Program-made: the position numbers and the translations under genes | The notes under the pieces: generated by a model | Told to the model about the DNA's origin: nothing | Database searches by the model: none | What the model saw: the letters and a program-made list of their open reading frames with translations, nothing else | In this document: piece after piece, positions 1 through 64,000 of the stretch | How the letters are laid out: each line of letters opens with the position of its first letter | How positions within the stretch are numbered: position 1 is the stretch's first letter | NCBI RefSeq assembly: GCF_026339875.1 | Contig: NZ_JAPEPZ010000001.1 | Coordinates: 3,596,001-3,660,000 of the forward strand | Source: Streptomyces sp. NBC_01571 | GTDB lineage: Bacteria > Actinomycetota > Actinomycetes > Streptomycetales > Streptomycetaceae | Length of the DNA stretch: 64,000 bases | Direction: 5' to 3'

Positions 1-778
1 ACGTGCGCAGCGTGCGCCGACGCCGGGCCATCGCGTCCGTGAACTGCGCCGTGAGCTCCTCGAGGACATGGTCGGCCTCCTCGACGGACGCCCGCGGACC
101 GTCGACGAACCCGCCGACCGCGTGCCGCATCCGCAGCGCGAACTTGTCGCACGCGTCGTGCGACAGCAGCGTGGTGTCGTCCGCTCCGGCGGCGCCGTTC
201 TCACCTGCCGTGCCGGGGGCGTGCGCGCCGGTGCGGGCGGGCTCGCGGGAGCCGTCTCCGGCGCGCCCGGCGGCCGCGGCCGCTGTCCCGGTCCCGGTCC
301 CACGGGAGCCCTTGGACTCACGTGTGGTGGTCGCCTCACGCGAGGTGGTGCCCTCACGGGAGCCCAGGGGGACCGGTGTGCGCGGCGTCATGGCGTGCTC
401 GCCGGTGGTGGATGCGGCCCGGTCCGGTGTCTCACGGTGATCGTCCGCGGTCGCGCCGGACGGGGCCGCAGTCTGACGGGAGGGAGCGGGGAAGGGAGTG
501 CGCGCGGCCGTGCCACGCTCACCGGGGCCGGCTGCCCGGTCCGCGGTGTCGCGGTGGGTGTCCGCGGCCTCGCGGCCACGGTTGCGCTCGTCCCCTCGTA
601 CCGCCGTGCCCTCGGTCTTCTCGGCCTCGGTCTTCCCTGTCGTCTCGTGCTGCGGGTCTGTCGTCTCGTGCTGCGGGGTGGTCCCGTCCCTCGGGGTCCG
701 TGCGGCGGGTGTCGCCTCCGTGTCGCCCTTCAGTACCTCGCGGCGGGTCGCCGTGTCCTTGGCTTCGTCCGGTGTCAT
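1..778 (-). CDS. Hypothetical low-complexity protein, C-terminus cut by window edge
   Basis: The reading frame runs from an ATG at 778 to the window edge with no stop, giving about 259 residues of an incomplete protein. The first ~200 residues are rich in Thr, Arg, Glu, Gly and Ala (runs such as TTSREATTTRESKGSRGTG) and are probably disordered. The last visible ~55 residues become ordered (LLSHDACDKFALRMRHAVGGF onward) and contain FVDGPRASVEEADHVLEEL. This resembles FVDSPQDAVAEADRLLGEV in the adjacent gene at 793-1437, so the two share a short domain. The gene begins 15 bases after the neighbour's stop on the same strand, so an operon is likely. Function is not recognised; this fits actinobacterial hypothetical proteins found beside small membrane proteins. 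Confidence 0.7.
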   Translation of the reverse strand, partial: MTPDEAKDTATRREVLKGDTEATPAARTPRDGTTPQHETTDPQHETTGKTEAEKTEGTAVRGDERNRGREAADTHRDTADRAAGPGERGTAARTPFPAPSRQTAAPSGATADDHRETPDRAASTTGEHAMTPRTPVPLGSREGTTSREATTTRESKGSRGTGTGTAAAAAGRAGDGSREPARTGAHAPGTAGENGAAGADDTTLLSHDACDKFALRMRHAVGGFVDGPRASVEEADHVLEELTAQFTDAMARRRRTLRT

Positions 779-792
779 GTCGTTCACCTTCC

Positions 793-1437
793 TCAACTCC
801 CCTTCACCTGGCGCCTGGTGAGCGCCCACGGCGTGCGGGATCGGTTGTCGGGAGCCGGGTCCGGCCGGCCGGCGGCGGTGTCCTGGCGCTTCGTGGACAC
901 CAGTTCCTCGAAGAGTGCGCGGGCCTCGATCATGGCCTCGCGGAGTTCCTCCGTGCCGGCTCGGTCGTCCGGGGTGGGGTTGTGCGTGGCCTCGTGAACC
1001 CGCCGGTAGCCGTGGACACGGTGTCCGTGGTGGACCGAGAGGGCCTCCAGCCGCTCCTCGTAGCGCTCGCCGTCGGGGAAGCCGCGCTCACCGGCCACCT
1101 CGCCGAGCAGCCGGTCCGCCTCGGCCACCGCGTCCTGCGGCGAGTCGACGAAGCGTTCCTGGGCGGCCGTCCAGCGCGCCGTGTACTGCTCGCGGGCCGC
1201 CGCCTCCAACGGCCGCTGCCGCAGCGTGCCGTGGCGCTTGACGCGCTCGGCGAGGTCACGTTCGGCGGCCCTGGCGTCGCCGTCGTGCCGGGCGACGGCC
1301 CGGTCGTACTCGGGCCCGAAGCGCCGCCGCAACGTGCGTCCGCCCTGCGGCCTGCGGGCGAGGAGGATCAGGGCGGCTGCGACAACGGCAACGGCCGCCA
1401 CGATCACGATCAGAGCGATGATGACGCCTGTGGACAT
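793..1437 (-). CDS. Single-pass membrane protein with FVD-EAD motif domain
   Basis: About 214 residues from ATG 1437, chosen over an upstream in-frame start because GGAAGG lies six bases before it and the N-terminus then opens directly into a membrane helix (residues ~4-28, IIALIVIVAAVAVVAAALIL). A basic stretch follows (RRPQGGRTLRRRFGPEYDRAV), then a mostly helical soluble region with ERFVDSPQDAVAEADRLLGEV and YEERLEALSVHHGHRVHGYR. The topology suggests a short outer N-terminus and a cytoplasmic body. Gene order with the downstream low-complexity gene, which carries a related motif, suggests the two products act together. Function is unknown; the family is recognised only as a recurrent Streptomyces hypothetical membrane protein. 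Confidence 0.75.
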   Translation of the reverse strand: MSTGVIIALIVIVAAVAVVAAALILLARRPQGGRTLRRRFGPEYDRAVARHDGDARAAERDLAERVKRHGTLRQRPLEAAAREQYTARWTAAQERFVDSPQDAVAEADRLLGEVAGERGFPDGERYEERLEALSVHHGHRVHGYRRVHEATHNPTPDDRAGTEELREAMIEARALFEELVSTKRQDTAAGRPDPAPDNRSRTPWALTRRQVKGS

Positions 1438-1678
1438 GGATGCCTTCCAGGGTTTCTCGACCCAACGGGCCGGTTCGCGGATCGGGTTGCCCGGAAGTAC
1501 GCCTTCAAACGGGGCAGGCCGCGCCCGGTCCCGCACGGCTGTCCCGCCGCAGGGGGCCAACTCCTCGCGTCCTCCCGCCTCCTCGTGTCCTCTCGACGTA
1601 CGTCTGTCGGACGGTGACGCGTGTGGGCCGCGAGACGGCCCGGCCCGGCAGGAGGCCGTCTCGCGGCCGAACAGGCGC

Positions 1679-2043
1679 TTACCCGTGGGAACCGATCACA
1701 CCGCCGGCGCTGAGCACGACGTACACGCCGTCGGCGTCCAGCCCGACGTCGTGCTGGTTCGCCTCCGGCGTGGCCACCGCGCCCTCGTTGCCGAGGATCT
1801 GCGCGCGGTACCGCAGCTCGCCGATCTTCCCGACCTTGGCCGTCCAGCCGCCCGCGAGCCTGAAGGTGCCCGGTCCGGTGTGTCCGCCGCCCATCCAGGA
1901 ATGGACCTCGCCACCCAGTGCGAGTACGACGAACATGTCGTTGGCGTCGAGCCCGGCGTCGTACCCCTCGTCCCCAGCGTGGCCAGGACCAACCCGCGGC
2001 TGACGATCCTGACGCGGTAGTACTCGGCGCGCCGCCCGAGCCC
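1679..2043 (-). pseudogene. Frameshifted two-repeat hypothetical protein
   Basis: Two related blocks can be read. The C-terminal block is YRAQILGNEGAVATP followed by NQHDVGLDADGVYVVLSAGG. The N-terminal block is EYYRVRIVSRGLVLATLG in one frame and then DEGYDAGLDANDMFVVLALGG in the next frame. Aligning the blocks shows that one frame continues into the other if a single G is restored in the G run near 1972-1975, so a one-base deletion (or sequencing error) splits the gene. Upstream in the first frame there is a stop at 2044-2046 and no ATG or GTG, so the 5' end may also be lost. The repeats share Y-R-x-x-I and D-x-G-L-D-A-(N/D) signatures. Function is not recognised. Confidence 0.6.
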
Positions 2044-2114
2044 TCAAGTCCCGGACGTACGGCCCCGCCTGACGTGGGATCAGCGTCGCGACCCGAGTGG
2101 GCGGCGGGCAGGTG

Positions 2115-4124
2115 TCATGCGCGTCGGACGACCAGCACGGCCACGTCGTCGATGTGGTCCACCGCGACCGCGGCGTCGAGGATGCGGTCGGCGGTCTCCT
2201 CGGCGTTCAGCCCGTCCCGGAGAGCTTGGGCGGCCAGTGTTCCGGCTCGTTCCAGGCCGGCTTCCAACGTGAGGCCCGGGCCCTCGACCAGGCCGTCGGT
2301 GACCATGACCAGCGCGCTGTCCTCGTCCAGGGCGAAAGTCCCCTCGCGGTACTCGATGTCGGGCAGGACTCCGAGGACCGGCCCCCCGGGCAACTCGCGG
2401 ACGCTGTGGCTGCCGTCCCCGTGCACGCTGAGCACCGGCACGTGGCCGGCGCTGGCGCCGGTGACCCGTCCGTCGCTCGGGTCGATGTGCAACATGGTGC
2501 AGCTGGCGAAGCGTGCCGCGTCCATCGTGACGAGAAGTTCGTTGGTGCGCGTCAGCACGGCCGCCGGATCCGGTTCGCGGGCGGCGATCGCACGCATGGA
2601 GGCGCGCACCTGTCCCATGGCCGCGGCGGCGTCCACGTCGTGCCCCTGGGCGTCGCCGATCTCCAGGGCGACCGCGCCGTCGGGCAGGACGAAGGCGTCG
2701 TACCAGTCTCCGCCGATGTCCAGCCCGTGCCGGCTCGGCCGGTACCGGGCGGCGACCTCCAGGGCCGGGAGGTGCTCGGGCAGCGTGGGGAGCAAGGTCT
2801 TCTGCAACGCGGTGGCCAGCTCGACTCGTGCCTCCTGCGACCTGATGCGCCTCAGTGCCTGGCCCGCGAGGTCGGCCAGGGTACCCATGAGGGTTATTTC
2901 GTCCACGGACGGCCGGTATCCGCTGCCGTGGGTGACCAGCCACGCGCCGAGTGGCTGATCGCCCGTCTCGCTGAGGGGGGTGATGGAGACGGCGTAGTCG
3001 GAGCCCAGCCGGGCGAGCTGAGGAAACTCGGTCCCGTGCGGCCAGCGGTGGACGTAGTCCCGTCGGCTGGGGATGAACTGTGGGCTGCCGGTGCGGATCG
3101 CCTCCGGAACCGGGCTCGGATGGTCCAGCGGCAGGCCGTGCATCGCCTCGACCTCCCACATGGCTATCCCGCCGTCGGTGGAGACGCGCAGGCGGCCTTC
3201 GTCGACGAGTGCGAGCAGGGCGCCGGTGGCACCGAAGGTGGCGGCGAGCCGGGTCAGGGCGATCTGCTCCAGCTCCTGCTCGGTGGCCGCGGTGATCAGG
3301 GCCGAGGAGAAGTCGGCGACGTCCTTGGCACGCTGTCGCTCGGCGGTCAGTGCAGCCTGCACCTTTTTCCTGCGCTTCACCTGCTTGGTCTCGTCACGAA
3401 CCACCCCGAAGATCCGTTCGGGGCCGCCGTACCCCAACTGGATCCGACGCGTCTGAGCTGCCAGCTGGTGCCAGCCGTCGTGCTGGGTGAGGTACCGCAC
3501 CCCCACCCAGGGGGACTGGGCGGAGGTCGAGCGCAGGAGCTGCCGCAGTCCCTCCCTGTCGGCAGAGTGCACCGCCGAGATCACCGCGGAAAGGGACGCG
3601 GTGGGATCCGGGAAGAGCGCGGCCACGGCGGGTGCGCCACCGAGCCACTCCAGACAGCGGTCCCGGGACGAATACATCCACAGGCCCAGATCGGCGGCCT
3701 TGGTCGCCATCCGGAACGGGATCAGCAGGCTCGCAAGGTCGTTCCGCGCATCCAGTGCGTGCACCCAGACCAGCTGTTCGTCACCGGTGGGATCCTTCAC
3801 CGGCCGCGCCTCGACCAGGCAGGCGACGGGTGCCGCTCCGCCCTGCGCGGGGAAGTCCAGCACCTGCATGGCGACCGTGTTCGTCCTGGCGGCGTGGAGC
3901 ACGAGGCTCTCGGCCGACATCCGCTGGTTGGCGGGCCACAGATCACCGAAGTCACGTCCCCGGCACTGCTCCCCCCGCAGATCGGCGAAGTCACCTCCCC
4001 GGCACTGCTCGGCCGGCCTGCCCAACGCCGTGGCCATCGCGGCGTTGAGGCTGCGGACGGCACCGTCCATCGTCACCAGAGCCGCCGGGTCGGTGCTTCG
4101 AAGGAGTTCGTCCGAGGCGTTCAT
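2115..4124 (-). CDS. PAS/GAF-SpoIIE (PP2C-type) serine phosphatase
   Basis: 669 residues starting at ATG 4124 with GGGAG eight bases upstream. The N-terminal ~240 residues look like one or two PAS-type sensor modules; a GAF-like segment follows (roughly residues 275-430, AKDVADFSSALITAATEQELE onward). The last ~230 residues are a SpoIIE/PP2C phosphatase domain: LQKTLLPTLPEHLPALEVA, then the metal-binding GGDWYDAF, GDAQGHDVDAA, GHVPVLSVHG and VTDGLVEG motifs. Such proteins dephosphorylate anti-anti-sigma factors in partner-switching cascades, with the PAS/GAF regions sensing a signal. No HATPase/RsbW domain is fused here, unlike in many Streptomyces homologues. The gene lies 22 bases downstream of the MFS exporter gene on the same strand, so co-transcription is possible. 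A 13-codon duplication sits in the first sensor module. Confidence 0.9.
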   Translation of the reverse strand: MNASDELLRSTDPAALVTMDGAVRSLNAAMATALGRPAEQCRGGDFADLRGEQCRGRDFGDLWPANQRMSAESLVLHAARTNTVAMQVLDFPAQGGAAPVACLVEARPVKDPTGDEQLVWVHALDARNDLASLLIPFRMATKAADLGLWMYSSRDRCLEWLGGAPAVAALFPDPTASLSAVISAVHSADREGLRQLLRSTSAQSPWVGVRYLTQHDGWHQLAAQTRRIQLGYGGPERIFGVVRDETKQVKRRKKVQAALTAERQRAKDVADFSSALITAATEQELEQIALTRLAATFGATGALLALVDEGRLRVSTDGGIAMWEVEAMHGLPLDHPSPVPEAIRTGSPQFIPSRRDYVHRWPHGTEFPQLARLGSDYAVSITPLSETGDQPLGAWLVTHGSGYRPSVDEITLMGTLADLAGQALRRIRSQEARVELATALQKTLLPTLPEHLPALEVAARYRPSRHGLDIGGDWYDAFVLPDGAVALEIGDAQGHDVDAAAAMGQVRASMRAIAAREPDPAAVLTRTNELLVTMDAARFASCTMLHIDPSDGRVTGASAGHVPVLSVHGDGSHSVRELPGGPVLGVLPDIEYREGTFALDEDSALVMVTDGLVEGPGLTLEAGLERAGTLAAQALRDGLNAEETADRILDAAVAVDHIDDVAVLVVRRA
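3941..4018 (-). repeat. In-frame 39-bp tandem duplication inside the phosphatase gene
   Basis: Two 39-base units (3941-3979 and 3980-4018) differ at a few positions and encode EQCRGRDFGDLWP and EQCRGGDFADLRG back to back. The multiple of three keeps the phosphatase frame intact. It lies in the N-terminal PAS-like region. Confidence 0.7.
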
Positions 4125-4146
4125 CTGTGACTCCCACAGGGACGGG

Positions 4147-6465
<2,319 letters not shown>

Positions 6466-6486
6466 TCAGGGGAGGGAACCCAAGGC

Positions 6487-7521
6487 GTGACTGATCCGAA
6501 CGGGCATGTCTGCCCGGAGTGTGCCGTGCCCCGGGCGGGGGACGGGACGCCGTCCTGCGCCTGCACGCTACGCGCGTCCGACGCCCTGCGGGACGCCCGT
6601 ACGGCGGAGGCGGCCGCGGCGGAGGACTTCGATCCGCTGCGGATACGTCCGTACGTGGAACTGGGCGTGAGCGGTGGGGGCGGTGAGCCCTCCGACGCCG
6701 GGGGCGAGGGCGGAGGCGGAGGCCGGGGCGGCGACGAGGACGCTTCGGCTCGGACGATGCGGTTGGGGCGGGTGCCGGCCGAGGACACGGTGGCGCTCTT
6801 CCGGGTCGGGCACGGGATGCCGGGTGGGGGTGCCGGTACGAGTACCGGTGCGGGTGCCGGTGGCGGGGGCGAGATGGACGCGGATCGTGTCGCCGCGTCG
6901 GACAAGTCGGGGCGGCGTCGGCGGGCCGCGCTGCTGGCCGCTGCCGGTGTGGTCGTGGCTGTCACGGCGGCGGGGTTGGTGAGTGGGCTCTTCTCGTACG
7001 ACGCTCCGGCGCGGGACGGGGCGCTGCCGGACGAGGTGAGGGCGAGCGTGCCCGATCCGTCGCCGACGTCCGCCTCGGCTTCGGCGTCCGCGCCGCGATC
7101 GTCACGATCGGCGGTGGCGGTGGCGCCGTCCAGCACCAGCCCGTCGCCCTCCGCGTCGGCCTCGACCGCGTCGGCCTCGCCGTCCTCATCGGCTTCGCCG
7201 TCCCGGTCGCCCGGGCCGTCGCAGTCCGCCGAGAGCCCCGCGGCGACCGGCTCGGCGGCGCCCGGACAGGGGACCTCGCCCTCGAACGGGCAGTTGTCTG
7301 CGACCCTGCGGCGCGGCGACAGGGGTCCGGAGGTCACAGAACTCCAGCTGCGTCTGCGCCAGCTCTACCTCTTCAACGGCAAGGCCGACGGCAACTACTC
7401 CCGTCAGGTGGAGGACGCCGTACGCCGTTACCAGTGGGCCCGCGGCATCAGGAGCGACGAACAGGGCGTGTACGGCAGGGCTACCCGGGCGAGCCTCGAA
7501 GCGGAGACGCGGGAGCCGTAG
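6487..7521 (+). CDS. Membrane-anchored peptidoglycan-binding-domain protein
   Basis: 344 residues from a GTG preceded by GGGAGGG. The N-terminus has a Cys pair (CPECAVPRAG, then CACTLRASDALRDA) reminiscent of a small zinc ribbon. A Gly-rich linker leads to one membrane helix (RRAALLAAAGVVVAVTAAGL) at about residue 140. Outside the membrane lies a long Ser/Ala/Pro-rich spacer (SASASAPRSS, SPSPSASASTASASP), then a C-terminal PG_binding_1 domain of about 65 residues (LRRGDRGPEVTELQLRLRQL, ending GVYGRATRASLEAE). This is a type II membrane protein that reaches the cell wall. No hydrolase domain is present, so it probably anchors or senses peptidoglycan. The 420 bases to the next gene contain no convincing ORF. 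Confidence 0.85.
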   Translation: MTDPNGHVCPECAVPRAGDGTPSCACTLRASDALRDARTAEAAAAEDFDPLRIRPYVELGVSGGGGEPSDAGGEGGGGGRGGDEDASARTMRLGRVPAEDTVALFRVGHGMPGGGAGTSTGAGAGGGGEMDADRVAASDKSGRRRRAALLAAAGVVVAVTAAGLVSGLFSYDAPARDGALPDEVRASVPDPSPTSASASASAPRSSRSAVAVAPSSTSPSPSASASTASASPSSSASPSRSPGPSQSAESPAATGSAAPGQGTSPSNGQLSATLRRGDRGPEVTELQLRLRQLYLFNGKADGNYSRQVEDAVRRYQWARGIRSDEQGVYGRATRASLEAETREP

Positions 7522-7652
7522 CAGGTGGGTGGTGGGTCGGGGCCGGGGCGGTACGTCGAGGGTGTCGCCGCCGGATCAGACGTGGGCCGGGCAAGCGACC
7601 CGCGGCTCGATCCGAACGTAAGCGACACCCTTGCGACGCACCGCCCCGGCCC

Positions 7653-7679
7653 CTCCCGCAGGCCGAACGACTGCGGGAG
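7653..7679. terminator. GC-rich hairpin in the 7522-7940 intergenic region
   Basis: CTCCCGCAG and CTGCGGGAG pair perfectly around a nine-base loop. No T run follows, as is common for Streptomyces terminators. The rest of 7522-7940 shows only a short GTAGCG hexamer run near 7706-7730 and no believable gene. Confidence 0.5.
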
Positions 7680-7940
7680 CGGACCTGCGAATGACCCGAC
7701 CCGGTAGCCGTAGCGGTAGCGGTAGCGGGGGGCTGGTTCCTCCGGGGGCGGCAGGGGCAGGGGTACGAGGTAAGCGGCAGGTTGCAGGGTTCTGAGGGGC
7801 GTTCTGGGGAGAATCTGTCGGGGCGGTGGAGTTCTTGGCGAACCGGGATGCGGGTTTCGGGCGGGGTGACTTCCCATGGGCTGTATCGCTCAGTTGCCCG
7901 GCCGCCCGCGTGCCGGGGTCGGTCGATCATGGGGGGTCTG

Positions 7941-8576
7941 ATGAGTCTCACGGGCGCGTACCTGGATACGGCTGCTCAGGCGGTGACGTTGCTGGGTGCG
8001 CCGGAAGTCGCAGCTTCCTGGGCGAAGCCCAGCGCGTTGACGGACATGACGGTCGGCGGCCTGGCCGGTCACCTCGCGTACCAGGTCTTCAGCGTTGCTC
8101 CAGCCGTGCGGGAACCCGCGTCGCAGGAGGTGCCGATCCCGCTTCTCGAGCACTACGCCCGCGCGGCGTGGATCGATGCCCCACTCGACGGTGAGGCGAA
8201 CGCCGGCATTCGGGCGAAGGGTGAGGACATCGCGTCCGAGGGCGCCCGGGTGCTGCTGGAGCGCGCCCACGCGGCACTTGCCGAACAGCGGGCTGCCCTT
8301 CCGGTGGTCCGGGGTGGCCTGGTCGTGTTCATGCCCCAGACCGGGTGGGCTCTGAGCCTGGACGACTTCCTCGTGACGCGCATGATGGAGCTCGCCGTTC
8401 ACATGGACGACCTGGCCGTGAGCGTGGGAATCGCCGCCCCGGAACTCTCGGCCGCGGCATTCGATCCCGTGCTGACGTTGCTGGCCAGACTCGCGGCCCG
8501 TCGGCACGGCCAGGCAGCGTTGCTGCGCGCTCTGGCTCGGGCGGAGCGCGCGCCATCGGCGATCAACGCGGTCTGA
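7941..8576 (+). CDS. MDMPI_N (maleylpyruvate isomerase N-terminal) domain protein
   Basis: About 211 residues from ATG 7941, placed just after GGGGGGT. The protein matches the DinB-fold mycothiol-dependent maleylpyruvate isomerase family by layout: an N-terminal helix with AGHLAYQVF (His of the metal site), then LVTRMMELAVHMDDLAVSVG, corresponding to the usual E-x-x-V-H-x-x-D-L metal-binding signature. Proteins of this class use a divalent metal and often mycothiol for isomerase or transferase reactions. The substrate cannot be deduced and no catabolic neighbours help. Convergent with the HAD phosphatase gene across a double hairpin. Confidence 0.75.
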   Translation: MSLTGAYLDTAAQAVTLLGAPEVAASWAKPSALTDMTVGGLAGHLAYQVFSVAPAVREPASQEVPIPLLEHYARAAWIDAPLDGEANAGIRAKGEDIASEGARVLLERAHAALAEQRAALPVVRGGLVVFMPQTGWALSLDDFLVTRMMELAVHMDDLAVSVGIAAPELSAAAFDPVLTLLARLAARRHGQAALLRALARAERAPSAINAV

Positions 8577-8610
8577 GCCGAGCCGCTCAGGCCTCGGCCC
8601 CGCCAGGGTG

Positions 8611-8650
8611 CGGGGCGCAGCCCCGTCGGGGAGTCGGGGGCGGAGCCCCC
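8611..8650. terminator. Two adjacent hairpins between convergent genes
   Basis: CGGGGC-GCA-GCCCCG (8611-8625) and GGGGGC-GGA-GCCCCC (8636-8650). Tandem GGA/GCA-loop hairpins of this type are common in Streptomyces intergenic DNA and here would serve both converging transcripts. Confidence 0.6.
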
Positions 8651-8690
8651 TGGGACGGGAAGGGTAGGGCGGCGGGAAAAAGGGCCCGGG

Positions 8691-9350
8691 TCAGCTGATG
8701 TGCAGGCGCAGGGAACCGTCGCTCACACGTTCCACGCGTATCTGCGTCAGGTCGCGGACGAGGACGTCGGGGCGGTGGAAGCCGGCCCGCGGCCCGACCC
8801 CGACCACCCGCATTCCGGCCGCCCGCCCGGCCGATATCCCCGCACCGGAGTCCTCGAAGACGACACAGTCCTCGGGCGCGACGCCCAGCTCGGCGGCGCC
8901 CTTCAGGAAGCCCTCGGGGTCCGGCTTACTCGCCCCGACGGACTCGGCGGTCACCCGCACGTCGGGCAGCCCGAGCCCGGCGGCGGCCATCCGCGCGCTG
9001 GACAGCCCCACGTCCGCCGAGGTGACGAGCGCGTGCGGCAGCCCGGCGAGGGAGGCCAGGAACTCCTCGGCACCGGGGACGGCGACCACGCCGTCCATGT
9101 CGGCGGTCTCCTCGGCGAGCATCCGCGCGTTGTCGGCGTGGTTCTGCTCCATGGGCCGGTTCGGCAGCAGTACCGCCATCGAGGCGTACCCCTGCCGCCC
9201 GTGGACGACCTTCATGACCTCGTCCCCGTCCAGCCCGTGCCGGTCGGCCCAGCGGCGCCAGCAGCGCTCGACGACGACGTCCGAGTTGACGAGGGTGCCG
9301 TCCATGTCGAGCAGGAGGGCGCGGGCGGTCAGAACGGTGGTGGCCGTCAT
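8691..9350 (-). CDS. HAD-superfamily sugar-phosphatase / phosphoglucomutase-like hydrolase
   Basis: 219 residues. All four HAD motifs are present: ALLLDMDGTLVNSD (nucleophile and acid/base Asp), ALVTSADVGLSSAR (motif II Thr/Ser), VGASKPDPEGFLKGA (motif III Lys) and CVVFEDSGAGISAG (motif IV acidic pair). The four-helix cap between motifs I and II puts it in subclass I, with closest resemblance to sugar-phosphate phosphatases (YfbT/GPP type) and beta-phosphoglucomutase. Length is normal for the group. Cytoplasmic, Mg2+-dependent dephosphorylation of a small sugar phosphate is expected, but the natural substrate is not evident. It stands alone on the minus strand with 211 bases to the GDT1 gene; that gap contains only G-rich sequence. 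Confidence 0.85.
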   Translation of the reverse strand: MTATTVLTARALLLDMDGTLVNSDVVVERCWRRWADRHGLDGDEVMKVVHGRQGYASMAVLLPNRPMEQNHADNARMLAEETADMDGVVAVPGAEEFLASLAGLPHALVTSADVGLSSARMAAAGLGLPDVRVTAESVGASKPDPEGFLKGAAELGVAPEDCVVFEDSGAGISAGRAAGMRVVGVGPRAGFHRPDVLVRDLTQIRVERVSDGSLRLHIS

Positions 9351-9561
9351 CGGCAGGCTCCAGAACGCGGGGGAGAACGCGAGGGAAGGGAAGGGAACGG
9401 GGACGGCCGGTCCGAGGCTCGGCGCGGGTCCCCCCGGGGGGACAAGGCGGCCCCGCCCGCCGGTCAGGGAGTGCGGGCGGGAGCCACTTTGTTTCCCTAC
9501 GATACAAAATGGACGGCTCCGGCGCCACCGCTTCCGCCGGGACCCTGCCGCTCCGGTCGGC

Positions 9562-10146
9562 TCAGCCCGCGACCGCCTCGTACAGGCTCCACGCCCCGAG
9601 CCCCAGCATCAGCACCGCGGCGACCTTGGTGACCAGTTCCAGCGGCACCCGCTTCATCAGCGCCTTTCCGCCGACGATGCCGAGCGCGCCCACCGCCCAC
9701 AGCGCGAGCACCGCGCCGAGACCGACGGAGAGCGGGGCGTCGTAGCGGGCCGCGAGGTTCGCCGTCATGATCTGCGTGAGGTCACCGAACTCGGCGACCA
9801 GGATGAGCATGAAACCCGCCCCCGAGACCTTCCAGAAGGTCTGGTTCTCCGGCTTGCGGATCTCCTCGTCGTCCTCGCCCTTCTTCAGGAGCAGCACGGC
9901 CGCGCCGGCGAGGAAGAGCACGCCCGTGAGCGCGTGCACGATCTGCTGCGGCAGCAGGGTCAGCACGCTGCCCGCCGCGACGGCGAGCGCGACATGCACG
10001 GCGAAGGCGGCGGCGACGCCCGCGAAGACGTACGAGGCGCGGTAGCGGGTGCCCAGGACGAGCCCGGCGAGCGCGGTCTTGTCCGGCAGTTCGGCAAGGA
10101 AGACGACACCGAAGACGAGCGCCATCACGGTGATGCTGATCAACAT
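9562..10146 (-). CDS. GDT1/TMEM165 (UPF0016) family Mn2+/Ca2+ transporter
   Basis: 194 residues with six predicted membrane helices in two homologous halves. Each half carries the family signature: FLAELPDKTALAGLVLG near residue 18 (E-x-x-D-K-T) and LVAEFGDLTQIMTANLAA near residue 118 (E-x-G-D-x-T). The acidic central loop KKGEDDEEIRKPEN is also typical. Bacterial members (MneA type) export manganese. The strong link here is the yybP-ykoY motif in the leader (10262-10388), which indicates Mn2+-induced expression and supports an Mn2+ exporter role. Confidence 0.9.
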   Translation of the reverse strand: MLISITVMALVFGVVFLAELPDKTALAGLVLGTRYRASYVFAGVAAAFAVHVALAVAAGSVLTLLPQQIVHALTGVLFLAGAAVLLLKKGEDDEEIRKPENQTFWKVSGAGFMLILVAEFGDLTQIMTANLAARYDAPLSVGLGAVLALWAVGALGIVGGKALMKRVPLELVTKVAAVLMLGLGAWSLYEAVAG

Positions 10147-10261
10147 TCCTCAATCGGTCGGGGCCGCCCCACCGAGAGTGCTGTGACTGCTGCGCGACAC
10201 CTCGGCACGGCAGCACACATCGGTGCCCCCGCGTACGAGGACGCGCGGGCGGTGCACTGCA

Positions 10262-10388
10262 TGGCCGAAGGTCTCGCCGGCCGGCCTCCGCGGACCCGGT
10301 GGGTCGCGGTCGGGGCCTGCCTCCGGGCGCCGGCTCAGACGAGCTGAGCAGTATGTCGACGGTCCGGCGAAGAGCTACTCCCCTTCTG
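10262..10388 (-). promoter_or_regulatory. yybP-ykoY (manganese) riboswitch
   Basis: Read on the minus strand, the leader has the two conserved halves of the yybP-ykoY aptamer. These are AAGGGGAGTAGC (10385-10374) with GTCGACATA shortly after, and GGCGAGACCTTCGGCC (about 10279-10264) closing the three-way junction. The distance between halves and the location 115 bases upstream of a GDT1-type gene fit the Mn2+-sensing class. It would turn on the transporter when Mn2+ is high. No classical U-run terminator is visible, so control may act on translation. Confidence 0.88.
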
Positions 10389-10592
10389 CGCCGACCACTG
10401 TACGGGACGCCGGAAAGGGCGGGTAAGGGCCGAAGGTCCCATGGCCGGGAAGGACGCGATCCGTGATGTCACAGGTCTTGGCATGTCATGAGCACGTCAC
10501 TAGCTTCTAACCTGATGCACCCCTCCCGGAAACGAGCCGGCGCAAGCATGAGCCCGCTCGCTCCAACGTCCCCCCACCCCAAGGGAGTTCGC

Positions 10593-11237
10593 ATGCCGAA
10601 GGTCTACGCGCGTCGACGGCTGAGCATACTCGCAGCCTTCACCGGTCTGATAGCCATGGCCGGGATATTCACCGGCCCCAACGCCTCCGCCGCCCTGCCC
10701 ACCCCGGTCAGCGCCGCCACCGCCCGCACCTACCTCGCCTCCCTCTCGGTGAAGACCGAGAACCGGACCGGCTACAACCGCGACCTGTTCCCCACCTGGA
10801 TCACCATCAGCGGCGCCTGCAACACCCGTGAGTACGTCATCAAGCGCGACGGCTCGAACGTCGTCACCAACTCCGCCTGCACGGCCACCAGCGGCAGTTG
10901 GTACTCCGTCTACGACGGCGCCACCTGGACCGCCGCCTCCGACCTGGACATCGACCACCTCGTGCCGCTGGCCGAGGCCTGGGACTCCGGCGCCAGCGCC
11001 TGGACCACCGCGCAGCGTCAGGCCTTCGCCAACGACGTGACCCGCCCGCAGCTCATCGCCGTCACGGACAACGTCAACCAGCAGAAGAGCGACCAGGACC
11101 CGGCCGAGTGGATGCCCCCGCTCAGCTCGTACGCCTGCACCTACGTCCGCGCCTGGGTCCAGGTGAAGTACTACTACAACCTCGCCGTCGACTCCGCCGA
11201 GAAGGCCAAGCTGAGCTCCGTCCTCAGCGGCTGCTGA
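10593..11237 (+). CDS. Secreted HNH-type nuclease (DUF1524-like)
   Basis: 214 residues from ATG 10593 with AAGGGAG upstream; further upstream in-frame starts lack a site and would spoil the signal peptide. The N-terminus is a Sec signal (RRRLSILAAFTGLIAMAGIF) ending near ASAALP. The mature part has DLDIDHLVPLAEAWDSGASA, the D-H core of the beta-beta-alpha-metal fold, followed by the Asn/His-finger region TDNVNQQKSDQDPAEW and four Cys that may form disulfides (SGACNTREY, NSACTATSG, SYACTYVRA, LSGC). Expected role: extracellular DNA degradation for nutrient uptake. Single-gene transcription unit. Confidence 0.85.
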   Translation: MPKVYARRRLSILAAFTGLIAMAGIFTGPNASAALPTPVSAATARTYLASLSVKTENRTGYNRDLFPTWITISGACNTREYVIKRDGSNVVTNSACTATSGSWYSVYDGATWTAASDLDIDHLVPLAEAWDSGASAWTTAQRQAFANDVTRPQLIAVTDNVNQQKSDQDPAEWMPPLSSYACTYVRAWVQVKYYYNLAVDSAEKAKLSSVLSGC

Positions 11238-11340
11238 ACCAGCGCCGTCCCCCACCACCGAAACCGGCGCGCTTCCCGGAACCTCCCCGCTCCCCTCCGT
11301 CGTTCCGTACCGTACGGGGCGACGGAGGAGGGTGATCACC

Positions 11341-12993
11341 ATGGCGGAGCTGCTCCTGGGGCCGCTGTTGAGGTACGTCGACGGGTCGTCCGCGACCTTC
11401 TGGGTCGAGGCGAGCCGTCCGTGCACCGCCGAGGTGCGCTGCGCGGGCGGCGCCCGCGGCGAGGCGCGCACGTTCCAGGTCGCCGGGCACCACTACGCGT
11501 TGGTGCCGGTGGACGGACTGACACCGGGCACGGTGTCCGCGTACGAGGTACTGCTGGACGACGTCTGCGTCTGGCCGCTGCCCGACTCGGCCTTGCCGCC
11601 CTCGGTCGTCCGCACCCCGGACGGACAGGACGCGGTCCGGGTCACCTTCGGTTCCTGCCGCTGGGCGGCTCCCCCCGCCGACGAGAAGGACCCGGTGGGT
11701 CCCGACGCCCTGGACACCCTCGCGCGACGTATCGCCGCCGCACCGGACGGCGAACGCCCCGACGTCCTGCTGCTGTTGGGCGACCAGGTGTACGCGGACG
11801 AGGTCTCCGACGCGACCCGCGCGTGGCTCGCCGCCCGCCGCAGCCTCGCGGACCCCCCGGGCAGCCAGGTCGCGGACTACGAGGAGTACACCCGCCTCTA
11901 CTACGAATCCTGGCTCGACCCCGAGGTCCGCTGGCTGCTGTCGACCGTGCCCAGCTGCATGATCTTCGACGACCACGACGTCATCGACGACTGGAACACC
12001 AGCGCCGCGTGGGTCGCCGACATCCGGGCCACGGGGTGGTGGCGCGAGCGGCTGCTGAGCGGACTGATGTCGTACTGGGTCCACCAGCACCTCGGCAACC
12101 TCTCGCCGCGCGAACTGGCCGAGGACCCCCTCTACGCCGCCGTCCGCGAGACCCCCGACGGCACGGACGTGCTCCGCGGCTTCGCCGCCCAGTCCGACGC
12201 CGACCCCGCCTCCGTGCGCTGGAGCTACCGCCGCGACTTCGGCCGCGTCCGGGTGCTGATGGTGGACACCCGGGCGGCCCGGGTGCTGGCCGAGCACGAG
12301 CGGGCGATGCTGGATCCGGGCGAGGCCCGGTGGCTGCGCGAGCAGGCACTGGACGCCCCGGGCTCGTACGACCACCTCCTGATCGGGACCTCGCTGCCCT
12401 GGCTCCTCCCCCACCTGGTGCACGAGGCCGAGGCGTGGGACGCCGCGCTGTGCCGGGGCGAGCGGGGCACGCGCTGGGCCAGGTTCGGGGAGAAGCTGCG
12501 CCGCGGGGCCGACCTGGAGCACTGGGCGGCCTTCCCGGCCTCCTTCGACGCGCTGGCCGGGCTGGTCGCCGAGGCCGGTTCGGGTCCGGACGCGCCGGCC
12601 ACCGTGTGCGTGCTGTCGGGAGACGTCCACCACGCCTACGTCGCCGAACCCTCGTGGCCCGAGGGCACCTCCGGTCCCGACGCCCGCGTGCTGCAACTGA
12701 CCTGCTCCCCCGTCCACAACTCCATACCGCCGTACATGCGGCTCGGATTCCGCTTCGGGTGGAGCGCGCTGGGCCGGGCGATAGGCCGCCGTCTGGCTCG
12801 GCACGGCAACTGCGCGCGCCCCGCCGTCAGCTGGCGCAGGACGGGCGGGCCCTGGTTCGGCAACCAGCTCATGACCCTGACCCTGCACGGCCGTTCCTCC
12901 CGGCTGCGGCTGGAGCACGCGCGGGCCGGGCGGAGGGGCGGGCGCGAGGGCGCCCGGCTGCGGACGGTCGTGGAGTCCGAGCTGAGTCCGTGA
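11341..12993 (+). CDS. PhoD-like metallophosphatase
   Basis: 550 residues from ATG 11341, which has GGAGGAGG nine bases upstream; the in-frame GTG at 11332 overlaps that site. An N-terminal beta-sandwich (~100 residues) precedes the catalytic domain. Metal-binding motifs of the PhoD family are visible: VTFGSCRWA, LLLGDQVYADE, CMIFDDHDVIDDWN, VLMVDTRAARV and VCVLSGDVHHAYVAEP. There is no Tat signal, unlike classical PhoD, so it belongs to the intracellular PhoD-like group. It probably hydrolyses phosphodiesters or monoesters using Ca2+/Fe3+-type metals. A run of short GC repeats follows the stop. Confidence 0.88.
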   Translation: MAELLLGPLLRYVDGSSATFWVEASRPCTAEVRCAGGARGEARTFQVAGHHYALVPVDGLTPGTVSAYEVLLDDVCVWPLPDSALPPSVVRTPDGQDAVRVTFGSCRWAAPPADEKDPVGPDALDTLARRIAAAPDGERPDVLLLLGDQVYADEVSDATRAWLAARRSLADPPGSQVADYEEYTRLYYESWLDPEVRWLLSTVPSCMIFDDHDVIDDWNTSAAWVADIRATGWWRERLLSGLMSYWVHQHLGNLSPRELAEDPLYAAVRETPDGTDVLRGFAAQSDADPASVRWSYRRDFGRVRVLMVDTRAARVLAEHERAMLDPGEARWLREQALDAPGSYDHLLIGTSLPWLLPHLVHEAEAWDAALCRGERGTRWARFGEKLRRGADLEHWAAFPASFDALAGLVAEAGSGPDAPATVCVLSGDVHHAYVAEPSWPEGTSGPDARVLQLTCSPVHNSIPPYMRLGFRFGWSALGRAIGRRLARHGNCARPAVSWRRTGGPWFGNQLMTLTLHGRSSRLRLEHARAGRRGGREGARLRTVVESELSP

Positions 12994-13142
12994 GGTCGGG
13001 GGCCCGCGGGTTCGGGAGACCGGGGGTTCGGGAGACCGCGGGTTCGGGAGACCGCGGGTTCGGGAGCGCGGGTTCGGGAAGCCGCGGGCCCGGGGGACAC
13101 CGAGTCCCGGGGGCCGCGGGTTCGGGAGGCCGTGAGTTCGCG
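12994..13142. repeat. Imperfect tandem repeats of a ~17-bp GC-rich unit
   Basis: The unit GACCGCGGGTTCGGGA and variants recur about eight times between the PhoD-like gene and the next gene, with CCGCGGG palindromes inside each copy. The rest of the gap to 13387 holds no clear gene, only the presumed promoter of the next one. Confidence 0.7.
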
Positions 13143-13387
13143 GCTTACGGAGGAATTCACCTCGTCCGTCCTGGACGTCCGCAGTCATCCGCAACCGCCC
13201 TTTGCAGGCGGTGTATACGGTTGTCGCGCGCGTCGCCCGTGATGCTCGTGACGCATCACACAGCCGGCGGCCTTCCAGCCGCCCGGGGCTCGGCTCCCGT
13301 GCCCCACGACGGCATGATGAGGCGGACCGTCCGCTTCCAGCGGGCAGTTCGCCGCCATGCGCCCCACCATGTCCGGGAGTCACACTC

Positions 13388-15319
13388 TTGTCTGCACCGA
13401 CCGCGGAATCCGCAGGGCCCGCCGAGCCGACCGAGGTCGCCGTCGCCGTGGTGGGCGCCGGACCGCGGGGTACGAGCGTCCTCGAACGCCTCTGCGCCTC
13501 CGCGCCGGAACTCCTGCCGCCGGACACCAGACTGACCGTCCACGTCGTCGACCCGGCGCCGCCCGGGCCCGGCCGCGTCTGGCGCACCACGCAGTCCCCG
13601 CACCTGCTGATGAACACCGTGGCCTCACAGGTGACCCTCTTCACCGACGACAGCGTGGCCTGCTCGGGCCCGATCCGCACCGGGCCGAGCCTGCACACCT
13701 GGGCCGGCGGCGACCTCGGCCCGGACGAATACCCGACCCGTGCCCACTACGGCCGCTATCTGGAGTGGGTGTTCGCCGAGGTGGTACGGGAGGCGCCGGA
13801 CACCGTCCGCGTCCGGACGCACCGGGCGCGTGCGGTACGGCTCGACGACGGCCCCGGCGGCCTCCAGACCCTCACCCTCGACGACGGGCGCGCCCTGCCC
13901 GAGCTGTCCGCGGTCGTGCTCGCCCAGGGCCATCTGCCGGTGTCCGCGGACCGCGGCCTGCGCGACCTCGCCTCGTACGCACAACGGCACGGTCTGCGGC
14001 ACGTCCCGCCCGCCAATCCGGCCGACGTCGATCTCTCCGCCCTCGCCCCCGGCGAGCCCGTCCTGCTGCGTGGGCTCGGCCTCAACTTCTTCGACCACAT
14101 GGCACTGCTGACGGCGGGCCGCGGCGGCCGCTTCACCCGGTCCCGCCGGGGCCTGCGGTACCACCCCTCGGGCCGGGAGCCCCGTCTGTACGCGGGCTCC
14201 CGCCGCGGTGTCCCCTACCAGGCCCGCGGCGACAACGCGAAGGGGCCGTACGGCCGTCACACCCCGCTCGTCCTCACCCCCGAGACCGTGGGCCGCTTCC
14301 GCGGACGCGCCGACTCGGGCGAGGCACCGGACTTCCTGGGCGAGATATGGCCGCTGGTGGCGAAGGAGGTCGAAACCGTCTACTACGAGGGGCTGTTGAG
14401 AGGGCGCGGGAGGCTTCGCGGCGGGCCGCGGGAGTTCCGGGAACGCTTCCTCGCCGTACCCCACGGCGATCCTCAAGAGGCCGCGCTGCTCGACGAGTTC
14501 GGTGTGCCGGAGGCCGACCGCTGGTCCTGGGACCGCATGTCGCGTCCGTACAACGGGCATACGTTCGCCGACGCCGGCGAGTGGCGCGGCTGGCTGCTCG
14601 CCCATCTGCGCAGGGATGCCGCGCAGGCCGCGCTCGGGAATGTCGAGGGCCCCCTGAAGGCCGCCCTGGACGTGCTGCGGGACCTGCGCAACGAGGTGCG
14701 GCTGATCGTCGACCACGGCGGTCTGCGGGGCGGGTCGCGCCGGGAACACCTGGACCGCTGGTACACACCGCTGAACGCCTTCCTGTCCATCGGGCCGCCC
14801 CGCAGACGCGTCGAGGAGATGACCGCGCTGATCGAGGCGGGCGTCCTGGACGTCCTCGGCCCACGGTTCGACGTGCGGGCCGAGGACGGGGCCTGGATCG
14901 CGCACTCCCCGGACGTACCGGGCTCGGCCGTACGCGCGACCACGCTCATAGAGGCACGGCTTCCGGAACCGGACCTAAGGCGGACGGCCGACGAACTGCT
15001 CGCCCGGCTGCTGAAGACGGGTCAGTGCCGCCCGCACACGAGTGACGGTTACGAGACCGGGGGGCTGGACGTGACACGGCGCCCGTACCGCCTGATGGAT
15101 CGTCAAGGCCACGCGCACACACGGCGGTTCGCCTTCGGGGTGCCCACGGAGGGCGTGCACTGGGTGACCGCGGCCGGCGCCAGACCAGGGGTGGACTCGG
15201 TCACGCTGTCGGACGCCGACGCGGTGGCGCGGGCGGCGCTGCGTGCCGCGACGGCCGAGAAGGAGGCGGGCACCGCCCCTGTGGCCCCCCGGATGCTCGT
15301 CCCGGCGCCACCCGGGTAG
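13388..15319 (+). CDS. FAD/NAD(P)-binding protein (NAD_binding_9 type)
   Basis: About 643 residues from TTG 13388, chosen because GGGAG lies eight bases upstream and the Rossmann strand follows ~20 residues later; no ATG or GTG is better placed. The N-terminus has VAVAVVGAGPRGTSVLERL (dinucleotide-binding G-x-G-x-x-G/S). Later hallmarks are TTQSPHLLMNTVASQVTLF, VVLAQGHLPVSADRGLRD, LLRGLGLNFFDHMALL and GRGGRFTRSRRGLRYHPSGR. Members of this large Streptomyces family resemble lysine/ornithine N-monooxygenases and HpyO-type oxidoreductases and often sit near secondary-metabolism genes, but none is adjacent here. Substrate unknown. Confidence 0.75.
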   Translation: MSAPTAESAGPAEPTEVAVAVVGAGPRGTSVLERLCASAPELLPPDTRLTVHVVDPAPPGPGRVWRTTQSPHLLMNTVASQVTLFTDDSVACSGPIRTGPSLHTWAGGDLGPDEYPTRAHYGRYLEWVFAEVVREAPDTVRVRTHRARAVRLDDGPGGLQTLTLDDGRALPELSAVVLAQGHLPVSADRGLRDLASYAQRHGLRHVPPANPADVDLSALAPGEPVLLRGLGLNFFDHMALLTAGRGGRFTRSRRGLRYHPSGREPRLYAGSRRGVPYQARGDNAKGPYGRHTPLVLTPETVGRFRGRADSGEAPDFLGEIWPLVAKEVETVYYEGLLRGRGRLRGGPREFRERFLAVPHGDPQEAALLDEFGVPEADRWSWDRMSRPYNGHTFADAGEWRGWLLAHLRRDAAQAALGNVEGPLKAALDVLRDLRNEVRLIVDHGGLRGGSRREHLDRWYTPLNAFLSIGPPRRRVEEMTALIEAGVLDVLGPRFDVRAEDGAWIAHSPDVPGSAVRATTLIEARLPEPDLRRTADELLARLLKTGQCRPHTSDGYETGGLDVTRRPYRLMDRQGHAHTRRFAFGVPTEGVHWVTAAGARPGVDSVTLSDADAVARAALRAATAEKEAGTAPVAPRMLVPAPPG

Positions 15320-15497
15320 TCCCCCCGCGCTCCCTCATTCCCCTCGGCGTCAACGCACCGTGAACAACACATGAGCCCCCCGTGACCCCGCCGTCACACC
15401 CGCCGCGTACGCTGTATGGCTGTCACAGGCCGCCCTGCCGCTCCCCCGCGACGTAGCGGCGAGGTCGTGCCCTCGGGGGAGTACAGGGGAGTTTTCG

Positions 15498-16130
15498 GTG
15501 CTGGAGAGTATGGGGTCGCTTACGGGCAGCCCATGGATCTACGCGGCGGTGGCCGTCTCGGTCCTGCTGGACGTCTTCCTGCCGGTGCTGCCCAGCGGCG
15601 TCCTGGTCATCACGGCGGCCACCGCCGCGGCGGCGGGCTCCACCGGAGCCGTTCCGCACGCGGTGCCCGACATCCTGGCGCTCACCCTCTCCGCGGCCAC
15701 CGCCTCGGTCCTCGGCGACCTGGTGGCGTACCGGCTGGCCTGGCGCGGCGGCGAACGCCTGGCCCGTGCCATCGCCCGCTCCCGCCGCCTCTCCAGCGCG
15801 CAGGAACGTCTCGGCGCGGTGCTCGCGCGCGGCGGAGGCGCGGGCGGCGCGCTGGTCGTCCTCGCCCGCTTCGCGCCCGCCGGCCGCTCGGTCGTCTCGC
15901 TCGGCGCCGGCGCCGCCCACCGCCGCGTCCGCGAGTTCCTGCCCTGGTCCATACTCGCCGGCCTGGCCTGGGCCGCGTACAGCGTGGCCCTCGGCTACTT
16001 CGGCGGGCAGTGGCTGGGCGCGACCTGGCTGGCCACGGGGGTCTCGTTCGCGGCGCTGTTCGGCGCCGGCGCGGGCGCGGCCTACCTGATGCGCCGGCCC
16101 ATACCCCAGGAGTCGGGCACCGGCGCCTGA
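15498..16130 (+). CDS. DedA-family (SNARE-associated) membrane protein
   Basis: 210 residues from GTG 15498 with AGGGGAG upstream. Features of the family are the N-terminal re-entrant region LLDVFLPVLPSGVLVITAAT, ASVLGDLVAYRLAWRGGERL (acidic residue in the conserved G-D-x-x-x-Y segment), VLARFAPAGRSVVSLGAGAA (the R-F-x-P-x-x-R signature) and the amphipathic end LGYFGGQWLGATWLATGVSF. DedA proteins are linked to lipid-carrier recycling (undecaprenyl phosphate flipping in PopT/UptA members) and membrane homeostasis. Monocistronic. Confidence 0.85.
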   Translation: MLESMGSLTGSPWIYAAVAVSVLLDVFLPVLPSGVLVITAATAAAAGSTGAVPHAVPDILALTLSAATASVLGDLVAYRLAWRGGERLARAIARSRRLSSAQERLGAVLARGGGAGGALVVLARFAPAGRSVVSLGAGAAHRRVREFLPWSILAGLAWAAYSVALGYFGGQWLGATWLATGVSFAALFGAGAGAAYLMRRPIPQESGTGA

Positions 16131-16184
16131 CGCACGCCGTGCCTCACGGAGCGCCTTGCGGGACCGTTCCGCCGCCGGGTCGGA

Positions 16185-16412
16185 TCATCCGGCGCGCTGG
16201 GTGACCCCGCGCACCTCCAGGCCGCCCAGCAGCTCGGCCGTGGCGGCCGCGACCGCCTCGACCGCCCGCTCGAAGACCTCGCGGTTGTGGGCGGCCGGAG
16301 CCCGGAACCCGGAGACCTTGCGAACGTACTGGAGGGCGGCGGCGCGGATGTCCTCCTCGGTGGCCTCTTCGGGGAGTACGGGCGGGCGGAGAGTCTTGAT
16401 GCTGCGGCACAT
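16185..16412 (-). CDS. DUF2277 protein
   Basis: 75 residues beginning MCRSIKTLRPPVLPEEAT, followed by EEDIRAAALQYVRKVSGFRA. This is the recurring pattern of DUF2277 proteins, which start MCR(N/S)I and contain an A-A-x-Q-(F/Y)-V-R-K-(V/I)-S-G-(F/Y) helix. Length is normal. Function is unknown; the single N-terminal Cys is conserved in the family. Divergent from the MBL-fold gene, separated by a hexanucleotide repeat. Confidence 0.8.
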   Translation of the reverse strand: MCRSIKTLRPPVLPEEATEEDIRAAALQYVRKVSGFRAPAAHNREVFERAVEAVAAATAELLGGLEVRGVTQRAG

Positions 16413-16463
16413 ACGTCCATTCTCGCGCGGACGACGCCGCCACGGGCTCCGGTCGTCGCACGC

Positions 16464-16530
16464 GGTACGGGTACGAGTACACGTGCGGGTGCGGGTACAG
16501 GTGCGGGTACGGGTACGGGTACGGGAATAC
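16464..16530. repeat. GGTACG/GGTGCG hexanucleotide repeat
   Basis: About eleven imperfect copies of a (C)GGGTAC/(C)GGGTGC hexamer lie between the divergent DUF2277 and MBL-fold genes, within what should be their promoter region. Confidence 0.75.
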
Positions 16531-16558
16531 GATCTCGTTCCGGCCCCTTGTGCAGAAC

Positions 16559-17332
16559 ATGACCCCTGTGCAGATCACCTACGTCGGCGGGCCCACGGCC
16601 GTGGTCGAGCTCGGTGGTGTCCGGCTGCTCACCGACCCGACCTTCGACGCCCCCGGCGAATACGCCATCGGCGCGCGCAAGCTGGTGAAGACCGCGGGAC
16701 CGGCGGTGGCGGCCGCGGAGATCGGCGCCGTCGACGCCGTACTGCTCTCGCACGACCAGCACCCGGACAACCTCGACTCCGCCGGACGGACGTACGTCTC
16801 CGGCGCGCCCCTCACCCTGTCCACGGCATCGGCGTACGACCGCATCGGCGCTCCCGTACGGGCCCTGCCCGCCTGGGAGAACGTCGAGCTGCCGCGCCCC
16901 GACGGCGGCGGCGCGCTCCGGGTGACCGCCGTACCCGCGCTGCACGGCCCCGAGGGCTCCGAGCCGGTCGTGGGCGAGGTGACCGGGTTCGTGCTGTCCG
17001 GCGAGGGACTGCCCAAGGTGTACGTCAGCGGTGACAACGCGTCGCTGGACGTGGTCCGCGAGATCGCCCGGCGGGAGGGCCCGTTCGACGTGGCCGTCCT
17101 CTTCGCGGGTGCGGCGCGCACCCCGCTCGTACCGGACGCCCCGCTGACCCTGACCAGCGAGGAGGCCGCGCGGGCCGCCGTGATCCTGGGCGCCCGGCAC
17201 GTCGTCCCCCTGCACTTCGAGCACTGGGGCCACTTCACGGAGGACGGCGCCACGCTGACGAAGGCCTTCGCGGAGGCCGGACTCGGCGACCGGCTGCACC
17301 TGTTGGAGCCGGGGGCGTCGGTGCGGCTGTAG
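16559..17332 (+). CDS. MBL-fold metal-dependent hydrolase (UlaG-like)
   Basis: About 257 residues from ATG 16559; a GTG three codons upstream (16550) is equally possible. The fold is supported by ITYVGGPTAVVELGGVRLL, DPTFD, AVLLSHDQHPDNLD (the H-x-x-x-x-D-x-L variant of the H-x-H-x-D-H motif), VYVSGDNASL and HVVPLHFEHWGHF. The first metal motif reads SHDQHPDNLD, as in the UlaG/YddR-like branch. Substrate unknown; such proteins hydrolyse lactones or phosphoesters. It precedes the ketopantoate-reductase-like gene in the same direction after 80 bases. Confidence 0.8.
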   Translation: MTPVQITYVGGPTAVVELGGVRLLTDPTFDAPGEYAIGARKLVKTAGPAVAAAEIGAVDAVLLSHDQHPDNLDSAGRTYVSGAPLTLSTASAYDRIGAPVRALPAWENVELPRPDGGGALRVTAVPALHGPEGSEPVVGEVTGFVLSGEGLPKVYVSGDNASLDVVREIARREGPFDVAVLFAGAARTPLVPDAPLTLTSEEAARAAVILGARHVVPLHFEHWGHFTEDGATLTKAFAEAGLGDRLHLLEPGASVRL

Positions 17333-17412
17333 CACCGGACGGCGCGGCTGGCATGATCCACGTCCAGGCGGCCACCGTTTCCGGGGCCGACCGACGAGAG
17401 GATCGAACGGAC

Positions 17413-18330
17413 ATGACGAGGAACGTACGCGACGAGCGGTTCACGGTGGCGGTACTGGGCCCCGGCGGCGTCGGCGGGCTGCTCGCCGCGCTGGTGGCGC
17501 GGGCCGGGCACCGGGTGATCTGCCTGGCCGGGGACGCCACGGCGCGGGTGCTGCGCGCGGACGGCATCCGGGTCCACAGCGGACGGTTCGGGGAGTTCAC
17601 GGCGCGTGTCGAGGCGGACACCGAGCTGCGCGAACCGGTCGACGCCTGTCTGATCGCGGTCAAGCACACGGCGCTCGACGCGGCACTCGACCGGGTACCT
17701 GCGGGGGCGCTCGGCGACGGTCTGCTCGTGCCCTTCCTGAACGGCGTCGAACACCCCGCGGCCCTGCGCGCCCGCTACGGACCGGACCGGGTGGCCCCCG
17801 CCGTCATCCGTGTCGAGTCGACCCGGACCGCCCCCGGGGTGATCGAGCACGGCAGCCCCTTCGCGGAGATCGACCTGACCGGTGACACCGTGGCGCGCGA
17901 GCGGCTCGACGCCCTCGCCGGGGTCCTCACGGCGGCCGGACCGGCCGTCCGCGTCCAGGCCGACGAGGCGGCGGTGCTGTGGGCGAAGATGTCGTTCCTC
18001 GCCCCGTTCGCGCTGCTGACGACGCGTTACGGAGTGCCGCTGGGCGACGTCCGTACGCTGCACCGAACGGAGTTGACGGCTCTGGTGGCCGAGACGGCCG
18101 CCGTCAGCCGGGCGAGCGGGGCCCCCGCCGACCCGGCCGCGGCCCTCGCTCGCTACGACGCCTTCCCGCCGGGTACGAAGTCCTCCATGCAGCGTGACGC
18201 CGAGGCGGGCCGTCCGCTCGAACTGGACGCGATCGGCGGCGCGTTGCTTCGGGCCGCGGCCCGGCACGGGGTGCCCGTGCCGGTCGCGGAGCGGCTCGTG
18301 CGGGAGCTGGAGGACGTGCGTCCCCGCTGA
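17413..18330 (+). CDS. 2-dehydropantoate 2-reductase family oxidoreductase
   Basis: 305 residues from ATG 17413; the upstream in-frame start adds an unrelated tail. VAVLGPGGVGGLLAALVARA is the NADP(H)-binding G-x-G-x-x-G strand. IAVKHTALDAALDRV contains the Lys that opens the active site in PanE/ApbA enzymes. FLNGVEHPAALRARYGPDRV and AAVLWAKMSFLAPFALLTT (catalytic Lys in W-x-K) complete the family pattern, with SSMQRDAEAGRPLELDAIGG near the C-terminus. Expected reaction: NADPH-dependent reduction of ketopantoate or a related 2-oxo acid. Actinobacteria have several paralogues, so a true pantothenate role is not certain. Confidence 0.85.
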   Translation: MTRNVRDERFTVAVLGPGGVGGLLAALVARAGHRVICLAGDATARVLRADGIRVHSGRFGEFTARVEADTELREPVDACLIAVKHTALDAALDRVPAGALGDGLLVPFLNGVEHPAALRARYGPDRVAPAVIRVESTRTAPGVIEHGSPFAEIDLTGDTVARERLDALAGVLTAAGPAVRVQADEAAVLWAKMSFLAPFALLTTRYGVPLGDVRTLHRTELTALVAETAAVSRASGAPADPAAALARYDAFPPGTKSSMQRDAEAGRPLELDAIGGALLRAAARHGVPVPVAERLVRELEDVRPR

Positions 18331-18343
18331 CGCGGGGCGCGGG

Positions 18344-18931
18344 TCACGCGCGGGTCTTGGCCAACAGCTCCACGATCTCGGCGGTCGTGCCGGTCTCGCC
18401 GAGGCGGGGGAAGATCCGCTCGACGCTGTTGCGGTGGGTCTCGCCGTCCAGGTCGGTCATGGCGTCGGTGGCCAGGGTCACGTGGTAGCCGTGCTCGTGG
18501 GCGGCGCGGGCGCTGGACTCGACGCCGATGCTGGTGGCGATGCCGGTCAGCACGATCTGGGTGATCCCGCGGCGGCGCAGCTGCAGGTCGAGGTCGGTGC
18601 CGTAGAAGGCGCCCCAGTTCCGCTTGGTGACGGTGATGTCCTCGGGGTGTCCGGCCAGTTCGTCGACGATGACGTCCCAGCCCTCCGGGAAGCTGCGGGC
18701 GCGGTTCGGCCCTTCGTTGCGGCCGGGTACGGCGTCCGCTCCGTCGGCGGCGGCGGTGACCCGTACGAGGACGACCGGGAGGCCCTGCTCGCGGAAGGCG
18801 TCGGCGAGCAGCACCGACCGCTCCACGACCTCGGCGGCGGTGTGAGGGGCGAGGCCCGGGTTCCCGACGATGCCGTGCTGCAGGTCGATGACGACGAGGG
18901 CGGTGTGCGGGTCGAGCGTGGTGACTGCCAT
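18344..18931 (-). CDS. Isochorismatase-fold (cysteine hydrolase) protein lacking the usual Cys
   Basis: 195 residues from ATG 18931 with GAAAGG upstream. ALVVIDLQHGIVGNPGLAPH holds the catalytic Asp and TVTKRNWGAFYGTDLDLQLR the Lys. The third element reads VLTGIATSIGVESSARAAHE: where typical members have Cys, this protein has Gly (ATSIGVES). Some YcaC/isochorismatase relatives share this change, so the enzyme may not use a thiol nucleophile. The MarR regulator gene lies upstream on the same strand, separated by 420 bases that contain a nine-copy 19-bp repeat. Control by that MarR protein is plausible but not shown. Confidence 0.82.
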   Translation of the reverse strand: MAVTTLDPHTALVVIDLQHGIVGNPGLAPHTAAEVVERSVLLADAFREQGLPVVLVRVTAAADGADAVPGRNEGPNRARSFPEGWDVIVDELAGHPEDITVTKRNWGAFYGTDLDLQLRRRGITQIVLTGIATSIGVESSARAAHEHGYHVTLATDAMTDLDGETHRNSVERIFPRLGETGTTAEIVELLAKTRA

Positions 18932-19048
18932 GGTCAGGCCTTTCGGAGGGGTGTGCCGGTGCGTGTACGGAGGGATCGGTCCGGGAGGGGCGCCGCCGGG
19001 AGCGGTACGGCTCCGTCGGGCAGGAAGGAGGGGAACCGGCCGGCACGG

Positions 19049-19219
19049 ACCGCCGGTGTCGGCGCGGACCGCCGGTGTCGGCGCGGACCGCCGGTGTCGG
19101 CGCGGACCGCCGGTGTCGGCGCGGACCGCCGGTGTCGGCGCGGACCGCCGGTGTCGGCGCGGACCGCCGGTGTCGGCGCGGACCGCCGGTGTCGGCGCGG
19201 ACCGCCGGTGTCGGCGCGG
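19049..19219. repeat. Nine perfect tandem copies of a 19-bp unit
   Basis: Copies start at 19049, 19068, 19087, 19106, 19125, 19144, 19163, 19182 and 19201. The unit is ACCGCCGGTGTCGGCGCGG and contains the hairpin CGCCG-GTGT-CGGCG. The array then breaks to TCCGCG. It sits between the MarR gene and the isochorismatase gene. Its length (171) is a multiple of three, so a minus-strand frame (18934-19308) stays open through it as three 19-residue periods, but that frame has no other sign of being a gene. The remaining flanks of the 18932-19351 gap show nothing else. Confidence 0.95.
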
Positions 19220-19351
19220 TCCGCGAAGAAGGCGGCGTCGGTGAAGGAGGCGGCGCCGTCCGCGTAGGCGGCGTCGGCGGGGGCGACCATGACGCCGGGC
19301 GGCGGCACTGGGGGCCGGGAATCCGCCGGGACCGTGTGCGGGGGGCGGGTA

Positions 19352-19801
19352 TCACGGGCGGGTGAGCCGGTCCAGTACGGCCATCGCCTCGATGACGCTC
19401 TGCCGTTCGGCCTCCGTGCAGCGGTCCTGGAGGGCCTTGGCCAGCCATTCCCCGCGGGCCTGCCGGGTGCCCTCGACGCGTTCGCGGCCCGCGTCGGTCA
19501 GCGTGACGAGCTGTCGGCGGCCGTCCCCCGGGTCCGGGTTGCGGGCGATCAGCCCCTGCTGGTCGAGCACGGCGAGGGTGGCGGCCATGGACTGCGGCCG
19601 GACGCCCTCGGTGGCGGCCAGCGCGCTCGCCGTGGCGGCACCGCTCTTGCTCACCAGAGTGAGTGCGGAGACCTGTGAGGGGGTGAGGTCCTGCCGCTCG
19701 GAGACCTCCCGGATCCGCCGCCGCAGCCGGTTGAACGCCACCCGCAGATCCTGCGCCGCGCGAGCGGCGGACTCGGAGATGCCCTCGGCGCTGTCGTCCA
19801 T
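19352..19801 (-). CDS. MarR-family transcriptional regulator
   Basis: 149 residues. The winged-helix core is LTPSQVSALTLVSKSGAATA (helix-turn-helix start), ASALAATEGVRPQSMAATLA (recognition helix), VLDQQGLIARNPDPGDGRR (wing, with the D-x-R signature) and QLVTLTDAGRERVEG. The N-terminal ARAAQDLRVAFNRLRRRIRE and the C-terminal helices form the dimer interface. Just 19 bases upstream of its start lies a 54-bp perfect palindrome made of four 12-bp sites, a likely autoregulatory operator. The target of regulation may include the isochorismatase gene downstream. Confidence 0.9.
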   Translation of the reverse strand: MDDSAEGISESAARAAQDLRVAFNRLRRRIREVSERQDLTPSQVSALTLVSKSGAATASALAATEGVRPQSMAATLAVLDQQGLIARNPDPGDGRRQLVTLTDAGRERVEGTRQARGEWLAKALQDRCTEAERQSVIEAMAVLDRLTRP

Positions 19802-19820
19802 GCCGCCACACTAAATCCAT

Positions 19821-19874
19821 CAGTCAAGACTGTCCAGTTTGAACTGGCCAGTTCAAACTGGACAGTCTTGACTG
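19821..19874. promoter_or_regulatory. 54-bp perfect palindrome: four-site operator upstream of the MarR gene
   Basis: Two 27-base arms are exact reverse complements with no spacer. Within them are four 12-mers at a strict 14-base period: CAGTCAAGACTG (19821-19832), CAGTTTGAACTG (19835-19846), CAGTTCAAACTG (19849-19860) and CAGTCTTGACTG (19863-19874). Each is itself a CAGT-N4-ACTG palindrome. Position and symmetry fit cooperative binding by MarR-type dimers. Confidence 0.85.
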
Positions 19875-20085
19875 GTCAACTGCGCTGTGCGCTTCCGTCG
19901 GCCGGAGAGGGCGCGAGGGCGCATCGAGCGTCGGCCCGCCTTGGGTGACGCCAGCACTCCGCGCCGCTCGGCCAGCAGCCGAGCACGGGCCGGGCCGGGC
20001 CTGCTGAAGCGCCCGGTCACAACCGTTCGTGTGAACTCCCGGAAGGAACTCGCACCCCAAAATCGAACAGGCGTACCATTGCCGC

Positions 20086-20430
20086 GTGGCTGCGACCTAT
20101 GACTTCCCGAGTGACCTCCTGGCAGGCCAGGAGGAGTTGCACCAGGTCCGGGCGGAGCTCCTGGCCCTGCTCAAGCGGCTCCCCTGGTCGGTGGAACCCC
20201 TGGACGGCTTCAGCGACGACAGGGGCTGGCGCCAGGTGGAACGCCCCGCGTCCCCCGGCTGGACCGAGGACGAACAGGCCGAGGTGGAGAAGCTCAGGCA
20301 GCGTGAGCGCGAGCTCGCCGTGTTCGTGACCTGCCACCGCTTCTGGTCGGAGGTCGCGCCCCCGGAGACGGTCGACGCCCGCGCGAGGCTGAAGCACGCC
20401 CACGGGGCGCCGGCGGCGAACCCGTCTTAG
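20086..20430 (+). CDS. Hypothetical protein
   Basis: 114 residues from GTG 20086, starting MAATYDFPSDLLAGQEELHQ. Charged, mostly helical sequence with RAELLALLKRLPWSVEPLDGF, GWRQVERPASPGWTEDEQAEV and RQRERELAVFVTCHRFWSEV; one Cys and several Trp. The regular charge pattern and codon bias support a real soluble gene. It is divergent from the MarR gene across the 54-bp palindrome (212 bases upstream), so the same operator could affect it. Family not recognised. Confidence 0.65.
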   Translation: MAATYDFPSDLLAGQEELHQVRAELLALLKRLPWSVEPLDGFSDDRGWRQVERPASPGWTEDEQAEVEKLRQRERELAVFVTCHRFWSEVAPPETVDARARLKHAHGAPAANPS

Positions 20431-20534
20431 CCACCGTGGCCGTCGTAGCCACCTCGGCTGTCGCGGCTGCCGTGACCGTCGTAGCCGCCGTAGCCGCCGT
20501 AGCCGCCGTGACCGCCGTGACCGCCGTGACCGGC
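20431..20534. repeat. 9-bp tandem repeats (CCGTAGCCG / CCGTGACCG)
   Basis: A degenerate nonamer array directly follows the stop of the gene at 20086-20430. On the minus strand one frame reads YAGHGGHGGHGGYGGYGGYD and ends in a stop near 20431, but it has no start codon (a stop precedes it at about 20571). The remaining 20535-20764 looks like promoter for the following gene. Confidence 0.7.
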
Positions 20535-20764
20535 ATACGATGCGGCATTCGTCGTACGGCGCGCCGGCCGTCAGGTCCGCCGCAACTCTCCCCGTGAGCC
20601 AACACGTGACCGCCCGTCCGAGGACGAAGCGGCGCGCCCCCCGAGCCCGGGGCGGCACAGGACGGCTCTCCCCCCATCGGGTGAAACCCTGCGGACAGGG
20701 ACAACCTCACCCCTCCCCCTCCCCGTCGTAGACCAAAACGGTACAAACCACTCAAGGGGAGTTC

Positions 20765-21361
20765 ATGAGCGACCACCAGTACCCGTGGCAGCAACAGCAG
20801 CCCGGACGGGGCGGACCGCCACAGGTCCCGGACTACGGCACGCCCGCGCCGGAGCCGCCCGCGAAGCGCGGCGTGGGCCGGGCCATGGCGTTCGGCGGCC
20901 TCGGCGTCCTCGGCCTCGCCGTCATCGTCGGGATCGCCGGGGCGACCGGAGGCGGCGGCCCGGACGGGGGCGGCGACGGGGACATCGGCGCCTCGAACTC
21001 CTCCTCCGTCCACAGCGGGGTGAAGGACGAGGCGCACAACGACTCACGCGACGGCTCCGGGGCCGGGGACACCGGACCCGGCTCGCAGGCGGCCGATTTC
21101 AAGTCCTGTGCGGACAAGAACGGCACCGCCGCCGAGAAGGCGGCCGTCCGGCACATCACAAGGGTGACCGGGGCCGACAAGCGGAGCAACATCCTGGACA
21201 CCCCTGAGGTGTTCACCGACTTCGGCGGCGGCCTCACCGGCCCGCACCAGGGCGAGGGCAAGCTCATCGCCTCCGCGTTCAGCTCCTGCTACGAGTCGGA
21301 CAACGGCCTCGTCACCGTCTACGACAAGGCGGGCGAGATCCTCGCCAACGGCACCTTCTAG
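20765..21361 (+). CDS. Membrane-anchored hypothetical protein
   Basis: 198 residues from ATG 20765 with AAGGGGAG upstream. A Pro/Gln-rich cytoplasmic head (SDHQYPWQQQQPGRGGPPQ) leads to one membrane helix (AMAFGGLGVLGLAVIVGIAG), a Gly/Asp linker, and an external domain with ADFKSCADKNGTAAEKAAVR, FTDFGGGLTGPHQGEGKLIA and SSCYESDNGLVTVYDKAGEI. The two Cys may form a disulfide. Many Streptomyces proteins share this head-helix-domain design with a DUF4190/DUF4352-like layout, but no family is assigned. Confidence 0.75.
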   Translation: MSDHQYPWQQQQPGRGGPPQVPDYGTPAPEPPAKRGVGRAMAFGGLGVLGLAVIVGIAGATGGGGPDGGGDGDIGASNSSSVHSGVKDEAHNDSRDGSGAGDTGPGSQAADFKSCADKNGTAAEKAAVRHITRVTGADKRSNILDTPEVFTDFGGGLTGPHQGEGKLIASAFSSCYESDNGLVTVYDKAGEILANGTF

Positions 21362-21434
21362 CGGCCCTCGCACGGGCGGCCCCAGGACGCCGCTATGGAT
21401 GTCGGCCGAGCCGACCGTTCGCCGGGGCGGTGAT

Positions 21435-21878
21435 TCAATCGCCTGAGTGGCCCCAGAAATGGATCTCCTGGGGGTTGCCCTCGGCGTCGTGCAGCACCGC
21501 GCATCGTCCGATCCATCGGGACCGGGGGAACACGTCGAAGTCCTCGACGTGCGCCCGGGTCAGCCTGTCCGTCCCCAGCAGCTCGCGCGCTTCCTCGGCC
21601 GTCACGGGTTCCACGGTGTTGTAGTCCGGGGTGTCGTCAGGCCCCACGACGCGGAAGATGTCCAGGATCGAGTGCGTGCCGGCCTCCTGCACCAACTCGT
21701 CATCCCACAGCTCCTCGAGCGATCGCGGGCGAGGCTCTCGCTCCTCCTCCGGCCGCCAGTCGCCCCCGTTGACCCAGTAGTAGTCCCCTGCCTCGAACAC
21801 CTCACGCCGCAGCTGCTGCAGCGCAGCGTTCAGGTCTTCCTGGTACGGCACGTAGTAGTCCCACCCCGAAGCCCCCAC
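21435..21878 (-). CDS. Hypothetical acidic protein
   Basis: 147 residues from GTG 21878 (AAGGGGA about ten bases upstream), beginning MGASGWDYYVPYQEDLNAAL. The longer frame beyond this start reads into a MITE-like element and is not coding. The protein is acidic with many aromatic residues: QQLRREVFEAGDYYWVNGGD, RSLEELWDDELVQEAGTHSI, then LDIFRVVGPDDTPDYNTVEP and DFDVFPRSRWIGRCAVLHDA. It resembles small cytoplasmic Streptomyces proteins annotated as hypothetical. The element's inner end lies only 40 bases upstream of the start, so its promoter is probably affected. Confidence 0.75.
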   Translation of the reverse strand: MGASGWDYYVPYQEDLNAALQQLRREVFEAGDYYWVNGGDWRPEEEREPRPRSLEELWDDELVQEAGTHSILDIFRVVGPDDTPDYNTVEPVTAEEARELLGTDRLTRAHVEDFDVFPRSRWIGRCAVLHDAEGNPQEIHFWGHSGD

Positions 21879-21918
21879 CAGCCCCCGTCCCCTTCCGGAT
21901 TCCCTTGGGGGGCGGAAG

Positions 21919-22086
21919 CTAAGGGCTGTCCCGTGATCCCCGGCGGGCGCACGACGACAGCCACGGCACCTCGCCGCCTTGGCGGATCGCCCGAACACAC
22001 CCAGTATGAGGACGACCCTCCGCCTTGCGATGCACCGCATCCGACGCCGCGCGCTGATCCACCGGGGATTGCGGGACAGCCCTTAG
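21919..22086. mobile_element. MITE-like element, 168 bp with 28-bp terminal inverted repeats
   Basis: The left end reads CTAAGGGCTGTCCCGTGATC and the right end, reverse-complemented, CTAAGGGCTGTCCCGCAATC; 25 of 28 terminal bases match. The outer CTAA/TTAG could include a short target duplication. There is no transposase gene inside. Ends of this GGCTGTCCCG type occur on IS5-family elements in Streptomyces, so this is most likely a non-autonomous derivative mobilised in trans. Confidence 0.8.
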
Positions 22087-22367
22087 CACCGGCGCTGACA
22101 TTCGAACTCGCAGCTCGGGAAGCTGCGGTCGCCCGCGGTCTCCTCGGCGGTGTCAGGGGTCACCGGAAGGCGTCACCGGGCGAGTTCGGTCGCTGCACCG
22201 TCCCGGAAGCGCACATGACGATCGCCCTCAGCGACTTGTTCCCGGTACGGAGCACCCGACGGGTCACCGGTCCGGTGAGCACGCGCGTCGGCGCTGGGTT
22301 CGTCGGCTCTCGGATCTCGCCGTCCGCGACCGCGGGGTCCCCGGCAGGTCGGGCAAGGACTGAATAT
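22087..22367. other. Intergenic stretch without a convincing gene
   Basis: Between the MITE-like element and the first collagen-like gene. Short frames exist on both strands but show no family resemblance, ribosome site or codon bias that would support coding. Confidence 0.5.
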
Positions 22368-22736
22368 TCACTGGTCGGTCTCATCCCGCCACGACCCCCC
22401 GATGACTTGCCCTCTCTTGCCGTCCTCGCCTCTCCTTCCGTTATGGCCCCACCTGCCGCGATGACCGTCCTCCCCGTCCCGCCCCGGTCTGCCCGTCGGG
22501 CCGGTGGGGCCGGCCGGCCCCGAGGGACCCGAGGGGCCGGGCGACCCCGAGGGGCCGCGCATGATGCCGTTCCCCTGGAGGTCGATGCGTCGCCCTCGGA
22601 GTTCGTCGATCTGCTGTTGGTGGGCGACGAGCACAGCCGTCTGCGCGACGACCGCGACGGTCAGCACCGCGCTGAGCACAAGGCGGCGCCGGGGGCCGCG
22701 CCACTCCTCGTTTACGCTTCTCACGTTATCCCTCAC
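22368..22736 (-). CDS. Membrane-anchored collagen-like protein (copy 1)
   Basis: 122 residues from GTG 22736. Residues 1-18 are charged and cytoplasmic, followed by one membrane helix (RLVLSAVLTVAVVAQTAVLV). A short stalk (AHQQQIDELRGRRIDLQGNG) then leads to about 14 Gly-X-Y triplets, beginning RGPSGSPGPSGPSGPAGPTG and continuing RPGRDGEDGHRGRWGHNGRR. The triplets with Pro and charged residues predict a collagen triple helix outside the membrane, with the stalk as trimerisation segment. A paralogue lies upstream at 23035-23400 with the same head, helix and promoter. Function unknown; bacterial collagen-like proteins act as surface stalks or adhesins. Confidence 0.82.
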   Translation of the reverse strand: MRDNVRSVNEEWRGPRRRLVLSAVLTVAVVAQTAVLVAHQQQIDELRGRRIDLQGNGIMRGPSGSPGPSGPSGPAGPTGPTGRPGRDGEDGHRGRWGHNGRRGEDGKRGQVIGGSWRDETDQ

Positions 22737-22776
22737 GCTGTGTGACGACGAAAGTGTAAAGAACGAGGCCTCGGGG
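22737..22776 (-). promoter_or_regulatory. Promoter block of collagen-like gene 1
   Basis: The 40 bases upstream of the start match those of copy 2 nearly base for base. They contain the palindrome CGAGGCCTCG (22764-22773), then TTACACTTTCG with a -10-like TACACT, then GTCACACA. The palindrome is 28 bases from the start in both copies. No ribosome site is obvious, so a short or leaderless transcript is possible. Confidence 0.65.
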
Positions 22777-23034
22777 AGACCGCGTCGAGTGTCCGACCCC
22801 GGGCGGCCTCGAACACGCCGAGTCCGCCGGTCACTTGCACCGAGGCACTGACGCTTGGCACCGGCGAGACCCGGCGAGCACGTGGAACCACATTCACCTG
22901 CTCAGGGCGCGACCACGACGCGCCGGAGCTCAGGCCGGCCGACCCCTCCGGCCGACAGCTCGCACCGGTGCAGTTCGTCGGAGGGGCTGTCCACACTGCG
23001 ATCGAGCCCGTCCCGCCCGAAGAGGCGGGCAACT

Positions 23035-23400
23035 TCAAGGGCTTGGCGATGAATCGCTCGGCTCCGGCGGGACGACAGCATCCTTGCCGTCCGTCCCGTC
23101 CTTCCCGTCATGCCCGTCCCGCCCGTCCTGCCCGTCCTGGCCGTCCGTCCCGTCCTTGCCCGGCGGGCCGACGGCGCCGTCCGCACCGGGAGGGCCGGAC
23201 GGGCCGGACGGCCCCGGGGGGCCGGGCTCGAGGTGCTCCTGGAGGTCGATGGGCTGTGTCTGCAGACTGTCGAGTTGCATCTGCTGGGCGACGAGTGCAG
23301 CCGACTGCGCCACCAGCGCGACCGTCAGCACCGCGCCGAGCACAAAAGGGCGCCGCGGGGTACGCAGCGCTTCGATCACGCTTCTCACATCGTTCCTCAC
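23035..23400 (-). CDS. Membrane-anchored collagen-like protein (copy 2)
   Basis: 121 residues from GTG 23400; the longer frame to 23964 overruns the conserved promoter block and is not used. Head and helix (MRNDVRSVIEALRTPRRPFV, LGAVLTVALVAQSAALVAQQ) match copy 1, followed by MQLDSLQTQPIDLQEHLEPG and about 15 Gly-X-Y triplets. The first are Pro-rich (PPGPSGPSGPPGADGAVGPP); the later ones are Asp/Lys-rich (GKDGTDGQDGQDGRDGHDGK), as in the charged triplets that stabilise bacterial collagens. A Pro/Ser tail ends the protein. It arose with copy 1 by duplication; the triplet region has diverged more than the membrane anchor. About 300 bases without a clear gene separate the copies. Confidence 0.82.
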   Translation of the reverse strand: MRNDVRSVIEALRTPRRPFVLGAVLTVALVAQSAALVAQQMQLDSLQTQPIDLQEHLEPGPPGPSGPSGPPGADGAVGPPGKDGTDGQDGQDGRDGHDGKDGTDGKDAVVPPEPSDSSPSP

Positions 23401-23440
23401 GTTGTGTGACGGCGAAAGTGTAAGGGACGAGGCCTCGGGG
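23401..23440 (-). promoter_or_regulatory. Promoter block of collagen-like gene 2
   Basis: Same arrangement as copy 1: CGAGGCCTCG at 23428-23437, TTACACTTTCG and GTCACACA before the GTG start. Conservation between copies outside the coding region argues that this is the functional control element. The rest of 23441-23791 shows no clear gene. Confidence 0.65.
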
Positions 23441-23791
23441 GAAGGCGGAGCGCGTCGAGTGTCTTCCCCAAGGGTGTCGGTTTGGCGCTGATCGACGGGG
23501 TCGCTCCACATCGCTGCTGCGCTGCGACGTCCACGGCCGCCGGCCGGCAGTTCCTGGACGGGCCTCCGACGGCCCAGCTCGGTCGGTAGCCGAGACCTGG
23601 TTTCACATCGGAGTGCCCCGAGGAGCTTCCCTCCGCCTCGCACGAAGCCTGGTCTCCCAGCACCACCTCGCCTTGCGAGACCTGGACGGAGGACTGAAGC
23701 TGAACGTGAGGCATGCCTACCGATCACATGGACCGAACGCAGACGGCCGCGGGGCTCGGCCACCCCGGCCCCTGCAGGGAGCCGGGTTCCC

Positions 23792-24019
23792 ATGAGGCTT
23801 GTCGTCGATCTCAACCGGTGCCAGGGGTTCGCGCAGTGCGTCTTCCTCGCTCCGGACGTCCTCGCCCTGCACGGCGAAGAGGCGCTGCTGTTCTCCCCTC
23901 GCTTCGACGAGGTCCAACGTGACCGGGTGGAGAAGGCCGCTGCCGCCTGCCCGGTCCAGGCCATCCTCGTCGACTACTCCGATGAGCCGACGAAGCGGGT
24001 GGAGCCCCATGTCGGCTGA
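23792..24019 (+). CDS. Small 3Fe-4S-type ferredoxin
   Basis: 75 residues: MRLVVDLNRCQGFAQCVFLA, then VEKAAAACPVQAILVDY. Three Cys in the pattern C-x5-C ... C-P match the single-cluster ferredoxins that pass electrons to Streptomyces cytochromes P450. The fourth cluster position is not Cys, as expected for a 3Fe-4S protein. Its last codons overlap the start of the reductase gene by 11 bases, and a P450 gene follows, so it is the first gene of a three-gene electron-transfer operon. Confidence 0.9.
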   Translation: MRLVVDLNRCQGFAQCVFLAPDVLALHGEEALLFSPRFDEVQRDRVEKAAAACPVQAILVDYSDEPTKRVEPHVG

Positions 24020-24998
24020 CACGGACGTCGAGGTCCTGCGGCGTCAGGGCCGCATCGTCGTCGGTGCCTCGCCGGCCGGTCTGCGCGCGGCGGAGACCTT
24101 GCGCGAGCAGGGCTTCACCGGATCACTGACCATGATCGGCGACGAACCGTACGAGCCCTACGACCGGCCGCCGCTGTCCAAGCAGGTGCTGCTCGGACGG
24201 GCACGCCCCGAGGACACCGCGCTTCCGCGGCGGCGGGACATCCACGCCGAGTGGCGTCTGGGCGTCGCCGCCGAGAGCCTGGACCCGGATGCCAAGCAAG
24301 TGCGCCTGACGAACGGCGACACCGTCCCCTACGACCGCCTGCTGATCACCACCGGGACCAGAGCGCGGCCTTGGATCCACCCGGAAGAGGCCACCCCGGA
24401 CGGGGTGTTCGTGCTGCGCACGCGCGACGACTCCGCCCGCCTCTACCGGAAGCTGACCGGGGGCGCGCCCCGGGTGTTGGTGATCGGCGCCGGTTTCACG
24501 GGCTCCGAGGTCGCCTCCGCCTGCCGGGAGCAGGGCCTTGAGGTCACGGTCGCCGAACGCGGCCCCGCACCGCTGATGGGTGCGCTCGGCGGAGTGATCG
24601 GCGCGGTCGCGGACCGGCTGCAGCGCAAGCACGGGGTCGACCTGCGGTGCGGCGTCAGCGTCAAGTCGGTGGGCGTTCCCTCGCTGGGCGACCAGTTGGT
24701 CGTCGCCCAGGGGACACTCGCCGAGGAGCGGTTCGTCGCGGTGTACGGCTACCGCGGCCGCGTCATCGCCGCGGCGTCCTTCGACGGAGCCAAGTGGCTG
24801 GGGTTCTACGAGCAACAGATCGCGTCGGGCGTCCCCTTCCCGCCGGAGTACGGCTCGGTCGACCGCCGGGGCGAGATGTTGCAGCCGATCGACTCGGCCT
24901 TCCCCGACCCCCATCTGCTCACCCACGGGCCCACCATCACACTGACGGGCCACTCGCCGAACGGGCGGCGTGTCACGTTCGTTCCGTCGCATGCCTGA
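24009..24998 (+). CDS. Ferredoxin reductase with large internal deletion
   Basis: 329 residues, against about 400-420 for the family. The N-terminus has the dinucleotide fold (RIVVGASPAGLRAAETLREQ), YEPYDRPPLSKQVLLG and LLITTGTRARPW. The second nucleotide site follows (RVLVIGAGFTGSEVASACRE). At about residue 217 (near 24660) DLRCGVSV runs straight into KSVGVPSLGDQLVVAQGT, which in complete relatives belongs to the C-terminal domain. The missing ~90 residues should include the second FAD-contacting motif (T-x6-AxGD). The deletion kept the frame. The protein may not bind FAD properly, so the P450 may depend on another reductase. Confidence 0.85.
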   Translation: MSADTDVEVLRRQGRIVVGASPAGLRAAETLREQGFTGSLTMIGDEPYEPYDRPPLSKQVLLGRARPEDTALPRRRDIHAEWRLGVAAESLDPDAKQVRLTNGDTVPYDRLLITTGTRARPWIHPEEATPDGVFVLRTRDDSARLYRKLTGGAPRVLVIGAGFTGSEVASACREQGLEVTVAERGPAPLMGALGGVIGAVADRLQRKHGVDLRCGVSVKSVGVPSLGDQLVVAQGTLAEERFVAVYGYRGRVIAAASFDGAKWLGFYEQQIASGVPFPPEYGSVDRRGEMLQPIDSAFPDPHLLTHGPTITLTGHSPNGRRVTFVPSHA

Positions 24999-25037
24999 TC
25001 ACCGGCCCTGCACCGCCCGGAGCCCTTAGGAGTCACC

Positions 25038-26246
25038 ATGACGTCCGGCACACTCTCCGCCCAGATCACCGACTACGCCAATCGGGCCGACCCCTATCCG
25101 CTCTACGCGGAGCTGCGCGAGCAACCGGTCAGGCGGGAGGACGACGGCACCTATCTGGTCAGCACCTATTACGAGGTGCGGAGCCTGGCCAACGACCCGC
25201 GGCTGAGCAACGACACGAACAACCGTCTACCCGGCTACGCCCGCGTCGGTCAACCGGCGGAGGAGTCCGGCCTGCCGCCCAGCTTCATCTTCACCGACCC
25301 GCCCGTGCACGACCGGCTGCGCGGCACCATCAACCGGCCGTTCGGCCCGCCGCACAGCCCCAGGTTCCTCGACGGCCTGCGCGAAGAACTGGCCGACGTC
25401 GTCACCGAGTTGCTCGACGCCTTCGAGGGCAAGGACCAGGTCGACATCGTGGAGGACTTCTCCTACCCCCTCCCCGTCACCGCGATCTGCAAGGTCCTCG
25501 GCGTGCCGCGCGAGGACGAACCGCGCTTCCACGTCTGGGCTGATGCCCTGGCCTCGTCACTCGACCCTCGCTCCGGCGACGACGGCGGCCCGGAAAAAGC
25601 ACAGCGGGCACGTCAGGAACTGGGCGCCTACCTGTCCGATCTGATCGAGACCAAACGCCGCCACCCCGGCCCCGGGATGCTCAGCGCGCTCGCTCCCGAG
25701 ATGACACCGGCAGACCTGGAGGCCACCGCGGTGCTGCTCCTGGTCGCCGGCCACGAGACCACCGTCAACGCGATCACCAATACGACGCTCACCCTGCTGC
25801 GCCACCCCGACCTCCTCGAACGGTTCCAGAAGGACCCGGACCTGGCCGTCCCGCTCATCGAGGAAGTGCTGCGGTACGAGCCTCCGGTCCAGTTCGTCCC
25901 GTGGACCACCGCCCTGGCCGACATCGACGTCGCCGGCACCACGATCCCCAAAGGCTCGCCGGTCTGGCTCATGCTGGCCGCGGCCAACCGCGATCCCCGG
26001 CGCTTCGAGGACCCCGACCGATTCGATCCCGACCGGAAGGACAACGAGCACCTGGGCTTCTACACCGGCATCCACTACTGCTTCGGCGCCCCTCTCGCCC
26101 GCATAGAACTCCATCTGGCCGTGCCCGAACTCTTCCGCCGGGTCAAGTTCTCCCGGCTGCTCGAGGACCCGCCGCCGTACCGCGCCAACGCGGTGCTGCG
26201 CGGTCCGCGCCATCTTCCCGTGGCCATCGAGGGCTTGACGACCTGA
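25038..26246 (+). CDS. Cytochrome P450
   Basis: 402 residues from ATG 25038 with TTAGGAG upstream. The I-helix oxygen-activation motif is AGHETT (residues 237-242), the K-helix E-x-x-R lies in IEEVLRYEPPVQF, and the haem-binding loop is FYTGIHYCFGAPLAR with proximal Cys348. Length and layout match soluble bacterial class I P450s. Electrons should come from the adjacent ferredoxin. Substrate unknown; the absence of nearby biosynthetic genes suggests a stand-alone hydroxylase. The reductase in the operon is internally deleted. Confidence 0.92.
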   Translation: MTSGTLSAQITDYANRADPYPLYAELREQPVRREDDGTYLVSTYYEVRSLANDPRLSNDTNNRLPGYARVGQPAEESGLPPSFIFTDPPVHDRLRGTINRPFGPPHSPRFLDGLREELADVVTELLDAFEGKDQVDIVEDFSYPLPVTAICKVLGVPREDEPRFHVWADALASSLDPRSGDDGGPEKAQRARQELGAYLSDLIETKRRHPGPGMLSALAPEMTPADLEATAVLLLVAGHETTVNAITNTTLTLLRHPDLLERFQKDPDLAVPLIEEVLRYEPPVQFVPWTTALADIDVAGTTIPKGSPVWLMLAAANRDPRRFEDPDRFDPDRKDNEHLGFYTGIHYCFGAPLARIELHLAVPELFRRVKFSRLLEDPPPYRANAVLRGPRHLPVAIEGLTT

Positions 26247-26533
26247 GCACCACCGAGTCTTCCGGCGCGCCGGACAGTCTGTGAACCTGCCCGCCGTAGC
26301 ACGATGTTGGGACCATGATCTTCGAGGCTCGCGCCCAAGTGGCCGGGTGAACTCGCGGAGCCGACCGCCCAACCACGAGGGGTTCTGACCTCATGCTCCC
26401 TGTGCCTGCCTCCTGGACTGGAGCGGGCGTGCCGGTGGTGCCGATGGGTTAGCGCTTCTCGCGCATCTTGCGCCTCTGCGCCTTGGCTTCCTCATGCTGT
26501 GCAACGATCCTCGGTGAACGCGAGGAGAAGCCA
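26247..26533. other. Intergenic region with a possible gene tail
   Basis: No complete gene is seen. On the minus strand a frame ending in a stop near 26450 reads RIVAQHEEAKAQRRKMREKR, which looks like the C-terminal end of a lost protein, but its upstream part runs antisense into the next gene. Confidence 0.35.
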
Positions 26534-27043
26534 GTGAGGTTGCGCAACGTATCGCCGGACGATGTCGACGCCTACGTCCGGATGCGGTGCGATCCCGTCA
26601 TGATGGCTGACCTGGGCGGCCCCCAGTCGCGTGAGGGGATGGCGGCCAAGGTATGCCGGGATGCAGAGCAGGCGGCTGCCGACCTTGCCTGGTTCAAAAT
26701 GATCGTTCCCAATCCTGCCACCCCCGAGGTGGTGGCAGGGACGGTCGCCCTCTGGTCCCACACCCCCGATGACGGACCGATCTCCGAGATCGGCTGGATG
26801 GTTCTGCCCCAGTTGCAAGGGCAAGGACTGGGCAAGCGCGCCGTGCGCGCTCTCCTGGACCAGGCTCGGGACGAGAACCGCTGGGGAGTCGTGCACGCCT
26901 TCCCAGCAACGAACAACGCCGCCTCGAACGGCATCTGCCGCTCGGTCGGTTTCCGCTTCGTCTCCGAGACCGACCTGACCTTCGCCGGTCAGATCTTCAA
27001 GACCAACCACTGGGCCGTGGACCCGAGGACGGACCTGCCCTGA
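26534..27043 (+). CDS. GNAT-family N-acetyltransferase
   Basis: 169 residues from GTG 26534 with GAGGAGAAG upstream. The fold is visible in VRLRNVSPDDVDAYVRMRCD (strand 1, helix 1), VAGTVALWSH, ISEIGWMVLPQLQGQGLGKR (strand 4 and the acetyl-CoA-binding Q-x-x-G-x-G loop) and AFPATNNAASNGICRSVGFR (the N-x-A-S-x-x-x-x-x-x-x-G-F signature). This matches the RimJ/RimL-like acetyltransferases that modify small molecules or protein N-termini. Acceptor unknown. Isolated gene at the boundary of the accessory region. Confidence 0.88.
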   Translation: MRLRNVSPDDVDAYVRMRCDPVMMADLGGPQSREGMAAKVCRDAEQAAADLAWFKMIVPNPATPEVVAGTVALWSHTPDDGPISEIGWMVLPQLQGQGLGKRAVRALLDQARDENRWGVVHAFPATNNAASNGICRSVGFRFVSETDLTFAGQIFKTNHWAVDPRTDLP

Positions 27044-27127
27044 CGGGATATGGCGACCGCACCGCACCGGCGCCCCGACGGCCCCGGAGACAAGTCCGGG
27101 GCCGCCGTGCTTCCCGTTGCCTGGCCC

Positions 27128-27260
27128 CCTCGATGCGAACTATGGGCGTGAAGGACGCAGGTCTGGCGAGCACGTCAATTGGACGACTGGGGCCGGTAGT
27201 GGTCGGTTGCGGTCGTGGTGGTTGCTGTACTTCGCTGCGGTACAGCACCGGATTGACGAT
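27128..27260. repeat. Dispersed hairpin-bearing repeat, copy A
   Basis: Shares CTCGATGCGAACTA at its left end with copy B at 28077-28210. It also shares a ~54-base right part containing GGTTGCTGTAC-TTCGCTGC, which folds as GCTGTAC/GTACAGC with a TTCGCTGCG loop. The middle differs between copies. Confidence 0.6.
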
Positions 27261-27272
27261 GGGGCACGGTCA

Positions 27273-27689
27273 TCAGAAGGCGTCTTGCCACCATCGATGA
27301 GGTGGGTTGCCGTACGGCACAGCGTCGGGACGTTCGAGGATCTTCATATCGAGAGGCTGCACGATATTGCGGAGCTCCCGCGCGGTCTTCCTGGGGAGAG
27401 CGCAGATCGCTAGTTCCAGCAGATCTCGCTCGTCCGCGGGTTCCGGGCAACAGTCCGGAACTCCGCACCGATCTCCGAACGGCGAAGGGAGTTGATCCCA
27501 CGGTGCACGGGCGATGGCATTCCACCGAGTGAGAGCTTGCTTAACCAGGCCGGGTTGGAGACGAGTCCGCTCCAACTGAATGATCTGTGCCTGAGCCGGG
27601 CCAGAGAGCCGGCCGAGCTTCGAGTAGCGGCGATGCGCAGCAAAGCGCCTGTTGTCCGCCCGCAGGCGTGATGGGCGCCTACGCGGCAT
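27273..27689 (-). CDS. Hypothetical protein with Cys-rich segment
   Basis: 138 residues from ATG 27689, with AAAGG a few bases upstream. It begins very basic (MPRRRPSRLRADNRRFAAHR), continues RYSKLGRLSGPAQAQIIQLE and QALTRWNAIARAPWDQLPSP, then has a Cys cluster FGDRCGVPDCCPEPADERDL, and ends with RKTARELRNIVQPLDMKILE. The composition (basic N-terminus, possible zinc site) and consistent heptad-like helices suggest a genuine DNA- or RNA-associated protein. It lies between the two hairpin repeats. No family is assigned with confidence. Confidence 0.55.
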   Translation of the reverse strand: MPRRRPSRLRADNRRFAAHRRYSKLGRLSGPAQAQIIQLERTRLQPGLVKQALTRWNAIARAPWDQLPSPFGDRCGVPDCCPEPADERDLLELAICALPRKTARELRNIVQPLDMKILERPDAVPYGNPPHRWWQDAF

Positions 27690-28076
27690 GGACCTTTCGG
27701 CTGCAAGTCATGAAGGGCAGTCTGACACGCGGCCGGGCTGATGCGAAGGTCGGTGGCGTCCCAGGCAATCCAGAGGCCCTCCCCGGGTGAGCCCCTGATC
27801 GACCGCAGGGTTTGGACCTGTGGCCTCATCCTTATCAGGTCGATCACGGGGACCATCGACGTCGGTCAACCTGTCCTCTGCCTCGTCCTGCTGGCTGCTG
27901 AGGTTCGGCGTCGACCGCCCCTGTTCGCGCCTGTTGGTGTCAGGCGCTGGTGTCAGACCTGAAACTCCTGGACTGGTTCCCCTGCCCTTTGTGCGGCCTC
28001 TGCGGAAGTGGGCCCGTGCAGACCTGGAACGCATCACCTTTCTGATCGAGATCGTGATGTGTTCCTGTCGGTCGCG

Positions 28077-28210
28077 CTCCTCGATGCGAACTACGGCGCG
28101 ACGGTCGCTGAGGCTTGCTGGGCTGCCCAGCAAGCCGCGTACGTGCAGTGATGGCCGGCTGCGGTCGTACCGGTTGCTGTACTTCGCTGCTGTACGGCAA
28201 CCGGCTCCAC
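28077..28210. repeat. Dispersed hairpin-bearing repeat, copy B
   Basis: Second copy, in the same orientation as copy A. The stem CCGGTTGCTGTAC pairs with GTACGGCAACCGG (one mismatch) around TTCGCTGCT. The interval between copies (27690-28076) holds no convincing gene besides the one at 27273-27689. Confidence 0.6.
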
Positions 28211-28211
28211 C

Positions 28212-28454
28212 TCATCGGTCCTGCTGCCGTTGTCTACGACGCAACCGCCTGGCAGTGACGACGGTGACGAAGAAAGTGCCGCCTACTGTCATGGGGAGCT
28301 CAGAGGTGAAGGGCCTTAGAGGGGGGTCTTCAAGGAAGGCCCGGGCGAACGCGATTCCGATCAGGGCAGCTGTCAGCGTGATCGCCCACAGGAGCAGTAC
28401 GAGCGACCATGTGCTCCGGGCGCTCAGCCAAGAAGTCATTGGATCATCATGCAC
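28212..28454 (-). CDS. Small two-helix membrane protein
   Basis: 80 residues: MHDDPMTSWLSARSTWSLVL leads into a first helix (LVLLLWAITLTAALIGIAFA); the second helix is LPMTVGGTFFVTVVTARRLR with a basic tail RRRQRQQDR. Start ATG 28454 or the internal ATG five codons on. Hydrophobic pattern and inside-positive tail support a real membrane protein, but no family is recognised. It is the last gene before the integrative-element boundary. Confidence 0.6.
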   Translation of the reverse strand: MHDDPMTSWLSARSTWSLVLLLWAITLTAALIGIAFARAFLEDPPLRPFTSELPMTVGGTFFVTVVTARRLRRRQRQQDR

Positions 28455-29009
28455 CCGACATACCGCCGACCACAGTCCCCCTCGCTAGAAAGTCACGCTC
28501 AACCAGCCCTCAGTGACGTCCTGTTGGGCAACTGCTTCCCTTAAGCGCGACCCGCCCCAACTCCCATCCCGTCTGCCGTCGACCCACACACCGTGGAGCG
28601 GGCGTGGTTCATGGCGTCCAGGTGGAGCGCGCCACTGTACGAACGACCTTGACGCCCTGGGCCACGACTACCCGACTCTGCCTGGGGCGATGGCAGACGG
28701 GATGGGAGCACCCCGCGCACGCCGCTGCTCGCCCGGCACTCTCGAACGGCGCCCCCTCCATCTCGGAGCCTGAGCGCCCCCGCCGGAGGCATTCTTTGAC
28801 CGGGAGTGCTGTGTATGCAGATCTCTACGCTCGGGCCGTTGCTTGCTGCGGCCCCATGGGCCGGCCCCGGCGCCGAATGAGTTCGGCGCCGCAGGTACGA
28901 CACCAGTACGCCTGTCTCCTCACCACGGACCTCGGCCCGGTCGGCGTCGGCCAGGCGGACTCCCTACGGGCCAGCCGGCACGACGGCTCCCAGCAGCCAA
29001 AAAGATCAG
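28455..29009. other. Intergenic stretch, no clear gene
   Basis: Only a 32-codon minus-strand frame (28825-28923) with AYWCRTCGAELIRRRGRP, resembling the CxxCG start of small actinobacterial zinc-finger proteins, stands out; it is too short and lacks the usual second Cys pair. Probably a fragment. Confidence 0.4.
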
Positions 29010-29048
29010 GCCCAGGTCCCGGAATCACACCGGTTGACCTGGGCCTCT
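29010..29048. terminator. Terminator hairpin copied from the tRNA-Val 3' flank (left copy)
   Basis: AGGCCCAGGTC pairs with GACCTGGGCCT (11 bp). It lies next to the left att site just as the related hairpin at 33571-33612 lies next to the intact tRNA gene. Confidence 0.75.
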
Positions 29049-29065
29049 CTCGCGTCCCGAACCTC

Positions 29066-29113
29066 GTGGGCGCGGACGGTTTCGAACCGCCGACAGCCAC
29101 CTTGTAAGGGCGG
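29066..29113. repeat. attL: 3' half of tRNA-Val
   Basis: 48 bases starting GTGGGCGCGGACGGTTTCGA repeat the 3' half of the tRNA-Val(TAC) gene at 33631-33678, with two mismatches; homology stops abruptly after AAGGGCGG. It marks the left end of an integrated element, orientation direct with respect to the right copy. Confidence 0.85.
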
Positions 29114-29416
29114 ACGTGATCGGCAGCATGGGTGCCCAGGTCGCTCCGGCTGTAGCCACTGCCCAGGTGAACGGTGCATCTCGACTGTGGCGAGCCGTCG
29201 TTGACCGTGGTTGGCCGCACGATGTGGCACGACTGTGGCACGTTCGGAACGATCGAGCGTTTAGAAGGCGCTTGGCGAGATCACCGGCGCACGCCCTCTG
29301 ACCTCACGTTCTTCGGCTGACGACTGCGGACGTGCGGCGCCTTCGACACGCATTCGACAGAGTGGCGGGCAACGCGGGTCGGCTGAAGCCGTACGCCCGG
29401 GGGTATCCGCCTGAAC

Positions 29417-29524
29417 ATGCTTGCTCTGATTGCCTACCGCTCGTACCACGGCGCAACGACCGTGTGGGCCTTCGTCGTTGCCATCCTCATCGTGCTGGTG
29501 GCCGGTTGGTACATCCGACGCTGA
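29417..29524 (+). CDS. 35-residue single-helix membrane peptide
   Basis: MLALIAYRSYHGATTVWAFV followed by VAILIVLVAGWYIRR. A short polar head, a 17-19-residue hydrophobic helix and a WYIRR end make a plausible small membrane protein. The ribosome site is weak (GGGGGT 13 bases upstream). It lies just inside the left end of the element; such minute membrane ORFs are common in AICE backbones. Could still be chance. Confidence 0.42.
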   Translation: MLALIAYRSYHGATTVWAFVVAILIVLVAGWYIRR

Positions 29525-29570
29525 AGGTAGTCGCGACACCCGCGCATCTGCTTCCGCAGGTCCGGTAGGC

Positions 29571-29718
29571 CGCTATGGACGGTTGATCGAAATCTCGTAG
29601 ACGATCTCGTAGTGAGCGGCGGGCACCACGATGTCCGCAGTCTCCACGGCCCGCCCCTCGTCGCTGTAATACGTCCGCGCCGCGACACTCTGGATGCCGG
29701 GTGCAGGTCGGGCAACTG
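29571..29718 (-). pseudogene. C-terminal fragment of a GntR/UTRA regulator
   Basis: The minus-strand frame ending at 29571 reads PGIQSVAARTYYSDEGRAVE then TADIVVPAAHYEIVYEISIN. R-T-Y-Y-(S/D)-D-x-G-R-x-V-E-T-A-D-I-V-V-P is the end of UTRA effector domains in Streptomyces GntR regulators. Upstream the frame soon meets a stop and the DNA-binding domain is absent. AICEs often carry a GntR repressor (KorSA type), so this may be the element's lost repressor. Confidence 0.65.
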
Positions 29719-29834
29719 CTCCGGAGGCCCTCTGGGCCTGTGGCGTCGCTGCTGGTCACAGGGCCGCTTCTGCGTGCTCGACGGCTGCATGTCCACGGAT
29801 GGTCCACGGGCGCTGATGCCTACCCGCATGTGCC

Positions 29835-29980
29835 GGACCGGTGCTGCGGGACGAGTCGGGGCGGGGGTTGCCTCTGGTGGAGGTACTCGCGGAGAGGTGG
29901 GCCGTAGGGGAGCGCGAGCTCGGCGGGATCGTGAGGTGCAAGTTGACCCTGGTGGACGGGGGAGCCACTCGTACGCGCGC
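29835..29980 (+). pseudogene. C-terminal fragment of an anti-sigma/HATPase_c protein
   Basis: The frame reads VLRDESGRGLPLVEVLAERW then AVGERELGGIVRCKLTLVDG. D-E-S-G-R-G-L-x-L-V-E-x-L-A-x-R-W-x-V is the G2-box end of RsbW-like ATPases that are abundant in Streptomyces; the N-box and G1-box are missing. Only the tail survives. Confidence 0.6.
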
Positions 29981-30142
29981 GCGTGACGACGACACGCCAA
30001 GCGCCGGTTCCCGAATCACGATTTTACGTTACATGAGGTGTCTTTGACGGCGAGTCGGACTCAACGGTGCATTGCGGACGTCAATATGAATATGTCCGAC
30101 CCAGGCAGGCGCATTTGGCACCTGCCGTGAAAGGAGCACGGA

Positions 30143-30409
30143 ATGCGGGTTTCCCGTTTTGCCGCCGCGCTGGGCGTCGCGGCCGCCATCCTGGTAGGCG
30201 GCGCCACTGGCGCCAGCGCCGCCGCCGCGCCTTCGGTGGTATCTCATGCCACGCACGACCGTGGTCACGACCATAGGGGCGGCGACCGTGACGGCCGCTG
30301 GGGTCACGACCACGACGGCCGCTGGGGCCACCACCGCGGCGACCGTGACGGCCGCTGGGGTCACGACCACGACGGCCGCTGGGGTCACGACCGCGACGAC
30401 CACCGCTGA
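30143..30409 (+). CDS. Secreted His/Asp/Arg/Trp-rich repeat peptide
   Basis: 88 residues from ATG 30143 with AAAGGAG seven bases upstream. The signal peptide is clear (MRVSRFAAALGVAAAILVGG, cleavage after TGASAAAA). The mature ~55 residues are built from near-repeats of DRDGRWGHDHDGRWGHHRG: the four-residue core GRWG appears four times, flanked by alternating HDHD, HHRG and DRDD. The density of His and Asp suggests metal binding (Zn, Cu, Ni or Ca) outside the cell. No Cys. It sits inside the decayed element, yet its promoter, ribosome site and frame look intact. No family is recognised. Confidence 0.75.
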   Translation: MRVSRFAAALGVAAAILVGGATGASAAAAPSVVSHATHDRGHDHRGGDRDGRWGHDHDGRWGHHRGDRDGRWGHDHDGRWGHDRDDHR

Positions 30410-30479
30410 CCGTCCTTGGGGGTGCACTTCCGCTGTTGGGGAGGGCACCCCTTCCGCGTCCTCCGCATACCTTCGGCCG

Positions 30480-30640
30480 CACAGACACCCGCGACTGGCC
30501 GAGATCTACGATCCGCTCGATTCCGACCGCAGGGATCTGGATCCGCACATTGGTGTCGTGCAGGAGTTCAATACGCGTCGGGTGCTGGACATCGGATCCA
30601 GGGACGGGTGCGCGACACCCGCTTTAGGAGTTCGATCCGG
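30480..30640 (+). pseudogene. N-terminal fragment of a class I SAM methyltransferase
   Basis: In the frame through 30484-30600 the sequence reads RLAEIYDPLDSDRRDLDPHI then GVVQEFNTRRVLDIGSRDGC. This matches the start of Streptomyces class I methyltransferases (L-A-x-(L/I)-Y-D-P-L-D-x-D-R-x-D-L-D, then V-L-D-(I/V)-G-x-G-x-G) with the glycine motif damaged (GSRDG). No catalytic part follows. The wider 30640-30800 stretch shows nothing else. Confidence 0.6.
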
Positions 30641-30807
30641 CGGCCCTTCGAGGCCTGCATAGCGGCTTCGTACCGCCGTTCGTGGGTGCGCCCTCAGCTG
30701 CACTAATACGCCGACGTTCGCGCCCGTTGATGTCAGGACTCGATGTCAGCTGGCTCGCTGACGTCCCTGACCCGCGGATCGTGAGGCAAAGGCGTTTGCG
30801 GGGTCAC

Positions 30808-30844
30808 AGGGCGTATCGCCCCCAGGTAGGGGGCGATACGCCCT
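30808..30844. terminator. Strong hairpin downstream of the DinB-family gene
   Basis: A perfect 16-bp stem (AGGGCGTATCGCCCCC with GGGGGCGATACGCCCT) and a five-base loop AGGTA, 12 bases past the stop of the minus-strand DinB gene. Confidence 0.85.
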
Positions 30845-30856
30845 GCCGCGCGCTGG

Positions 30857-31426
30857 CTAACCCATGGTCTTGGCGCCGTCCAGGGACTCGCGGATGATGT
30901 CGGCGTGGCCGGCGTGCTGGGCGGTCTCGGTGATGATGTGCATCAGTACCCGGCGGGCCGACCATCGCGTGCCCGGTTCGGACCACGGGGCCTTCGGTAG
31001 CGGTTGTGTGGCGTCCAGGTCGGGGAGGGTGGCGATCAGTTCGTCTGTTCGGCGGGCTACCTCGGCGTAGTCGGCGAGCACGCCGGTCAGCGTCTCGCCG
31101 GGCAGCATCCGGAACTCGTCGGCCCGTCGGGCCCAGTCGGCATCGGTCATGGAGGTGAAGTCGGGCATCGCCGACGGGCCGTCCAGGATGAACTGCGCCC
31201 AGGCTCGCTCGACCGCAGTGACATGTTTGATCAGGCCGCCCAAGCACAGCTGGCTGGCGGTGGTCCGGCGCCCGGCCTGCTCGTCGGTGAGGTCACGGGT
31301 GGTGAATCGCAGGAAGTGACGATGCTTGGCCAGGGCCTCCAGCAAGTCGGCGCGCTCGCCGGTAGCGGTGGGCTCATGGGCCGAGTCGTGGGTGGCCAGT
31401 TCGTTGACAGTCACGGTCTCGCTCAT
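30857..31426 (-). CDS. DinB-family protein (DUF664)
   Basis: 189 residues. DinB four-helix-bundle features: RADLLEALAKHRHFLRFTTR, TASQLCLGGLIKHVTAVERA (first metal His), TLTGVLADYAEVARRTDELI and SARRVLMHIITETAQHAGHA (H-x-x-x-E-x-x-x-H-x-x-H-A-D, the remaining metal ligands). DUF664 members are thought to act as metal-dependent thiol (mycothiol or bacillithiol) transferases in detoxification. A perfect 17-bp palindrome upstream (31485-31501) suggests control by an HxlR/MarR-type regulator, but no such gene remains nearby. Confidence 0.88.
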   Translation of the reverse strand: MSETVTVNELATHDSAHEPTATGERADLLEALAKHRHFLRFTTRDLTDEQAGRRTTASQLCLGGLIKHVTAVERAWAQFILDGPSAMPDFTSMTDADWARRADEFRMLPGETLTGVLADYAEVARRTDELIATLPDLDATQPLPKAPWSEPGTRWSARRVLMHIITETAQHAGHADIIRESLDGAKTMG

Positions 31427-31484
31427 GGTCGCTGCCTTCCGTGGTTCGTCTTGTGCCGGGCAAGGAGGACGCTAGGGGGCATGG

Positions 31485-31501
31485 AGGTCAGATACTGACC
31501 T
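31485..31501. promoter_or_regulatory. Perfect 17-bp palindromic operator candidate
   Basis: AGGTCAG-ATA-CTGACCT lies 59 bases upstream of the DinB-family start. GGTCAG-N3-CTGACC sites are typical of HxlR/MarR-like repressors placed between divergent genes; the divergent partner is absent here and a tRNA-like junction starts 50 bases further on. Confidence 0.6.
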
Positions 31502-31551
31502 AAATGACCGGAGGGGTGAGGATGCTGAGGCTTGACCTGGTGCTTGACCTG

Positions 31552-31575
31552 TCGGGGTGGCGGGATTTGAACCCA
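31552..31575 (-). repeat. tRNA-Pro-like 3' end fragment (putative relic att site)
   Basis: On the minus strand this reads GGGTTCAAATCCCGCC followed by ACCCCGA. This is the T-arm and acceptor 3' end of a bacterial tRNA-Pro (R-G-G-T-T-C-A-A-A-T-C-C-x-G-C-C-A-C-C-C-C-G-A). No 5' half is present, and CAG follows in place of CCA. It coincides with the point where the rep gene loses its N-terminal half. Confidence 0.6.
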
Positions 31576-32204
31576 TCCACGCCGCCGCCGCGCACTCCTA
31601 CACCTCGGTCTCCGCCCCGGCCGCCGACATCCAGCCAGCGCGCACCTTCCGGTGGGGCACCCAGCTCGACGTCCGCCCCGTGAAGGCATTCGGCGACGGC
31701 TCCGACATCACCGAGCAGGCCGTCGCCTCCTACGTCGCGAAGTACGCCACCAGAGCCGCCGAGAACACCGGCACCCTCGACCAGCGGATCGGCGAACTCG
31801 CCGAACTCGACCGCCACCAGATCCCCGACCACACCCGCCGCCTCATCGAAGCCTGCAAACAGCTCGATCCGCTCTACCCCGAACGGCGACTGTGGGCGTG
31901 GGCTCACATGCTCGGCTTCCGCGGCCACTTCAGCTCGAAGTCCCGCCGCTACTCCACCACCCTCGGCGAACTCCGCCAGGCCCGCGCCGACTTCCGCGCC
32001 GCACAGGAACGGCAAGCCCTCGGCCTGGAGGAGCGCGAGCCGGACACCGTCCTCGTCCTCGCCGACTGGCAGTACGCCGGCCACGGCCACACCCCCGGCG
32101 AATCCGCCCTCGCCGCCACCATCGCCCGCGACCTCCAACACAACCGCGAAACAGCCCGCGAAGCCCTACGCGACCAACTCGCCCTGGAGGGAGCCGCAGC
32201 ATGA
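31557..32204 (+). pseudogene. RepSA-like replication initiator, N-terminally truncated
   Basis: 215 residues, roughly the C-terminal half of AICE replication initiators (full length about 450-500). Recognisable segments are HSYTSVSAPAADIQPARTFR, WGTQLDVRPVKAFGDGSDIT, EQAVASYVAKYATRAAENTG (the Y-V-x-K-Y-x-x-K/R catalytic-type helix), LWAWAHMLGFRGHFSSKSRR and DWQYAGHGHTPGESALAATI. The first ~8 residues come from the tRNA-Pro-like junction. The stop overlaps the xis start (ATGA). Without the N-terminal domain it should not replicate the element. Confidence 0.82.
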
Positions 32205-32413
32205 AGGGCCGATACCTCAGCGTCGATCAGGTGGCCGAACTGCTCGGCACCTCGGCGCGCTTCCCCCGACGGCTGATAGCCGAGCGGCGCATCACCTTCG
32301 TGAAGGTCGGCCGTCACGTCCGCATCCCGGAGAGTGCCGTGGACGCCTACATCACGGAGCACACCGTGGAACCGATCACGGTCCGTGCCACGCGCCTGAA
32401 GGCGGTGGCGTGA
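32201..32413 (+). CDS. xis: Excisionase (helix-turn-helix, MerR-like)
   Basis: 70 residues: MKGRYLSVDQVAELLGTSAR, FPRRLIAERRITFVKVGRHV, RIPESAVDAYITEHTVEP. The winged-helix pattern (Y-L-(S/T)-V-x-x-V-A-x-x-L-G-T, then F-x-K-V-G-R-H-V-R-I) is that of AICE Xis proteins, which bend att DNA for excision. It overlaps rep by four bases and int by one, the usual operon. Intact, though the partner integrase is not. Confidence 0.88.
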   Translation: MKGRYLSVDQVAELLGTSARFPRRLIAERRITFVKVGRHVRIPESAVDAYITEHTVEPITVRATRLKAVA

Positions 32414-33536
32414 TGGCGAACTCCAAGGGGCGCCGTCGTCGCTTCGGGTCCGTGCGCAAGCGGCCCTCTGGCCGCTTCCAGGCCCGCTACCGGGGCCCGG
32501 ACGGTCTGATGCGCACGGCTGACGCGACCTTCGCGACGCAGACCGCTGGCTCGTCAACCAAGAGGCCAAGATCCTCGACGGCGACTGGGCGAACCCGGAC
32601 GTCAAGATTGCGTTCGGTGACTTCGCGCAGTCGTGGTTCAAGGATCGCGACTACGCGGCCACCACGCGGGAGCGCAACGCCGGCGTGCTCAACCGGCACA
32701 TCCTGCCGACGTTCCGCACGGTCCCCCTGCGGGAGATCACCACTCCGCAGGTACGGCGCTGGCGTACCGACCTCCTCGACGCCGGGGTCGGGCCGGCCAC
32801 CGTCTCCAAGGCGTACCAAGTCCTCCGGGCCATCATGAACACGGCCGTGGATGATGGGCTGATCGAACGGAATCCGTGCCGGGTCAAGGGCGCGGGAACG
32901 GTCACCCACACCGAGCGGCCGTTCCTCTCTGTCCCCGGGGTGTACCGGCTCGCCGACGCGGTCCCGCCTCACTGCCGCGTCCTGGTGCTCCTGGCCGCGT
33001 TCGCCGCGCTCCGCTTCGGTGAGCTGGCCGCGCTCCAGCGCCGGGACATCGACCTGGAGGCCCGTACCGTCTCCGTCCGTCGCTCGTACTCCGAGACCCG
33101 GACCGACGGCCTCACGGTCAAGGCACCCAAGAGCGCGCCGGGCGTCCGCACCGTGGCGTTCCCGGCCTCTCTCGTGCCCGACTTGGCGCACCACCTCGCG
33201 GAGCATGCGGAAGCCGGCCGCACCGGGCTCGTCTTCGTCGGGGCCCGCGGCGGTGTCCTCCGGCGGAACAACTTCCGGCGGATCTGGCTCCGCGCCCTCT
33301 CCACGACCGGTCTCGGTGACGTCCACTTCCACGATCTCCGGCACACCGGCAACACCCTCGCCGCGACCGGCGGCGCCACCACCCGCGAACTGATGCACCG
33401 CATGGGCCACTCGTCGGTGCGGGCCGCGCTGGTCTATCAACACCTCGTCAACGGCCGCGACCACCAGATCGCGGACTACGTGGGCGGTCAGATCAAGAAG
33501 GTGAAGCGGCCTCCGCGCGGCCCATCTGGCACGTGA
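32413..33536 (+). pseudogene. int: Frameshifted tyrosine integrase
   Basis: Reading begins at ATG 32413 (SKGRRRRFGSVRKRPSGRFQ, ARYRGPDGLMRTADATFATQ), then the family sequence continues in another frame from about 32540 (DADRWLVNQEAKILDGDWAN). Restoring one extra copy of GACGCAGACC at that point would repair the frame, so slippage between two 10-bp repeats is the likely cause. Downstream the catalytic domain is complete: AALRFGELAALQRRDIDLEA (Arg I), VHFHDLRHTGNTLAATGGAT (H-x-x-R), HRMGHSSVRAALVYQHLVNG (G-H-S and Tyr). The gene ends 93 bases from the tRNA-Val gene, its expected target. Confidence 0.85.
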
Positions 33537-33570
33537 GTGGCACGGCGGCGAAAAGTCGTCGAGAAAGATC

Positions 33571-33612
33571 AAGGCCCAGGTCTCCGGCTTCGCACCGGTT
33601 GACCTGGGCCTT
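33571..33612. terminator. Hairpin between integrase and tRNA-Val
   Basis: AAGGCCCAGGTC and GACCTGGGCCTT form a 12-bp stem around an 18-base loop, serving both the integrase and the tRNA transcript. A diverged copy lies beside attL. Confidence 0.75.
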
Positions 33613-33628
33613 AGTCGTGTCCTGAGAC

Positions 33629-33703
33629 TGGTGGGCGCGGACGGTTTCGAACCGCCGACATCCGCCTTGTAAGGGCGGCGCTCTACCACTGAGCTACGCG
33701 CCC
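33629..33703 (-). tRNA. tRNA-Val(TAC)
   Basis: Minus strand 5' GGGCGCGTAGCTCAGTGGTA at 33703. The acceptor stem GGGCGCG/CGCGCCC is perfect, the anticodon arm is CCGCC-CTTACAA-GGCGG (anticodon TAC), the T-arm has GGTTCGAAA, and the gene-encoded CCA is at 33631-33629. The 3' half is duplicated at 29066-29113, showing it is the integration target of the adjacent element and was restored on integration. Confidence 0.96.
33631..33678. repeat. attR: 3' half of the intact tRNA-Val gene
   Basis: Direct copy of attL (29066-29113), running from the CCA end through the anticodon loop to AAGGGCGG. Confidence 0.85.
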
Positions 33704-33914
33704 AGGACGAGTCGACAGCCTACATTGCCCGGGGGCATGCCCCGCAAACCCGTATCCGGCCGGAAGGGCCGGTGGGCGGGGGTTAACCCCACCCCCGATC
33801 CGCCAGCCGCCCGGATCCCCCGCCGGGGCCCGGATCCGTACGGTCGGAGTGCGTCGGAGGAACGTGCCCGAGGGGCCCGGCGCACTCGCGTTCTTCTCAG
33901 GGGGATGGATCTTC

Positions 33915-34688
33915 ATGGCACGTACAGCGCGCACTCGGACGGTGGCCGCGACCGGCGCCGTCGTGGCCCTCGTCGCGACGCTCGCGGCATGCGGCGCGGG
34001 CGCCGGGGACGACCGGCATCCGGAGCACCGGTCCTTCGCCCTGCACGGGCGCACGCTCACCGTGGACTCGGACGACTCCGCGCTCGAGCTCGTGGTCGCC
34101 GACTCCGCGCGTACGGACACGGTCGACGTCACCCGGTGGTTCCAGGGGCACGTCGTCGTCGGAGGCGACCCCCGGGTGACCTGGGCGATGAAGGGCGACC
34201 GGCTCACCCTGCGGATGAAGTGCTCGGGCATGATCGCCGACTGCAGCGCCAAGCACCGGATCGTGGTGCCGTCCGGCGTCGCCGTGAACGTCGTCGACGG
34301 GGACGGCAGCGTACGGGCGAACGGATTCACGGCGGCGCTGAACATCCGCACGTCAGACGGCAGTGTCCGCGTGACGGACTCCTCCGGCCCCCTGGACCTG
34401 CGCAGCGGCGACGGTTCGATCAGCGCGCTCGACGTGGACTCGCGCCAGGTGCGCGCCCGCACCGAGGACGGCTCCGTACGGCTCGGACTCGGCGTCGTAC
34501 CGGACCTGGTGGAGTCCCGCAGCGGCGACGGTTCGCTCACCATCGAGCTGCCCCACCACGCCTACCGGGTGAGCACCGGGAGCGACGACGGCTCGGTGCA
34601 TGTGTCCGTGCCCCGGGACCCGGCCGGCTCGCACCGGATCTCCGCCCACACCGGCGACGGGAGCATCACCGTGCGGACCGCGAAGTAG
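33915..34688 (+). CDS. DUF4097-type beta-helix lipoprotein
   Basis: 257 residues from ATG 33915. The lipoprotein signal is GAVVALVATLAACGAGAGDD with lipobox LAAC. The exported part is a repeated D-G-S-(V/I) pattern (VVDGDGSVRANGF, RTSDGSVRVTDSSG, RSGDGSISALDVDS, RTEDGSVRLGLGV, RSGDGSLTIELPHH, SDDGSVHVSVPRD, HTGDGSITVRTAK). This corresponds to the strand turns of a DUF4097 (putative adhesin) beta-solenoid. Membrane-tethered on the outer face; function unknown. First chromosomal gene to the right of the tRNA-Val. Confidence 0.85.
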   Translation: MARTARTRTVAATGAVVALVATLAACGAGAGDDRHPEHRSFALHGRTLTVDSDDSALELVVADSARTDTVDVTRWFQGHVVVGGDPRVTWAMKGDRLTLRMKCSGMIADCSAKHRIVVPSGVAVNVVDGDGSVRANGFTAALNIRTSDGSVRVTDSSGPLDLRSGDGSISALDVDSRQVRARTEDGSVRLGLGVVPDLVESRSGDGSLTIELPHHAYRVSTGSDDGSVHVSVPRDPAGSHRISAHTGDGSITVRTAK

Positions 34689-34865
34689 CCCGCGGTAGAC
34701 CTTACGGTGCGAACCGAGGGGACTAGCCGAGGGGACTAGCCGACGAGGTGAGCCGACGGTTCAAGCTCGCGGTGCGAACTTGCGAACCTTTCGGCCCGTG
34801 TGTTCGTCCTCTACCGGTGGGAGAATGACACCGGTACAGGGTGGATGACAGCACGGGAGAGGGAT

Positions 34866-36269
34866 GTGACGGCGACGACATCTTCAGAGCCGCACACACC
34901 GTCGTCGTCAGGCGCGCCCTCGCCGTGTCCCCGTCGGGCCCGTCGCGCCCGTGGGTACGGTGACGCGCTGGCTCTCCTGACGCTCCCCCTGCTCGCCGCG
35001 CTCGTCCTGCCCGCCGCGTTCGCCGGCGGCGGCACCCGCCGGTGGTTCGGCGGGCGTTCCGAGAGTCAGCGGGCCGAGGCGCAGGCCGCGAAGGACGCCG
35101 CCGCGGCCGCCTTCTACGAACTGGACACCGCCCAGCGGGATCTGCGGATCTCGATCGAGACGATCACCGCTGTCGACGACTCCCCCGCCGCCCGCCGCGC
35201 CGTCTCCGACTTCGAGGCGCTGGGGCAGCGCATCGACGAGGCGAGTCGGAAGTACATCGAGGCCGTCGACGCCCACGATCTCGACCGGGACGAGCTGGAG
35301 GCCTCGGTCGCCGCGCGCGCCCGTGCCGAGCTGACCGCCGCAAAGGACGAGCTGAACCGGGTGAAGGGCGAGCTGGACCGGTACGCGCAGGGGCTCGGTC
35401 CACTGCTCGGCAACGCCGAGACCCAGCTGGCCCGCCTCGCGCCGGCCGTCGAACGGGCCCGCCAGGCGCTGCTCGCCGCCTCGAACGCGCTCGACGACGT
35501 ACGTGGCTCCGGGCTCACGGCCGACGATCTCGCCGCCCGCCTGGCCGCCCTCGGACCCGAACTGACCAGGCTCAACCAAGGGGCCGGGCAGCACGGCGTG
35601 CCCGAGACGCTGGAACGGGCCGAGCGGGTGTCGCGAGAGGCCGCGGCGGTGCGCGCGGAGGCCGAGCGGCTGCCGGAGCGGGCCGCCGAGATCGACCACC
35701 GGCTGGTGTCGCTGCGCACCCGCGCCGAGGCGCTGACCACCCGTGCCGGGCAGGTGGAGCCGGTACTGAGCGAGCTGCGGCGCCGGTTCACGGCCGCGTG
35801 CTGGCAGGACTTGCAGCACGTACCGGACCATGCCGCGGAGAACGTACGGCAGGCCGAGCTCAAGCTGAAGGAGGCGCAGGCCGCGCGGGACGCCCAGCGC
35901 TGGCCGGACGCGACCTCGCTGCTGTCCACCGTGCGGGCACTGCTGAACGGTACCGACGAGGCCGTGTCGGCGGCCGGCGACCGGCTGCGGCGGCTGAACG
36001 CCGTCGCCAAGGACCCGCAGCAGGAGATCGACCGCACCCGGTTCGCCCTGCGCGACGCCCAGCGGCTGGCCATGGCGGGCCGCAACACACCGGACCCGCG
36101 GCACGCCCGTCCCCTCGACGAGGCCGTGGCCCGCCTGGACCGCGCCGTCTCCACGCTGGAGGGTCGCCATCCCGACTTCTGGCACTTCCTGACCGAGACG
36201 GAGGCGGTACGGGGGGTGGCGGCTCGGGTCGTCTCGCAGATCCGAGGGGAGCGTGGAGCCGGGGCCTGA
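34866..36269 (+). CDS. Membrane-anchored coiled-coil protein
   Basis: About 467 residues if GTG 34866 is the start (GGGAGAGGG just upstream); earlier in-frame starts at 34800 and 34845 are possible. After a Ser/Thr/Pro-rich head and basic RRARRARGYGD comes one membrane helix (ALALLTLPLLAALVLPAAFA). The remaining ~400 residues are nearly continuous coiled coil rich in Ala, Arg, Glu, Leu (SQRAEAQAAKDAAAAAFYEL, ARAELTAAKDELNRVKGELD, RAERVSREAAAVRAEAERLP, EIDHRLVSLRTRAEALTTRA). Similar large coiled-coil proteins occur across Streptomyces as hypotheticals, sometimes fused to TPM domains; no TPM domain is seen here. A structural or scaffolding role is likely. Confidence 0.75.
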   Translation: MTATTSSEPHTPSSSGAPSPCPRRARRARGYGDALALLTLPLLAALVLPAAFAGGGTRRWFGGRSESQRAEAQAAKDAAAAAFYELDTAQRDLRISIETITAVDDSPAARRAVSDFEALGQRIDEASRKYIEAVDAHDLDRDELEASVAARARAELTAAKDELNRVKGELDRYAQGLGPLLGNAETQLARLAPAVERARQALLAASNALDDVRGSGLTADDLAARLAALGPELTRLNQGAGQHGVPETLERAERVSREAAAVRAEAERLPERAAEIDHRLVSLRTRAEALTTRAGQVEPVLSELRRRFTAACWQDLQHVPDHAAENVRQAELKLKEAQAARDAQRWPDATSLLSTVRALLNGTDEAVSAAGDRLRRLNAVAKDPQQEIDRTRFALRDAQRLAMAGRNTPDPRHARPLDEAVARLDRAVSTLEGRHPDFWHFLTETEAVRGVAARVVSQIRGERGAGA

Positions 36270-36400
36270 CCGCTCCGGGCCTGCCTCACCGCTCCGGGCC
36301 TGCCTCACCACCGCCGGCGGTCCTGTGGTGGCGGTCCGGGCCTCGCGGGCGGATGCTGGTGGGTACGTACGGCCTCCGCTAGCTGCAGAGGGAGGCGGAT

Positions 36401-37105
36401 ATGGCCACGCACGTACTTCGTCCCGGACCCGGAAAGCGCTTCGTCCTCGACGAGCATCTGCCCGTCGATCACCGGCTGAGCACGTTCTACCGGATCGGCG
36501 CGGGCCTCATGGGCCTGTTTCTGCTCGCCTTCGGCATCCTGGGCCTGACCGACAACATCGGCTTCTTCACCACCCACGGGGACACGGTCGTGGGGCTGAA
36601 CACCAACGGCACGCTCAGTGTGCTGTCGATCTGCGCCGGGCTCGTCCTGTTCGCGGGCATGATGATCGGCGGGAACGTCGCCTCCACCGTCAACATGATC
36701 CTCGGTGTGCTGTTCATCCTCAGCGGCTTCCTGAACCTGGCGCTGTTGGACACCACCTTCAACTTCCTCGCCTTCCACATCCAGAACGTGCTGTTCAGCT
36801 TCGTGGTGGGCGTCCTGCTGATGTTCTTCGGGATGTACGGAAGGGTCGGCACGGCCCTGCCGCACGACAACCCGTACTGGAAGGCCCGCCACCCCGAAGC
36901 GGTGGAACGGGACGAGCGGACGCGGACTCTTCAGGAGTCGGCCACGGCGACGGCGCTGCAACGAGGCCGCAGCACCCCGGCGGCCCCGGCGGCCCCGGCG
37001 GCCCCGGGTACGACGATCTCCGGCGACAAGGACCCCGGCACCGTGGGCCACGGCACCATGGACCCCGGGAGCAAGGATCCCGGGGAAACCGGGGGGATTT
37101 CATGA
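36401..37105 (+). CDS. DUF4383 four-helix membrane protein
   Basis: 234 residues from ATG 36401 with GGAGG six bases upstream. Helices: RIGAGLMGLFLLAFGILGLT, SVLSICAGLVLFAGMMIGGN, STVNMILGVLFILSGFLNLA and IQNVLFSFVVGVLLMFFGMY. The NPYWKARHPEAVERDE segment follows, then a low-complexity Ala/Pro/Gly/Asp tail. This is the actinobacterial DUF4383 family, of unknown function. The tail has near-repeats (DKDPGTVGHGTMDPGSKDPG). Confidence 0.85.
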   Translation: MATHVLRPGPGKRFVLDEHLPVDHRLSTFYRIGAGLMGLFLLAFGILGLTDNIGFFTTHGDTVVGLNTNGTLSVLSICAGLVLFAGMMIGGNVASTVNMILGVLFILSGFLNLALLDTTFNFLAFHIQNVLFSFVVGVLLMFFGMYGRVGTALPHDNPYWKARHPEAVERDERTRTLQESATATALQRGRSTPAAPAAPAAPGTTISGDKDPGTVGHGTMDPGSKDPGETGGIS

Positions 37106-37154
37106 AGGAAAGGTCAACTTCCTTAACGGATAGGTAAGTTGACCGGACCCTCGG

Positions 37155-38456
37155 TTACTTCACCACTGTCGACCAGTCCGGCGACTGCGCGGGGTCCAGG
37201 CTGCGCAACCGCTCCAGCGTCGCCGGCTTCTGGACGTCGAGCCAGTCGGCCAGTTCCCGGAAGGACACACAGCGAACGCCCTTCTTGGTGCAGACGTTCT
37301 TGACGACCTGATCGATGGACTTCATGTAGATGCCACCGTTCCAGTCCTCGAAGTGGTTGCCGATGAAGAGCGGCGCCCGACTGCCGTAGTACACGCGGTC
37401 GAAGCCCGCCATGTACGACTTCACGGTCTCCTGTTCCCACTCCGGGTACTTCGCCGGGTCGCCGGTGGTCTCGCCCTCGGACTGGTTGTAGAGGAAGTTG
37501 AAGTCCATGGACAGGCCCTGGTACTTGCCGCCCTCGTAGGGAAGCATCTGGAGCGGGAAGTCCCAGACGCCCTCCTTCTTGGCGGGCCATATCTGGAAAT
37601 CGCCGGCCGAGCTGGCGTCGTAGCGCCACTTGTACTTCTTGGCGGTGGCCTTCATGGCCTTGAGCAGGTTCTGCTGCCCCTCCAGGCACGGCGCGCGGCC
37701 GCCGTTGACCTCGCGCGTGGGGTCGAAGGGCAGGGCCGGCAGGTCGTTGTAGCCGGTGTTGGTCTTCCACTTCTCCACGAAGGAGAAGAACTGGTCGATC
37801 TCGCTCTCCCACTCCGCCACGCTCCAGTCCCCGCCGCCCTTGTCGCCGCAGAAGTGGCCGTTGAAGTGGGTGCCGATCTCGTTGCCCTCCTTCCACGCCT
37901 CGCCGAGCTGCTCCACCGTGGTGCGGATGTGCTCGTCGGTGGGATAGCTGATCGCGGCGGAGCCCGGCGAGTGCATCGGCGGCTCGTAGAGCGTCTTCTT
38001 GGCCTTGGGCAGCAGATAGATGCCGGTCAGGAAGAACGTCATGTGGGCGTTGTATTCCTTGGCCATCTCCGTGTAGTGCGAGAAGAGCTTGTCGTCGCCC
38101 TGCAGGGCGCCGTCCCAGGAGAAGACGACGAACTGGGGCGGCTTCTCACCCGGCTTGAGCGGCACGGGCTTCAACTCGCCCTTCTGCGGGCCGCTGTAGG
38201 ACGTGGAGCCGTCCCCGAGCACCTTGGTCCTCCCGTCCCACACGGGCTCCTTGGGCGCCTTCGGGGCGGCGCTGGAGCCGCGTCCGGCGGACGCGGCCGG
38301 AGTGGTGCTGTCGGAGCCCCGCAGGGCCAGGAAGGTGGCCGTCGAGGTGGCCACGACGAGGAAGGCCGTCATCGCCACGAAACTCTGGCGGGCGGACGTG
38401 GCAGCGGAACCGGGAGCGGGCTCGCGGCGGCGGCGCCTGCTGTGCTTCGAGTTCAT
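37155..38456 (-). CDS. Secreted/membrane-anchored polysaccharide-deacetylase-like protein
   Basis: 433 residues from ATG 38456 (a GTG three codons upstream is possible). A basic N-terminus (SKHSRRRRREP) and one hydrophobic segment (SFVAMTAFLVVATSTATFLA) precede a Ser/Ala linker and a long catalytic-type domain. Hallmarks: FVVFSWDGALQGDDKLFSHY (D of motif I), HMTFFLTGIYLLPK, GNEIGTHFNGHFCGDKGGGD (H-x3-H-like motif II, as in NodB folds) and RAPLFIGNHFEDWNGGIYMK. These resemble the (beta/alpha)7 carbohydrate esterase 4 fold. The metal triad appears as D, H, H. Probably acts on cell-wall or extracellular glycans. Downstream of the PBP gene on the same strand, which fits an envelope role. Confidence 0.78.
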   Translation of the reverse strand: MNSKHSRRRRREPAPGSAATSARQSFVAMTAFLVVATSTATFLALRGSDSTTPAASAGRGSSAAPKAPKEPVWDGRTKVLGDGSTSYSGPQKGELKPVPLKPGEKPPQFVVFSWDGALQGDDKLFSHYTEMAKEYNAHMTFFLTGIYLLPKAKKTLYEPPMHSPGSAAISYPTDEHIRTTVEQLGEAWKEGNEIGTHFNGHFCGDKGGGDWSVAEWESEIDQFFSFVEKWKTNTGYNDLPALPFDPTREVNGGRAPCLEGQQNLLKAMKATAKKYKWRYDASSAGDFQIWPAKKEGVWDFPLQMLPYEGGKYQGLSMDFNFLYNQSEGETTGDPAKYPEWEQETVKSYMAGFDRVYYGSRAPLFIGNHFEDWNGGIYMKSIDQVVKNVCTKKGVRCVSFRELADWLDVQKPATLERLRSLDPAQSPDWSTVVK

Positions 38457-38516
38457 ACGGGGCACATTCTGGGAAGGGGGCGGACGGAGCGAGGGACGGC
38501 TTCTCGGCCGTCGTGG

Positions 38517-40919
38517 TCAGCCGAGCGGGCTCATGGCGCCGGCCCAGATGCCGTACGGGACATCGTCGTCGGGGGTGCCTGCGATCCCCTTGAGCGGCAG
38601 CGGTTCGAGACTCTTGGTCAGGTCCAGGCGGTAGAGGACGATCGCCGTCGACACGGACCGGTTCGTGCCCACGTACCAGGCGGCCTTGTCGTCCTGTGTG
38701 GTGCCGGCCTTGCCGGCCGTCTGCGGCGCGGACTGGGCCGCGGCGGGGTGCGCGCCGCGGAAGGCGTCCGTGAGCGCCTCGGTGACCTGGCCGGCCACCT
38801 CGGGGCGTACCGCGCGGCGGGGCCGGGGCGTGGCCAGGGCGACCGAGGAGCCGTTGCGGGTGACGCGTCGCACGGAGTACGGCTCGGTGTGCGACCCGTC
38901 CGCGGCGAAGGTGGCGTAGGAGTTCGCCATCCGGATCGCGCTCGGTGTGGAGCTGCCCAGCGACAGCGCGGGCACCTGCGGTCCCAGGCTGGAGGAGAGC
39001 AGTCCGCTCGCCTCGGCGGTCTGCCGCACCCTGTCCAGTCCGGTGTCCATGCCGAGTTGCATGAACGGCACGTTCACGGACTCGGCCAGCGCCTTGCGCA
39101 GGCTGATCCGCCCCCAGGACTTGTTGCCGTCGTTGTGGGCGGCGACCTTCTTGCCGCTGCGGTCCCAGTAGGGGCCCTCGGGTGTGGAGACGGGGACGCC
39201 GTCGTCGGCGTCGTAGAGGGACTCGGGCGAGACCGGTGTCGCCGTGCTGTCGCGGGTCTTGTGCACACCGTGCTGGAGCCCGGCGGCGTAGACGAACGGC
39301 AGGAAGGCCGAGCCGGCCGGGACGGTCGTCGCGTTGGACTCGTTGTAGCCCTGCGTCCGGTGGTCCGGGCCGCCGTAGACGGCGAGTATCCGGCCGTCGG
39401 TGGCCACCGAGGCGGCCCCGTAGTGCGCGGTCTTCGCCGTGTCGGCGTCGTCCTTGCGCGCCTTGTCGCGGGCCTTGGTGACGGCGTCGGTGAGCGCGGT
39501 CTCCCGCTTGCGGTCGAAGGTCGTGTAGATCTGGTAGCCGCCCAGGTCGAACTCCTTGTCGGAGATGTGGCCGGCCTTCTTGGCGTACTGGGTGGCCAGC
39601 TCCACCAGGTAGTCGCTCTGCTTGCCGGTGTCGTAGACCCGGCCCTGCTTGAGCGGCTCGGGGAACTTCGTGTAGTTGGCGCGCTCGGCGGGCGACAGCT
39701 GGCCGATCTTGACCATGCGGTCGAGGATCCAGGACCAGCGTTCCACGGCCCGGTCGTGGTTCTTCTGGCTCAGCGTGGGGTCGTAGAGGCCCGCGCCCTT
39801 GAGGAGCGAGGCGAGGAAGGCTCCCTCGCTCGCGTTGAGCCGGCTCACGTCCTTGCCGTAGTAGGCCTGGGAGGCGCGCTGGAGGCCGTAGGTGCCGCGG
39901 CCGAACCAGCTGGTGTTGAGGTAGCCCTCCAGGATCTTGTCCTTGCTCATCCTGTTGTCGAGCTTCAGGGAGATCATGGCCTCGGTGAACTTGCGGGTCA
40001 CCGTCTGGTTCTGGGTCAGATAGACGTTCTTGACGTACTGCTGGGTGATCGTCGAGCCGCCCTGGGTGTCCCCCTGGCCCACCGTGCGCACCAGGGCGCG
40101 GCTGATGCCCTTGAGGGAGATGCCCGGGTCGGAGTAGAAGCTCTCGTTCTCCGCCGCCAGCACCGCCCAGCGCACCTGCTCGGGGATGTCCTTCAGCGGC
40201 ATCGCCTGCCGCTGCACCCACCCGGTGCGGGCCATGGGCGTTCCGTCCGACCAGAAGTAGACGTTGTCCTGCTGGGTGGCATAGGTGTTCAGGTTCTTGG
40301 GGATGTCCGTGGCGGCGTACGCGATGGCCAGCAGGGAGGTGCTCAGGCCGATGGCCAGGCCCCATGCCGCCAGCCACTGCCGCCACGAGGGCACCCAGCG
40401 CCGCCAGCCGGTACGGCCCGGCCGGGGGTACTGCGGTTTCAGACGGCGGGCGAGAGGTGCGAGCCGCCCGGCGAGGACGGAGGACTGCACGGGCCGACGA
40501 CGCGAGCCACGATGGCGTGAACTCGCCCCTCTGTCGGCTTGTTCTGTGTCCTCCTCCGCGGCCGCGGGCTCCTCGTCGGGAGTGCCGTCGGGAACCTCGG
40601 CGCGCGGCGGTATACGGAGCTGGGTGGTCTCCTCCGCGGGACCGTCCGCGCGCGGCGGTATACGAAACTGGGTGGTCTCCTCCGCGGGACCGTCCGCGCG
40701 CGGCGGTATACGAAACTGGGTCGTCTCCTCCGCGGGACCGTCCGCGCGCGGCGGTATACGAAACTGGGTCGTCTCCTCCGCGGGGAGGCCGGTGCGCGGC
40801 GGTATACGTAGTTGGGTGGTCTCCTCGGCAGCGGTCTCGTTCCCCGTACGCCGGCCCGCGGCGTCCTTCGGCGCGGCCTCGCGGCGGCCCGTGCGGCCGT
40901 CGTCCTCCGGTTCAGCCAT
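38517..40919 (-). CDS. Class A penicillin-binding protein with altered transpeptidase active site
   Basis: 800 residues from ATG 40919 (GGAG eight bases upstream; the longer frame to 40961 is less likely). The cytoplasmic head has five 16-residue AEETTQ(F/L)RIPPR repeats. One helix follows (LAAWGLAIGLSTSLLAIAYA). The glycosyltransferase (GT51) domain is intact: AVLAAENESFYSDPGISLKG (catalytic Glu), GDTQGGSTITQQYVKNVYLT, EGYLNTSWFGRGTYGLQRAS. In the transpeptidase domain the first motif reads PAGSAFLPF: Ser537 is present but the SxxK lysine is Leu540. SVN (614-616) is normal and K737-A-G-T-T replaces KTG. The enzyme can probably polymerise glycan but its cross-linking ability is doubtful. Confidence 0.9.
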   Translation of the reverse strand: MAEPEDDGRTGRREAAPKDAAGRRTGNETAAEETTQLRIPPRTGLPAEETTQFRIPPRADGPAEETTQFRIPPRADGPAEETTQFRIPPRADGPAEETTQLRIPPRAEVPDGTPDEEPAAAEEDTEQADRGASSRHRGSRRRPVQSSVLAGRLAPLARRLKPQYPRPGRTGWRRWVPSWRQWLAAWGLAIGLSTSLLAIAYAATDIPKNLNTYATQQDNVYFWSDGTPMARTGWVQRQAMPLKDIPEQVRWAVLAAENESFYSDPGISLKGISRALVRTVGQGDTQGGSTITQQYVKNVYLTQNQTVTRKFTEAMISLKLDNRMSKDKILEGYLNTSWFGRGTYGLQRASQAYYGKDVSRLNASEGAFLASLLKGAGLYDPTLSQKNHDRAVERWSWILDRMVKIGQLSPAERANYTKFPEPLKQGRVYDTGKQSDYLVELATQYAKKAGHISDKEFDLGGYQIYTTFDRKRETALTDAVTKARDKARKDDADTAKTAHYGAASVATDGRILAVYGGPDHRTQGYNESNATTVPAGSAFLPFVYAAGLQHGVHKTRDSTATPVSPESLYDADDGVPVSTPEGPYWDRSGKKVAAHNDGNKSWGRISLRKALAESVNVPFMQLGMDTGLDRVRQTAEASGLLSSSLGPQVPALSLGSSTPSAIRMANSYATFAADGSHTEPYSVRRVTRNGSSVALATPRPRRAVRPEVAGQVTEALTDAFRGAHPAAAQSAPQTAGKAGTTQDDKAAWYVGTNRSVSTAIVLYRLDLTKSLEPLPLKGIAGTPDDDVPYGIWAGAMSPLG
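40594..40833 (-). repeat. Five 48-bp in-frame tandem repeats in the PBP head
   Basis: Each unit encodes AEETTQFRIPPRADGP or a close variant; the inner three are almost identical at DNA level. The Thr-Thr-Gln core with acidic residues before it resembles Ser/Thr-kinase phosphorylation sites read by FHA domains in actinobacterial cell-wall regulation (inference). Confidence 0.85.
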
Positions 40920-41273
40920 GGCGGGCTCCGGCGCGTGGACGGCCCAGAGGATGCGGGACATCCATGCGATGCCATGCCTCGGTCACGACTGCGTCTCCCT
41001 CCGCACTTCGGAATTGCGCGCGCGGGCAGATGCAGCGGCCGCACATGCGGCTGCGAGCCCCCCTCCCCGACCTTGCGGCTCGTCGCGGCCCTCTTAAATT
41101 ATCAGCGACTAATACGATCTCTTCGCTCAGGAACGAGACAGAGATGTTCCGGAGCTCAAGTCGGCCTGCCGCCCGCGACCGTGAACTGTCTGTTTCCGGT
41201 CCCCGCCGATCCCACCCGAAAGCCGGGTCACGGAACACTGCGATCGTCGCCACCGGCCCGCTAACCTGGGCAC

Positions 41274-41498
41274 ATGCCTCGCTACGAGTACCGCTGCCGG
41301 ACCTGCGGCGACACCTTCGAACTGAGCCGGCCCATGGCGGATTCCGCGGCCCCCGCGGCCTGCCCCGCCGGGCACGACGACACAGTGAAACTTCTCTCCA
41401 CCGTCGCGGTCGCGACGGGCGGCGCGGCGCCGGCGCCGCGCACGAGCGGTGGTGGAGGCGGGGGCGGCGGTTGCTGCGGCGGCGGCTGCTGCGGCTGA
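41274..41498 (+). CDS. FmdB-type zinc ribbon protein with Gly/Cys tail
   Basis: 74 residues: MPRYEYRCRTCGDTFELSRP, CPAGHDDTVKLLSTVAV, then a Gly run and the end GGCCGGGCCG. The MPxYxYxCxxCG start and CPxG-H zinc ribbon define the FmdB family. The polyglycine and double CC tail is a feature of actinobacterial members. Function uncertain; FmdB was named for regulation of formamidase. Single gene between the PBP and the Ter locus. Confidence 0.85.
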   Translation: MPRYEYRCRTCGDTFELSRPMADSAAPAACPAGHDDTVKLLSTVAVATGGAAPAPRTSGGGGGGGGCCGGGCCG

Positions 41499-41531
41499 GC
41501 CGCCCTTTCTCAGGAACTCTTCACGTTCGTC

Positions 41532-41570
41532 CGGCGGGTCCCGGGAGCGCCGCCCCCGGGAGACCCGCCG
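41532..41570. terminator. Bidirectional hairpin between FmdB and the HAD gene
   Basis: CGGCGGGTCCCGGG pairs with CCCGGGAGACCCGCCG, with a one- to two-base bulge, between convergent genes. Confidence 0.6.
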
Positions 41571-41578
41571 ACGTCTTC

Positions 41579-42406
41579 TCAGACCGGGCCCGGTCGCCCG
41601 CAGGCGGCCATGAACTCCCGCAGGATCCGTTCGCCCGCCGCGACGCCCCGCTCCGGGAGCGCCGTGACCGCGGGCCCGGTCCAGTCGGCCTCGGCCAGCT
41701 CGCCGTGGCCCGGACGCCAGCCCCGGTCGGCGGCCAGCAGCAGGTCGGCGTCGAGGAGGGAGTCGCCGGCGGCGAGGGTCAGGGTCGTGCCGGTGCGCCG
41801 GGCGATCTCCCGCATCGCCGCGCTCTTGGTGAGCGGCTTCGGAACGGCGTAGACCTTGCGGCCCTGGAGCGAGACCGTCCAGCCGCGGTTCTCGGCCCAG
41901 ACGGCGAGATCCTTCACCCACTCCTCGGGCAGCAGCTCGCGCTCGACGACGAGATAGACGAACAGGTCCTCGGCGACCCGGTGCTTGCGGACCCAGGCCG
42001 GGTCGGCGGTGGCCTCCAGGTGCGCGCGCACCTCGGCCAGCGGAGCGCACTCGGCGGCGATCCGCGCGGTCACCCGCGCGTGCCACTGCGGATCGGACAC
42101 GCCGTCGACGAGCAGGTGTCCACCGTTGGCGCAGATCGCGTACTTCGGGGCGGGGCCCGGCAGGTTGATGCGCTGGTACTGCTTGCGGGTGCGGGTCGTG
42201 GTGGGCACGAAGTCCGCCGTGTCGCCGAGTTCCGAGAGCAGCGCGGCGGCCGTCTCTGTCATGTACGACAGCGGCCTGCTCTCGTGCACCTCGACGCAGA
42301 GCAGCCGGGGCGCCCGTGCGTCCGGCATGGTCAGCCCGAGGGCGGCGGCGGAGTAGATGAGCGTACGGTCCAGGTCGCTGGCGACGAGTGTGTTGGCCGC
42401 GGACAT
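41579..42406 (-). CDS. HAD phosphatase of the Ter biosynthetic module
   Basis: 275 residues. VASDLDRTLIYSAAALGL holds motif I (D-L-D-R-T), FVPTTTRTRKQYQRINLPGP motif II, and LTLAAGDSLLDADLLLAADR motif IV (G-D-S-x-x-D), with KPLTKSAAMREIAR providing the Lys region. The large C2-type cap resembles Cof/SPP-like phosphatases. Together with the PRTase fusion and lyase upstream (one-base overlap with the PRTase gene) it forms the enzymatic arm seen next to TerD proteins in Ter stress loci. The product is unknown; a nucleoside- or phosphoribosyl-derived compound has been proposed for such operons. Confidence 0.85.
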   Translation of the reverse strand: MSAANTLVASDLDRTLIYSAAALGLTMPDARAPRLLCVEVHESRPLSYMTETAAALLSELGDTADFVPTTTRTRKQYQRINLPGPAPKYAICANGGHLLVDGVSDPQWHARVTARIAAECAPLAEVRAHLEATADPAWVRKHRVAEDLFVYLVVERELLPEEWVKDLAVWAENRGWTVSLQGRKVYAVPKPLTKSAAMREIARRTGTTLTLAAGDSLLDADLLLAADRGWRPGHGELAEADWTGPAVTALPERGVAAGERILREFMAACGRPGPV

Positions 42407-45003
42407 CAGAGCGCCACCGCCCTGCCGTCGGCACCGGTCGCGCCGCGCGTGTACTTGGGGTGGATCAACCCCACGCAGGTGTAGGGGAGCTCGGCGACCT
42501 CCTCGACGGGCACCCCGCGCTGCTCGGCGAGCAGCCGTACGTGGTCGAGGTCGGCGCCGGCTCCCGCGCGGGCGAGGATCTTCCAGGGGACCCGGCGCAG
42601 CAGCACCCGGGTGGTCTCGCCGACGCCCGGCTTGACGAGGTTCACGTCGTGGATCTCGTACTCCTCGCTGATCCGCTCGACGGCCGCCCAGCCCTCCCAG
42701 GTGGGGGTGCGGTCGGCGGCGAGGAGTTCCTTCCCCTGGGCGCAGGCCGCCTCGGCGACGTCGGGGAAGTGGGCCGCGACGGCGTCCAGGAATTCGACGG
42801 AGACGTCGGAGCCGGCGAGTTCGCGGTAGAACTTCGCGCCGTGGAAGTCGTGTTCGCCGACCAGGTCGGAGCGCAGGACGGTCCGCGATATCAGCCCGGA
42901 CACCGTCGAGTTGAGGCAGGCGGACGGGATGAGGAAGTCCTCACGGGTGCCGTACGTCCGTACGCAGGAGCCCGGGTCGGCGAGGACGGCGATCTCCGGG
43001 TCGAAGCCGGTGACGCCCTCGGCGGTCTCGAACTCCTCGATGGCCTGGGCGAGTTCGCGGGTGATCGCACCCTTGCCCGTCCACCCGTCGACGAACACGA
43101 CGTCGGCGGGGTCGTGGTGGGCGGCGAGCCAGCGCAGCGCGTTGGGGTCGATGCCACGGCCGCGGACGATGGAGACGGCGTAGTGCGGCAGGTCGATGCC
43201 GTGCCGGTACTGGGCCCAGCGGCGCATGAGGACGCCGACGGGGGTTCCCGCGCGGGCCAGCGACACCAGCACCGGCCGCGGGGTGGAGGTGTCCGGGCCG
43301 AGCGGGGAGCGGGAGCGCTCGGCGAGCACCAGTTCGGTGACGGCACCGACGGCCTGGGCGATGCGGGCGGCCGAGATGTCGAGGGCCGCGCGGAACAGTT
43401 CCTGGTACTGGTCGCTCGGCTGGTACTCGACCGGCAGCGACTCCGCGTAGTGGGCGCCGCCGCTCTGGATCGCCTCCTCGCGCTCCTCCGTGGGTGCCTC
43501 CAGCGTCACGTCCGAGAGGTCCCGCAGCAGCCAGCCGACCTCGTCCGGCGCGTACGAGGAGAAGGCGGGGCCGCGGAGGGGCTCGGGCAGCATGGAGGGC
43601 CTTTCGGTGGACGGCCGTGCGGGGACGTACGAGGGGACCACGGCGAGCAGGACGCTCGGGGTGTGGTCCGCGAGCCGAGCCAGCAGTCCGCCGGGGGCGT
43701 GCAGCTCGCAGGTGTCGGCGGCGGAGTCCACGACGGCCACGACGGCGTCGAAGCCGGCGCCCGCGACGTTGTAGGCGTAGCGCTCACCGGGGCCGTCGTC
43801 CGGGTGGTCGTGGGCCGGGAAGACGAGCCGGGTGCGGATCGCGTAGCCGGGGTCGTCGAGGGCGAGGACCGGGGACCTGGTGGTCGTGGAGTAGCGCACC
43901 TCGGCGGCCACGACCTGCTCGAGTTCCCTGGCCAGCCGCAGCGGCGCGTACATCAGCTCCTCGAAGCCGAGCACCAGCACGCGGCGGGCGCCGACCGGCA
44001 GCGCCTCGGCGATCCGGGCGGCCATGGCGGGCAGGGCGCCGTCCAGCCGGACGCGGTGTCCGGGCGTGAAGCCGTGCCGGCCGCCGTCGGGGACGCCGCG
44101 CGGCCAGCCGAGCTCGACCCGGGTGGCGGCCGGGTGCGTACGGTGGCGCGGGGCGCGTCCGGGGGCGGACACGTCGGCTGAGGCCGGTACGGATCCAGAC
44201 CGGGACACCTGGCCCGGAGCGGGCGCGCGCCCCGGCGGGGACGCCGCGCCCGGAGCCGGTGCGCGTCCCGGCGCGGACCCGGCGGCGTCGGCGGACTCGT
44301 ACTGCGCCACCAGGGCCTGGCCCTTCTCCAGTACGCCCTCCGGAAGCCTCACCGTGCCGCTCGCGGCGACGACCAGGTCCACTCGCGCGCCGATCTCCCG
44401 GGCGAAGTCCTCCAGCCGCCCCAGGTCGGCGGCCGACCGCATGTCGACCAGCGCCACTATCACGTACCGCTCGCGCGGATGGCGGGCGTGCAGGTCCCGG
44501 ATGGTGTTGAGGACGGTGTTGCCGGTCGAGAACTCGTCGTCGACCAGGACCAGCGGGCCGTCCCCCGCCAGCAGACGGGGGTCCCGCGGCAGCAGCAGAT
44601 GGGACGTGGCGTGCGAGTGCGACTCCTCGAAACCCCCCGCCGGGGTGATGCCCGGGACGGGGCGGCGGGTCGAGTGGAGGTAGGGCGCGAGGGCCACCCC
44701 GTCGGCGACGCAGTGGCCGAGCCCGGTGGCCGTCTCCGCGTACCCGAGGACGACGGCCGCACGGGCGTCCTCGGTGCCGAGCAGCTCCCGCACCCGGCGG
44801 CCGAGCGCGAACCCGTACCCGTACACCACGGACGGCGACTGCGGGACGTGCTTGCCCAGCACGTTCGAGACCAGCAGATGCGCCCGCCGGGGGTTGCGCC
44901 GCAGCGCGAGTCCCAGCAGGTCGCCCAGCTTCTCGTCACCGACGAGTTCGACGCCGAGCCGCTCCGCGACCCAGGTCCCCGTCCACACCACGTTGTCCAT
45001 CAA
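42406..45003 (-). CDS. PRTase-TRSP / StiP / Pelota-like fusion protein
   Basis: 865 residues. The N-terminal ~240 residues form a phosphoribosyltransferase with the PRPP loop PLVLVDDEFSTGNTVLNTIR (~150-168) and SHATSHLLLP. A disordered linker follows (repeats of PGRAPAPG, ~240-285), then a TRSP-like part (LGWPRGVPDGGRHGF, PVLALDDPGYAIRTRLVFPA). The second half resembles the StiP (PRTase_3) module: SGGAHYAESLPVEYQPSDQY, VLVSLARAGTPVGVLMRRWA, DVVFVDGWTGKGAITRELAQ, EHDFHGAKFYRELAGSDVSV. The C-terminus (RVLLRRVPWKILARAGAGAD, ELPYTCVGLIHP) fits the Pelota-like RNA-binding domain. In many bacteria these are separate genes; here they are fused. Central enzyme of the Ter biosynthetic arm. Confidence 0.85.
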   Translation of the reverse strand: MMDNVVWTGTWVAERLGVELVGDEKLGDLLGLALRRNPRRAHLLVSNVLGKHVPQSPSVVYGYGFALGRRVRELLGTEDARAAVVLGYAETATGLGHCVADGVALAPYLHSTRRPVPGITPAGGFEESHSHATSHLLLPRDPRLLAGDGPLVLVDDEFSTGNTVLNTIRDLHARHPRERYVIVALVDMRSAADLGRLEDFAREIGARVDLVVAASGTVRLPEGVLEKGQALVAQYESADAAGSAPGRAPAPGAASPPGRAPAPGQVSRSGSVPASADVSAPGRAPRHRTHPAATRVELGWPRGVPDGGRHGFTPGHRVRLDGALPAMAARIAEALPVGARRVLVLGFEELMYAPLRLARELEQVVAAEVRYSTTTRSPVLALDDPGYAIRTRLVFPAHDHPDDGPGERYAYNVAGAGFDAVVAVVDSAADTCELHAPGGLLARLADHTPSVLLAVVPSYVPARPSTERPSMLPEPLRGPAFSSYAPDEVGWLLRDLSDVTLEAPTEEREEAIQSGGAHYAESLPVEYQPSDQYQELFRAALDISAARIAQAVGAVTELVLAERSRSPLGPDTSTPRPVLVSLARAGTPVGVLMRRWAQYRHGIDLPHYAVSIVRGRGIDPNALRWLAAHHDPADVVFVDGWTGKGAITRELAQAIEEFETAEGVTGFDPEIAVLADPGSCVRTYGTREDFLIPSACLNSTVSGLISRTVLRSDLVGEHDFHGAKFYRELAGSDVSVEFLDAVAAHFPDVAEAACAQGKELLAADRTPTWEGWAAVERISEEYEIHDVNLVKPGVGETTRVLLRRVPWKILARAGAGADLDHVRLLAEQRGVPVEEVAELPYTCVGLIHPKYTRGATGADGRAVAL

Positions 45004-45043
45004 TTCCTTAGTCTGCGAGGTCGTACGTGTCGGCGCGGCCCGG

Positions 45044-46210
45044 TCAGGCCGGGAGCCCGGCGGCGAGCAGCTCCACGAAGCCGATGTCCTCGTTGGCGAC
45101 GCCGAACACCTCGGCGCGCTCCAGAGTGCGCTCGGCCCAGGCGCGGTGCGGCTTCACCTCGTTCATCTTGTTCGTGTACGCCGACCGCAGCACGCCCCCG
45201 CCGCCGCGCTCGGGCCGCAGGATGTCCTGCGCGTCGCTCCACTCCTCGTGGCTGACGACGGACAGGGCGTGCACGGCCGGGACGTGCGAGGGGTGGATGC
45301 AGGTCTTGCCGAGCAGTCCGTTGGCGCGGTCGAGGGCGATCTCGCGCAGCAGTCCGTCCATGTCGTGCTCGATCAGGGCCTCGCGCAGCTCCTCGACCTC
45401 GCCCTCCAGGAAGGGGCTGCGGCGCAGCTGCGGCTTGAACATGCGTTCCTGGACCCGGAAGTACTCCCAGACCGGTCCGGTCACCGTGAAGCCGGTGCCG
45501 TCCGCGCGGCCCAGCGTGTTCACCACGTCGGCGATCACGGAGGCGACGATCTGCACGTCGTAGGCGGTCATGTCCGGCGCTCTGCGCAGGCCGTACGCCG
45601 AGCAGAAGTCGGTGACGCCCAGGCGCAGCGCGAGGACGCGCTCGCGGTACTTGTCGACGACCCGGGAGATGCCCGCCAGGGTCTCCCGGCGGCTCTCCAG
45701 GTACAGCAGGCAGGGCGATTCGAGGACCGGCATGGCGAACAGCCGGCGCCCGCTCGCGGCCTCGGCCGCGGTGAGGGCCTCCAGGAACGGGACACCCCGC
45801 TCCTCGGTGAACTTCGGCAGTACGAATCCGGACAGCAGTCGCACGGACGCGCCGAGCCGCTGTACGAGGTCCGGGATCTGCTCCGGCTCGCGCACCCGAA
45901 CGAAGAGCAGCGGGAGCTCGGCCGTGGGCCGTGCGGCGAGGTCGGCGAACTGCCGGACCAGGTTCTGCTCCGCCCCCACGACCTCGGAGTCGTCGATCGA
46001 GTCCTCCAGGCACAGCACCATGGAGACCACGCCGCGGGCGGCCTGCTTGAGGATGTCGTCGGCGAGGTGGGGTCGGGTCGCGGGGCTGTAGAGGGTGGCT
46101 CCCAGGGCCGCCGCCAGCAGGCGGGGCGAGGAGTCGGCGGTGAAGGCGCAGGGCTCGCGATAGAAGAGGCGCTGCCGCTCTTCAGGGGCGATGTGCCCGA
46201 AATGACGCAT
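45044..46210 (-). CDS. HpcH/HpaI aldolase / citrate lyase-like protein of the Ter locus
   Basis: 388 residues. TIM-barrel lyase features: AALGATLYSPATRPHLADDI (substrate-entry loop), GVVSMVLCLEDSIDDSEV (metal-binding Glu/Asp), LPLLFVRVREPEQIPDLVQR (conserved Arg), LFAMPVLESPCLLYLESRRE and ALRLGVTDFCSAYGLRRAPD, ending KTCIHPSHVPAVHALSV. The C-x-E/D metal site and terminal IHP motif match CitE-like proteins found beside TerD genes. It is the first gene of the three-gene operon with PRTase fusion and HAD phosphatase. It probably cleaves or joins a C-C bond on the pathway intermediate. Confidence 0.87.
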   Translation of the reverse strand: MRHFGHIAPEERQRLFYREPCAFTADSSPRLLAAALGATLYSPATRPHLADDILKQAARGVVSMVLCLEDSIDDSEVVGAEQNLVRQFADLAARPTAELPLLFVRVREPEQIPDLVQRLGASVRLLSGFVLPKFTEERGVPFLEALTAAEAASGRRLFAMPVLESPCLLYLESRRETLAGISRVVDKYRERVLALRLGVTDFCSAYGLRRAPDMTAYDVQIVASVIADVVNTLGRADGTGFTVTGPVWEYFRVQERMFKPQLRRSPFLEGEVEELREALIEHDMDGLLREIALDRANGLLGKTCIHPSHVPAVHALSVVSHEEWSDAQDILRPERGGGGVLRSAYTNKMNEVKPHRAWAERTLERAEVFGVANEDIGFVELLAAGLPA

Positions 46211-46399
46211 GAGACTCCCCTATGGCGGCTAGTCGGATCTACGTGATGTGGCCGGTAATAGTACGTACAAATGCATGTCAGGGGTTCCCACCGGGCGTGA
46301 AGTTCAGGTAACTCGGCCATGTCGGTTGTCCTCACGCTCCGACGGGGAATCCTCACCCCCGCGTTGTCGTGACCAGGACCGAGAGGGCAGGATGACCGC

Positions 46400-47275
46400 A
46401 TGACGCACGCGATGCTGAAGGGGTCGAACATCCCGCTGGACGCCACAGCGGTTCGTGCCGTGCTGCGCTGGACGCCCGGGCAGGGTGTCCCGGACGTCGA
46501 CGCCTCGGCGCTGCTCCTCGGTCCCGACGGTCGTGTGCGATCCGACGAGGACTTCGTCTTCTACAACCAGCCACGTCATCCTTCGGGCAAGGTCTGGCGG
46601 CTCGGCAAGAAGCGCGTCGCCGAGGGCCTCTCCGACACGATCCAGACAGATCTGGCCGGTGTCGAGTCCGGTGTCGGACAGATTCTGCTGGTCGCATCGG
46701 CGGACGGGGTGTCCTTCGACCGCGTACGCTCCCTGCGCATTCTGCTGTACGACGCCTCCGGTGCCGAGGGTGAACCACTGGCGTACTTCGACGTCAAGCC
46801 GGAGACCGGTACGGAGACGGCGCTGATCTGCGGCGAGCTGTACCGGCGCGGGGCCGGCTGGAAGTTCCGGGCGCTCGGTGAGGGTTACCCGAACGGGCTG
46901 GAGGGACTGGCCTCCGATTTCGGGATCACGGTGGACGAGTCGGAGCCGGAGGCCGCCGCAGCGACCGGGACCGTACCGGAGGCGGCGGACTGGGCCGTCC
47001 CGGTGACGTCGCCGGAGACCTCGGTGCCGCTGCCTGCCGAACAGCCCGCCCCGGTGCCCCAGCAGCCCGCTTACGGCTATCCGCAGCCGCAGACGGCACC
47101 CGGCCGGCCCGCCTACGGCTATCCCCAGCCGGCGGGCCGGCCCGCCTACGGCTATCCCCAGCCGCAGACGGCGCCCGCCGTTCCGCCGGCGTACGGCTTC
47201 CCGCAGGCGGTCGGCACGCTGCCCGACCCGGATTTCCGGCTGCCGCCGCAGGGTCCCCAGTTCGTCGGTCGCTGA
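46400..47275 (+). CDS. TerD-domain protein with Tyr-Gly-Tyr-Pro repeat tail
   Basis: 291 residues. The TerD beta-sandwich occupies ~1-180: [95 protein letters not shown]. Acidic residues of the Ca2+ sites are kept. The remaining ~110 residues are disordered, with repeats of PAYGYPQP(QTAP/AGR) four times. Divergent from the HpcH/HpaI operon, sharing a 190-base promoter region. Confidence 0.87.
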
Positions 47276-47364
47276 GCCGCACCGCGGGGAGCGCCGTCCG
47301 GGGCGGCGCTCCGCGGCCCGGGCGGCCATCCGTCCGGCGGGGGGCGCGCCGGGTCGAGGCGTTC

Positions 47365-48105
47365 TCAGCGGCCGACCTTGGACTTGTACCCCCGCCCCCA
47401 CTGCAGTCCCCAGCCGTACAGCCGGTCGAGTTCGGCCTGGAAGCCGTAGACGAACTTCACCTCGCGGCGCACGGTGATCTCGCCCTTGTTGTTCTCGATC
47501 ATCACGACCGCGCAGGACCGGGCCTGTGGATGGCGTTCGTCGAGGCCGATCTCGATCCTCGGGCCGTTGCTCGGGTAGAGCGTGATGACGGCGTGCGTAC
47601 GGTCGAAGGCGGGCGTCTGGTCGTAGATGTAGACGAAGACCAGCAGCCGTTTGATGTCGTCGCGGTGGTCGAGGTTGACGTACGCCGTCTCGCCGGAGCC
47701 GGAACCGAAGCGGTCGTCGCCGCTGAGCTTCACGAACGGCGGGCCGTTGATCTCACCGAGGAGGCCGCCCAGCGGCTGCACCACGCCCTTGGTGCCGTCC
47801 GTGAGCTCGTACAGGACACCGAGGTCGAGGTCGACGTTCACCATGCTCTGGGTGTGCGCCTGGACCACGTCCGGTTTGAAGATCTTGAGGGGGTGCCGCA
47901 GCAGACTGCCGGACTGCTGGCCGCCGCCGATGTCGGAGGTGCGCATCCGCCAGGAGAGGTTGATGCGCAGGTTGCCGGTGGCCGCGCCCTGCTTGGTGAG
48001 CGAGACCGTGTGGTTGCGTTTGGTCAGTTCTATGGAGTTGGTGGCCGCGCTGCCGGAGTCGAAGTCCGTCGTGCGTCCGCGCCACAGCTCGTCCCAGAAG
48101 CCCAT
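47365..48105 (-). CDS. TerA-like stress protein
   Basis: 246 residues from ATG 48105 (MGFWDELWRGRTTDFDSGSA). TerD-superfamily strands occur twice: IELTKRNHTVSLTKQGAATG, NVDLDLGVLYELTDGTKGVV, PPFVKLSGDDRFGSGSGETA, DIKRLLVFVYIYDQTPAFDR and ARSCAVVMIENNKGEITVRR, ending YGWGLQWGRGYKSKVGR. The D-L-D-L-G-x-L-Y-E-L and W-G-L-Q-W-G-R-G motifs are those of TerA (YceC) proteins. Such proteins bind Ca2+ and associate with membranes together with TerC. Confidence 0.8.
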   Translation of the reverse strand: MGFWDELWRGRTTDFDSGSAATNSIELTKRNHTVSLTKQGAATGNLRINLSWRMRTSDIGGGQQSGSLLRHPLKIFKPDVVQAHTQSMVNVDLDLGVLYELTDGTKGVVQPLGGLLGEINGPPFVKLSGDDRFGSGSGETAYVNLDHRDDIKRLLVFVYIYDQTPAFDRTHAVITLYPSNGPRIEIGLDERHPQARSCAVVMIENNKGEITVRREVKFVYGFQAELDRLYGWGLQWGRGYKSKVGR

Positions 48106-48302
48106 TGCCGATCCCGCCCCCATGCTGCCTCGATATGCGGCGGGGCGGCCGTGAGGACTGGTCCTCCACAGCCGCCCCGTTCAGAGCGTTCCCTCACCCG
48201 GCCCCGGTTCACACCCGCGCGGCGCCGCCCCCGGGGCAAGTGGGCCGAAGGGGCGCGTCGGTGTCGAGCGGGTGGACCGGGACTCCGGAAGACGGGAGTC
48301 CG

Positions 48303-49451
48303 TCAGACCCCGGACGAGACCTCAGCCTTCTCGTCCGAGGTCGTGCCTTTTCCCTCGGCGGCCGCGAGCGCCTTGTTGCGGCGTACCGACGACAAGAAGG
48401 ACCAGCCGATCAGGACGACACCGACGAGACCGGTGATGACCTCGTTGATCTGGTACTGGATGGTGACGAGCAGGATCACGGCGAGGGCGCCGATCGCGTA
48501 GTGGGCGCCGTGCTCCAGGTAGACGTAGTCGTCGAGGGTGCCCTGGCGGACCAGGTAGACCGTGAGCGATCGGACGTACATGGCGCCGATGCCGAGGCCG
48601 AGCGCCATCAGCACGATGTCGTTGGTGATGGCGAAGGCGCCGATGACGCCGTCGAAGGAGAACGACGCGTCCAGGACTTCCAGGTAGAGGAACATGAAGA
48701 AGGCGGCCTGGCCGGCCAGGACGACGGCGGGCTTCTTCTTGCCCGTCCGCTCGGCCTCCTCCTCTTCCTCGTGGGTGCGCTCCTCCTCCTCTTCGAGCCG
48801 GTCCTCGAAGTAGCCGGAGAGTCCGCCGACGACCATGTACGTGATCAGGCCGGCGATGCCGGAGATCAGTACCGTCTGCGCCTTGTCCGCGTGGCCGCCG
48901 CCGTGCTGGTGGGCGTGGACCGCGAAGGTGAAGGAGGTGATCAGCAGGACGACCAGGGCGATGCAGACCGACAGCATGTCGACCTTGCCGAGCTTGGCCA
49001 GCGGGCGCTCGATCCAGCGCAGCCACTGGATGTCACGGTCCTCGAAGATGAAGTCGAGGAAGATCATCAGCAGGAACATGCCACCGAAGGCGGCGATCGA
49101 CGGGTGGGCGTCGGTCACCAGCTGCTGGTACTTGTCCTTGTCGTTCAACGCGAGATCGACGGCGTCGATCGGGCCGATCTTGGCGCTGATGGCGACGATG
49201 ACGACGGGGAAGACCAGACGCATACCGAAGACGGCGATCAGCACACCGACCGTGAGGAAGATCTTCTGCCAGAAGGCACTCATCTTCTTCAGGATTCCGG
49301 CGTTGACCACCGCGTTGTCGAAGGACAGCGAGATCTCCAGGACGGCCAGGATCGCCACGATGCCAAAGGCGGTCCACCCCCCGTAGAAGGCCGCTGCGAC
49401 CAGACCGATCGCGGTAATCGCGAACGACCAGCCGAAGGTTTTCAGAAGCAC
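48303..49451 (-). CDS. DUF475 (TerC-type) integral membrane protein
   Basis: 382 residues with about nine membrane helices. AILAVLEISLSFDNAVVNAG and FLYLEVLDASFSFDGVIGAF are the paired E-x-x-x-S-x-D-(N/G) metal-site motifs of the TerC superfamily. Between the halves is a strongly charged cytoplasmic loop (EDRLEEEEERTHEEEEEAER). DUF475/TerC proteins interact with TerD-type proteins and are linked to metal handling at the membrane. GTG start. It lies downstream of a TerD gene, behind a hairpin. Confidence 0.9.
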   Translation of the reverse strand: MLLKTFGWSFAITAIGLVAAAFYGGWTAFGIVAILAVLEISLSFDNAVVNAGILKKMSAFWQKIFLTVGVLIAVFGMRLVFPVVIVAISAKIGPIDAVDLALNDKDKYQQLVTDAHPSIAAFGGMFLLMIFLDFIFEDRDIQWLRWIERPLAKLGKVDMLSVCIALVVLLITSFTFAVHAHQHGGGHADKAQTVLISGIAGLITYMVVGGLSGYFEDRLEEEEERTHEEEEEAERTGKKKPAVVLAGQAAFFMFLYLEVLDASFSFDGVIGAFAITNDIVLMALGLGIGAMYVRSLTVYLVRQGTLDDYVYLEHGAHYAIGALAVILLVTIQYQINEVITGLVGVVLIGWSFLSSVRRNKALAAAEGKGTTSDEKAEVSSGV

Positions 49452-49481
49452 TGGCTACCCAATCATCGTGTGGTGGGGGCA

Positions 49482-49515
49482 CCCCCAAGCGCCGGCTTGG
49501 GGGAGGGCCTCCCCC
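49482..49515. terminator. Overlapping hairpins after the TerD gene
   Basis: CCCCCAAGC-GCCG-GCTTGGGGG (49482-49503) overlaps GGGGGA-GGGCC-TCCCCC (49499-49515). They lie between the TerD stop and the DUF475 start, so partial termination or attenuation is possible. Confidence 0.65.
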
Positions 49516-49586
49516 GCGCCGTACTCGGCTTTACCTACTGTTGACCACGAAGTCTAGAGGCCCGCCCTCGGCTGGTGCAGGTGGGC

Positions 49587-50162
49587 CTAGGAAACATTGA
49601 CTCCGAAGTCGAGGGCGATACCGCGCAGTCCCGACGCGTACCCCTGGCCGACCGCGCGGAACTTCCACTCGCTGTTGTAGCGATAGACCTCGCCGAAGAT
49701 CATCGCGGTCTCCGTGGAGGCGTCCTCGGAGAGGTCGTAGCGGGCGAGCTCCTGGCCGTCGGCCTGGTTGACCACACGGATGAAGGCGTTGCTGACCTGG
49801 CCGAAGGTCTGGCCGCGGTTGTCGGCCTCGTGGATGGAGACCGGAAAGACGATCTTGTCGACGTTGGCCGGCACCTTGGAGAGGTCGATCAGGATCGACT
49901 CGTCGTCGCCCTCGCCCTCACCCGTGAGGTTGTCGCCGGTGTGCTCCACCGAGCCGTCCGGGCTCTTGAGCTGGTTGTAGAAGACGAACCACTCGTCGCC
50001 GAGCACCCGGCCGGAATTGCACAGCAGCGCGCTGGCGTCCAGGTCGAAGGGGGCTCCGGTGGTGGAACGCGCGTCCCAGCCGAGACCGATCATCACGTGT
50101 GTGAGGTTCGGTGCGGCCTTGGAGAGGGAGACATTGCCTCCCTTGGCGAGCGTGACGCCCAT
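49587..50162 (-). CDS. terD: TerD-family stress protein (copy 1)
   Basis: 191 residues from ATG 50162, with GGGGAGG upstream; the longer frame adds an unrelated stretch. [118 protein letters not shown]. The D-L-D-A-S, N-L-K-S-P-D and G-D-D-E acidic sites are the two Ca2+ sites known from TerD structures. About 70 percent similar to the next TerD copy (tandem duplication). Confidence 0.93.
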
Positions 50163-50443
50163 GATCTGATTCCTCCCCGGTGAAGCGTTCACTCAGTCCT
50201 GCGGGCGGTGTCCCCGCCGTTCCCGGCCGGCCCGTCCGCTTGGTCCGGGTCCGGGAGGTGTCTTCCCCCGGCACGGCACGGCATGCGCGCGGCGCCCCGG
50301 CGCTCGGATGTCGCACACCGGGCGCGCGGATATCGGGCAGGCCCGGCGCCGCACCCGCGGAGGTGCGACGCCGGGCCGAGGAGCCGGAGGCCGTGGGCCC
50401 GGGACAGGGCCGTACGGCCGGGGGCTCGACGCCGGAGCACGGC

Positions 50444-51019
50444 TCAGACGTTGACGCCGAAGTCCTGCGCGATGCCGCGCAGGCCCGAGGCGTAACCCTG
50501 GCCGATGGCGCGGAACTTCCACTCCGCGCCGTTGCGGTACAGCTCACCGAAGACCATGGCGGTCTCCGTGGAGGCGTCCTCGGAGAGGTCGTAGCGTGCG
50601 ATCTCCGCCTCGCCGGCCTGGTTCACCACGCGGATGAACGCGTTGCGGACCTGGCCGAAGGACTGCTGGCGGTTCTCGGCGTCGTAGATCGAGACCGGGA
50701 ACACGATCTTCTGGACGTCGGCCGGGACGGCGGCGAGATTCACCTTGATCTGCTCGTCGTCGCCCTCGCCCTCACCGGTGACGTTGTCGCCGGTGTGCTC
50801 GACCGAGCCGTCCGGGCTCTTCAGGTTGTTGAAGAACACGAAGTTCTGGTCGGAGCTGACCTTGCCGTCCGCGTTCGTGAGGATGGCGCTGGCGTCGAGG
50901 TCGAAGTCGACGCCGGTCGTCGTACGGGCGTCCCATCCCAGACCGACGATGACCGCGGTCAGTCCCGGGGCCTCCTTGGTCAGCGATACGTTGCCGCCCT
51001 TGCTGAGGCTGACTCCCAC
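50444..51019 (-). CDS. terD: TerD-family stress protein (copy 2)
   Basis: 191 residues from GTG 51019, giving the same [15 protein letters not shown] start and length as copy 1, with GGGAGGA just upstream; an in-frame ATG four codons earlier overlaps that site. Ca2+-site residues are intact ([60 protein letters not shown]). It heads the two TerD copies and is separated by 280 bases from copy 1, a stretch that holds no other gene. Confidence 0.93.
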
Positions 51020-51132
51020 GAGTCCTCCCATTGGTGTCCGGGGGCGGGGAGCCCCGTCGTGCGTTGGTATCGGATCAACGTGTCGATCCTAGTGACGGGT
51101 TCCCGCACCCTGCAGGCCCTGCGACCGAAGAA

Positions 51133-51591
51133 TCACAGGGTGTCGAGCGCCTTCACGTACTCGTTCAGGTCACGCGCGTCCGGCAGACCGTTGACCACGG
51201 TCCAGCGGACGACGCCCGCCTTGTCGATGATGAAGGTGCCGCGCACGGCACACCCCTTGTCGTCGTCGAAGACGCCGTACGCGCGTGAAGTGTTGCCGTG
51301 CGGCCAGAAGTCGGAGAGCAGCGAGTAGTCCAGGCCCTCCTGCTCGGCGAAGACGCGCAGGGTGTGGATGGAGTCGTTGGAGACGGCCAGCAGCTGGACG
51401 TCGTCGTTGACGAACTTCGGCAGTTCGTCGCGCAGGGCGCACAACTCGCCGGTGCACACACCGGTGAACGCGAACGGGTAGAAGAGCAGCACCACGTTCT
51501 TCTCGCCGCGGAATTCGGACAGCTTCACGGTGGCGCCGTGGTTGTCCTTGAGCTCGAAGTCCGGTGCCTCGGTGCCGACCTCGATCGCCAT
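51133..51591 (-). CDS. AhpE-type peroxiredoxin
   Basis: 152 residues from ATG 51591. [20 protein letters not shown] carries the peroxidatic Cys in the P-x-x-x-(T/S)-x-x-C motif plus a nearby Cys three residues on; [20 protein letters not shown] and [17 protein letters not shown] are family landmarks (the Arg of the active site in the latter). Resembles the mycobacterial AhpE group, which reduces peroxides and peroxynitrite, usually with mycothiol/mycoredoxin as partner. Upstream of the TerD pair in the same direction, consistent with a stress-response neighbourhood. Confidence 0.9.
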
Positions 51592-51677
51592 ACTCACACG
51601 CTTCCCTTCCAGGGGGCTGTTCGGGTGACGACCACCCTACGCAGGGGCGTCCGGGCGTCCCGGCACGGCCCATGGCG

Positions 51678-51712
51678 GAGGCCCCCGCCGGCGGATCGCC
51701 GGCGGGGGCCTC
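51678..51712. terminator. 15-bp stem terminator after the DUF3052 gene
   Basis: GAGGCCCCCGCCGGC pairs perfectly with GCCGGCGGGGGCCTC around GGATC. Confidence 0.85.
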
Positions 51713-51749
51713 GCACACACGGATGCTCTGCGGCAGACGGAGCGACAGC

Positions 51750-52178
51750 TCAGCGCTTCGACTTGGGCGTGGCCAGACGCGTGCCCGACCACTCCTTCCC
51801 CACGGAAATGCTCTTCGTCTGGGAGAGGCCTGCGGTCTGGGCGGCGTCATTGATGTCGCTGGGCTCGACGTAGCCGTCCCGGCCGGTCTTCGGGGTCAGC
51901 AGCCAGATCATGCCGCCGTCCTCAAGGAGACCGATGGCGTCCACCAGGGCATCCGTAAGGTCGCCGTCCTCGTCGCGGAACCACAGCAGTACGACGTCTG
52001 CGACGTCGTCGTAGTCCTCATCGACCAGGTCCTGGCCGATCAACGATTCGATACCTTCACGGAGGTCGTGGTCAACGTCGTCGTCGAAGCCGATCTCCTG
52101 GACCACCTGTCCGGGCTCGAACCCCAGCCTGCCGGCCGGGTTGGTCCGCTCCTCCGCGTGGTCCGCGGTCGCGCTCAC
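51750..52178 (-). CDS. DUF3052 protein
   Basis: 142 residues from GTG 52178 (AGGAGG upstream). RLGFEPGQVVQEIGFDDDVD, HDLREGIESLIGQDLVDEDY, DDVADVVLLWFRDEDGDLTD, IWLLTPKTGRDGYVEPSDIN, DAAQTAGLSQTKSISVGKEW. DUF3052 is an actinobacterial family of unknown function, conserved next to and divergent from aceE, as here. Acidic and cytoplasmic. The conserved pairing with pyruvate dehydrogenase E1 hints at a link, but none is shown in this sequence. Confidence 0.88.
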   Translation of the reverse strand: MSATADHAEERTNPAGRLGFEPGQVVQEIGFDDDVDHDLREGIESLIGQDLVDEDYDDVADVVLLWFRDEDGDLTDALVDAIGLLEDGGMIWLLTPKTGRDGYVEPSDINDAAQTAGLSQTKSISVGKEWSGTRLATPKSKR

Positions 52179-52658
52179 GGCTTGCCTCCTGATCATGTTT
52201 CGGTAGATGTCTCAGCCACGCGCGTGCGCGAAGCATTGGCCGTAGTCCACACGGGCGGGGCGGATCGCGCAAGTACCCGGCCGTCGAGACCGCCGAAACG
52301 GTGACGATCCCGGCAGTGTCGGCGCAACTCCAGTCGGTGAATCACGGCCATAGGTGACGCACACCACACCTTTCTGCCCCATTTGTGAAGTTCGGAACCC
52401 TTGGAGCGTACGAGACCCGAACGACTTTGCGGAACGCGTCACGGAGTGAGCGTATCGTTGCGTTTTGGTCTGGCACGTCCCGGCGATCTGCGGCAATGTC
52501 TCGGTTACCTATCGGTAGAGATGACGATTCCGTTCCCGAGGTACACGATTGGGGAGCGGTGCCGAGACACCGTTGATCCGCCCCAGACAGCGCCCAGAAA
52601 CCCCTTACTCAGCCCCCCGGGCAGCCTTCAGACAGCCCTCTGACAGCGAAGGAACAGC
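52179..52658. promoter_or_regulatory. Divergent promoter region of DUF3052 and aceE
   Basis: 480 bases with no believable gene. AT-richer than its surroundings around 52420-52560 (GCGTATCGTTGCGTTTTGGT), which is where promoters would be expected. No clear operator palindrome was found by eye. Confidence 0.5.
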
Positions 52659-55391
52659 GTGGCTTCCGGATCCGATCGCAATCCGATCATCATTGGCGGC
52701 CTTCCCAGTCAGGTCCCGGACTTCGACCCCGAAGAGACACAGGAGTGGCTCGACTCGCTCGACGCCGCCGTCGACGAGCGCGGCCGCGAACGCGCCCGCT
52801 ACCTGATGCTGCGGCTCATCGAGAGGGCCCGCGAGAAGCGCGTGGCCGTGCCCGAGATGCGCAGCACGGACTACGTCAACACGATCGCCACCAAGGACGA
52901 GCCGTTCTTCCCCGGCAACGAGGAGATCGAGCGCAAGGTCCTCAACGCGACCCGCTGGAACGCGGCCGTGATGGTGTCCAGGGCGCAGCGCCCGGGCATC
53001 GGCGTCGGTGGCCACATCGCCACCTTCGCCTCCTCCGCCTCGCTCTACGACGTCGGCTTCAACCACTTCTTCCGCGGCAAGGACGAGGGCGACGGCGGTG
53101 ACCAGATCTTCTTCCAGGGTCACGCGTCCCCCGGTATCTACGCCCGGGCGTTCCTGCTCGACCGGCTGAGCGAGCAGCGGCTCGACGCGTTCCGCCAGGA
53201 GAAGTCGAAGGCGCCGTACGGGCTGTCCTCGTACCCGCACCCGCGGCTGATGCCGGACTTCTGGGAGTTCCCGACCGTCTCGATGGGCCTCGGCCCGCTC
53301 GGCGCGATCTTCCAGGCGCGGATGAACCGCTACATGGAGGCGCGCGGCATCGCGGACACCTCCGCGTCGCACGTCTGGGCGTTCCTCGGGGACGGCGAGA
53401 TGGACGAGCCGGAATCGCTCGGACAGTTGTCCATCGCGGCTCGGGAGGGCCTCGACAACCTGACCTTCGTGGTCAACTGCAACCTCCAGCGTCTCGACGG
53501 CCCGGTGCGCGGCAACGGCAAGATCATCCAGGAGCTGGAGTCGCAGTTCCGGGGCGCCGGATGGAACGTCATCAAGCTGGTGTGGGATCGCAGTTGGGAC
53601 CCGCTGCTGGCGCAGGACCGGGACGGCATCCTCGTCAACAAGCTGAACACCACGCCCGACGGCCAGTTCCAGACGTACGCCACCGAGACCGGTTCGTACA
53701 TCCGCGACCACTTCTTCGGCGACGACCACCGGCTGCGCGCCATGGTCGAGGGCATGACCGACGCCCAGATCCTGCACCTGGGCCGTGGCGGTCACGACCA
53801 CAAGAAGATCTACGCGGCGTTCTCGGCGGCCAAGGCGCACGCGGGCCAGCCGACGGTGATCCTGGCGCAGACGGTCAAGGGCTGGACGCTCGGGCCGAAC
53901 TTCGAGGGCCGCAACGCCACGCACCAGATGAAGAAGCTGACGGTCGCCGACCTCAAGGGCTTCCGCGACCGGCTGCACCTGCCGATCTCGGACAAGGAGC
54001 TGGAGGACGGCGCGCCGCCGTACTACCACCCGGGCCGCAACTCCGAAGAGATCCAGTACATGCACGACCGGCGCAAGGGACTCGGCGGCTACGTCCCGAC
54101 GCGTGTCGTGCGCGCGAAGCCGCTGCAGCTGCCCGACGACAAGACGTACGCGAGTGTGAAGAAGGGTTCGGGCCAGCAGTCGATCGCCACGACCATGGCG
54201 TTCGTACGGCTCCTCAAGGACCTCATGCGGGACAAGGAGATCGGCAAGCGGTTCGTACTGATCGCGCCCGACGAGTACCGCACCTTCGGCATGGACTCCT
54301 TCTTCCCGAGCGCGAAGATCTACAACCCGCTCGGTCAGCAGTACGAGTCCGTGGACCGCGATCTGCTGCTCGCGTACAAGGAGTCGCCGACCGGTCAGAT
54401 GCTGCACGACGGCATCTCGGAGGCGGGCTGCACCGCCTCGCTGATCGCGGCGGGTTCGGCGTACGCCACGCACGGCGAGCCGCTGATCCCCGTCTACGTC
54501 TTCTACTCGATGTTCGGTTTCCAGCGCACCGGTGACCAGTTCTGGCAGATGGCGGATCAGCTGGCGCGCGGTTTCGTGCTCGGCGCGACCGCCGGCCGTA
54601 CGACTCTGACCGGTGAGGGACTGCAACACGCGGACGGCCACTCCCAGCTGCTCGCCTCGACGAACCCGGGCTGTGTCGCGTACGACCCGGCGTACGGCTT
54701 CGAGATCGCGCACATCGTGAAGGACGGTCTGCGCCGGATGTACGGTCCGGACTCGGAGGACGTCTTCTACTACCTCACCGTCTACAACGAGCCGATCCAG
54801 CACCCGGCGGAGCCGGCGAACGTCGACGTGGAGGGCATCCTCAAGGGCGTCCACCGCTTCAGCGAGGGCACTTCGGGCTCGGTCCCGGCGCAGATCCTGG
54901 CGTCCGGCGTCGCGGTTCCGTGGGCGCTGGAGGCGCAGCGGATCCTCGCCGCCGACTGGAACGTCAGGGCGGACGTCTGGTCGGCGACCTCGTGGAACGA
55001 GCTGCGGCGCGAGGCCGTCGAGGTGGAACGGCACAATCTGCTGCATCCCGAGGAGGAGCAGCGCGTGCCGTATGTGACGCGGAAACTGAGCGGTTCCGAG
55101 GGACCGTTCGTGGCCGTGTCCGACTGGATGCGATCGGTTCCCGACCAGATCGCGCGCTGGGTGCCGGGGACGTACCAGTCCCTGGGCGCGGACGGCTTCG
55201 GCTTCGCGGACACCCGCGGGGCGGCGCGGCGCTTCTTCCACATCGACGCGCAGTCGATCGTGGTCGCGGTGCTGACCGAGCTGGCCCGTGAGGGCAAGGT
55301 CGACCGGTCGGTGCTGAAGCAGGCGATCGACCGCTACCAGTTGCTCGAAGTGGCGGCGGCCGACCCCGGGGTCGCGGGCGGCGACGCGTAG
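52659..55391 (+). CDS. aceE: Pyruvate dehydrogenase E1 component (homodimeric type)
   Basis: 910 residues from GTG 52659 (GAAGGAACAG upstream). Homodimeric E1 layout: [20 protein letters not shown] at the start, [20 protein letters not shown] (active-site region), TPP motif [20 protein letters not shown] ending [10 protein letters not shown] (G-D-G ... N-C-N), [20 protein letters not shown], and the pyrimidine-binding [20 protein letters not shown]. It decarboxylates pyruvate using thiamine diphosphate and passes acetyl groups to E2. Length (~910) is normal for actinobacterial AceE. E2/E3 genes are not adjacent. DUF3052 is divergent, as in other Streptomyces. Confidence 0.97.
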
Positions 55392-55413
55392 GCCCGCGTA
55401 CACCGGTCGTGTG

Positions 55414-55446
55414 AGGGGCGGCGGAGCCCGGAGCTCCGCCGCCCCT
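55414..55446. terminator. 14-bp stem terminator after aceE
   Basis: AGGGGCGGCGGAGC and GCTCCGCCGCCCCT pair perfectly around CCGGA, followed by a short T-containing stretch (CTTTCTTTC). Confidence 0.88.
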
Positions 55447-55471
55447 CCGGCTTTCTTTCTACGATGCGGGT

Positions 55472-56248
55472 ATGAAAGAGCTATCGGCACAGCTCCGTTG
55501 GGAGCAGCGCACGCAACGGCCCCTGCTGGCGCTCGCGGTGGCGTTCGCGGTGGCCTACGCCGTGCCGATCGTGGACAGTGACGCCGGTCCCGCCGTGGCG
55601 GTGGCGTGCACGGTGGTGGAGTGGACGGTGTGGGGGTCGTTCGCCGCCGACTATCTCGTGAGGCTCCTGCTCGTCCGGCGTCGCAAGGAGTTCGTCCGTA
55701 CGCACTGGCTGGACCTGTGCGCGGTGATCCTGCCGATCCTTCAGCCGCTGCGGCTGCTGCGGCTGGTCGCCACTCTGACTCTGGTCGGGCGGCGGGCCCG
55801 GATGGCCTCGCAGATCCAGCTGACGACGTATGTCGGGGGCGCGGTGATCGGGCTGCTCATGTTCGGTTCGCTAGCGGTGCTGTCGGTGGAGCGGGAGTCT
55901 CCGAACGGGAACATCAAGACGCTGGGTGACGCGGTGTGGTGGTCGTTCACGACGATGACGACGGTGGGGTACGGGGACCACGCGCCGACCACCGGGATGG
56001 GCCGTATCCTCGCCGTCGGTCTGATGCTCTCCGGTATCGCCCTGCTCGGTGTCGTCACCGCCAACATCGCGGCGTGGTTCATCTCGCGCTTCGAGAAGGA
56101 CGACGTGGAGGAGCGCCGGCAGACGGCGGCGATCGAGGCGCTGACGGAGGAGGTGCGGGCGCTTCGCGCGGAGGTCGCGGCACTGTCGGGCGTCCGGGTG
56201 GCTGTCCGGCACCCAGCGCCGGGGGTGGCGGAGGAGCCTGCGCGCTGA
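55472..56248 (+). CDS. Voltage-gated-type potassium channel protein
   Basis: 258 residues. Several helices (LALAVAFAVAYAVPIVDSDA, VVEWTVWGSFAADYLVRLLL, an Arg-bearing S4-like segment RLLRLVATLTLVGRRARMAS, VGGAVIGLLMFGSLAVLSVE) precede the pore loop WSFTTMTTVGYGDHAPTTGM with the K+ selectivity filter TVGYGD. After the last helix (LLGVVTANIAAWFISRFEKD) there is a cytoplasmic coiled coil (AIEALTEEVRALRAEVAALS). A six-helix, single-chain K+ channel subunit that would form tetramers. Monocistronic. Confidence 0.92.
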   Translation: MKELSAQLRWEQRTQRPLLALAVAFAVAYAVPIVDSDAGPAVAVACTVVEWTVWGSFAADYLVRLLLVRRRKEFVRTHWLDLCAVILPILQPLRLLRLVATLTLVGRRARMASQIQLTTYVGGAVIGLLMFGSLAVLSVERESPNGNIKTLGDAVWWSFTTMTTVGYGDHAPTTGMGRILAVGLMLSGIALLGVVTANIAAWFISRFEKDDVEERRQTAAIEALTEEVRALRAEVAALSGVRVAVRHPAPGVAEEPAR

Positions 56249-56390
56249 CCCGCGCGGGGGCGCCCTCCCGCCCTGGGAACTGCAGGCGCGCTGCCCCCCT
56301 CCGACAGCGCGCCGCAGATCCGTTCGCCTCCATGTTCGTGCGGAGGACGTGACCCACTGTGACCTGCGGCGCGCGTCGAACGGGCGGGAT

Positions 56391-56428
56391 CTTGTGCGGT
56401 GTCACCCGGACGGGTGACACCGCACAAG
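56391..56428. terminator. 18-bp perfect palindrome between channel and MFS genes
   Basis: CTTGTGCGGTGTCACCCG and CGGGTGACACCGCACAAG flank GA; the hairpin ends 10 bases before the stop of the convergent MFS gene. Confidence 0.85.
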
Positions 56429-56438
56429 AAGACGCCGG

Positions 56439-58061
56439 TCAGATGTGACCGGCCCCCGCGCCCGCGGCGTCCGCGTTCTCGCCCCGTTTGGTGAGCAGCG
56501 CGACGAAGACCGCCACCAGGGCCACCACGGCGGCGACCAGGCAGGCCAGGCTCATGCCGGAGACGAACGTGTCGTGGGCGACGGTCGTGATCCTCTCCGC
56601 GAGCTGGGCCGGGGTGCCCTTGGCCACCGGCGCGGCGCCGACCTGGACGGCCTGCGAGGCCTGGTCGAGCTGGGCCTGGGTGAGCGGCGGAAGCTTGGCG
56701 TCGGCCCAGTTGCCCGCGAGGTCGCCGTCGACCTTGGAGGCCATGACGGCGCCCAGGACCGCCGTACCGAGGCTGCCGCCGATCTGCATCGCGGCCTGCT
56801 GGAGACCGCCGGCGACACCGGAGAGCTCCATCGGCGCGTTGCCCACGATGACCTCGGTGGCGCCGACCATGACCGGGGCGAGCCCCAGGCCGAGACCGGC
56901 GAACCAGAGCGACATGACGGCGCCGCTGGTGCCCGTGTCCAGCGTGGACATGCCGTACATGGAGATCGCGGTGAGGGCCATGCCGCCCGCGAGCGGGATG
57001 CGCGGGCCCGTCTTGGTGATCAGGGCACCGGCCAGCGGGGAGCCCACGATCATCATTCCGGTGAGCGGGAGCAGGTGCAGCCCGGCGTCGACCGGGCTCA
57101 TGCCGTGCACGTTCTGCAGGTAGAAGGTGACGAAGAACAGGCCGCCCAGGAATGCGATGGCCATCAGCACCATGAGGACCACGCCCGCCGACAGCGGTAC
57201 GGAGCGGAACAGCCCCAGCGGGATGAGCGGCTCCTCGACCCGCGTCTCCCAGAGGGCGAAGAGCGCGAAACCGAGCACCGAGGCGGCCAGGAAGGCCCAG
57301 GTCAGGCCGGAGCCCCAGCCCCACGCCGGGGCCTTGATGAGCGCCCAGACCAGGCAGAACATGGCGCCGGAGAGCAGAGCGATGCCGGGGATGTCGAAGG
57401 AGCGCGGGGCGTTCTGCGCGCGGTGGTCGGTCAGGATCAGCAGGCCGAGGACCAGCGCGGCGACACCGACCGGGACGTTGATGAAGAAGACCGACTGCCA
57501 GCTCACGTGCTGGACCAGCAGGCCGCCGAGGATCGGGCCGCCCGCGGTGGAGGCGCCGATGACCATGCCCCAGATACCGATCGCCATGTTCAGCTTCTCG
57601 GCCGGGAAGGTGGCCCGCAGCAGGCCGAGCGCGGCCGGCATGAGCAGCGCGCCGAACAGACCCTGGAAGACGCGGAAGGTCACCACCAGGGCGATGCTGC
57701 CGGACAGGCCGATGGCCCCGGAGGCCGTGGCGAAGCCGACCACACCGATCAGGAAGGTCTGGCGGTGTCCGAAGCGGTCGCCGAGCTTGCCCGCGGTGAT
57801 CAGGGTGACCGCGAGTGCGAGGAAGTATCCGTTGGTGATCCACTGGACGTCGGCGAAGCTCGCGCCGAGGTCCTTCTGGATGGCCGGGTTGGCGATGGCG
57901 ACGATGGTGCCGTCCAGGGCGACCATCATGACGCCGACGGCCACGGTGAACAGGGTGAACCACGGATGGCCGCGCAGCCCGGAGGGCCCTGGCCGATCCG
58001 ACGGGGCGACCGGCGTCCTGTCTCCGGACCCCGTCGTGCCGATGGTGGTCTGACTAGTCAT
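56439..58061 (-). CDS. DHA2-family MFS drug exporter
   Basis: 540 residues, 14 predicted helices. MMVALDGTIVAIANPAIQKD (helix 1), GKLGDRFGHRQTFLIGVVGF (motif A), STAGGPILGGLLVQHVSWQS (motif C). Central and C-terminal halves show the paired organisation of EmrB/QacA proteins, with a large extracytoplasmic loop near the end (DGDLAGNWADAKLPPLTQAQ). The TetR gene at 58173 is divergent and close, indicating local repression and induction by a substrate. Confidence 0.93.
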   Translation of the reverse strand: MTSQTTIGTTGSGDRTPVAPSDRPGPSGLRGHPWFTLFTVAVGVMMVALDGTIVAIANPAIQKDLGASFADVQWITNGYFLALAVTLITAGKLGDRFGHRQTFLIGVVGFATASGAIGLSGSIALVVTFRVFQGLFGALLMPAALGLLRATFPAEKLNMAIGIWGMVIGASTAGGPILGGLLVQHVSWQSVFFINVPVGVAALVLGLLILTDHRAQNAPRSFDIPGIALLSGAMFCLVWALIKAPAWGWGSGLTWAFLAASVLGFALFALWETRVEEPLIPLGLFRSVPLSAGVVLMVLMAIAFLGGLFFVTFYLQNVHGMSPVDAGLHLLPLTGMMIVGSPLAGALITKTGPRIPLAGGMALTAISMYGMSTLDTGTSGAVMSLWFAGLGLGLAPVMVGATEVIVGNAPMELSGVAGGLQQAAMQIGGSLGTAVLGAVMASKVDGDLAGNWADAKLPPLTQAQLDQASQAVQVGAAPVAKGTPAQLAERITTVAHDTFVSGMSLACLVAAVVALVAVFVALLTKRGENADAAGAGAGHI

Positions 58062-58172
58062 GCGTCGAGGCTAATGACAGCCGCTGACAATCGACAAACC
58101 AATTCACAAGTCGGTAACTGTCACGTCACCCGCGAGTACGCTGAGCTGGGCAGGAGAACAGAAGAGGACCCC
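58062..58172. promoter_or_regulatory. Divergent MFS/TetR promoter
   Basis: 111 bases, clearly AT-richer than flanks, containing TGACAG (58074-58079) and CTGTCA (58115-58120) around CAATCGACAAACCAATTCAC. TetR operators are expected here, but no long palindrome is seen. Confidence 0.6.
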
Positions 58173-58832
58173 ATGGACACGACCTCCTTCACACCGATGG
58201 CGCCGCGTCCGGGCCTGCGTGAGCGGAAGAAGAAGCGCACCCGGGACGCGCTGCTGCGGGCTGCCCTCGAGCTGTTCGTCACGCAGGGGTACGAGCGCAC
58301 GACCGTGGACGAGATCGCGGAGGCCGTCGACGTCTCGCAGCGCACCTTCTTCCGTTACTTCGCGGGCAAGGAGGACGTCGCCTTGTTCACCCAGAGCATC
58401 GCGGAGTCACGCTTCCTCGCCGCCGTCCGTGAACGTCCGCCCCACGAAGCCCCGTTGGAGACACTGCGCGGTGCCGTGCTGGAGGGCTGGGACACCATCA
58501 GTGAGGCGGTCGAGGCGGTCGTCCCGATCGAACTGCACATGCGCGCCCGCCAGTTGATCGAGGCGACGCCCGCACTGCTCGCCGCCCATCTGCGCCGTTC
58601 CGCCGAGCTGGAGGACGAGATCGCCCGGGTGATCGCCGAGCGCGAGGGGGTCGACGTGGACACGGATCCGAGACCGCGGGTCGCGGTGGCCGTGTTCTGC
58701 GGGGTGATGCGGGTGACCCACCGGATGTGGGGCGCGGGCGAGGACGGCAGCGTCGAGGCGATCCGCACGCTGACCGTCACACACCTCGACCACCTCGGGC
58801 CCGCATTGGCGGAGAAGTGGCGCACGGAATGA
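58173..58832 (+). CDS. TetR-family transcriptional regulator
   Basis: 219 residues from ATG 58173 (GAAGAGGA upstream). The N-terminal DNA-binding domain is classic: RDALLRAALELFVTQGYERT, TVDEIAEAVDVSQRTFFRYF, AGKEDVALFTQ. The C-terminal ligand domain (residues 80-219) includes MRARQLIEATPALLAAHLRR and AVAVFCGVMRVTHRMWGAGE. Divergent from the DHA2 exporter; likely its repressor. Confidence 0.92.
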   Translation: MDTTSFTPMAPRPGLRERKKKRTRDALLRAALELFVTQGYERTTVDEIAEAVDVSQRTFFRYFAGKEDVALFTQSIAESRFLAAVRERPPHEAPLETLRGAVLEGWDTISEAVEAVVPIELHMRARQLIEATPALLAAHLRRSAELEDEIARVIAEREGVDVDTDPRPRVAVAVFCGVMRVTHRMWGAGEDGSVEAIRTLTVTHLDHLGPALAEKWRTE

Positions 58833-58963
58833 GCAACTCCGCGCACACAACGTCACTATTTATCTGAAACTGAACCCGCTTTGCCCCAATTACCCCGCCA
58901 GAAACGTGATCCCGACCACTCGTTTAACGGGAGGCACCCCTCTTCTCCTAGGGTGTCCTCTCA

Positions 58964-60181
58964 GTGACTTCCTTCGACACATCTCCCCAACTGAACGTCT
59001 GGCGCGCGTTGCTCGCGCTGGCCGTGGTTTTCGTGATGCTGGCCACCAGTGGCTGGACCGCGCTCCACAGCCATCGGGGGGCAACCCCCCTCCAGGCGTC
59101 CCGCTCCGCGTGGGAGCACGGCCGGGTAGCCGGACAGGCTCTCCCGGACCCCGACTCCGCGCCGAGCCGCCTGTCCCGCTTCTTCGCCTCGCTCGACACC
59201 CACCAGCGCGGCCGTCTGGCGCACCGCTACCCGCTCGCGGTCGGCAACATGAACGGCGCGCCCGTGCGGCTGCGCTACACGGCCAACCGCATCGCCATCG
59301 GGCAGCAGCGCAGGATCGAACTGGGGCGCATGCACGACAACCGGCTCTCGTCCGTCGGGCAGCAGGAGGCCGGCCGCCGCATGCACCGCTACGAGGCGAT
59401 GCTGCACAAGGGCCGTACGTTCCTCGCCTTCGATCCCATGGGCTCGGGCCGGGTCGCCGAGGTCCTCGGCGACCTCGACAGGGCCCAGCGGATCTCCGTC
59501 GTGGTCCCCGGCGTCGACACCGACCTGCTCACCTTCCAGCGCACCACCAAGAAGTACTCGGCGCCGGTCGGCATGGCGACCTCCCTGTACGAGGCGGAGC
59601 GCGCGACGAGCCCCCTGACGCGTACGGCCGTGATCGCCTGGGCCGACTACACCGCGCCCAGCGGACTCGGCATGGACGCGGCCACCGGCGTCCGCGCGCA
59701 GGAAGGCGCGGTCCGGCTGAACGCGCTGCTGCGCGCGCTGCCCGGCAGGGCCCCCGTCGCCCTGTACTGCCACAGCTACGGCTCGGTGCTCTGCGGTGTC
59801 GCCGCCCACACACTGCCCTCCCGGGTCTCCGACATCGCGGTCGCGGGCAGCCCCGGCATGCGCGCCGACAAGGCCTCGGCGCTGCACACCTCGGCCCGCG
59901 TCTGGGCGATGCGGGACTCCGACGACTGGATCCAGGACGTCCCGTACCTCGAGTTCGGCGGGCTGGGACACGGTGCCGACCCGATGTCGAAGGCGTTCGG
60001 CGCGCGGGTGCTGTCCGCCCGGGGCGCGAAGGGCCACGGCGGCTATTTCGAGCCCGGCACGGAGAGCCTGCGCAACTTCGCGGACATCGGCACTGGCGCA
60101 TACGACACGGTGCGGTGCGCGCACGACGACGACACCTGCCGGCAGGATCTGGCCGGCACCTCGGCGGCAGGACGCGCGTAG
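58964..60181 (+). CDS. DUF1023-type alpha/beta hydrolase
   Basis: 405 residues from GTG 58964. An N-terminal helix (RALLALAVVFVMLATSGWTA) acts as signal or anchor. The catalytic domain has VVVPGVDTDLLTFQRTTKKY, AWADYTAPSGLGMDAATGVR, the nucleophile elbow VALYCHSYGSVLCGV (C-H-S-Y-G), SDIAVAGSPGMRADKASALH, DSDDWIQDV (Asp) and GHGGYFEPGT (His). Probably an exported esterase or lipase-like enzyme with unknown substrate. Followed in the same direction by the DUF4429 gene. Confidence 0.85.
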   Translation: MTSFDTSPQLNVWRALLALAVVFVMLATSGWTALHSHRGATPLQASRSAWEHGRVAGQALPDPDSAPSRLSRFFASLDTHQRGRLAHRYPLAVGNMNGAPVRLRYTANRIAIGQQRRIELGRMHDNRLSSVGQQEAGRRMHRYEAMLHKGRTFLAFDPMGSGRVAEVLGDLDRAQRISVVVPGVDTDLLTFQRTTKKYSAPVGMATSLYEAERATSPLTRTAVIAWADYTAPSGLGMDAATGVRAQEGAVRLNALLRALPGRAPVALYCHSYGSVLCGVAAHTLPSRVSDIAVAGSPGMRADKASALHTSARVWAMRDSDDWIQDVPYLEFGGLGHGADPMSKAFGARVLSARGAKGHGGYFEPGTESLRNFADIGTGAYDTVRCAHDDDTCRQDLAGTSAAGRA

Positions 60182-60248
60182 AGGACCGAAGAAGTGCGGC
60201 CCGCCCGAGGAGGGGACTCCGGCGGGCGCGCCGCTTACGATGGCCCGC

Positions 60249-61103
60249 ATGGGTGACGTACTGGCCGGATTTCATGCCGCCTGGGAGTTCGAGTCCGACT
60301 CCGTGCTCATCCGCTTCGAGCGGGGGATCCGTACACCGAAGCTGTTCCAGGTGCTCGGCGAACGCCGTGTCCCCCTGGAGGCGATCGAGGCGGTGACGCT
60401 GACGCCGGGCAGGCGCGGCACGGTCGTGCTGCACGCCCTCCCCAGGGCGGGCGCCGATCCGCTGATGGACGCGGCCTCCGGTCAGCTGAAGGAGGGGTGC
60501 GACCCCTACCGGCTGGTGCTGCCCAGCGACCGGGAGACCCTCGCCGAGTACTACGCGGACGAGCTGCGCGCCCGGCTGACCGGGAACGCCGGGCCCCCCG
60601 AGCGCTATCTCGTCGCGGCGCCCGAGGCGCCGCTGCGGTTCAAGGCGTACGACGGGAAGGCCGCCTTCGACGGCGCCGCGGTGTCCTTCCGCTGGTTCTG
60701 GACCGGCGCGTCCTCCGCCAAGTGGAAGGCCGGCGACCAGAGTTTCCCGGTCGCCGGGCTGAGCGGCGTCGAGTGGCGCTCCCCCGAGGTCTTCGAGGGT
60801 CATCTGCGGCTGCTGCGCCGCGAACCCGCCACCGCGCAGCCCGCCCAGGCCGACCAGGATCCGGCCGCCGTCGTCTTCGGACTCGGTTACGGGCCCGTCC
60901 ACGAGTCGCTCCCGTTCGCGGCCTCGGTGCTCGCCGCCGTACGGGCCTCGGGCCCCGCACCGGTGACCGCGGCCCCCGCTCCCCGCCGCGACCCGGCCGA
61001 CATCGCCGACCGCATCCGCCACCTCGGCGAGCTGCACGAGGCGGGACTGGTCACGGACGAGGAGTTCACGAGGAAGAAGGCGGAGCTGCTGGCGGAGCTG
61101 TGA
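60249..61103 (+). CDS. DUF4429 protein with SHOCT domain
   Basis: 284 residues from ATG 60249 (another ATG at 60240). Two DUF4429 repeats are seen: AAWEFESDSVLIRFERGIRT, APLRFKAYDGKAAFDGAAVS, each followed by PKLFQVLGERRVPLEAIEAV-like or AKWKAGDQSFPVAGLSGVEW segments (PH-like fold). The C-terminus DIADRIRHLGELHEAGLVTD then EEFTRKKAELLAEL is a SHOCT motif. Such proteins are cytoplasmic, probably binding lipids or proteins at the membrane. Function not established. Confidence 0.85.
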   Translation: MGDVLAGFHAAWEFESDSVLIRFERGIRTPKLFQVLGERRVPLEAIEAVTLTPGRRGTVVLHALPRAGADPLMDAASGQLKEGCDPYRLVLPSDRETLAEYYADELRARLTGNAGPPERYLVAAPEAPLRFKAYDGKAAFDGAAVSFRWFWTGASSAKWKAGDQSFPVAGLSGVEWRSPEVFEGHLRLLRREPATAQPAQADQDPAAVVFGLGYGPVHESLPFAASVLAAVRASGPAPVTAAPAPRRDPADIADRIRHLGELHEAGLVTDEEFTRKKAELLAEL

Positions 61104-61127
61104 GGCGCGCCGGCGACCGCCGCGCCG

Positions 61128-62144
61128 CTACTCCCGCCCCGCCGACGTGAACGACATGTCCGCGTACCGCTCCCCCGCCACCTTCGAGGCGATCGGTTCG
61201 AGCAGCGCCATCTCCTCGTCGCCGAGAACGATCCGCGTGGCCGCCGTGTTCTCCTCGACCCGGCTGCGCCTGCGCGTCCCCGGGATCGGCACCGCCGGCA
61301 CCCCGTACGACGCGGCCTGCCGCTGCACCCAGGCCAGCGCGACCTGGCCGAGTGAGGCGCCGTGCGCCTCCGCGATGGCGCGCACCGGATCCAGCAGGGC
61401 GGCGTTGACGGCCGCGTTGTCGCCGGTGAAGCGGGGCTGCTGCCGGCGGAAGTCCGTGTCGGTCAGCTCCTTGTCGGCGTTCGCGAACGATCCGGTCAGG
61501 AAGCCGCGCCCGAGCGGCGAGTACGGGACGAGCGCCACGCCCAGCTCCGCGGCGGCCGGGACCACGCCCGCCTCGATGTCACGGCTGAACAGCGACCACT
61601 CCGACTGCACGGCCGCGATCGGATGCACGGCCTGCGCGGCGCGCAGCTCCCCGCCGGTGACCTCGCTGAGCCCGAGGTGCTTGACCTTGCCCTCGCGCAC
61701 CAGCTCGGACATGACCCCGACGGTCTCCTCGATGGGGATGTTCGCATCACGGCGGTGCATGTAGTAGAGGTCGATCACGTCGACGTCCAGCCGCCTCAGG
61801 CTCGCCTCTACGGCCTGGCGGATGTACGGGGCGTCGTTGCGGATCACCCGCGTCGTCGGGTTGTCCGGCGGGATCGACAGGCCGAACTTCGTCGCGACGA
61901 CGAGCTCGTCGCGGTGTGCCTTGAAGAACGGCGACAGGAACGTCTCGTTGTCGCCCTGGCCGTAGGCGTCCGCGGTGTCGAAGAGCGTGACGCCGAGTTC
62001 CAGCGCCCGCTCCAGGGTGGCCCGCGCCTCGTCGGCGTCGGTGGGCCCGTACGCGAAGCTCATCCCCATGCAGCCCAGGCCCTGCGCACCGACCTCGGGG
62101 CCGTCGGTGCCGAGCCGTACCTTCGCGATCTTGCTGTCCGTCAT
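61128..62144 (-). CDS. Aldo/keto reductase
   Basis: 338 residues from ATG 62144 with GGAGAGGT upstream; its start shares a base with the stop of the MerR gene (TGATG). The (beta/alpha)8 catalytic tetrad is present: TLFDTADAYGQGDNE (Asp, Tyr), LVVATKFGLS (Lys), DVIDLYYMHRRDANIPIEET (His). VPYSPLGRGFLTGSF and VPAVPIPGTRRRSRVEENTA bind NADPH. Closest to AKR13-type reductases. Co-transcribed with, and controlled by, the MerR regulator, so it is probably induced by an electrophile or oxidant. Confidence 0.93.
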   Translation of the reverse strand: MTDSKIAKVRLGTDGPEVGAQGLGCMGMSFAYGPTDADEARATLERALELGVTLFDTADAYGQGDNETFLSPFFKAHRDELVVATKFGLSIPPDNPTTRVIRNDAPYIRQAVEASLRRLDVDVIDLYYMHRRDANIPIEETVGVMSELVREGKVKHLGLSEVTGGELRAAQAVHPIAAVQSEWSLFSRDIEAGVVPAAAELGVALVPYSPLGRGFLTGSFANADKELTDTDFRRQQPRFTGDNAAVNAALLDPVRAIAEAHGASLGQVALAWVQRQAASYGVPAVPIPGTRRRSRVEENTAATRIVLGDEEMALLEPIASKVAGERYADMSFTSAGRE

Positions 62145-62614
62145 CAGGACCTCTCCGACGCCAGGGCCCGCCCGGCGTCCGCATAGAAACTGATCTTGTG
62201 GTCGAGGACCGCCAGGGTGTCCTGGAGCTCGGCGATCCGCGCCTGCACGTCCCGGCGGGTGGCTTCCAGGAGCTCGAAGCGCTCGAGGTAGGTGTCGTCG
62301 CCCTCCCGCACCAGTTCCGCGTAGCGCACCATGTCGGCGACCGGCATGCCGGTGAGCCGGAGCTTGCCGACCAGGCTCAGCCAGTCCAGGTCGCGGTTGC
62401 TGTACCGGCGCTGCCCGGTGTGCGAGCGGTCGATGTGCGGCATGAGACCGATCCGCTCGTACCAGCGCAGGGTGTGCGCGGACAGGCCGGTGAAGGCGAC
62501 GACCTCGCTGATCGTGTAGCTGTCCTGGCCGTCCGGGCGCCGGTGCCGCTCGGGAGGCGCCGCGCACACATCTGTCCTGGTGCCGGTCTCGGCGGCCCCG
62601 GCCGTGGTCTCCAT
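62144..62614 (-). CDS. MerR-family regulator of the aldo/keto reductase operon
   Basis: 156 residues from ATG 62614, nine bases after GGAGGT; starts at 62623 and 62632 overlap that site. The winged HTH is SYTISEVVAFTGLSAHTLRW, YERIGLMPHIDRSHTGQRRY, SNRDLDWLSLVGKLRLTGMP, followed by the dimerisation helix TYLERFELLEATRRDVQARI and AELQDTLAVLDHKISFYA. No metal-binding Cys, so it belongs to the small-molecule/redox MerR branch. A perfect 18-bp palindrome lies 27 bases upstream of the start. Confidence 0.92.
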   Translation of the reverse strand: METTAGAAETGTRTDVCAAPPERHRRPDGQDSYTISEVVAFTGLSAHTLRWYERIGLMPHIDRSHTGQRRYSNRDLDWLSLVGKLRLTGMPVADMVRYAELVREGDDTYLERFELLEATRRDVQARIAELQDTLAVLDHKISFYADAGRALASERS

Positions 62615-62640
62615 CACCGTCATGACCTCCACGCTAAAAC

Positions 62641-62658
62641 CTTGGAGTGCACTCCAAG
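62641..62658 (-). promoter_or_regulatory. MerR operator within the promoter spacer
   Basis: CTTGGAGTGCACTCCAAG is a perfect 18-bp palindrome. On the minus strand it is preceded by TTG (TTGCTT as -35) and followed by a TTTTAG-like -10, so the site lies inside the spacer, the arrangement by which MerR proteins activate. Confidence 0.85.
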
Positions 62659-62733
62659 CAAGCGGTATCCGGTAAAAGGCGACCGGCGCGAAAGAGAGGA
62701 CGTCCGCGGGGTGCGCTGGCTACCGTGCGGATC

Positions 62734-63204
62734 ATGACTCTCGTACGCCGTGCCGTGCCCGGGGACGCACGGGAAGTGCTCCGCCTGCGCCAGATCATGC
62801 TCGACTCGGTCTTCACCACCGACGGATCCACGGAGTGGCACACCGGGTCGCTCCCGACGATACGCGGCAGACTGGCCCGCCCCGAGGGCGACTTCGCGGC
62901 CTTCGTCGTCGACCACCCCGGCCGGCCGGGCGCGCTGGCCGCGCTCGTCGCCGGGACCATCGAGTACCGGATCGGGCGGCCCGGCAATCCGCGGGGCGCG
63001 GTCGGTCACGTCTTCAGTGTCGCCACCGACCCCGACGTGCGGCGCCGGGGATACGCGCGGGCCTGCATGGAGACGCTGCTCGACTGGTTCCGCGAGCGGG
63101 ACGTGCCCCAGGTCGACCTCAACGCCTCCGCCGAGGCCGAGCCGCTGTACGCGTCCCTCGGGTTCGTGCGCAAGCCGGACCCCTCGATGCGGCTTCGGCT
63201 GTGA
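62734..63204 (+). CDS. GNAT-family N-acetyltransferase
   Basis: 156 residues from ATG 62734. VRRAVPGDAREVLRLRQIML, VGHVFSVATDPDVRRRGYAR (strand 4 and the R-R-x-G-Y-A acetyl-CoA loop), CMETLLDWFRERDVPQVDLN, ASAEAEPLYASLGFVRK. Normal length. Divergent from the MerR operon; it could share the MerR-type promoter region. Acceptor unknown. Confidence 0.88.
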   Translation: MTLVRRAVPGDAREVLRLRQIMLDSVFTTDGSTEWHTGSLPTIRGRLARPEGDFAAFVVDHPGRPGALAALVAGTIEYRIGRPGNPRGAVGHVFSVATDPDVRRRGYARACMETLLDWFRERDVPQVDLNASAEAEPLYASLGFVRKPDPSMRLRL

Positions 63205-63223
63205 GCCGCTTAGGCTCGTACAC

Positions 63224-64000
63224 ATGTCCCTGCACAGCCTGGCGTTGATCGAGAACTGGCCCGTCCCCACGGCCGCGGCGGCCGTCGTCCGTGCGGACGG
63301 CACGGTGACGGGGTCGCACGGTCCGGTCGACCACCGCTTCCCCCTCGCCTCGGTCACCAAGCCGCTCGCCGCGTACGCCGCGCTCGTCGCGTACGAGGAG
63401 GGGGCCATCGATCTCGACGAGCCGGCGGGTCCGGCCGGTGCGACGGTCCGTCACCTCCTCGCGCACACCTCGGGGCTCGCCTTCGACGAGCACCGGGTGA
63501 CGTCCCCGCCCGGGGAGCGGCGGCTGTACTCCAACGCCGGGTTCGAGGTGCTCGGGGACCACATCGCCAAGGCGACGGACATCTCCTTCCCCGAATACCT
63601 GCGGCAGGCGGTGCTGGAGCCGCTGGGGATGACGGGAACGTCGCTCGACGGCTCGCCCGCGAAGGACGGGGTGTCGACGGTGGCGGACCTCGTGCGGTTC
63701 GCCGCGGAGGTCCAGGCGCCGCGGCTTCTCGATCCGCGGACGATGGCGGACGCGATGACCGTGCAGTACCCCGGTACGAAGGGCGTGCTGCCGGGATTCG
63801 GCCACCAGAACCCGAACGACTGGGGGCTCGGTTTCGAGATCCGTGACTCCAAGTCCCCGCACTGGACGGGTGCCTCGTCCTCGCCGCGCACCTTCGGCCA
63901 CTTCGGGCAGACCGGTACGTTCCTGTGGATCGACCCGGTGGTGGGCGCCGCGTGCGTCGCCCTCACGGACCGGGCGTTCGGGCCGTGGGCGACGGAGGCG
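63224..64000 (+). CDS. Beta-lactamase-fold serine hydrolase, cut by window end
   Basis: 259 visible residues from ATG 63224. HRFPLASVTKPLAAYAALVA has the S-x-x-K nucleophile, RRLYSNAGFEVLGDHIAKAT the Y-x-N motif, and FGHFGQTGTFLWIDPVVGAA the H-x-G motif. ATVRHLLAHTSGLAFDEHR is typical of class C/AmpH-like esterases. No signal peptide, so it is probably cytoplasmic and acts as an esterase or D-Ala-D-Ala-type hydrolase. It starts 20 bases after the GNAT stop. The C-terminus lies outside the window. Confidence 0.9.
   Translation, partial: MSLHSLALIENWPVPTAAAAVVRADGTVTGSHGPVDHRFPLASVTKPLAAYAALVAYEEGAIDLDEPAGPAGATVRHLLAHTSGLAFDEHRVTSPPGERRLYSNAGFEVLGDHIAKATDISFPEYLRQAVLEPLGMTGTSLDGSPAKDGVSTVADLVRFAAEVQAPRLLDPRTMADAMTVQYPGTKGVLPGFGHQNPNDWGLGFEIRDSKSPHWTGASSSPRTFGHFGQTGTFLWIDPVVGAACVALTDRAFGPWATEA

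Follow-up and report, generated by a model that had tools for sequence, protein, structure and literature searches.

In front of a MarR-family regulator gene of Streptomyces sp. NBC_01571 lies a stretch of DNA that is at once strictly periodic and perfectly palindromic, and this raises the question of what such an arrangement is for. Within the 64,000 nucleotides analyzed here (the window), four 12-mers of the form CAGT-N4-ACTG follow one another at a 14-bp period, and together they form a 54-bp perfect palindrome at 19821–19874, exactly as a preliminary description of the sequence had stated. The distance given there also holds, with 19 nt separating the array from the ATG of the MarR gene (19801, minus strand). 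Read in the orientation of the gene, the distal unit 1 (19863–19874, CAGTCTTGACTG on the plus strand) is followed by unit 2 (19849–19860, CAGTTCAAACTG on the plus strand), unit 3 (19835–19846, CAGTTTGAACTG on the plus strand), and the gene-proximal unit 4 (19821–19832, CAGTCAAGACTG on the plus strand), with no strand being assigned to the array or its units. The two arms of the palindrome, 19821–19847 and 19848–19874, are each 27 nt long, 100% complementary, and without a spacer.

The count of 12-mers alone is not rare, as the four found in 64 kb, against 0.58 expected, were reached in 3 of 100 shuffles. When folded as single-stranded DNA, the 81 nt from 19810 to 19890 gave −29.9 kcal/mol, compared with −9.2 ± 2.2 for shuffled sequences (z −9.4). 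The non-random feature of the array is the order of its units, visible in this fold score and in the period that recurs before homologous genes, and not the number of 12-mers.

The presumed owner of the array is a 149-aa winged-helix regulator of the MarR family (19352–19801, minus strand), identified through Pfam and 798 homologues, those of the nearest strains being 98 to 99% identical to it. Two MarR domains scored above threshold, PF12802 with 42.2 bits (cut-off 27) and PF01047 with 39.0 bits (cut-off 24.6). The best of five structure models (pLDDT 74.3, pTM 0.55) had the MarR fold, with its helices, helix-turn-helix, beta wing, and terminal helices; the other four scored lower, with pLDDT from 59.9 to 46.6. 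All four of the best PDB matches to the model were chains of Rv0880, a MarR protein (4yif). Rv0880 of Mycobacterium tuberculosis (NF052438; PDB 4yif) is both the nearest named family and the nearest solved structure, at 36 to 41% identity. The protein from the window nevertheless falls below the cut-off of the Rv0880 equivalog NF052438, with 95.9 bits against 220, as do the homologues from Mycobacterium at loci L107 and L113 (81.0 and 83.5 bits). We found no study of this actinobacterial MarR subfamily in the open-access literature. The preliminary description was thus right to place an ordered array before a genuine MarR gene (PF12802/PF01047), and the layout appears suited to several dimers.

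Conservation of the lattice and its tie to the regulator

We compared the regions upstream of homologous genes at 110 loci, which represent 97 distinct upstream regions. Thirty loci, that of the window included, came from a search of 295 Streptomyces genomes, of which 75 matched at 1e-30, and a further 80 came from named actinobacterial genomes, 335 of which encode a relative, with the best 80 taken. A lattice was scored where at least two CAG-N6-CTG units, with at most one mismatch per unit, stood at an exact period of 14 bp. At least two in-register units were present in 94 of the 97 distinct regions (106 of the 110 loci), including the window's own, compared with 1.1 of 97 in dinucleotide shuffles (maximum 4 in 30 rounds) and 2 of 97 in the coding stretch behind the start. 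Seventy of the 97 regions had at least three units, and neither the shuffles nor the coding stretch had any. Two units at periods of 12, 13, 15, 16, 17, 20, or 21 bp occurred in 0 to 2 of the 97 regions, and three units at none of these periods. Pairs of CAG-N6-CTG were also seen at a 19-bp period in 17 of 97 regions and at an 18-bp period in 8 of 97, again never as three units.

Loss of the periodic pattern in close orthologues had been named beforehand as a result that would speak against a regulatory array; the array is instead kept in 94 of 97 regions. An isolated palindrome peculiar to the window is ruled out by this conservation of the lattice across homologous upstream regions. Among the 94 distinct arrays, 24 had two units, 63 had three, 5 had four, and one each had five and six, where the two-unit class includes arrays with a degenerate third unit (for example, those at L028/L064, L056, and L106). 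The longest arrays (L068 and L095) were seen in Streptomyces capoamus, with five units, and in S. shenzhenensis DSM 42034, with six units, one of them mismatched. Arrays were found in 12 genera, namely Streptomyces, Kitasatospora, Streptacidiphilus, Peterkaempfera, Actinomadura, Micromonospora, Actinoplanes, Paractinoplanes, Actinocatenispora, Saccharopolyspora, Kribbella, and Mycobacterium. A regular array was missing from 3 of the 97 distinct regions: the one shared by L023 and L070, L024, where the array is irregular, and L076. In a profile of 93 regions, which excludes L022, L023, L024, L070, and L076, the CAG and CTG cores were near-invariant in the two proximal units and weaker in the distal ones, a conservation that is partly built in, as the arrays had been found by their cores. 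The inner bases vary, with a preference for CAGTY-NN-RACTG.

The array also follows the regulator between genomes. Among 49 Streptomyces genomes chosen for having the regulator (the better-scoring part of the 75), 41 carried a three-unit array with at most one mismatch; a reversed control matched 16 times, in 8 of the 49. By comparison, 2 of 50 genomes taken from the 220 without a regulator match at 1e-30 carried such an array, against 1 of 50 for the reversed control. When read against the places of genes, 45 of the 50 three-unit windows in the 49 genomes stood directly before this MarR gene or a paralogue. A wide regulon of three-unit arrays was not seen in these genomes, with only 5 of the 50 windows lying elsewhere (two in G187, two in G182 C7, and one in G011 C9). 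The exact four-unit pattern was found in 3 of 392 Streptomyces genomes, with the reversed control matching in 2: the present genome, G169, where it precedes the orthologue, and G372, where it is a simple tandem repeat. Because two of these three exact matches precede this MarR gene, we take specificity to come from position and not from the pattern.

Searches within the present genome bear out this distinction between position and pattern. A two-unit CAGT pattern with up to three mismatches was not specific, as it matched 14 times in the forward form and 32 times as a reversed control. The exact two-unit CAG-N6-CTG pattern gave five windows at three places, and since the reversed control also gave five, it proves nothing by itself. 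The three places are the array, a site immediately in front of a MarR paralogue of 52% identity, and one elsewhere; the array of the paralogue begins about 20 to 35 bp before the extrapolated start. That array (L115, G000:C1:719661-720161) has TA linkers in place of GA, reading CTGTACAG, and TA linkers were likewise seen before paralogues in other genomes. Two further candidates in this genome, L004 (6431041, two mismatches) and L116 (C4:86406), had no MarR homologue within 1.5 kb on either side and were taken as chance.

Two broader searches were also made. Of 61 genomes searched at the DNA level, three matched: the present one, G024 in the upstream region of the orthologue, and G016 by a short match elsewhere. 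A combined array and promoter pattern (at most one mismatch) matched in 38 of 80 chosen genomes (64 from a later sampling of Streptomyces and 16 whose regulator scored lower), with many of the matches being chance-like and in coding DNA.

Predicted promoter, operator model, and probable target genes

Conservation of the gene-proximal linker points to a promoter beneath the array. The predicted −35 element, TGGACA (19831–19836, minus strand), spans the linker that joins units 3 and 4 and is one base off the textbook −35. The corresponding linker, the one nearest the gene, reads GA in 62 of 63 three-unit arrays, and in the aligned upstream regions it has G in 87 and A in 85 of 93. The same alignment places the predicted −10 element, TAGTGT (19808–19813, minus strand), 17 bp from the −35, where a conserved TAnnnT is found (first T in 87, A in 85, and last T in 85 of 93), with the ATG following within about 7 nt. 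TAGTGT matches the consensus at three of six positions; a consensus promoter scanner, which needs four of six per hexamer, called no promoter here, and no terminator was found either. The promoter is predicted to be of a leaderless type, in which case the array would cover the −35 and lie upstream of the mRNA.

We consider it probable that the stretch is the autoregulatory operator array of the MarR gene, built for several dimers and lying over the gene's own leaderless-type promoter. It shares with MarR-type autoregulatory operators a two-fold site that lies over the predicted promoter of its own gene and is kept in orthologues. It departs from the usual form of one or two discrete sites in that 2 to 6 units form one contiguous series with a 14-bp step. 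The lattice, its 2 to 6 units, the overlap with −35- and −10-like elements, the tie to the regulator, and the presence before isochorismatase-type genes are established by sequence comparison.

In the mechanism we propose, head-to-tail half-sites with CAG/CTG cores would form a fixed 14-bp lattice that adjacent MarR dimers occupy, with a rotation of about 120 degrees from one to the next. Bound dimers would mask the −35 and shut out RNA polymerase, a small-molecule ligand would free the dimers and so switch on marR and the hydrolase operon, and the number of units may set the steepness or strength of repression. An MFS exporter would be part of the induced operon, judging from the one inserted gene examined. 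By simple arithmetic at 10.5 bp per turn, 14 bp correspond to 1.33 helical turns and three units to 42 bp, or four turns. As given in the available portion of the structural report, a solved streptomycete MarR dimer was crystallized on 22-bp DNA with its recognition helices in consecutive major grooves (PMC3737563). Neighbors at 14 bp must therefore share DNA on different faces, and it is as a part of the proposed model that we infer simultaneous occupancy of adjacent 14-bp sites.

The register of the dimers may be read in two ways, as interior half-sites serve two dyads, CAGTY-NN-RACTG within a unit and RACTG-NN-CAGTY across a linker. The unit dyad of 12 bp is favored as the dimer site by the layout of the SCO3205 operator, TTnAAnnnTCAA. 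Two observations favor the linker dyad, namely that the terminal half-sites are weak and that spacing can be irregular within units. In the 93-region profile, the outermost half-sites were weaker outside the CAG/CTG core. Irregular spacing occurred eight times inside units (six N5, one N4, and one N8) and once at most in an array linker (L008), with six other odd linkers lying outside arrays; this split of eight against at most one is within chance if indels fall by length (6 bp against 2 bp).

Downstream of the MarR gene, the probable target is an isochorismatase-fold hydrolase gene (18344–18931, minus strand), with scores of 153 bits for PF00857 and 203.8 bits for NF008517 (cut-off 195). Of 80 loci, 66 have a homologue of the hydrolase downstream and in the same orientation, 25 of them with a gap of 1.3 to 1.6 kb before it. 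The one such gap that was checked (L111) holds a gene for an efflux-like MFS transporter. Four genomes (G190, G118, G200, and G277) have an array directly before the isochorismatase-type gene itself. At these loci (L163, L184, L154, and L156, respectively), a metallophosphoesterase-type gene lies divergently on the other side of the array, and the stretch retrieved contains no MarR homologue; all four genomes carry a 57–59% identical MarR gene elsewhere. Pfam confirmed the isochorismatase of L163, L184, and L156 and the phosphoesterase of L163, the remainder being assigned by sequence similarity; L154 and L156 were found with an array-promoter pattern one base longer before the −10 (mainly 18-bp spacings). 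As these arrays precede the hydrolase gene while the MarR gene lies elsewhere, it is probable that the array can work in trans and is part of how the isochorismatase-type hydrolase operon is controlled.

On the other side of the array, a divergent ORF of 114 aa (20086–20430, plus strand), with no match in Pfam or NCBIfam, is a possible second target. Counting the present one, 16 distinct loci retain this gene next to the array. A different divergent gene, encoding a metallophosphoesterase, occupies this place in 32 of 80 loci, and the arrays are kept there too, except at L070. Control of the gene at 20086 had been raised as a possibility in the preliminary description; it looks secondary, since it is the predicted marR promoter that the array overlaps, and the divergent GTG lies 211 bp beyond the end of the array.

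The surroundings contain further repeats. A 19-bp tandem repeat of 9.7 copies with 98% matches lies between the MarR and isochorismatase-type genes (19041–19224), and 18-bp and 9-bp repeats are found where the divergent 114-aa gene ends and immediately beyond it (20422–20532). Two adjacent ORFs on the minus strand (22368–22736 and 23035–23964) have collagen-like Gly-X-Y stretches and a similar layout.

Symmetry of the whole array and competing explanations

The perfect palindrome, exact as it is in the window, did not stand as a conserved feature. Perfection over 54 bp was unique to this genome: a spacer-free palindrome above 20 bp was found in 1 of 122 distinct regions, with the next one being 20 bp, and a conserved 54-bp palindrome is ruled out on these grounds. 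When a loop was allowed, the next longest stem among the 122 regions was 17 bp (L109), followed by 14 bp. A weaker symmetry was nonetheless detected among 90 three-unit arrays. Over their inner six bases, the two outer units showed a reverse complementarity of 3.20 of 6, compared with 2.61 when shuffled among species, and 18 of the 90 pairs were complementary at 5 or 6 positions against 6.3 under the null, a count reached in none of 2000 shuffles. Units 1 and 2, units 2 and 3, and every direct-repeat comparison were at the null level. When shuffling was restricted to within 7, 11, 15, 19, 29, or 39 protein clades, the p values were 0.003, 0.008, 0.056, 0.024, 0.064, and 0.081 for the excess and 0.002, 0.010, 0.061, 0.106, 0.226, and 0.168 for the count of 5 or 6. 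Two-unit arrays as a group showed no excess (2.88 against 2.80, n = 24, p 0.41).

One explanation of this symmetry is that template switching copies one quasi-palindromic unit onto its inverted partner, leaving a functionless mutational by-product. We give this an even chance of being correct, and it accompanies the operator explanation without excluding it. In its favor, only units 1 and 3 show the signal, with a middle unit the size of a hairpin loop between them, and the CAG/CTG cores lend any pair of units a baseline complementarity. Template switching between inverted repeats makes and repairs stems, according to the accessible part of one account (PMC8794818). Against it, clade-specific preferences of the protein could yield the same pattern. 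As either process would explain the symmetry, we do not take it as proof of a hairpin function. The 54-bp perfection in this genome is probably a by-product of template switching, or inverted copying, inside a functional array and would be dispensable for its function.

A wider reading would join these elements into a modular operator on a 14-bp lattice, where dimers step by 120 degrees and wrap the promoter, the number of units tunes repression, and template switching regenerates the palindromes; as a whole, we regard this as possible but not likely. It would further cast the 54-bp palindrome as a freshly made perfect copy, and the three units that predominate (63 of 94) as four helical turns, a proposal that we offer just as tentatively.

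That a regulator other than this MarR protein, such as a global repressor, binds the array seems very improbable to us. Three-unit arrays track the MarR gene and its paralogue, with 41 of 49 genomes against 2 of 50, and a global regulator should have many sites, whereas we found one to three windows per matching genome.

We think it very improbable that the pairing of the arms is itself under selection, with a cruciform or hairpin controlling transcription or replication locally. The very strong fold in this genome (z −9.4) would agree with such a role, as would the complementarity of outer but not neighboring units in three-unit arrays and a two-unit array of Kitasatospora (L109) whose 17-bp stem has a two-base loop. 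However, perfect spacer-free pairing above 20 bp is confined to one region, linkers are complementary in 2 of 90 arrays, two-unit arrays lack any excess, and the signal fades within narrower clades. The array also lies upstream of the predicted transcription start, and it should therefore be absent from the marR mRNA.

Least credible, to the point of being hardly worth entertaining, is a plain sequence repeat without function: some matches elsewhere resemble tandem repeats (G372 and G182 C7) and the window holds other tandem repeats, but as direct repeats the units resemble each other no more than shuffled ones do, and a fixed lattice with kept cores and with inner bases and linkers that vary across genera is a trace of selection and not of copying.

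Relation to known MarR operators

Autoregulatory operators of the MarR family, such as marO of Escherichia coli and the SlyA boxes, have a two-fold 12-bp core before their own gene that overlaps the promoter. The usual MarR operator consists of one or two separate sites, whereas the array described here, compared with marO and the SlyA boxes, has 2 to 6 such cores on a strict 14-bp lattice.

The operator of SCO3205 from Streptomyces coelicolor, a protein with a crystal structure, offers a close comparison. It has a 12-bp two-fold consensus, TTnAAnnnTCAA, and two operators lie between its own gene and a divergent gene, as reported in the available part of the work (PMC3737563). SCO3205 is likewise a streptomycete MarR protein, and the layout of its consensus resembles CAGT-N4-ACTG. 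It differs in its half-site and in having two discrete sites, and the available part of that paper describes no periodic array (PMC3737563). Long footprints are also on record for other MarR proteins, with 52 bp for CrtR, 40 bp for BldR, and 20 to 100 bp for PecS, as recounted in the CrtR paper (PMC6739363). These operators, too, are longer than one dimer would need and suggest several dimers. For CrtR, no inverted repeats were found there, and for all three, the available part of that paper describes no regular lattice of variable unit number (PMC6739363).

We found no description in the open-access literature of a strict 14-bp lattice that has 2 to 6 units and precedes a single kind of regulator gene. 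The novelty lies in this lattice, as MarR-type autoregulatory operators themselves are already known. The arrays provide a natural series of two, three, four, five, and six equally spaced sites before the same kind of regulator, which makes the role of site number and helical phase in MarR cooperativity directly testable. They also tie an actinobacterial MarR subfamily to an isochorismatase-type hydrolase operon. Finally, the symmetry of the arrays suggests that mutation, in the form of template switching, can shape the symmetry of an operator.
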